Shown here: positions 1-24,145 of the stretch, piece by piece
Layout: every line of letters starts with the position of its first letter
How positions within the stretch are numbered: the first letter of the stretch is position 1
DNA from: a virus
DNA length: 24,145 bases
Direction: 5' to 3' (one strand)
IMG/VR virus record: IMGVR_UViG_3300005329_000029
Coordinates: 1 to 24,145 of that record
Made by a program: the position numbers and the translations under genes
Notes under the pieces: model-generated
What the model was told of the DNA's origin: nothing
The model's input: the letters and a program-made list of their open reading frames with translations, nothing else
Databases searched by the model: none

Positions 1-1
1 G

Positions 2-199
2 ACTTGGGGAGCCACAATGGGAGACTCGAATTACAAAGTGCAATGCAGCGTACAGGATTCAACTACAGCGGCAGGAACGCAGGGACTTACATTTGAGCGC
101 ATCAAAACATTATCGGCAACTCAGGTAGGTGCTGTCATAAATAATCCCACAGCAGGAGCACTTACCGGAACGGTGTTCTGTACAGGTACACACCCATAA
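2..199 (+). CDS. Tail-appendage protein, C-terminal fragment (5' end outside window)
   Basis: The reading frame is open to the left edge, so this is probably the last ~65 residues of a longer gene; an ATG at 17 with GGGGAG upstream is the alternative start of a 60-residue protein. The visible part (TW, then DSNYKVQC, ending VFCTGTHP) matches in pattern the C-terminal half of the gene at 6995-7459 (TVTW, DANYTVVC, ending LDCIGVHD), including a paired cysteine near each end. I infer a shared beta-sandwich domain of the phage fibre or appendage kind. The stop TAA is followed two bases later by a copy of the junction palindrome. Function is inferred from that paralogy and the neighbouring baseplate genes only. 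Confidence 0.6.
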   Translation, partial: TWGATMGDSNYKVQCSVQDSTTAAGTQGLTFERIKTLSATQVGAVINNPTAGALTGTVFCTGTHP

Positions 200-201
200 A
201 A

Positions 202-217
202 AGTCTTACTGTCATAC
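202..217 (+). repeat. Junction palindrome copy 1 (GTCATAC variant)
   Basis: AGTCTTACTGTCATAC, two bases after the stop of the preceding gene. The left arm is intact; the right arm is GTCATAC instead of GTAAGAC, the same variant as the copies at 1519 and 12529. Confidence 0.85.
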
Positions 218-285
218 AAAATATTATTGATAACTGTGATAATGTAACAAGCGTCTGGATTTAAGCTTTCGGAAAACCTTAAGCA

Positions 286-360
286 ATGAATACTCCATCT
301 ATTCCGTATCGGTCTTTCCTAGGTCAATTCCAGCGCAAAGCAGGGCATTGTGGGAACTAA
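286..360 (+). CDS. Possible small ORF, 24 residues
   Basis: ATG at 286 opens a 24-codon frame (begins MNTPSIPYRS, ends HCGN) whose stop overlaps the GTG start of the baseplate hub gene. No good Shine-Dalgarno precedes it (GGAAAA at 271 is a poor match). It may be a leader peptide coupling translation into the hub gene, or chance. Apart from palindrome copy 1 I see nothing else firm in the 150 bases between the two neighbouring genes. Confidence 0.2.
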   Translation: MNTPSIPYRSFLGQFQRKAGHCGN

Positions 361-1360
361 TAGCAATGCATTATTTGGACGCTCTGCCAAGCTAATCGTG
401 TCCAATGAGCAAGCTATAACCGATCAAGGTAGCGGAGTAGTAACGCAGCCAACGGGCAAGGGTGTAGACCTATCGCAATTACGCTTTACGTTTGAAATCA
501 AGAATGGAGATTTTGAGACTCCGAACACGGCGGTAATCCGCGTTTACAACTTGAACCAAAACACGCGCAAGGAAATCATCAATGAATTTGATACGGTAAC
601 GCTTCAGGCCGGATACCAAAGCAATATAGGAATAATATTTCGGGGAACCATTAAGCAGTTTGTGGCAGGTAAAGATAGGAACGTAGATAGCTTTTTAGAG
701 ATTAGGGCAGCGGATGGCGACCCCGCATATAACTTTGGATTGTTTGGGAATGGAGCAGGAGTAACGCTGAATGCTCCGTGGAATTCATCCCAACTACTCG
801 ATAAGGTAAGCGAAGCGTTTAATCTTCCATTGGATAATAACGCGAAGGATGTAATCGCCAGAAGCGGAGGAGTGAATGTCGCGCAGGTTAGAGGAAAAAC
901 AAGTTTTGGACTGGCAAGAGCAGCAGCAAGTAATCTGGCGGCAACTGCAAGCGCAAGATTTTCAATTCAAAATGGTGTAGTAACTTTCATTCCACTAACA
1001 GGATATTTGCCGGGGCAAGCGGTACAGATAAACAGTCTCACTGGAATGGTTGGAAATCCCAATACCACGGACAACGGAATTGAGGTAACATGCTTGCTCA
1101 ATCCATTGATTAAAATTGGTGGACAGATTCAGATAAACGAAGGCGACATAACGGAAACGATCATTCGAGAGCGCGTAGGATTTGAGGCAATCGCGGGAAT
1201 CGCGCCATTTATTGCAGACGCTACGGAGAGAGGATTTTACAGAGTGCTGGTAGCGGAGCATTCAGGAGACACAAGAGGGCAGGACTGGTACACAAAGATT
1301 ACAGCATTAAGCCTCGATCCATCGGCCAGCCCCAAAAATGCAGTGAAAGCGTATGGGTGA
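350..1360 (+). CDS. Baseplate hub-like structural protein
   Basis: A 336-residue protein starting at GTG 350 (GGG five bases upstream; no ATG fits the conserved N-terminus). Residues ~30-130 carry the pattern of phage baseplate hub proteins: DLSQLRFTFEIK, then TPNTAVIRVYNLN, then LQAGYQSNIGIIFRGTIKQ, then FLEIRAADGD. This is the first-domain motif of a widespread hub family in myophage-like tails that sits just before the Gp138-type spike gene, as here. It would sit at the centre of the baseplate and hold the spike. The stop TGA at 1358 is overlapped by the next small gene (ATG 1353), suggesting translational coupling. The family assignment is from recognition of the motif, not a search. Confidence 0.75.
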   Translation: MGTNSNALFGRSAKLIVSNEQAITDQGSGVVTQPTGKGVDLSQLRFTFEIKNGDFETPNTAVIRVYNLNQNTRKEIINEFDTVTLQAGYQSNIGIIFRGTIKQFVAGKDRNVDSFLEIRAADGDPAYNFGLFGNGAGVTLNAPWNSSQLLDKVSEAFNLPLDNNAKDVIARSGGVNVAQVRGKTSFGLARAAASNLAATASARFSIQNGVVTFIPLTGYLPGQAVQINSLTGMVGNPNTTDNGIEVTCLLNPLIKIGGQIQINEGDITETIIRERVGFEAIAGIAPFIADATERGFYRVLVAEHSGDTRGQDWYTKITALSLDPSASPKNAVKAYG

Positions 1361-1520
1361 AATTTTGAATCAACAAGAAATAGATTCTCTAGTCGAGGCG
1401 GCAATATATGTATTCAGTCATGCCCCACTGTCGTGTTTTGTTCCTGAGATGATTGGATGGAAAATAAAGGCCAATGTAATTTGGGTGTTTACCGAAAGAG
1501 ATTACAGGGCAGATAATTAG
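1353..1520 (+). CDS. 55-residue protein with FliM-like N-terminus
   Basis: ATG 1353 overlaps the end of the hub gene and the stop TAG (1518-1520) forms the start of a junction palindrome. The N-terminus MGEILNQQEIDSLV closely resembles the start of the flagellar switch protein FliM (typical pattern ILSQxEIDxLL), the segment that binds phosphorylated CheY. The remaining ~40 residues (hydrophobic AAIYVF, two Trp, basic GWKIKA) match nothing I recognise. No strong Shine-Dalgarno is visible, so translation is probably coupled to the hub gene. It could equally be a small baseplate chaperone; the resemblance covers only about 14 residues. Confidence 0.6.
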   Translation: MGEILNQQEIDSLVEAAIYVFSHAPLSCFVPEMIGWKIKANVIWVFTERDYRADN

Positions 1521-1534
1521 TCTTACCGTCATAC
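1519..1534 (+). repeat. Junction palindrome copy 2 (GTCATAC variant)
   Basis: AGTCTTACCGTCATAC. The stop TAG of the upstream small gene overlaps its first bases, and the ATG of the spike gene follows after AAA, so the palindrome occupies the place where a Shine-Dalgarno would be. Confidence 0.9.
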
Positions 1535-1537
1535 AAA

Positions 1538-2209
1538 ATGCTTCAATCTGAGCGCGTAAATAGTTTCTCTGAATCTCTAAGATTGGCCCTTAAAGGCCAA
1601 AGTCTAATCACATGGGTTGCACTTCCAGCCATCATTCAGTCGTTTGACCCCATTAAATGCACTTGTGTCGCGCAACCAGCAATTCAGGCTCTCGTAAGGC
1701 AGAGTGACGGAACGCAGCAATATGTGAATATACCTCTACTTGTGGATGTTCCAGTATGCTTCCCGAACGCTGGAATTTTCATACTGTCTTTTCCTGTAAT
1801 GAATGGCGATGAAGCACTGGTAATTTTCTCGGACAGATGCATAGATAATTGGTGGAACTCAGGGGGAATACAACCTCAAGTAACGAGTCAAGGCGTAGGA
1901 GAATTACGCTTCCATGATCTAAGCGACGGATTCGCTTTCATCGGGCCTTTCAGTAAGCCAAACGTTCCGGCAAACATCAGCACAAACACAGTTCAGCTAC
2001 GTACAAAAGATGGTGCAACGTATCTGGAAATTGATGGCTCTGGAAATTGCAATATCAAGGCCAACGTAAACATCACAGGAAACCTTGTAGTGAGCGGTAC
2101 GACTACAGGAACAGGCGACGGACAGTTTAACGGTATTCACGTTTCAGCGCATCATCATCCGGGTATCCAGCCGGGAGGCGGGAATACGGGGGAGCCGATT
2201 GATGGCTAA
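1538..2209 (+). CDS. Baseplate central spike, Gp138 N-terminal-like
   Basis: A 223-residue protein. Residues ~1-110 follow the Gp138 N-terminal (OB-fold) family: LALKGQSLITWVALPAIIQSF, QPAIQAL, then PLLVDVPVCFPNAG and the hallmark SDRCIDNWWNSGG, followed by RFHDLSDGFAFIGP. The C-terminal third is a Thr/Gly-rich repeat stretch leading to HVSAHHHPGI, like the histidine-rich, metal-binding tips of membrane-piercing tail spikes. It would form the trimeric needle at the baseplate centre. The start at 1538 has no Shine-Dalgarno, only the junction palindrome immediately upstream. The next gene overlaps its end by eight bases. Confidence 0.85.
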   Translation: MLQSERVNSFSESLRLALKGQSLITWVALPAIIQSFDPIKCTCVAQPAIQALVRQSDGTQQYVNIPLLVDVPVCFPNAGIFILSFPVMNGDEALVIFSDRCIDNWWNSGGIQPQVTSQGVGELRFHDLSDGFAFIGPFSKPNVPANISTNTVQLRTKDGATYLEIDGSGNCNIKANVNITGNLVVSGTTTGTGDGQFNGIHVSAHHHPGIQPGGGNTGEPIDG

Positions 2210-2429
2210 AAAAGTCTCACCGCAAGACTCGAAACCAACATTAAAAACTGTGGAAGTCCTTCCTTCGTGTGGCTGCACATGGAAACCAAATCCACATACT
2301 CACAATGGAAAGGCTACTGATGAATGGAATTGGGAAGCCACTCATGCAATTTGGGCCAAAGAAAAGCCAGTCGTTAGTAGAAAGTTTATTTACGCAAAAT
2401 ACAAATATGCTCATCTTGTTCCGAGATAG
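2202..2429 (+). CDS. Small hypothetical protein, 75 residues
   Basis: Start ATG 2202 is chosen because GGGGGAG lies eight bases upstream; it overlaps the end of the spike gene. The first residues MAKKVSPQDS are encoded largely by a junction palindrome whose TAA has become CAA (see 2213-2229). The rest contains SCGCTWKPNPHTH, a Cys/His-rich stretch that might bind a metal, and an acidic-aromatic EWNWEATHAIW. No family recognised. Its start shares the residues KVSPQDS with the ParB-like gene at 23769, for the same reason. Confidence 0.7.
   Translation: MAKKVSPQDSKPTLKTVEVLPSCGCTWKPNPHTHNGKATDEWNWEATHAIWAKEKPVVSRKFIYAKYKYAHLVPR
2213..2229 (+). repeat. Junction palindrome copy 3, inside a coding start
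   Basis: AGTCTCACCGCAAGACT, three bases after the stop of the spike gene but within codons 4-10 of the next gene, encoding KVSPQDS. Position 11 is C instead of the consensus T, so the in-frame codon is CAA rather than TAA. Identical to copy 16 at 23783. Confidence 0.95.
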
Positions 2430-2471
2430 GGTGTACAATTAAATCTACAATCCGGATAACAAGGGAACCGT

Positions 2472-2520
2472 AATGGACTCATAGCAAAACAAAGCGTGAG
2501 TCCATTTCATTGTTTGCTAT
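2472..2520 (+). promoter_or_regulatory. Interleaved inverted repeats before the gp25-like gene
   Basis: Two inverted repeats overlap in alternating order. Arms AATGGACTCA (2472-2481) and TGAGTCCATT (2497-2506) are perfectly complementary over 10 bases. Arms ATAGCAAAACAA (2481-2492) and TTGTTTGCTAT (2510-2520) are complementary with one extra A. They cannot both form fully, so as RNA they would be alternatives; as DNA they lie just upstream of and into a strong -10 element and could be operators. Outside these, I see nothing in the 100 bases after 2429. Confidence 0.6.
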
Positions 2521-2523
2521 AAT
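2515..2523 (+). promoter_or_regulatory. Extended -10 promoter TGCTATAAT
   Basis: TGCTATAAT is a perfect extended -10 box with no recognisable -35. Six bases (CTCGCC) separate it from the ATG at 2530, so the expected transcription start coincides with the start codon. The gene has no Shine-Dalgarno, which fits a leaderless transcript. Confidence 0.55.
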
Positions 2524-2529
2524 CTCGCC

Positions 2530-2901
2530 ATGCGAGTGAGAGCGTTAACAGCAACGGGCGACTATAGCTATGGCCAAGGGTCAGCAAACTACCTAGTTGA
2601 TTCACGTGCTGCTGTAGCTCAAGAGGTAATGACCACGCTGCTGCTGTTTCAGGGCGAATGGTTTCTGGATACAACTGCTGGCGTTCCGTGGCTAACAAAA
2701 GTTACAGGAGTAAATACGATTACGCTGTACGATCAGGTAATCAAGGATGCAATATTAAACGTGCAAGGTGTGACGGCAATTGTAAACTACTCAAGCACAC
2801 TGAATCGGGCTACAAGGGCATTATCGGTATCAGCTACGATTGATACGCAGTTTGGAATTACTCAAGTACAGGTATTTTTGCCAACTACGAGCATTCAATG
2901 A
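2530..2901 (+). CDS. Baseplate wedge protein, gp25/GPW-like
   Basis: A 123-residue protein starting MRVRALTATGDYSYGQGSANYLVDSRAAVAQEVMT, with QGEWFLDTTAGVPW around residue 40-53 and Y-D-QVIKDAILNVQGV following. These are the hallmarks of the short gp25-like baseplate proteins found before gpJ in contractile-tailed phages; the length is typical. It builds the wedge that connects hub to sheath. No Shine-Dalgarno is seen and an extended -10 lies six bases upstream (see 2515). Its stop overlaps the start of the next gene (ATGA at 2898). Confidence 0.85.
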   Translation: MRVRALTATGDYSYGQGSANYLVDSRAAVAQEVMTTLLLFQGEWFLDTTAGVPWLTKVTGVNTITLYDQVIKDAILNVQGVTAIVNYSSTLNRATRALSVSATIDTQFGITQVQVFLPTTSIQ

Positions 2902-4085
2902 GCGGAGTTCTAGCTACCTACGCCTGTACTATCAATCCAAATGGAATAACTTCGCCATCCTATAACGACATCCTGCAAAGCATGATTGCGCAAAAGCAGT
3001 CAATCTTTGGTTCTGACATTTCATTGCAGCCGGGAGATCAGGACTATCAAGACTTAGCAATTAGAGCCTTGGCAATTTTCGATTCCAACCAAGCCACGAT
3101 TGCAGCCTATAACAGTTTCATGCCGACATTCGCGCAGGGCGTGAGCTTGAGTGTGCTGGTAAAAATCAATGGCTTACAACGGTTGATATCTGGCCCAAGT
3201 ACAGCAGTGCTTACCGTAGCAGGTGTAGTAGGAACGCAGATAATAAATGGAGTGGCGCAGGATATTAATGGAAACCTATGGAACCTGCCCGTTCTTGTAA
3301 TCATCCCGTTAAGTGGAAGCATAAATGTAACTGCATCTTGTCAAACGTTTGGGGCAATCGGGGCATCGGCCAATACAATAAATCAAATTTTCAATCCGCA
3401 ACTAGGCTGGCAATCGGTAAACAACGCGCTAGGAGCCGTTCAGGGCGCACCAGTTGAGACGGATGCAGCTTTACGTCAGAGGCAGACTATCAGCGTCTCA
3501 TTGCCAGCCCTAACGCCATTGCAGAGCATCTCAGCGGCCATTGCACAGGTGGCAGGGGTCACGGAGTCGATTGTTTACGAAAATCCCACAAATGGAGTTG
3601 ACACCAATGGATTACCGCCTCATTCAATTTCTGCCGTAGTAGCAGGAGGAGCGGCAACCGATATTGCTGCCGTGATTGAAAAAACAAAGTCTTTAGGTAC
3701 AGGGACATTTGGCAGTACAAGCGTAATAGTGATTGATCCTGTAGGCTTGCCGATAACGATTAACTATTACGTTCTGGTACAGGCTCCAATTTTTGTATCG
3801 CTTACTATCAAAACACTGACTGGTTATGTTAGTTCTACTGCTACAGCAATTCAGAATGCGATAGTAAACTTCATAAACTCACTGAGCATCGGGCAAGCGG
3901 TAAGAATAAATTGGGTCAATGCAGCAGCCCAGATGATTAGCAATCCGGCATTAGGTGAGACATTTGAAGTAATTGCCCTGACTCAGGGATTTTCAGCTTT
4001 GCCAACTGGTACGACAGATTTAATTATTCCATTCAATCAAGAAGCGATTTGTGTAGCAGGAAACATATTGCTTACTGTAACCTAG
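2898..4085 (+). CDS. Baseplate J-like protein
   Basis: A 395-residue protein of the baseplate J / Mu gp47 family. The N-terminal region has the family pattern of a helix with QSMIAQKQSIFGSDISLQPGDQDYQDLAIRAL, then FMPTFAQGVSLSVLVKINGLQR, a beta-domain (VVGTQIINGVAQDINGNLW), and ETDAALRQRQTISVSLPALTPLQSI in the middle, where J proteins carry the ETDEELRxR motif. It forms the wedge ring around the hub together with the gp25-like protein encoded immediately upstream (ATGA overlap). The gene ends with TAG followed by AAA and a junction palindrome. Confidence 0.9.
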   Translation: MSGVLATYACTINPNGITSPSYNDILQSMIAQKQSIFGSDISLQPGDQDYQDLAIRALAIFDSNQATIAAYNSFMPTFAQGVSLSVLVKINGLQRLISGPSTAVLTVAGVVGTQIINGVAQDINGNLWNLPVLVIIPLSGSINVTASCQTFGAIGASANTINQIFNPQLGWQSVNNALGAVQGAPVETDAALRQRQTISVSLPALTPLQSISAAIAQVAGVTESIVYENPTNGVDTNGLPPHSISAVVAGGAATDIAAVIEKTKSLGTGTFGSTSVIVIDPVGLPITINYYVLVQAPIFVSLTIKTLTGYVSSTATAIQNAIVNFINSLSIGQAVRINWVNAAAQMISNPALGETFEVIALTQGFSALPTGTTDLIIPFNQEAICVAGNILLTVT

Positions 4086-4088
4086 AAA

Positions 4089-4104
4089 AGTCTCACCGTA
4101 AGAC
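4089..4104 (+). repeat. Junction palindrome copy 4
   Basis: AGTCTCACCGTAAGAC, three bases after the baseplate J stop. The next gene has its own Shine-Dalgarno (AAGAGGA) between the palindrome and ATG 4123. Confidence 0.95.
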
Positions 4105-4122
4105 AAAAAGAGGAAAATAAAA

Positions 4123-4785
4123 ATGAACTACGGATTGAATCCAGAATCAAACATGGCCGCATCTCTAACCGCGAATGCGGGACTAAAACTCAATTCGTCG
4201 TTCAATAACATTTATCGCTTTGAATGTCTGAGACGGCCAGAGGGATGCTCTTGTATTGGATGCCAGAACTATAGCCATGTCGATCCGGACTCAATTTCAG
4301 AAGTGGCGTATTCCGCATTGACAAGGTGCGAGAAATCCTATGCGGCATGGGTTGAAGAAGTCCACAACATAGTTACGACCGAAGGAAAGAACGATCATCT
4401 TACGCAATACTTCAAAGGCTCTGCTTATACGGCGTCGTTCTTTATTGGCTTGGTAAACAATGCCGGATTTACAACTTATTCAGCGGGTGACACGGCAGCA
4501 CAAATAGGCGGCACGAATGGATGGGCCGAAGCCACTCCATATTCCAACTCTACTCGCGTAGCTTGGGTTGGTGGCACGGCATCAGGTGGAACGATTGATA
4601 ATAGTGGCTCAGTAGCGGTGTTTAATATAAATTTGACCCTAACCGTTAGAGGTGGATTCTTAGCCACCAGCAGCACTAAAAATGGAACTACTGGAAAGCT
4701 ATATGGAGCAGTTGATTTCTCTGCTGCCCGTTCCGTAGTGAGTGGAGATACTCTACAGGTAACCGCATCGCTATCCTTGGTATAA
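4123..4785 (+). CDS. Fibre-like virion structural protein
   Basis: A 220-residue protein with AAGAGGA before its ATG. Residues ~85-220 follow a common phage structural domain: VTTEGKNDHLTQYFKGSAYTASFFIGLV, GFTTYSAGDTAAQ, NGWAEATPYSNSTRVAWVGG, TIDNSGSVAVFNIN, GGFLATSSTKNGTTGKLYG, and DFSAARSVVSGDTLQVTASL. This domain is frequent beside baseplate and fibre genes and has a beta-rich, probably trimer-forming fold. The first ~60 residues are different, with four cysteines (C34, C42, C44, C47) in a C-x7-C-x-C-x2-C cluster that could bind zinc or be disulphide-linked. Its exact place in the virion is unknown. Confidence 0.7.
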   Translation: MNYGLNPESNMAASLTANAGLKLNSSFNNIYRFECLRRPEGCSCIGCQNYSHVDPDSISEVAYSALTRCEKSYAAWVEEVHNIVTTEGKNDHLTQYFKGSAYTASFFIGLVNNAGFTTYSAGDTAAQIGGTNGWAEATPYSNSTRVAWVGGTASGGTIDNSGSVAVFNINLTLTVRGGFLATSSTKNGTTGKLYGAVDFSAARSVVSGDTLQVTASLSLV

Positions 4786-4817
4786 AAACCTAAAGGGCTT
4801 GAAAGGGAGATAACTAT

Positions 4818-6365
4818 TTGTCATCGTCAGGCCCATTATTCCCTTCTGCTGCTACCGGGAGTACCAATACCATAGGCGGTGGTACTTCTGCTGCATGGTC
4901 TAATCCAAATAATATATTTGCGAATGATGGAAACTACACTACTGTACTTCCGGGTACTGCGGTCACTCAGGACTTGCGCGGAGGATCATTCGGATTTTCA
5001 ATTCCCGCCACAGCGATAATTGATGGAATACTTCTGGAAGTAAATGCTCTTACTCCTGCCACTACAAATGTTGAAGGATTTAGCTTTGTAGCCTTGGAAG
5101 GTGGAGGGGGAGCATCGGCCAATCGTGCGTCGGGTGCTACGTTAACTCCTTCTGCTACTACATTTAGCTTTGGTGGATCATCTGACAAATGGGGAACCAC
5201 TTGGACGCCAGCGCAGATTAACTCAGGTGGATTTGTGGCCAATGTCTCATTTCAAAGTACAGGCGGTGGGCCGGGAACAATTGAAGTTGATTTCTTCAGG
5301 GTAACAGTTTTCTATCACAACGTATTCAATAACACCATTGGATTTGTTGCTACAGCTTCGGTAAGCGAAACTCCGTCCAACAAAATGAATGCGACTACCG
5401 CATTCTCTGCTACTACCGGACTATCTGAATTAGCCACCTTATTAGTTAATTCCACGATGTCATTCTCAAACACTACGGGGATGTCGGATATAGGAATAAA
5501 TATTCCCATTGCTCCTACTCTGGGATTTCCAGCCACTGCGGGAATGACATTGACGGCAGCTAACGTCATGTCTGCCCGATTGCCGCTTAGTTCTACTGCT
5601 GGAATGGCAGATACCGGAATAAATTCAGCTTCAAGAGGAATAGCGTTTAGTTCACAGGCGTATGTATTTATTAATGCCACGGTAGGCGGCAGACCATCTG
5701 CAAGCACGGATGACTACACAAGTTTAGTAACCAGTGAGCACAACAAGCGGCCAAACTTCATGGCCATGATTCAACAAGACGTACAGGCGTATGTCGATAA
5801 TATCAACCTGCTAAGAAACTTCAGCAACTTGTTCGACATAGATCAAGCTGTAGGACAGCAGCTAGACATGATTGGCGTCTGGGTAGGAATCAGCCGGAAT
5901 ATTGCTGTACCGCTAACGGGCGTTTACTTCGCATTCAATACAGCACTGGTAGGGTTTAATCAGGGAGCATGGCTAGGGATAGGCAATGCAACATCGGGAT
6001 TGACGGTACTTGGCGACTTAGATTATTTACTGCTGCTCAAGGCCAAAATCGCCGCTAACCATTGGGACGGAACCATACCGGGAGCCTACAAGATTTGGGG
6101 GATAGTATTCGCTAATCAACCCTTCACTCTGATGATTCAGGATGGGCAGGATATGACCATGGCGATTATCGTTGTAGGCACAATCAATACGGCGGTAACT
6201 TTGTCCCTGATAATCAATGGCTACATTACGTTACGACCAGCGGGAGTTTTGATTACCGGATACTATCAAAACACGGTGCCCAATTTTCCTGTATTCGGAT
6301 TCGGCCCTGAGAGTGCTACACTAGCAGGGTTTAATGATGGTGCATGGGTTAAAAAGATTGGATAG
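4818..6365 (+). CDS. Baseplate protein: DUF2612-like domain fused to adhesin-like N-terminus
   Basis: A 515-residue protein starting at TTG 4818 (AAAGGGAG eight bases upstream). Three parts are visible. Residues 1-165 look like a jelly-roll or carbohydrate-binding sandwich (SFGFSIPATAIIDGILLEV near residue 56-74, ending VDFFRVTVFYHN). Residues ~176-276 hold five imperfect tandem repeats of 20-21 residues, each with a core like FSxTxGMS. Residues ~288-515 follow the DUF2612 baseplate family, with HNKRPNF, NLFDIDQAVGQQLDMIGVWVGISR, YLLLLKAKIAANHWDGT and GFNDGAWVKKIG. The family is normally about half this size, so this appears to be a baseplate connector carrying its own surface-exposed adhesin. 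The stop TAG is part of a palindrome copy. Confidence 0.75.
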   Translation: MSSSGPLFPSAATGSTNTIGGGTSAAWSNPNNIFANDGNYTTVLPGTAVTQDLRGGSFGFSIPATAIIDGILLEVNALTPATTNVEGFSFVALEGGGGASANRASGATLTPSATTFSFGGSSDKWGTTWTPAQINSGGFVANVSFQSTGGGPGTIEVDFFRVTVFYHNVFNNTIGFVATASVSETPSNKMNATTAFSATTGLSELATLLVNSTMSFSNTTGMSDIGINIPIAPTLGFPATAGMTLTAANVMSARLPLSSTAGMADTGINSASRGIAFSSQAYVFINATVGGRPSASTDDYTSLVTSEHNKRPNFMAMIQQDVQAYVDNINLLRNFSNLFDIDQAVGQQLDMIGVWVGISRNIAVPLTGVYFAFNTALVGFNQGAWLGIGNATSGLTVLGDLDYLLLLKAKIAANHWDGTIPGAYKIWGIVFANQPFTLMIQDGQDMTMAIIVVGTINTAVTLSLIINGYITLRPAGVLITGYYQNTVPNFPVFGFGPESATLAGFNDGAWVKKIG

Positions 6366-6380
6366 TCTCACGGTAAGACT
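6364..6380 (+). repeat. Junction palindrome copy 5
   Basis: AGTCTCACGGTAAGACT; its AG is the end of the TAG stop of the preceding gene. A Shine-Dalgarno (TTGGAGA) follows before ATG 6399. Confidence 0.95.
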
Positions 6381-6398
6381 ATTTGGAGATAACCAGTA

Positions 6399-6986
6399 AT
6401 GGCTAATACGAATGATTTTATTTGGTTCGGTACGGGATCAGGGGCAAACGTAGATACACAAGCAGTTTACGCTGCTGCCCTAGCCGCGCTAGGTTATCCA
6501 TCGGTAGGCTTCAACACAGGAACGGCATTTGCCAATCAGTTGAACAAAGTCTGGCGACAGGGTACGGCAGCATCGAAGGTTCTAGGTGACCTAGCCAATC
6601 AATATGGATTCGATTGGCTGGACAATGGCAATGCGGCAACGCTTCTGGCCAATCTGATTTCAGCAATCAAGGCTGTATCTGGACAGTTGTCGCAGGTAGT
6701 AGCATTCTCCGCGACTCCGGTATTCGATTGTTCCAAGGGGCAAAAGTTTGAAATTACTCTTACCGGAAACGTAACCAGTTCCACGATTACAAACGTATTG
6801 CCGGGAATGAGTCTGGTATTCACGATTAAGCAGGATGGAACTGGCAGCAGGACGTTTTCACCACCTGCCGGAGTCCCGCTGGATACGATTGATCCAACGG
6901 CGAACTCTGCCAGTGTCCAGACATTTGAAGTTAGTTCGACAAGTGTAATCAGGTACTCAAGCCCGATGATGAGCAATCCGGCATAA
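6399..6986 (+). CDS. Tail fibre-like protein
   Basis: A 195-residue protein, start supported by GGAG 12 bases upstream. Residues ~35-75 (VGFNTGTAFANQLNKVWRQGTAASKVLGDLANQYG) resemble the N-terminal attachment region of short phage fibre or tail proteins, where the residues around QLNKVWRQ are conserved. The C-terminal ~90 residues (TPVFDCSKGQKFEITLTGNV, VFTIKQDGTGSRTFSPPAGV, TFEVSSTSVIRY) match a common fibre-tip beta-domain. It probably attaches to the baseplate and contacts the cell surface. It lies directly before a signal-peptide-bearing relative of fibre proteins. Confidence 0.7.
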   Translation: MANTNDFIWFGTGSGANVDTQAVYAAALAALGYPSVGFNTGTAFANQLNKVWRQGTAASKVLGDLANQYGFDWLDNGNAATLLANLISAIKAVSGQLSQVVAFSATPVFDCSKGQKFEITLTGNVTSSTITNVLPGMSLVFTIKQDGTGSRTFSPPAGVPLDTIDPTANSASVQTFEVSSTSVIRYSSPMMSNPA

Positions 6987-6994
6987 GGATAAAA

Positions 6995-7459
6995 ATGAAA
7001 ACGGCATTCAAGGTATTATTTTTTCTTTTCGTTACTGTAATGGCGATGTATGGATTCGCCAAGTTTACAGGTGCGAACATCGTCAATTCGACAATCAATA
7101 GCACAGCCATTGGGGGAACGACTCCAAGCACTGCCATTTTTACAACCGTTGCGGCCAATACAAGTACACAGATGAATGGAAGCGTCTTGGCATCGGGGAC
7201 GGCATTTAAACATATAAGGACTACATCATGCACTACGGCGGCATCTCTCAATAATGTGTGCTCTACAACAGTAACTTGGCAAACACCAGCATTTCCAGAT
7301 GCCAACTATACAGTTGTTTGCGTGAGCGAAAATTCTGCTGCTTTTGTTGCTGGAGTAGGCTCACATACTGCTACAAACTTTAATGTCAATATACAAAACG
7401 CCCCACCGTCAACTGTGGCTACTTCTGTAACGCTGGACTGTATTGGCGTACACGATTAA
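6995..7459 (+). CDS. Signal-anchored fibre-like protein
   Basis: A 154-residue protein with AAGGAT before ATG 6995. Residues 1-24 form a basic start and hydrophobic stretch (KVLFFLFVTVMAMYGFA) typical of a signal peptide or membrane anchor. Next comes INSTAIGGTTPSTAIFTTVAANT, the motif of phage fibre repeats (IGxTTPSTxxFTT), then a beta-domain with paired cysteines ending LDCIGVHD. The same C-terminal pattern is seen in the fragment at 2-199. A fibre domain with an export signal is unusual for a virion part. It could be displayed on the host membrane, for instance to block secondary adsorption, or the N-terminus could be a virion membrane anchor. The function is not established. Confidence 0.7.
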   Translation: MKTAFKVLFFLFVTVMAMYGFAKFTGANIVNSTINSTAIGGTTPSTAIFTTVAANTSTQMNGSVLASGTAFKHIRTTSCTTAASLNNVCSTTVTWQTPAFPDANYTVVCVSENSAAFVAGVGSHTATNFNVNIQNAPPSTVATSVTLDCIGVHD

Positions 7460-7480
7460 ATATCCATCTCGTTCTCCCTG

Positions 7481-7510
7481 AATCCCTACGCCAAAAACGT
7501 AGGGATTTTT
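7481..7510 (+). terminator. Rho-independent terminator of the virion module
   Basis: AATCCCTACG pairs perfectly with CGTAGGGATT around the loop CCAAAAA, followed by a run of T. It lies 22 bases after the stop of the fibre-like gene and closes the late transcription unit. Confidence 0.9.
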
Positions 7511-7524
7511 ACTGTAAATAACAC

Positions 7525-7553
7525 TTGACAGAAGTTATCAAAATAAATACAGT
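7525..7553 (+). promoter_or_regulatory. Promoter A (GTTATCA family)
   Basis: TTGACA (7525-7530), 17-base spacer containing GTTATCA, then TACAGT (7548-7553). It shares TTGACA plus GTTATCA with the promoters at 9990, 10953 and 15782. GAATCAA, the sequence found in the loop of the family's stem-loops, follows at 7560-7566, but here with only a weak TTGA/TCAA stem. It drives the lipoprotein gene. Confidence 0.8.
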
Positions 7554-7572
7554 ATTGAGGAATCAAGAAAGT

Positions 7573-7590
7573 AATAAGAAAATTCTTATT
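7573..7590 (+). repeat. Inverted repeat in the lipoprotein leader
   Basis: AATAAGAA and TTCTTATT are perfectly complementary around a central AA. It lies downstream of promoter A and 40 bases before the gene. AT-only arms make it a weak RNA hairpin, so a DNA operator is as likely. Confidence 0.5.
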
Positions 7591-7630
7591 TATGTCACCT
7601 ATCGGGCATAAATATCAGGGAGAAAAAGTT

Positions 7631-8470
7631 ATGATTAATCCTGTCGTAAAATTCCTCACAAACAGGACAACCAAAAACATGTTTAAAGTACTGTCCGTGG
7701 TACTTATTTGCATTGCTGCAATTGCGTGTGGCGGAAGCTCACTCCCGCGTCTACCGCAAGATGGCGGCACCCCAACCGCAAGCCCTTCACCAACCCCTAC
7801 GCCAGCTCCAACGCTGACGGCCAATCAGGTATTTACAAACGTATCGCAAACATGGGTATTCACTAGCCAATGTCAGAACCTAAATTCTGACGGCACTCGC
7901 GGCCCTGTGGTTACAGCGCATACGTATGTTGAAGTGATGCCAGTTGATTCGACTCATACAACTTGGCATTACACGAAAGATCAGCCGTGCGCGTACTGGA
8001 TGCCGGATGGAATATCGGCAGAGTTGTACTTTTATCTTGAGCAAGATTCTACGGGAGCATGGTATTCGACAGGTGGGCATATCATTGCGCCATACGGGTA
8101 TCCGTGGGATTCAACCCATACGCCTCAAGACTTCACGTACACGCTTGCGATTGATCCGACAAGGCCACGACCGTACCTGATTATTCCGGCTCAGTCAGGC
8201 TCTAGTGTCATTGTGATGAAAACTACTTTTGCCGATACGCAAGGGCCAAATACGCCTTGGGAAACAGATTCCCTTACCGCATCTATAAGCACTTCGGTTT
8301 ATACCGGATGGTCAATGGAGTCGCATCAGATAGAGGGCGACTGCAATCCAAGCTGTGCCGATGAAGCATGGTTCTTTGCTGCAAATGGAACGGGGATGGT
8401 TCAAGTGACCGTGTACAACACAGGGTCAGGTCTATTGCCTGTCCCGATTGTTCTAAAGCGCATACAATAA
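7631..8470 (+). CDS. Phage-encoded lipoprotein
   Basis: A 279-residue protein starting at ATG 7631, chosen because AGGGAG lies eight bases upstream; an in-frame ATG at 7592 has no such site. Residues 17-32 are a hydrophobic signal ending in the lipobox AIA-C33, so Cys33 would be lipidated after cleavage. A Pro/Thr/Ser linker (TASPSPTPTPAPT) follows, then a Trp- and Tyr-rich ~210-residue domain with no family I recognise (SQTWVFTSQCQN, TTWHYTKDQPC, WSMESHQIEGDCNPSC). It has its own promoter and lies between two hairpins, so it is a separately controlled gene. Surface lipoproteins expressed from prophages often block superinfection; that role is only a guess here. Confidence 0.8.
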   Translation: MINPVVKFLTNRTTKNMFKVLSVVLICIAAIACGGSSLPRLPQDGGTPTASPSPTPTPAPTLTANQVFTNVSQTWVFTSQCQNLNSDGTRGPVVTAHTYVEVMPVDSTHTTWHYTKDQPCAYWMPDGISAELYFYLEQDSTGAWYSTGGHIIAPYGYPWDSTHTPQDFTYTLAIDPTRPRPYLIIPAQSGSSVIVMKTTFADTQGPNTPWETDSLTASISTSVYTGWSMESHQIEGDCNPSCADEAWFFAANGTGMVQVTVYNTGSGLLPVPIVLKRIQ

Positions 8471-8476
8471 CTATAT

Positions 8477-8525
8477 GGCTCTCTTTGATTGAAAATGGTA
8501 TGATAACCATACTTCAGAGAGAGCC
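8477..8525 (+). terminator. Long inverted repeat after the lipoprotein gene
   Basis: GGCTCTCT (8477-8484) pairs with AGAGAGCC (8518-8525), and the loop holds a second inverted repeat (ATGGT/ACCAT around TATGATA). It is followed by TTAAAAATTTAAG rather than a clean T-run, so termination is plausible but not clear. The inner part contains TGGTATGAT, an extended -10, so it could also hold a promoter. Between 8526 and 8637 I see only a short CTTAAA/TTTAAG repeat. Confidence 0.45.
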
Positions 8526-8637
8526 TTAAAAATTTAAGTTGCTGATTGCGCTATCCGTCAAGTAATCTAATCCCAATGTAATAACTGGCCGTAGTAGTAG
8601 GGAGACGGTAATACCCAAGCAACTGAAAGGCAGGGCA

Positions 8638-8973
8638 ATGTGGCATGAGGTTTGGGATGCTATCAGGTCTAACGCTGATAAGATATTCGACAATGCTCTG
8701 GGTCTACTTAGGGATACGTTTCTTCTTGTGCTTGGGGTTCACTATCGGAATCATGTACTTCGGCGCAAAGCTGAAGCAGAAGAGCTTGCCAGTAAGCAAT
8801 CAGCCCACGAAGAGCAGATTCGTCAGTTTAGGGATTGGATGGAGTCCGAGAAAAGAAGAACGCCGCAAGGGGATGATAGCGGAGCGCAGACAGGACAGGA
8901 GAACGGAATGGATAGCCACTCTGACGCTTATTCTAGGCATCATTCTAGGACACGTGGGAAGCAGAACGATTGA
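8638..8973 (+). CDS. Membrane-associated coiled-coil protein, probable lysis gene
   Basis: A 111-residue protein; AAAGG lies seven bases before ATG 8638. The codons show a regular purine-first pattern that the overlapping +1 frame lacks. Residues ~27-37 are hydrophobic (TFLLVLGVHY), residues ~42-75 form a charged amphipathic helix (RRKAEAEELASKQSAHEEQIRQF) likely to be a coiled coil, and the tail is Gly/Asp/Ser-rich. The start of the next gene lies inside its 3' end in another frame, an arrangement reminiscent of Rz/Rz1 spanin pairs. Position before a lysozyme suggests a role in lysis, as holin accessory or spanin-like protein; the sequence alone does not prove it. Confidence 0.6.
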   Translation: MWHEVWDAIRSNADKIFDNALGLLRDTFLLVLGVHYRNHVLRRKAEAEELASKQSAHEEQIRQFRDWMESEKRRTPQGDDSGAQTGQENGMDSHSDAYSRHHSRTRGKQND

Positions 8974-9253
8974 CAAGTATTTTCCTTCCACTCTTGAAGA
9001 AGTTTTAATTACCTCAGTTCATGCCGATGGCAGTTATGTAGTTCTGGATAAATACAAAAGAAAATTTGATGTCAAATGGTGCAGTGGGCCGGATGATCTT
9101 GCACCCGGAAACAAATTGCACAAGGTTTACTATCGCCAAGAAAATGGCTGTAAAAGAATCCGTGGGATGTATCTGGGATACTCCGTTTACACTCACAAGG
9201 ATGGCACGAGAATCACATTCCCAATACCTGAGGAAATAGCCTATGCCAGATGA
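8873..9253 (+). CDS. Single-pass membrane protein, probable lysis gene
   Basis: A 126-residue protein from ATG 8873, out of frame inside the preceding gene for the first 100 bases. The frame is open back to an ATG at 8645 (202 residues), but that extension competes with the better-supported frame at 8638. Residues 1-12 are strongly basic (RRQDRR), residues ~13-28 form a membrane segment (WIATLTLILGIILGHV), and a ~95-residue soluble domain with two cysteines follows (VKWCSGPDDLAPG, RQENGCKRIRG). The expected topology is N-in, domain outside. It has no lipobox. A holin or spanin-like role is inferred from position only. Confidence 0.55.
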   Translation: MIAERRQDRRTEWIATLTLILGIILGHVGSRTIDKYFPSTLEEVLITSVHADGSYVVLDKYKRKFDVKWCSGPDDLAPGNKLHKVYYRQENGCKRIRGMYLGYSVYTHKDGTRITFPIPEEIAYAR

Positions 9254-9395
9254 TCCAATTCCGCCTGTACCGCCTTCCGGATGGAAGCCGGGTGATCCTA
9301 ACCCGAATCCCAATCCACCTAAACCGCCAAGCAAGCCAGCGCACGACGAAGGCGTTACGCATGAATCGCCAGTGCCCAATCCACCCAAGCCATAA
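9243..9395 (+). CDS. Proline-rich 50-residue protein
   Basis: ATG 9243 overlaps the end of the membrane-protein gene by 11 bases. Twenty of the 50 residues are proline (PPVPPSGWKPGDPNPNPNPP and NPPKP at the end); there is no signal peptide, membrane segment or cysteine. Proline-rich small proteins beside lysozymes occur as outer spanins, but those carry a lipobox and this one does not. Its stop TAA is directly followed by a junction palindrome. It may also be a linker-like or structural peptide. Confidence 0.6.
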   Translation: MPDDPIPPVPPSGWKPGDPNPNPNPPKPPSKPAHDEGVTHESPVPNPPKP

Positions 9396-9411
9396 AGTCT
9401 TACGGTAAGAC
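9396..9411 (+). repeat. Junction palindrome copy 6
   Basis: AGTCTTACGGTAAGAC, starting immediately after the stop codon of the proline-rich gene, and followed 12 bases later by a rho-independent terminator. Confidence 0.95.
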
Positions 9412-9423
9412 ATTTTGAGATGA

Positions 9424-9454
9424 GGGCGAGATTAAGGTCTCGCCCTTGTTTTTT
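9424..9454 (+). terminator. Rho-independent terminator directly before the endolysin
   Basis: GGGCGAGA (9424-9431) pairs with TCTCGCCC (9438-9445) around TTAAGG, followed by TTGTTTTTT. The endolysin Shine-Dalgarno (AAGGA, 9455-9459) begins at the end of the T-run, leaving no space for a promoter between terminator and gene. Confidence 0.85.
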
Positions 9455-9463
9455 AAGGACAAC

Positions 9464-9874
9464 ATGGATATCATTGCGCAACTGAAAAGAGATGAAGGCT
9501 ACAATCCGAAACCATACAAAGATTCGCTTGGCAAATTGACTATCGGTTACGGAACGCTGATTGAAGATGGACTCGACCAAGAGGAATGCGAATGGTTGCT
9601 GAGACATCGGTATGAGGTCAGAGCCAAGATGCCAGTTGCTCAACAGTTGCCATGGACGCATGGGTTAGACGATGCACGTTTGGGTGCGATTGAAAATCTT
9701 GCGTACAACATGGGGATTTACGGACTGCTTTCGTTCAAGAACATGCTGGCCTGTTTACAGAGCGGGGACAACGCTGGAGCATCAAGGCATCTCTTGGACA
9801 GTAAGTATGCGGCGCAAGTCGGGCCACGCGCTCACAGATTGGCTCTACAGCTTGAAACTGGACAGTGGCAATAG
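9464..9874 (+). CDS. Endolysin, T4-type lysozyme (GH24)
   Basis: A 136-residue muramidase that cleaves the peptidoglycan glycan chain. With ATG 9464 as start (AAGGA five bases upstream) the catalytic triad falls at exactly the T4 lysozyme positions: Glu11 (KRDEGY), Asp20 (YKDSLG) and Thr26 (LTIGYG). AIENLAYNMG and FKNMLACLQSGD follow as in the family. No signal peptide is present, so release would need a holin, which makes the membrane proteins just upstream the candidates. The strong terminator in front implies read-through, antitermination or RNA processing for expression. Confidence 0.93.
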   Translation: MDIIAQLKRDEGYNPKPYKDSLGKLTIGYGTLIEDGLDQEECEWLLRHRYEVRAKMPVAQQLPWTHGLDDARLGAIENLAYNMGIYGLLSFKNMLACLQSGDNAGASRHLLDSKYAAQVGPRAHRLALQLETGQWQ

Positions 9875-9884
9875 TCCACAAACA

Positions 9885-9953
9885 CCCCTGTATTGCTCCA
9901 AAAAAGCCCTTTCCTGCCCCTCATTCGGACATCCCTACCCCTAGCCTACCCCT
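9885..9953 (+). repeat. Phased CCCCT motifs after the endolysin
   Basis: CCCCT occurs at 9885, 9917, 9938 and 9949, spaced 32, 21 and 11 bases, close to whole helical turns. C-runs are uncommon in this AT-richer DNA. The region from 9875 to 10058 has no gene; it holds these motifs, then promoter B and its stem-loop. Confidence 0.35.
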
Positions 9954-9989
9954 GTAAATCCAAGAGCTTAAATTAAGTAAAAATAAATC

Positions 9990-10018
9990 TTGACAAGGTT
10001 ATCAAAATAACTTAGGAT
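9990..10018 (+). promoter_or_regulatory. Promoter B (GTTATCA family)
   Basis: TTGACA (9990-9995), 17-base spacer with GTTATCA (9998-10004), TAGGAT (10013-10018). GTTAT and ATAAC in the spacer form an inverted repeat around CAAA. Confidence 0.85.
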
Positions 10019-10025
10019 ACAGACA

Positions 10026-10044
10026 TTGCAGCAATCAACTGCAA
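10026..10044 (+). promoter_or_regulatory. 5'-terminal stem-loop with CAATCAA loop (B)
   Basis: TTGCAG pairs with CTGCAA around the 7-base loop CAATCAA. It starts eight bases after the -10 box, where transcription should begin, and ends just before the AAGAGGAG ribosome site of the next gene. Confidence 0.7.
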
Positions 10045-10058
10045 AAGAGGAGATCAAA

Positions 10059-10316
10059 ATGGAAAATAAAAATCAGGTTCCAAAAATTACAATCGACGGA
10101 AACACCGCTAGCTCCAATGCGATGCTGGATAACGTTACGGCTGACACTTGTGCTTGCTGGGATAGCAAGGAATTCGAGAAAGCCAAGAAGTTGCTCAAGA
10201 ATGGTTCAGTAGTCGAATGTGAAGATGCGACGGCCTATGTAGCGTTAAAATCTCTCGCTCTAGAAATGCTCATGCATGGGAGAAAAGTAAAAGCCAAGAT
10301 CATCAAGAATTGGTAG
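10059..10316 (+). CDS. Small early protein, 85 residues
   Basis: ATG 10059 with AAGAGGAG upstream. The product is mixed charged, contains CACW near residue 30 and AYVALKSLALEMLMHG, a probable helix, near the C-terminus, and ends in a basic KVKAKIIKNW. No family recognised. It is the first gene behind promoter B and its stem-loop, so it is probably made early and in quantity. Confidence 0.75.
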   Translation: MENKNQVPKITIDGNTASSNAMLDNVTADTCACWDSKEFEKAKKLLKNGSVVECEDATAYVALKSLALEMLMHGRKVKAKIIKNW

Positions 10317-10352
10317 TTTAATGTCGGCATGTATTACCAGATGGACTGAAAA

Positions 10353-10368
10353 AGTCTTACTGTAAGAC
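10353..10368 (+). repeat. Junction palindrome copy 7
   Basis: AGTCTTACTGTAAGAC, 36 bases after the stop of the preceding gene. A very short frame MYYQMD (10329-10349) ends with TGA just AAA before it, the same spacing as at other copies, but I do not claim that frame is expressed. Confidence 0.95.
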
Positions 10369-10379
10369 AGCGCGTGACC

Positions 10380-10403
10380 GGGGGCTCGTCCCCCAGATAA
10401 GAG
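10380..10403 (+). promoter_or_regulatory. GC hairpin and 17-base direct repeat, first copy
   Basis: GGGGG (10380-10384) pairs with CCCCC (10390-10394) around CTCGT. The overlapping CGTCCCCCAGATAAGAG (10387-10403) recurs identically at 10588-10604. Each copy forms the leader of a small zinc-ribbon gene; here the repeat runs into the GAGGAG ribosome site. Confidence 0.65.
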
Positions 10404-10411
10404 GAGATTTT

Positions 10412-10582
10412 ATGAAATGCAGGGTTTGTAAGGCGAAACTCATCGGAAACGAGAAGAAGGGCGACAGGTGCAACAAGTGCATCGATGCCGCAATCGCTGA
10501 AACTGAAAAATCGCATTGTCCCAATAATTGCGATTGTCATTTTACTGAACGGCTAGCACGGTCTTACGCGGCTGAGTTTTAA
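10412..10582 (+). CDS. Small zinc-ribbon-like protein, 56 residues
   Basis: ATG 10412 with AAGAGGAG upstream. Cysteine pairs CRVC (residues 3-6) and CNKC about 20 residues later form a typical treble-clef or zinc ribbon spacing, and CPNNCDCH provides further ligands. Too short for the usual gene-finding cut-off. No specific family recognised; small zinc proteins of this kind in phage early regions often bind host transcription or replication enzymes. Confidence 0.7.
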   Translation: MKCRVCKAKLIGNEKKGDRCNKCIDAAIAETEKSHCPNNCDCHFTERLARSYAAEF

Positions 10583-10587
10583 AAGGG

Positions 10588-10604
10588 CGTCCCCCAGATA
10601 AGAG
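10588..10604 (+). repeat. 17-base direct repeat, second copy
   Basis: CGTCCCCCAGATAAGAG, identical to 10387-10403, preceded by GGG so that a small GGG/CCC hairpin remains possible. It lies in the leader of the next zinc-ribbon gene. Confidence 0.7.
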
Positions 10605-10615
10605 AAAAGAACAAA

Positions 10616-10780
10616 ATGGGCGTAGGCGTGAAATCCGAAGGCGAATACAGGCAGGATCGTTGCTTGCACGTTTTGGAGCAGCTCGATCCGAAGAAGGAAG
10701 ATGGTTTCAAGTATCGCTGCATAAAGTGCGACAAGTACATGAAGCGCAAAAATGGAGTCGTGAAACCATGCCCGAAATAA
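10616..10780 (+). CDS. Small cysteine-rich protein, 54 residues
   Basis: ATG 10616 behind AAGAGAAAAGAAC, a weak ribosome site. Contains RCLH near residue 16 and the pair CIKC about 23 residues later, plus a final C-P-K, consistent with one zinc site. Strongly basic. Its stop TAA overlaps the next start (TAATG). Part of a run of three tiny cysteine-pair genes (10412-10956) sharing a duplicated leader. Confidence 0.65.
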   Translation: MGVGVKSEGEYRQDRCLHVLEQLDPKKEDGFKYRCIKCDKYMKRKNGVVKPCPK

Positions 10781-10956
10781 TGTCCAAGAATGACTGCTGG
10801 TATTGCGGCAAGCCGAAGCGTGGGTTTTATCTTCTAAGCGACATTTACTGTGAAGTGTGCGACACCTGCATCGCTTTTCAGAATGTTCCGTGGCGCGTGA
10901 TGGGTTCCATCTCAGGGGGACGCATAGAGGGGAAAACAATTCAAAATAACTGTTGA
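10780..10956 (+). CDS. Small zinc-ribbon protein, 58 residues
   Basis: The TAATG overlap at 10778-10782 points to coupled translation from ATG 10780; an in-frame ATG at 10768 would add four residues. CWYC and CEVCDTC, separated by 15 residues, give a clear zinc ribbon. The last codons run into promoter C: the stop TGA (10954-10956) is inside its -35 TTGACA. Unknown function. Confidence 0.65.
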   Translation: MSKNDCWYCGKPKRGFYLLSDIYCEVCDTCIAFQNVPWRVMGSISGGRIEGKTIQNNC

Positions 10957-10981
10957 CAAAGGTTATCAAAACAATTAAGCT
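10953..10981 (+). promoter_or_regulatory. Promoter C (GTTATCA family)
   Basis: TTGACA (10953-10958), 17-base spacer with GTTATCA (10962-10968), weak -10 TAAGCT (10976-10981). The -35 box overlaps the stop codon of the upstream gene. Drives the ParB-family gene. Confidence 0.75.
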
Positions 10982-10986
10982 ACACA

Positions 10987-11005
10987 TATCGCCAATCAAG
11001 CGATA
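10987..11005 (+). promoter_or_regulatory. 5'-terminal stem-loop with CAATCAA loop (C)
   Basis: TATCGC pairs with GCGATA around CAATCAA, six bases after the -10 box and directly followed by the GAGGAG ribosome site. The loop is identical to that at 10026 while the stem sequence differs but keeps its pairing. Confidence 0.75.
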
Positions 11006-11020
11006 GAGGAGATAAACAAA

Positions 11021-11854
11021 ATGGAATCGACAAAAGAAGTTACTCGCCTACGTGATTTGAGACTCAGCGCAAGAGATCAATTCATTCTTGATCCCAAAAC
11101 AATTTCAATCGAAGATGGTCACAACCCAAGATCGTATAACCTTGCGGAAAACCAGCAGCATTTGAATGATTTGAAAGCCAGCATCCGTGAAAACGGAGTG
11201 CGAGTACCGATACTTGTCCGGTACGAACCTGCCACAAAGAGAGCCGTTTTAGTTGACGGAGAATGCCGTCTCAGGGCCACATTGGAACTGATTGCCGAAG
11301 GGGTCGAGATCGTAGGCATTCCGGCAATCCAATCAGACGGCAGCAATCCGGCAGAAAGACTTTTGACGGCCATCGTTTGCAATACCGGCAAGCCTCTCAG
11401 TAAGTGGGAATCGGGGACTGCATTCGTTCGGCTGCGTCGGTTCGGCTGGGATGATATTTCCATCGCCAAGCGTACAGGAAATTCTCTGCGGTTTGTGACG
11501 GAAGCAATCGAGCTTTCGGATGCACCGGATGAAGTCAAGAAAATGATGAGCGAGAAAACCGTGACTCCTGCTCTGGCATTAAGCGAAGTCAGAAAGAATG
11601 GAGCGGGAGCGGTTGAAAAGTTGAAGGCGAAGGCCGAAGCTGCGCAGAAGAAAGGCGACAAGACAGCCAAGCGCGAACAGCCTAACCGGATACCGAATCC
11701 CAAACAGATGTTGGGCCTTGTGGCGAAGCTAGTAGGAAGCGTACAGGATGACATCTTTAATGATGAGTTCAAGTTTGTGGAAGTGGACAGGTTGACGATG
11801 GTAAAACTTGCCGGCCTTGTGGGAGTCACGGCGGATGGAAGGGAGAAAAAGTAA
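11021..11854 (+). CDS. ParB-family DNA-binding protein
   Basis: A 277-residue protein starting at ATG 11021 with GAGGAG upstream. Residues ~25-100 are the ParB/Srx N-terminal domain: NPRSY, then LNDLKASIRENGVRVPILVRY, then DGECRLRA at 79-86, where the usual GERR motif has Cys for the first Arg. Residues ~125-190 look like the helix-turn-helix part (WDDISIAKRTGNSLRFVTEAIEL, followed by TPALALSEV). A Lys/Ala-rich stretch and a short C-terminal domain follow. It should bind DNA as a dimer and may bind CTP as ParB proteins do. No ParA is in the window, so the role may be regulation rather than partition. It is controlled by promoter C. Confidence 0.85.
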   Translation: MESTKEVTRLRDLRLSARDQFILDPKTISIEDGHNPRSYNLAENQQHLNDLKASIRENGVRVPILVRYEPATKRAVLVDGECRLRATLELIAEGVEIVGIPAIQSDGSNPAERLLTAIVCNTGKPLSKWESGTAFVRLRRFGWDDISIAKRTGNSLRFVTEAIELSDAPDEVKKMMSEKTVTPALALSEVRKNGAGAVEKLKAKAEAAQKKGDKTAKREQPNRIPNPKQMLGLVAKLVGSVQDDIFNDEFKFVEVDRLTMVKLAGLVGVTADGREKK

Positions 11855-12058
11855 ATGCCAAAGGTTCATGGAACGAGAAAACAGAAAGCCAACGAATTAC
11901 TGCGTATGGTTACTAATGGGCCTAGTTTCTCTCTCGGTTTTCTGCACCAGAGTACCGAGAGGGATAAATATCTAAAGTTGGCCGAAAAGGATTATCGTCT
12001 ATGGGCTAACAGTTGGATCATTCCCAAATTGAAAGAATTATTTTCAGAACTTAAGTAA
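11855..12058 (+). CDS. Small basic protein, 67 residues
   Basis: ATG 11855 directly after the parB-like stop, with GGGAG upstream. Helical, basic and aromatic (MPKVHGTRKQKANELL, DYRLWANSWIIPKLKELFSELK). Not recognised. The spacing implies co-expression with the ParB-family gene. Confidence 0.65.
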   Translation: MPKVHGTRKQKANELLRMVTNGPSFSLGFLHQSTERDKYLKLAEKDYRLWANSWIIPKLKELFSELK

Positions 12059-12078
12059 GCGTGATTGATCTTTCATCC

Positions 12079-12173
12079 GAGTGTAAAGCCAGCGGGAAAC
12101 CGCACCCCCGCTATCTCCCGCACTCTGAAAGCGTGGAGGCTGATAACCTTCCGGGCCAGTACGCAAGCTGGCC
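12079..12173 (+). ncRNA. Candidate structured RNA leader
   Basis: The 140 bases between 12058 and 12199 are GC-richer than their surroundings and contain several helices. GCGG and CCGC close a GAAA tetraloop (12092-12103). GAGTG (12079) pairs with CACTC (12121). GGCCAG (12154-12159) pairs with CTGGCC (12168-12173). A GGTGAG ribosome site follows the last one. No open frame or promoter is evident. It could be a regulatory leader for the gene at 12199, but I do not recognise a known riboswitch class. Confidence 0.35.
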
Positions 12174-12198
12174 ACAAATTTAAATCAGGTGAGAAAAA

Positions 12199-12525
12199 AT
12201 GTTTAATCCAGTTGTAGCAATGCTTCACAATGAGAAGTTAAACAAGTGGCATCCGATTTGGTTTGAGGAATCACCATTGCCGGGGTCATATTCTGAAGAT
12301 AAGCCAGTGCGCCATAAAAGCAAGGGCCATCACACGCAAGGATTTGATACGCGGGAATCTGCCTTGATTGCGGCAAAGGAATTATCCAGCGCATTGAAAG
12401 AGCAAGCAATCGGGCCTATATCTCTCGCACTGGAGAAAGATTTTCAATGGGATGGAGATGGCATTCCAGCGATGGTCGTTTTCTTTGCTATCGAAAACGA
12501 AACAGCAGTACCAATGATTGCCTGA
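12199..12525 (+). CDS. Hypothetical protein, 108 residues
   Basis: ATG 12199 with GGTGAG eight bases upstream. A mixed alpha/beta sequence with GFDTRESALIAAKEL (a helix after a beta-hairpin, like small DRBM- or RNase-H-insert-like folds) and FFAIENETAVPMIA at the end. No confident family. It follows a structured leader and precedes the recombination block; its TGA is followed by AAA and a junction palindrome. Confidence 0.7.
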   Translation: MFNPVVAMLHNEKLNKWHPIWFEESPLPGSYSEDKPVRHKSKGHHTQGFDTRESALIAAKELSSALKEQAIGPISLALEKDFQWDGDGIPAMVVFFAIENETAVPMIA

Positions 12526-12528
12526 AAA

Positions 12529-12544
12529 AGTCTTACCGTCATAC
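12529..12544 (+). repeat. Junction palindrome copy 8 (GTCATAC variant)
   Basis: AGTCTTACCGTCATAC, three bases after the TGA at 12523-12525. Identical to copy 2 at 1519. Confidence 0.9.
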
Positions 12545-12559
12545 AAAAAGGAAACCACG

Positions 12560-13507
12560 ATGCCCACAGATTTAGTTCACGTAGCAGACGAAGATGTATC
12601 GCTGCTGAGTTTGGCCGATAAACCTTCAACCGTTTTAGATCAAGCCAAGCTAGCGGCCAATACCATCATGTCGGTAATCAATGCCAAGAAAAAACAGATT
12701 GTTTTCAATGGCGAAAAATACTTCGAGAATGACGATTGGGTACTCGTAGCAAAAATGTATGGGATTGTTCCCCGCATTGTGGGTGAGCCGGAGTATGTGG
12801 AGTTTGGTGAAGTCAAGGGATTCAAGGCAGTGTGTGAGGCTGTGCTTGTGGCTACGGATCAAGTAGTAGGACGCGCCTATGCTATGTGTTTGAATGACGA
12901 AGAGAATTGGGGTGACCGTCCAAAGTACGAATGGCGCGATGTACTGGACGCGGAAGGAAAGAAGATTTGGGAAGAAAAGTTAATCAAGGGCAAGATGAAA
13001 AAACTTCCTAAGTCTGAAAAGGTACAAGTGGGAGTGGTCAAGGTGCCATTGTTTCAGTTGATGAGCATGGCCCAGACTCGCGCCAGTTCAAAAGTATTGA
13101 GCATGGTTCTGAAATTTGTTCCTGTACTCGCCGGATTCAAGCCGACTCCAGCGGAAGAAATACCAAACGATGGCAGCGAGTTTGCGCATGAGAACGAAAG
13201 AGAGTCCAATCATCCTACACGCGCCAAGCGCAAAAATAACCCCGATGAATCGCAGCCTGAAAAGCCCCATGACCCTGACTGTATTACCTCTGCTCAAGCT
13301 AGCGAGATGTGGCGATTAGCGAGAGGCAAGGGGAAACTTTCAGAGCAAGAGGTACGCGAGAGATTGGCCGAATTGAAAGGGAAAAACGGGAAGCCAGTAA
13401 CTAGCGCACTGGATATGCTCAAAACAGACTACATCAAATTTATTTCGTCATTGCCAAACGTAACCGAATCGGATTACAGGCAAGAGGAGCCGGGAGCTAG
13501 CGGGTAA
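12560..13507 (+). CDS. Probable single-strand annealing/recombination protein
   Basis: A 315-residue protein starting at ATG 12560 (AAAAGGAAA upstream). Residues ~55-200 match a phage family I know by pattern: KKKQIVFNGEKYFENDDWVLVAKMYGIVP, FKAVCEAVL, AMCLNDEENWGDRP (W117), the strongly conserved MAQTRASSKVLSMVL (around residue 172) and AGFKPTPAEEIP. A charged linker follows. Residues ~250-305 (ITSAQASEMWRLARGKGKLSEQEVRERLAEL) resemble the C-terminal helical segment seen in RecT and ERF-type annealing proteins. An exonuclease of the RecB type is encoded 1.4 kb downstream, the usual partner of such a protein. Assignment to annealing is inference. Confidence 0.6.
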   Translation: MPTDLVHVADEDVSLLSLADKPSTVLDQAKLAANTIMSVINAKKKQIVFNGEKYFENDDWVLVAKMYGIVPRIVGEPEYVEFGEVKGFKAVCEAVLVATDQVVGRAYAMCLNDEENWGDRPKYEWRDVLDAEGKKIWEEKLIKGKMKKLPKSEKVQVGVVKVPLFQLMSMAQTRASSKVLSMVLKFVPVLAGFKPTPAEEIPNDGSEFAHENERESNHPTRAKRKNNPDESQPEKPHDPDCITSAQASEMWRLARGKGKLSEQEVRERLAELKGKNGKPVTSALDMLKTDYIKFISSLPNVTESDYRQEEPGASG

Positions 13508-13860
13508 TGCGCAATCCAGAGCAAATCATGAAAGCACTTGAGCGCAAGGGGTATAAGGTAGAGCGCCTTACGTCCTATCAATTTCGTTTGGAATGCGTTT
13601 TCGATCTATACGTCATTCGGTTTCGATGGCACAACATTGCAAACAACACTCGCGGTAGTTGGCATGGATTAAACGAGCAGCAGTTAACCAATTTGATAGA
13701 TCAACAGGTAGCGATTGCCGATGGAATTTTAGATCGTGAAATAGCGGCAGGGAGAATTACAGAAGAGGGAGAACCTGTAGCAGTAGGGAAGCGTGATGTC
13801 GATAGTGCAATTTGGTGGACGAAAAATGGATTGGAAAAGTCTCGCGGTAAGACTAATTGA
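13507..13860 (+). CDS. Hypothetical protein, 117 residues
   Basis: Starts in a TAATG overlap with the annealing-protein gene, so translation is probably coupled. Contains an N-terminal alpha/beta stretch (MKALERKGYKVERLTSYQFRLE, LYVIRFRWHNI) and a helical middle. The last residues EKSRGKTN are encoded by a junction palindrome in a frame where it has no stop. Not recognised. Confidence 0.7.
   Translation: MRNPEQIMKALERKGYKVERLTSYQFRLECVFDLYVIRFRWHNIANNTRGSWHGLNEQQLTNLIDQQVAIADGILDREIAAGRITEEGEPVAVGKRDVDSAIWWTKNGLEKSRGKTN
13838..13854 (+). repeat. Junction palindrome copy 9, inside a coding end
   Basis: AGTCTCGCGGTAAGACT, read in frame as K-S-R-G-K-T just before the stop of the gene. The only copy with G at position 7. 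Confidence 0.9.
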
Positions 13861-13864
13861 AGGT

Positions 13865-13984
13865 ATGAGGAAAATTGCAGTCATGGAAAATGTTTTCTAT
13901 CACGCTATCTCTCCGCGTGGAACAATAATTTACTCACCCAATAGGCAACTGCTGGAAAGAATCATTGCTGCGTTAGTAGGTTAA
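13865..13984 (+). CDS. Possible small protein, 39 residues
   Basis: ATG 13865 follows GAAGG, but only one base separates them; ATG 13883 (33 residues, MENVFYHAISPRG) is the alternative. The sequence VFYHAISPRGTIIYSPNRQLLERIIAAL reads like a compact beta-hairpin plus helix, which supports it being real. Not recognised. Confidence 0.45.
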   Translation: MRKIAVMENVFYHAISPRGTIIYSPNRQLLERIIAALVG

Positions 13985-13988
13985 ATCT

Positions 13989-14183
13989 ATGACAATGACA
14001 GCCGAGCAGTTACAGAATGAGCTAGAAAGTATTCACAAGGCGATGGCTTCGTTTATCGCAAACGATATAAGTTTCTTCGGTGCAAAAATTCTATTGGTCA
14101 ATCGCTTAAAGATAACAATGGGAGAGGCTGAAGATCGTCTCAGGATGTACGAAAGTATTACCAATAAGCAATTGGCGAGGTAG
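13989..14183 (+). CDS. Small helical protein, 64 residues
   Basis: ATG 13989 with GTAGG nine bases upstream. Predicted to be nearly all helix (MTAEQLQNELESIHKAMASFI, AEDRLRMYESITNKQLA). Not recognised. It lies in a run of small overlapping genes before the DnaJ-like gene. Confidence 0.6.
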   Translation: MTMTAEQLQNELESIHKAMASFIANDISFFGAKILLVNRLKITMGEAEDRLRMYESITNKQLAR

Positions 14184-14186
14184 CCC

Positions 14187-14318
14187 ATGGCGTTCTACAT
14201 CAGGCCAGAAAAGTTCTGTAACGACTGCGGGTATCCGATAGATCAATGCGAATGCCTGTATCCAGACAGCGAAGAAGTGGAATCGGAAGAAGAAGTGAGA
14301 GACGAGGATTACCTGTGA
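14187..14318 (+). CDS. Small zinc-binding acidic protein, 43 residues
   Basis: ATG 14187 with GAGG six bases upstream. CNDCGYPIDQCECLY gives a C-x2-C-x7-C-x-C site, followed by a strongly acidic tail (DSEEVESEEEVRDED). It ends in a GTGA overlap with the DnaJ-like gene. Zinc site plus acidic tail is a layout seen in small phage proteins that bind host enzymes; the target is unknown. Confidence 0.65.
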   Translation: MAFYIRPEKFCNDCGYPIDQCECLYPDSEEVESEEEVRDEDYL

Positions 14319-14959
14319 GAGAGACCGCTGAATATTATTTCGGAAATAAGTTTCCGATGACACGGGCAGAATTTAAATCTTGCTTCCGTGAGGCGGTACG
14401 CCGTTTGCGTCCTGATTTGGCAAACAACAAAGCAAATGATGAGGAATTTATTACTATCCGTAAACTCTATGAGGATATTACAAAATCCTCCCCATCTTGG
14501 GCATTCACAGATGGCGTTACTTCGATAGAACTGCGGACAACCTCTGGCGAATTGCTATCTGATTTAGGGTTGGGCATCGGGCCATTGAAAAATGGAAAGG
14601 ATTGCGGCCAGTGCGGAAAGAAAGGTTTTACCGAAGAACAAGAATTTGGATGGACGCGCTGCGTTAATTGTCATGGATCAGGGTATTCATATTCTCAGCC
14701 TTGCAGGAATTGTAAAAGCAAGGGGAATTATGACATCGTAACCCCTACTTCTCGCCGTACAGTCGAATGTAGAAGTTGTCACGGTAAGGGTTCGTTCCCG
14801 ACACGGAGAATAGAACTTTGCCAAGAATGCAGAGGTCTTGGCCAGAAAAAACTTGATAAGCCAAAAACTGTATACCATTTTTGTTATACATGTAATGGAC
14901 TTGGCGAAGTAGAGATTTTTAATCCAGTAATCCCAAAAGGAAGGATAGTAAGTAAGTGA
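14315..14959 (+). CDS. DnaJ-like protein with six zinc CxxC modules
   Basis: A 214-residue protein starting at GTG 14315 (GAGG upstream, overlap with the previous stop). Residues ~14-55 look like a reduced J-domain; where DnaJ has HPD this has RPD (32-34), followed by FITIRKLYEDI like the last J helix. From residue 97 there are six CxxC modules with DnaJ-type Gly spacing: 97/100, 116/119, 130/133, 152/155, 169/172 and 190/193, several as CxxCxGxG. DnaJ itself has four. Loss of the His should weaken DnaK stimulation, so it may act as a zinc-dependent binding protein rather than a co-chaperone. It sits between the annealing protein and the exonuclease. Confidence 0.75.
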   Translation: MRETAEYYFGNKFPMTRAEFKSCFREAVRRLRPDLANNKANDEEFITIRKLYEDITKSSPSWAFTDGVTSIELRTTSGELLSDLGLGIGPLKNGKDCGQCGKKGFTEEQEFGWTRCVNCHGSGYSYSQPCRNCKSKGNYDIVTPTSRRTVECRSCHGKGSFPTRRIELCQECRGLGQKKLDKPKTVYHFCYTCNGLGEVEIFNPVIPKGRIVSK

Positions 14960-15633
14960 CTCACTCCATCCAATTCCGCGATACCGATGTCAACGGTAAG
15001 CCAGTACATGAGTACGAAGTCAATGGACTAAGGACTCCGTATGTAACAGGAGTTTTAAATGATCGTGGATTCTGTGATTATGCGTCGTGTCCAGAAGATT
15101 TCATGGAAGCGGCAAGAGCGCGTGGGAATATTGGGCATGAAGTAACGCGCTGGTTCGATGAGGCGTTTTACGCAGAATTACACGAAGGCGATGCGGAGTA
15201 TTACACCGATAGATTTGAAGGTAATTTTCTTGAAGAGCCGTTGCATCCGTGGTCGCGTATTCAACTCAGAGCTTGGGTTGGTTTCAGGATTGATTTCGAT
15301 TTCCGTCCAACGATAATTGAAAAGGCGATGGTCTGGAAAATAAACGGCATGACGATTTGTGGAACATTGGACAGGTTCGGGCCATCACGATTAGGCCCAA
15401 TGGTAATTGATCTGAAATTTACTTCCAAGATTGAACGATCAGTAAAGTACCAGCTTGCGGCTTACGCGGCCAATCCTGAATTGCACGTTAAGGGTAAAAG
15501 ACCATTGCGATATGCAGCGCATTTTAAAGATGGAAAAGTTATCCCTGTACCGTTTACGCGAATGAAGGATGAGCAGATTTTCAGTGCAGCTCTGGCGATA
15601 ACACATGACTTGTGGAATGGTGGTGGAAAATAG
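14956..15633 (+). CDS. PD-(D/E)XK exonuclease, RecB/Cas4-like
   Basis: A 225-residue protein starting at GTG 14956 in a GTGA overlap. The family motifs appear in order: GNIGHEVTRWFDE with His61, IIEKAMVW with Glu122, GTLDRFG with Asp139, VIDLKFTS with Asp152 and Lys154, and YQLAAYA with Gln166 and Tyr170. These are the metal- and DNA-contacting residues of the RecB-like nuclease fold. It would resect double-strand ends, handing single strands to the annealing protein encoded upstream. Length suits a single-domain phage exonuclease. The TAG stop is part of a junction palindrome. Confidence 0.85.
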   Translation: MTHSIQFRDTDVNGKPVHEYEVNGLRTPYVTGVLNDRGFCDYASCPEDFMEAARARGNIGHEVTRWFDEAFYAELHEGDAEYYTDRFEGNFLEEPLHPWSRIQLRAWVGFRIDFDFRPTIIEKAMVWKINGMTICGTLDRFGPSRLGPMVIDLKFTSKIERSVKYQLAAYAANPELHVKGKRPLRYAAHFKDGKVIPVPFTRMKDEQIFSAALAITHDLWNGGGK

Positions 15634-15648
15634 TCTCACCGTAAGACT
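15632..15648 (+). repeat. Junction palindrome copy 10
   Basis: AGTCTCACCGTAAGACT; its first AG is the end of the exonuclease TAG stop. Confidence 0.95.
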
Positions 15649-15781
15649 TTCCCCCGCATTCGGCCACCATTTAAACCTATCGCCATTGGGCCGTAATTGA
15701 CCGTACAGCGTCCTATAGGGCATATCTTGAGCCATCCTGTACCCCAAGATTCCGATGGTTTATAAGGGGAGACGATTTATC
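15649..15781 (+). other. Gene-free interval with weak inverted repeats
   Basis: No credible frame. It contains CGGCC (15661) with GGCCG (15689), an 8-base palindrome CCTATAGG, and ATCTTG (15724-15729) with CAAGAT (15745-15750). None has a terminator T-run. Confidence 0.4.
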
Positions 15782-15810
15782 TTGACAAAGGTTATCATAA
15801 TAATTATATT
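15782..15810 (+). promoter_or_regulatory. Promoter D (GTTATCA family)
   Basis: TTGACA (15782-15787), 17-base spacer with GTTATCA (15791-15797), TATATT (15805-15810). The best-scoring member of the four. Confidence 0.88.
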
Positions 15811-15815
15811 GAGTG

Positions 15816-15832
15816 TACGGTAATCAGCCGTA
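15816..15832 (+). promoter_or_regulatory. 5'-terminal stem-loop with TAATCAG loop (D)
   Basis: TACGG pairs with CCGTA around TAATCAG, six bases after the -10 box. AAGGGGAG, the ribosome site, follows at once. Confidence 0.65.
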
Positions 15833-15846
15833 AGGGGAGATTAAAT

Positions 15847-16059
15847 ATGACAATCGAACAGATTAAAGCACTCAAGGCAGTAGCGGATGCAATCATTGAA
15901 ACCGTACAAGGTGCAGGGCCAATGGGAGCACCAGGGGGGCATATTTACGCTGCTTTGATGGCGCAAGGATGCACGTTACATCAGTACGAACAAATAATGT
16001 CAGGATTGGTACGCGCTGGAAAACTAAGAAAATCTGGCGAGTGCTATTTTGCTGTTTAA
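15847..16059 (+). CDS. Small winged-helix-like protein, 70 residues
   Basis: ATG 15847 behind AAGGGGAG. The layout of helix (IKALKAVADAIIETVQ), GAPGGHIYAALMAQGCTLHQYEQIMSGLVRAGKLRKSGECYFAV resembles a winged helix: recognition helix, then a two-strand wing ending in the C-terminus. It may bind DNA. It has the strongest promoter of its family directly upstream. Confidence 0.7.
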   Translation: MTIEQIKALKAVADAIIETVQGAGPMGAPGGHIYAALMAQGCTLHQYEQIMSGLVRAGKLRKSGECYFAV

Positions 16060-16084
16060 TTTCAAGAGCCGATAATCAATCGGC
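16055..16084 (+). promoter_or_regulatory. Stem-loop with AATCA loop and possible -10 (E)
   Basis: GCCGAT (16068-16073) pairs with ATCGGC (16079-16084) around AATCA, followed by AGAGGGAG. TTTAAT at 16055-16060 lies seven bases before the stem, the same distance as in B-D, but I find no good -35, so the promoter part is tentative. Confidence 0.55.
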
Positions 16085-16097
16085 AGAGGGAGAAACA

Positions 16098-16244
16098 ATG
16101 GCTTGGACTAAAGAAGATGACGAAATTGCTTATCAAATGAGTATTACTCACCCAATTTGTACTGTCTGTAAAGACAGCGGTTTCTATACCGATTTTACGG
16201 TTAACCCGCCAGAGCGCAAACCTTGTGAGAATTGCAATGTCTAG
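16098..16244 (+). CDS. Small cysteine-pair protein, 48 residues
   Basis: ATG 16098 behind AGAGGGAG and the AATCA stem-loop. CTVCKDSGFYTD and CENCN form two CxxC pairs 20 residues apart, like half of a DnaJ zinc centre or a zinc ribbon. Its TAG overlaps the start of the next gene. Not assigned to a family. Confidence 0.7.
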   Translation: MAWTKEDDEIAYQMSITHPICTVCKDSGFYTDFTVNPPERKPCENCNV

Positions 16245-16938
16245 CAATCTAACCACTCCCAATTCCCCCAGCATCTTCAAGATGTCAGCGGAAAAAATTA
16301 AGCTGAGCGTTTCGGCTTACGGATCGAAGCTTACGAATGTTGAAGCGTATCAGGAAATATGCTCTGCAATTAAAAGCATGGCTTCATCCATCAAACGAGT
16401 GAAAGAGCATTACGATCCCAAGATTGCTGATGCGCGAGTGCCATGGGACAACCTGTGTCAAGAAAAGAAAGATGTGCTCGATACGATTGCACAAGCTCAG
16501 ACAATGGCCAATCGCCTGAAGTTTGATTACGAGGAAGATCAAGAACGTATTCGCAGGGCTGAAGAGTTGCGGCTTGAAGCAGTCGAAAACAAACGTATTC
16601 AGGATGAAGCAAAACAGCTTGCGGAAGATTTAAAGGCGCAAGGTGACAAGGCGGGAGCGCGTGAGGTATTGGCAGAGGCGAAGGTAACGACTGCTGTAAT
16701 CACAGTGCCAAGCTCTGTTCCTAAATCTGCCGGGATGTACACAAAAAAGCCGACATGGGAATATGAAATCATTGATCCTGCCAAGGTAAACGAATCCTAC
16801 TTACATAAAGTTCCGAACGAAGAAAAAATTGCGGAAATGGTTAAGCGTTTGGGAATGGGAGCCGAGCAGTTAATCGGCAAGGGTTCAATCAAGATCACGC
16901 GGAAGATACCAAATACAGTAGTACGCGGAGCGAAGTGA
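16237..16938 (+). CDS. Conserved phage coiled-coil protein
   Basis: A 233-residue protein starting at ATG 16237, overlapping the previous stop, with GTGAG upstream. Residues ~50-150 form a long charged coiled coil (FDYEEDQERIRRAEELRLEA, KRIQDEAKQLAEDLKAQ). The C-terminus has the pattern TWEYEIIDPAKVNESYLHKV followed by a short basic GSIKITRKI. This matches a common but uncharacterised phage early protein in which a coiled coil is followed by WxxEIxDPxKVPxEYL. It is often found near recombination genes, as here. Confidence 0.65.
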   Translation: MSSNLTTPNSPSIFKMSAEKIKLSVSAYGSKLTNVEAYQEICSAIKSMASSIKRVKEHYDPKIADARVPWDNLCQEKKDVLDTIAQAQTMANRLKFDYEEDQERIRRAEELRLEAVENKRIQDEAKQLAEDLKAQGDKAGAREVLAEAKVTTAVITVPSSVPKSAGMYTKKPTWEYEIIDPAKVNESYLHKVPNEEKIAEMVKRLGMGAEQLIGKGSIKITRKIPNTVVRGAK

Positions 16939-17129
16939 TGTTCAAAATAAAAGAATTGATAGCGCGATTGTTCTTTCGTTACCGCCGTCTCTGGACTGTA
17001 GTTTATCCAGACGGAAAACAGAGGTCATGCTGTTGTCTTTCTGTGGCGAACGATTACAGGGAACTCTATGGCGGGGAAGTGAAATTTCTCGGTAAGTTAT
17101 CCAGCACAAGAAAGGATCATTTTGCCTAA
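16938..17129 (+). CDS. Small basic protein, 63 residues
   Basis: ATG 16938 in a TGATG overlap, GGAG seven bases upstream. Basic and aromatic at the N-terminus (MFKIKELIARLFFRYRRLW, an amphipathic helix) and a CCC run near residue 32. Its TAA overlaps the next ATG. Not recognised. Confidence 0.65.
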   Translation: MFKIKELIARLFFRYRRLWTVVYPDGKQRSCCCLSVANDYRELYGGEVKFLGKLSSTRKDHFA

Positions 17130-17326
17130 TGCCATGGCCTAAAGACATCATCGCCAAGTATCCACGCCTTACGGACAATTCCGAAAACGCTGTATCCATT
17201 CGTGCTCTAGCTTGCAAAGCGTACAAGAATTACATGCCGGAACACGATTGGGATGAAGTTAATCCCATGGTACGAGATCACTGGTGCGCTGTGACTGCTG
17301 CATTACTTGCGGTCATGGGTAAATAA
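17129..17326 (+). CDS. Small protein, 65 residues
   Basis: Starts in a TAATG overlap. Helical, with HDWDEVNPMVRDHWCAVTAALLAVMG at the C-terminus, a pattern I associate with small conserved phage proteins that contain W-D-x-V-NP-x-x-x-x-HW. Function unknown. The TAA is followed two bases later by a palindrome. Confidence 0.65.
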   Translation: MPWPKDIIAKYPRLTDNSENAVSIRALACKAYKNYMPEHDWDEVNPMVRDHWCAVTAALLAVMGK

Positions 17327-17328
17327 AA

Positions 17329-17344
17329 AGTCTTACGGTGAGAC
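17329..17344 (+). repeat. Junction palindrome copy 11 (GTGAG variant)
   Basis: AGTCTTACGGTGAGAC. The only copy with G at position 12, which creates GGTGAG, a ribosome site, three bases before ATG 17348. Confidence 0.92.
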
Positions 17345-17347
17345 AAA

Positions 17348-17527
17348 ATGGGCGAGTACATCCCTTACATTGACGAAGATACTTACCGAGCATATTCATT
17401 CAGCCGAATGCTGCACCCTTTGATTGATTTCATGCACTGGAAAACGGTTTACGGGCGCGAAGTGGAAGCTATGGAAGAAAGATTTATGCGAGAGTTTATT
17501 CAGCATCTTGTGAAAATCAGTTATTAA
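17348..17527 (+). CDS. Small protein, 59 residues
   Basis: ATG 17348 directly behind a palindrome whose right arm supplies GGTGAG as ribosome site. Aromatic and helical (MGEYIPYIDEDTYRAYSFSRML, then MEERFMREFIQHLVKISY). Too short for most gene finders; not recognised. The TAA is two bases from the next palindrome, so this gene is bracketed by two copies 201 bases apart. Confidence 0.65.
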   Translation: MGEYIPYIDEDTYRAYSFSRMLHPLIDFMHWKTVYGREVEAMEERFMREFIQHLVKISY

Positions 17528-17529
17528 AT

Positions 17530-17546
17530 AGTCTCACAGTAAGACT
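17530..17546 (+). repeat. Junction palindrome copy 12
   Basis: AGTCTCACAGTAAGACT, followed at once by TATTGACA. It may overlap the upstream edge of a weak promoter at 17548, for which no clear -10 is seen. Confidence 0.93.
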
Positions 17547-17600
17547 ATTGACAATGGCCTAAGCTGTTAAAAATTTTCGCCAAAATAACCCCTGTAACTA

Positions 17601-17628
17601 TTGACAGTAGCCAAGGTTTTGCTAGAAT
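17601..17628 (+). promoter_or_regulatory. Promoter for the replication region
   Basis: TTGACA (17601-17606), 16-base spacer, TAGAAT (17623-17628). A second TTGACA lies at 17548 without a good -10. This promoter lacks the GTTATCA spacer of the A-D family. Confidence 0.75.
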
Positions 17629-17666
17629 CTTTTCAGGCCACCACAAGCCTAGCAGGGTTTCTACGG

Positions 17667-17708
17667 GCCGGAGCGGTCACTCCGGCTCAACCCCCTTTGA
17701 CCGAAGGG
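17667..17708 (+). promoter_or_regulatory. Leader hairpins in front of the replication genes
   Basis: GCCGGAG (17667-17673) pairs with CTCCGGC (17680-17686) around CGGTCA. Then CCCTT (17693-17697) pairs with AAGGG (17704-17708), the latter covering the ribosome site of the 20-residue ORF at 17716. The 350-base stretch 17528-17879 contains a palindrome copy, promoter, these hairpins, two tiny ORFs and a half palindrome; no larger gene fits. Confidence 0.5.
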
Positions 17709-17715
17709 AACTTAA

Positions 17716-17778
17716 ATGGAATCACAATCCGACGCACGTTCCATTGTTGAAAGAATCCAGCTTGGCCCTCCCCTGTAA
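17716..17778 (+). CDS. Possible 20-residue leader peptide
   Basis: ATG 17716 with AAGGG eight bases upstream, encoding MESQSDARSIVERIQLGPPL. The ribosome site lies in the 3' arm of a small hairpin. It could be a regulatory leader peptide for the replication initiator gene, or a small protein in its own right. Confidence 0.4.
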   Translation: MESQSDARSIVERIQLGPPL

Positions 17779-17803
17779 ATTTCCCAAACCTACTGTACGT
17801 GCT

Positions 17804-17811
17804 GTAAGACT
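17804..17811 (+). repeat. Half copy of the junction palindrome
   Basis: GTAAGACT matches the right arm completely, but the left side (TACGTGCT) does not match. Eight matching bases can occur by chance, so it is either a decayed copy or a coincidence. Confidence 0.3.
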
Positions 17812-17850
17812 TTAACTTTTTTGTTTTCAAGATAAGGACAAGGAACTGCT

Positions 17851-17883
17851 ATGACAGAAGTCTCCAATGGTGGTGCTTTATGA
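17851..17883 (+). CDS. Ten-residue ORF overlapping the initiator start
   Basis: ATG 17851 with AAGGAA seven bases upstream encodes MTEVSNGGAL and stops in an ATGA overlap with the initiator gene at 17880. The initiator itself lacks a good ribosome site, so this tiny frame probably serves to load ribosomes by coupling. Confidence 0.5.
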   Translation: MTEVSNGGAL

Positions 17884-18752
17884 GCACCGAAGTTCAGGCG
17901 TTAGTATGGAAATTTTCACCACACAAAGGAAGCACATTGATCGTGTTTTTAGCTCTCGCAGATTGGTCGGATGATTACGGAAAATCTTGGCCTAGCGTGT
18001 CTAAGTTAGCAACAAAGACAAGGCAGAGCGAACGCAACACTCAGTACTGTATCAGGGAGCTAGAACAAGATGGATACTTGACGGTGCTCAAGAGAAAGGA
18101 AACCTCTAGCCAGTACATCATTAACCTATCCAAGTTAGAGGGGGGTGCAAAGATTGCACCCGTACCTGACGAAGGGGTGCAAAATGAAACAGGGGGGGTG
18201 CAAAATAGCGCAGAAAATTTACGCTCGGTTGCACCCAATACGTTAGTTATACGTCAGAAAGAGCATACGTTAATAACCCAACCATCCAAAGACGGGTTTT
18301 CTTTAATAGCAGAAGAACCCTTAGATCATAAAAAGAAACTATCAAAAAAAGAGATTCAGGAATTTGCACTGGCTTTCAATCCGCCTGAAAGAATCCCAAG
18401 AGGGCCATGGGACGCATGGATTGAAATGCGAATAGAAAAAAACAATTGTCCTACTCCGAGAGCTATACATATGGCAATCGCTGAAATGGATAGGCTTGTA
18501 AGAGAGGGAAGCGATTACGCGGCTATCCTGAATAAATCTACAATCGCCGGATATCCCGGCCTGTACGCGGCAACAAACGGTAAGCCAAATGGCAACGGCA
18601 ACGGTTTCCACAATGGCCAGCAATCGCGTACAAATGGCTCAGGAGCGACCGGACACCTGTTAGACCACTTACCGGATGCGGATGAAATTGCAAGGCGCAG
18701 GAAGGCCGATGATGCGAGATTAGAGGCAAGAAGAAATGCGAGGGGAATGTGA
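17880..18752 (+). CDS. Phage replication initiator with N-terminal HTH
   Basis: A 290-residue protein. Residues 1-75 are the helix-turn-helix typical of phage replication proteins: VQALVWKFSPHKGSTLIVFLALADWSDDYGKSWPSVSKLATKTRQSERNTQYCIRELEQDGYL. A variable linker follows. Residues ~155-220 (FALAFNPPERIPRGPWDAWIEMRIEKNNCPTPRAIHMAIAEMDRLVREGSDYAAILNKSTIAGYPGLY) match the C-terminal helical part of replisome organisers that recruit helicase or loader. It presumably opens the origin, perhaps located in or near this gene, and hands over to the DnaB-type helicase at 20495. Start coupling is described at 17851. Confidence 0.8.
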   Translation: MSTEVQALVWKFSPHKGSTLIVFLALADWSDDYGKSWPSVSKLATKTRQSERNTQYCIRELEQDGYLTVLKRKETSSQYIINLSKLEGGAKIAPVPDEGVQNETGGVQNSAENLRSVAPNTLVIRQKEHTLITQPSKDGFSLIAEEPLDHKKKLSKKEIQEFALAFNPPERIPRGPWDAWIEMRIEKNNCPTPRAIHMAIAEMDRLVREGSDYAAILNKSTIAGYPGLYAATNGKPNGNGNGFHNGQQSRTNGSGATGHLLDHLPDADEIARRRKADDARLEARRNARGM

Positions 18753-18961
18753 CACTAGAGCAACTGGAAAAGTTTTGCGGTAGTTATGGTTTTTTAACAA
18801 AACCGTTCGCGGTTGATAAATGGCGAGTAGCTTCAGACGGCCATATCTTAATCGCTGAAAATGGAATCAGTCCAATAAAACTCCCAGAGTTAGAGCACGG
18901 CAGAAACAGGGAAACAATTATTGATTTAATTTCAGTAAAGATTGCCGATGCGCGATATTAA
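18749..18961 (+). CDS. Small protein, 70 residues
   Basis: GTG 18749 in a GTGA overlap with the initiator, AGGGGA upstream. Alpha-beta pattern (MTLEQLEKFCGSYGFLTKPFAVDKWRVASDGHILIAENG). DKWRVASDGHILIA resembles a short beta-hairpin as in DNA polymerase clamp-like fragments, but I would not assign it. Confidence 0.65.
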   Translation: MTLEQLEKFCGSYGFLTKPFAVDKWRVASDGHILIAENGISPIKLPELEHGRNRETIIDLISVKIADARY

Positions 18962-18991
18962 ACGGAGCACTGCATTGGATTTCTAGGTGAC

Positions 18992-19228
18992 ATGAAAGAA
19001 ATAAACTATGAAATTCCAATGAAATTTAACGGCTATAGGGTAGACAGGCCGAAGCTCTGGAAAATTATGTCGATAGCCGATGAATCTTACAGGTTCACGG
19101 TAATAGAAGTGGAATACGGGGCACGCTTTACGTTTCAATGGGGCAAGGTAATTGCTGTGCTTATGGGCTTACGCAACCCTTCCACGGATGATCCAAGATA
19201 CGAGCCAAAATTAATTCAGCCCAAATGA
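18992..19228 (+). CDS. Small protein, 78 residues
   Basis: ATG 18992 with AGGTGA upstream. Beta-rich start (INYEIPMKFNGYRVDRPKLWKIMSI) followed by YRFTVIEVEYGARFTFQWGK. Not recognised. It is separated from its neighbours by about 30 bases on each side without clear signals. Confidence 0.65.
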   Translation: MKEINYEIPMKFNGYRVDRPKLWKIMSIADESYRFTVIEVEYGARFTFQWGKVIAVLMGLRNPSTDDPRYEPKLIQPK

Positions 19229-19258
19229 AAATTAAACTTTCATATTCACTGGAGCTAC

Positions 19259-24145: not shown

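Follow-up and report, generated by a model that had tools for sequence, protein, structure and literature searches.

Promoter-plus-stem-loop (PeSL) cassettes of T4-type phages were reportedly described by Arbiol in 2010 and by Comeau in 2014, and a 5′-terminal stabilising stem-loop of the ompA type is said to have been described by Emory, Bouvet and Belasco in 1992 (cited in PMC3997798). In the available part of the source, PeSL are units of a promoter and a stem-loop repeated at the borders of exchanged genes in T4-type phages (PMC4503421). For the haloarchaeal virus HGTV-1, the available part of PMC3950731 describes a promoter-like motif with an inverted repeat before many ORFs, and proposes roles in regulation and shuffling. 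The gene 43 translational operator of T4 and RB69 is a hairpin read by a protein, with a short conserved loop (UAAC), located about 40 nt before the start codon (PMC3014915). Cluster K mycobacteriophages carry two elements: SAS, with an invariant 13-bp sequence, and ESAS, a 17-bp inverted repeat in which the arms are constant and the spacer varies (PMC3203893).

The DNA analysed here, a window of 24,145 nt, is a 24-kb portion of the genome of a 67-kb phage (G001). The likeness to T4-type cassettes put forward in the initial annotation holds insofar as a cassette persists when its downstream gene is replaced, but the conserved hairpin is a 5′-leader element rather than a terminator. As far as the available account of PeSL goes, a host-type promoter within a repeated intergenic unit is common to both systems, and terminator hairpins stand directly upstream of the promoter here too, at slots 1 and 6 only. 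In contrast to the PeSL of that account, the conserved hairpin of our phage adjoins the Shine-Dalgarno (SD) sequence and lacks a T run, its loop is conserved while its arms covary, one copy (hairpin E) is promoter-free, and the phage is not T4-type. HGTV-1 likewise combines a promoter-like motif, conserved ahead of ORFs, with an inverted repeat, but its promoter is of the archaeal TATA type, and a leader hairpin with a conserved loop and variable arms is not described for its motif in the available part of PMC3950731. As in operators of the gp43 and MS2 type, a conserved-loop hairpin stands beside the ribosome site; the gene 43 operator, however, serves one autoregulated gene, whereas here 13 copies precede mostly unrelated genes and the reader is a presumed one. 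SAS and ESAS also are repeated elements right upstream of the translation starts of genes of different families (PMC3203893), but the constant arms and variable spacer of ESAS are reversed here into variable arms and a constant loop.

Table 1. Features of the locus, with positions in the window
Feature	Position	Strand	Remark
Terminator-like hairpin CCCTACG-CCAAAAA-CGTAGGG + T run	7480..7508	+	directly 5′ of promoter A
Promoter A, TTGACA-17-TACAGT	7525..7553	+	same promoter family; YAATCAR hairpin absent
Leader hairpin of promoter A, ATTTATGTC-acctatcg-GGCATAAAT	7588..7613	+	different type, precedes SD; conserved in L172
Promoter B, TTGACA-17-TAGGAT	9990..10018	+	
Inverted repeat in promoter B spacer, GGTTAT-CAAA-ATAACT	9997..10012	+	operator-like by sequence
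Hairpin B, TTGCAG-CAATCAA-CTGCAA	10026..10044	+	
SD GGAG of gene B	10049..10052	+	ATG at 10059
Gene B, 85 aa	10059..10316	+	function unassigned
Promoter C, TTGACA-17-TAAGCT	10953..10981	+	
Hairpin C, TATCGC-CAATCAA-GCGATA	10987..11005	+	
SD GAGGAG of gene C	11006..11011	+	ATG at 11021
Gene C, 277 aa	11021..11854	+	ParB/KorB-like protein
Promoter D, TTGACA-17-TATATT	15782..15810	+	
Hairpin D, TACGG-TAATCAG-CCGTA	15816..15832	+	
SD GGGGAG of gene D	15834..15839	+	ATG at 15847
Gene D, 70 aa	15847..16059	+	
Hairpin E, GCCGA-TAATCAA-TCGGC	16068..16084	+	family promoter absent
SD GGGAG of gene E	16088..16092	+	ATG at 16098
Gene E, 48 aa	16098..16244	+	

Hairpins B, C and D consist of a 5–6 bp stem and a YAATCAR loop and lie directly before the SD. 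They were initially annotated as following shortly after the −10, and they do so, at measured gaps of 7, 5 and 5 nt, respectively. Thirteen YAATCAR hairpins were found across four related phages, every one in coding orientation with an SD adjoining. The −10 and the stem are separated by 5–8 nt in 11/11 promoter-linked copies, and each stem and the GGAG-type SD after it by 0–6 nt. In predicted folds the SD is unpaired in nearly all leaders, while the fold of the G002_D leader favours a different structure. Since the element is an inverted repeat that follows a promoter, it could be a transcription terminator or attenuator, or else a palindromic site for a double-strand DNA protein. This is very improbable, because none of the 13 leader hairpins has a T run on its 3′ side and true terminators stand upstream of the promoter, and because the arms differ among copies, so that there is no fixed double-strand site. 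A 5-bp stem with variable arms and a conserved loop near the 5′ end might also be an antitermination signal, that is, a boxB/nut-like RNA from which a phage factor is loaded onto RNA polymerase at each transcript start, and terminators do occur upstream of some cassettes. However, the lambdoid boxB loop is a GNRA-like pentaloop, which the present loop does not resemble; moreover, the proximity to the SD of the first gene would place the hairpin within the cover of the translating ribosome, and hairpin E is operon-internal, all of which makes antitermination improbable. Hairpin promoters of the N4 type were dropped as well, since a consensus promoter lies upstream here and N4 promoter hairpin loops have 3 nt.

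Promoters A to D have both TTGACA and GTTATCA in common, as initially reported. At the 11 hairpin-linked sites the promoter takes the form TTGACA-17-TAxxxT, and further promoters of the family exist without a hairpin; by its consensus (TTGACA-17-TATAtT), the promoter type is sigma70. GTTATCA belongs to an operator-like inverted repeat, GGTTAT-N4-ATAACC, of which it makes up one half. Sites with a spacer of 4 are enriched (6/7/12, compared with about 2 for other spacer lengths), and the repeat is perfect in the ortholog of promoter B, G002:195 (GGTTAT-CAAA-ATAACC). The GTCTTACNGTAAGAC palindromes were rejected as a second RNA hairpin because T-to-C changes on the left yield C.A mismatches. Promoter A and hairpin E do not fit the simple description of a promoter joined to a stem. 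The letters GAATCAA, annotated after promoter A, are indeed present, but they form no hairpin of this type, and the homolog L172 has GAACCAT in place of an AATCA motif; promoter A was accordingly rejected as a member of the YAATCAR hairpins. The TAATCAA stem of hairpin E is likewise real, but the DNA preceding this hairpin in G002 is unrelated and holds no counterpart of the possible −10 assigned to it, and the hairpin sits inside an operon.

The expectation that the arms would vary with pairing kept around a constant loop was borne out by comparison of the copies. Double compensatory changes were seen in 4/5 stem pairs and the loop core ATCA was unchanged in 13/13 copies (the loop being YAATCAR or AATCA), although part of this loop conservation may be inherited, as the copies share descent, and the independent arm changes number less than the copies. 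Paired stem cells amounted to 96.7%, and the covariation score was 0.647, compared with 0.153 ± 0.049 for shuffles and 0.02–0.17 for slid alignments. Under a strict definition (five Watson-Crick pairs, a YAATCAR loop and an SD within 12 nt), three related genomes held 5, 3 and 1 copies, nine in total, each followed by an SD, whereas 200 dinucleotide shuffles gave 0.0, 0.0 and 0.005 expected copies per genome; omitting the SD condition, the expectation was 0.12 in total for the three genomes. A covariance model built solely from G001 recovered 7/8 other copies at E ≤ 0.011. The covariance model R1 separated members (at least 26.6 bits) from everything else (at most 18.1 bits) and gave nothing below E = 0.5 on 0.8 Mb of control loci; its empty result on Curvibacter PCA1, Agrobacterium Milano, Edwardsiella ZHS and six more virus records carries little evidential weight. 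With covarying arms, a kept loop and strand, and an SD always adjacent, the proposal of an element acting at the RNA level is supported.

A 5′-terminal structure protects mRNA against RppH/RNase E (PMC3997798), and for every promoter-linked copy the stem is predicted to start within a few nt of the 5′ end of the transcript. The hairpin could hence be a passive mRNA stabiliser, for which any 5′-terminal stem would suffice, the loop being identical through recent common ancestry. This rather unlikely alternative is at odds with arms that have diverged with compensation around a fixed ATCA, and hairpin E, kept without a nearby promoter, indicates that a 5′-end location is not required. What the ompA leader shares with the present element is a stem-loop that precedes the SD and lies close to, or at, the 5′ end of the mRNA, a position predicted here from the −10 spacing; in what is reported of ompA it is the stem that matters, whereas the present hairpins have a conserved loop and include an internal copy. 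The loop is probably read by a putative trans-acting factor.

The cassettes are kept at syntenic slots 2, 4, 5 and 6, and the gene behind them differs. None of the first genes behind cassettes was present in both other phages (0/11), as against 151/319 other genes (p = 0.001, a test built on crude gene calls), and the bordering of shuffled genes is a further likeness to PeSL as described in the available account. Gene B has a relative elsewhere in G003 and is absent from G002; no full-length counterpart of gene C was found in G002 or G003; gene D has a 94% identical counterpart in G002, where the orthologous cassette precedes it, and is missing from G003. At slot 5, hairpin E and its SD, 94% identical between G001 and G002, are the only shared part; the flanks are unrelated, at background identity, and in G002 the hairpin stands before a 203-aa gene unrelated to gene E. 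That replaced genes are bordered by cassettes at these slots, and that slot 5 shares hairpin and SD only, could mean that the cassette is mainly a homology or hairpin recombination site at the DNA level, its loop having no role in RNA. We would give this little chance: mere homology is not expected to produce compensatory changes that keep the arms paired, all 13 copies are coding-oriented and SD-adjacent, and no recombinase is linked to them. A ready-made unit of promoter, hairpin and ribosome site that opens several optional genes, and tends to be retained as those genes are swapped, suggests a portable gene-expression switch read via its loop.

The terminator-like hairpin upstream of promoter A recurs at this slot in L172, and in G002 with altered arms. 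In the slot-6 terminator, a YAATCA-type loop is kept while the arms covary, four of five phages having a loop of the form TGYAATCATT/GT. It is conceivable, if quite doubtful, that YAAUCA-type loops form a phage-specific RNA address in the leaders and in the slot-6 terminator, and that one trans-acting factor would read both, so that termination of the operon upstream would be coordinated with translation of the exchangeable gene that follows. A search for a loop-loop partner with the loop TGATT gave only antisense hairpin copies and scattered unshared matches.

The four phages with these hairpins belong to one group, derive from metagenomes only and include no cultured isolate; the genomes are of 65–67 kb. 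DNA comparison of the window with known phages gave no match, and terminase and DnaB gave only distant ones; the best terminase matches (38–49%) were to non-T4 phages, e.g. Edwardsiella vB_EpM_ZHS and Bdellovibrio phi1422. A ParB query returned 252 partial matches, all below 60% identity. No relative was found in genome contigs searched by protein and by pattern, the seven pattern matches there all being without a hairpin. Some marine phage contigs have TAATCAAGAGAAAG near a predicted start; they were left out of the member count because the stem is missing, and their sharing of TTGACA-N2/3-GTTATCA was built into the search pattern. In the window, a tRNA/tmRNA search found none, and the Rfam 15 covariance models gave no match up to E = 5.

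Taken together, we favour a portable cassette of promoter, operator, 5′ hairpin and SD for exchangeable genes, with the loop read by a trans-acting factor, an explanation that, on the sequences compared, has about an even chance of being right. A regulator would bind GGTTAT-N4-ATAACC in the promoter spacer, and the hairpin would start at about position +1 of the transcript and end beside the SD of the exchangeable gene. Formed in the mRNA, it would close the 5′ end and may slow 5′-end-dependent decay. The single-stranded YAAUCAR loop would be bound by a trans-acting factor, most likely a phage or host RNA-binding protein, which may tune translation from the adjacent SD, and the common cassette could double as homology for swapping accessory genes. 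It counts against this explanation that promoter and hairpin can occur separately, as in hairpin E and in three family promoters of G003 that stand apart from any hairpin.

That promoter, operator, loop-coded 5′ hairpin and SD stay while genes pass bears on how phages may take up foreign genes and express them immediately. The idea of promoter-plus-stem-loop units would be extended beyond T4-type phages and haloviruses to another phage group, in which the hairpin has a different position and probably a different role. Loop conservation on stems that vary freely predicts that a specific RNA reader exists; once found, it would give a new phage RNA–protein pair.

The four family promoters and the stems reported in the initial annotation were all confirmed where it had placed them (see table). 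All 24,145 of 24,145 window bases are identical to positions 26,589-50,733 of IMGVR_UViG_3300025944_000010, a viral contig of 67,068 bases (G001), and two full-size relatives were located via the promoter motif: G002 (IMGVR_UViG_3300036855_000005, 64,904 bases) and G003 (IMGVR_UViG_3300020170_000003, 66,588 bases). Gene order is mostly common to the three, with protein identities of roughly 50-98%, and the group also includes the fragments L161, L185 and L183 (terminase identity 98, 77 and 80%, respectively) and L172. DNA comparison against 50,697 known phages gave no match; by terminase, the nearest known phages are 38-49% identical.

Counted strictly, with five Watson-Crick pairs, a YAATCAR loop and a Shine-Dalgarno sequence (SD) at most 12 nt away, the hairpins number 5, 3 and 1 in G001, G002 and G003, against 0.0, 0.0 and 0.005 in dinucleotide shuffles. 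Dropping the SD condition left the count unchanged, with 0.12 expected in total from such shuffles. Among all hairpins of 5 bp in the three real genomes that precede an SD and have a 7-base loop, AATCA is by far the commonest loop core (9 versus 3 for the next). A relaxed definition, which permits a single insertion, loss of an outer pair and one change in the loop, gave 13 copies: B, C, D, E and F in G001, five in G002, two in G003 and one in L161. An Rfam search of the window found no family matching the hairpin.

Since related copies are not independent events, the case rests on the drift of paired arms against a kept loop, together with prediction. When the 13 sequences are aligned, pairing over the five stem pairs is 96.7%; four of these pairs have changed in both partners and the fifth, C-G, is invariant, while the loop has the consensus YAATCAR with ATCA invariant, which bears out the proposal that the arms vary with pairing kept. 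The covariation score of this alignment is 0.647, compared with 0.153 +/- 0.049 in shuffles, and shifting the partners by 1-3 columns lowers it to 0.02-0.17; a second covariation analysis gave the same picture. Of the eight copies outside G001, a covariance model built from the five G001 copies alone recovered seven at E <= 0.011; the remaining one, in L161 with the loop CGATCAA, scored E = 0.51. This model made one additional match, inside a gene. With the model built from all copies, members score at least 26.6 bits and everything else at most 18.1, and 0.8 Mb of control loci gave no match below E = 0.5.

Every promoter of the family combines TTGACA with TAxxxT across a spacer of 17-18 bases, and most share the upstream sequence AAAATAAC. 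The GTTATCA noted initially is the left half of an inverted repeat, GGTTAT-N4-ATAACC, which is perfect in one G002 promoter and nearly perfect elsewhere; repeats of this type number 6, 7 and 12 per genome at spacer 4, versus about 2 at other spacers. The simplest reason for this conservation would be a putative regulator binding within the promoter spacer. In the form GGTTATAATGATAACCATG, the repeat also overlaps, at one site per genome, a TATAAT box that precedes the ATG by only about 7 nt, which suggests leaderless transcripts under the same putative regulator. Each of the 11 copies linked to a promoter has its stem 5-8 nt past the -10. Given the usual distance from -10 to transcription start, the stem would begin at about +1 of the mRNA; the SD is left free in the predicted leader folds of nearly all copies. 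Five virus contigs from other samples (L142, L144, L146, L147 and L148) carry TTGACA-N2-GTTATCA promoters with TAATCAAGAGAAAG near the predicted start and no stem, possibly a separate start-region motif.

Coordinates of cassette elements and other features (window positions unless a genome is named)
Feature	Sequence	Position
Promoter A	window	7525
Promoter of hairpin B	window	9990
Promoter of hairpin C	window	10953
Promoter of hairpin D	window	15782
Hairpin E	window	16068
Hairpin F	G001	55,656
Relaxed-definition hairpins	G002	224, 3878, 4636, 19441, 62768
Relaxed-definition hairpins	G003	15468, 24399
Relaxed-definition hairpin	L161	3523
Perfect GGTTAT-N4-ATAACC	G002	195
TATAAT-overlapping repeats, outside window	G001; G002; G003	64035; 29766; 45915
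GTCTYACNGTAAKAC palindromes	window	9397-9411, 10354-10368, 12530-12544, 13839-13853, 15633-15647, 17330-17344, 19456-19470, 20478-20492, 22099-22113, 23784-23798
NUDIX-like gene leader	window	23207-23270
Leader of 108-aa ORF (ORF at 12199)	window	12061-12199
TAATCA-loop hairpin, outside window	G001	56557-56585

At syntenic slots the cassette is retained while the gene behind it differs between phages. Slot 2, which follows the lysozyme gene in G001 and G002, holds an 85-aa gene in G001, an unrelated 117-aa gene with a 90% identical leader in G002 and another unrelated gene, of 86 aa, in G003; slot 4 holds gene D in G001 and G002 and a different 51-aa gene in G003; and slot 6 holds unrelated genes in all phages, G003 having a promoter without hairpin. 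Slot 1 shows the reverse mix, promoter A preceding another leader hairpin in G001 and L172 and a YAATCAR hairpin standing in G002, with unrelated genes. By crude gene calls, none of 11 genes directly behind cassettes is present in both other phages, versus 151 of 319 other genes (Fisher p = 0.001). At slot 5 the hairpin and SD of E are 94% identical between G001 and G002, with background identity in the 40 bases on each side; the retention of E in both phages, with no promoter, speaks for a hairpin that works next to an SD even within an operon.

Directly upstream of the slot-6 promoter, a terminator-type hairpin and T run occur in 5/5 phages examined. Its arms covary (double changes at 6/8 pairs, 90% paired) and its loops read TGTAAGCATT, TGCAATCATT, TGTAATCAGT, TGTAATCATT and TGCAATCATTT; here as well, therefore, the arms change and a YAATCA-type loop persists. 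TAATCA tops the permutations of its letters in long-hairpin loops (4 versus a mean of 0.58), although numbers are small and some lie inside genes. Separately, an 11-bp hairpin after the slot-6 gene of G001, CTGGCCATTGT-ctaatca-GCAATGGCCAG, again has TAATCA in its loop; GGAG and then a small gene come after it.

Other elements were also seen. A 15-bp palindrome after an A run, GTCTYACNGTAAKAC, has about 35 copies in each of the three genomes, mostly just past a stop codon or in intergenic DNA. Changes in its half-sites disrupt pairing as RNA, and it is therefore probably a DNA site of stoperator, ParB or repressor type. The leader of a NUDIX-like gene contains a 20-bp hairpin, GCGGAGTAGGTCAATTTT...TTGATTTACTCCGC. 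Its loop, CCCAAGA, is the complement of a TCTTGGG that overlaps the SD, which makes it a possible pseudoknot switch; the hairpin is conserved in G002 and also, on altered arms, in G003, where it precedes another gene. A structured-looking leader including GGCCAGTACGCAAGCTGGCC precedes a 108-aa ORF. Rfam had no match for either leader.

The initial annotation likened the cassette to the promoter plus stem-loop units (PeSLs) of T4-type phages, which, according to PMC4503421, occur where genes are shuffled and which a paper title terms 'composite conserved promoter-terminator motifs'; PMC3950731 describes a comparable promoter plus inverted repeat in HGTV-1. The likeness holds in that all mark exchangeable genes. 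However, the conserved hairpin here is no terminator but a leader element, and these are not T4-type phages; we therefore do not file the cassette as a PeSL. The T4 gene 43 operator shares a conserved-loop hairpin adjoining the ribosome site but is a single site for a single autoregulated gene (PMC3014915).

The best supported reading is of an RNA hairpin that lies at the mRNA start, adjoins the SD and belongs to a portable expression cassette. The conserved loop points to recognition in trans, in which another factor would read the loop, and the hairpin may act on translation, to which its place beside the SD points, or on stability, to which its position at the predicted 5' end points.
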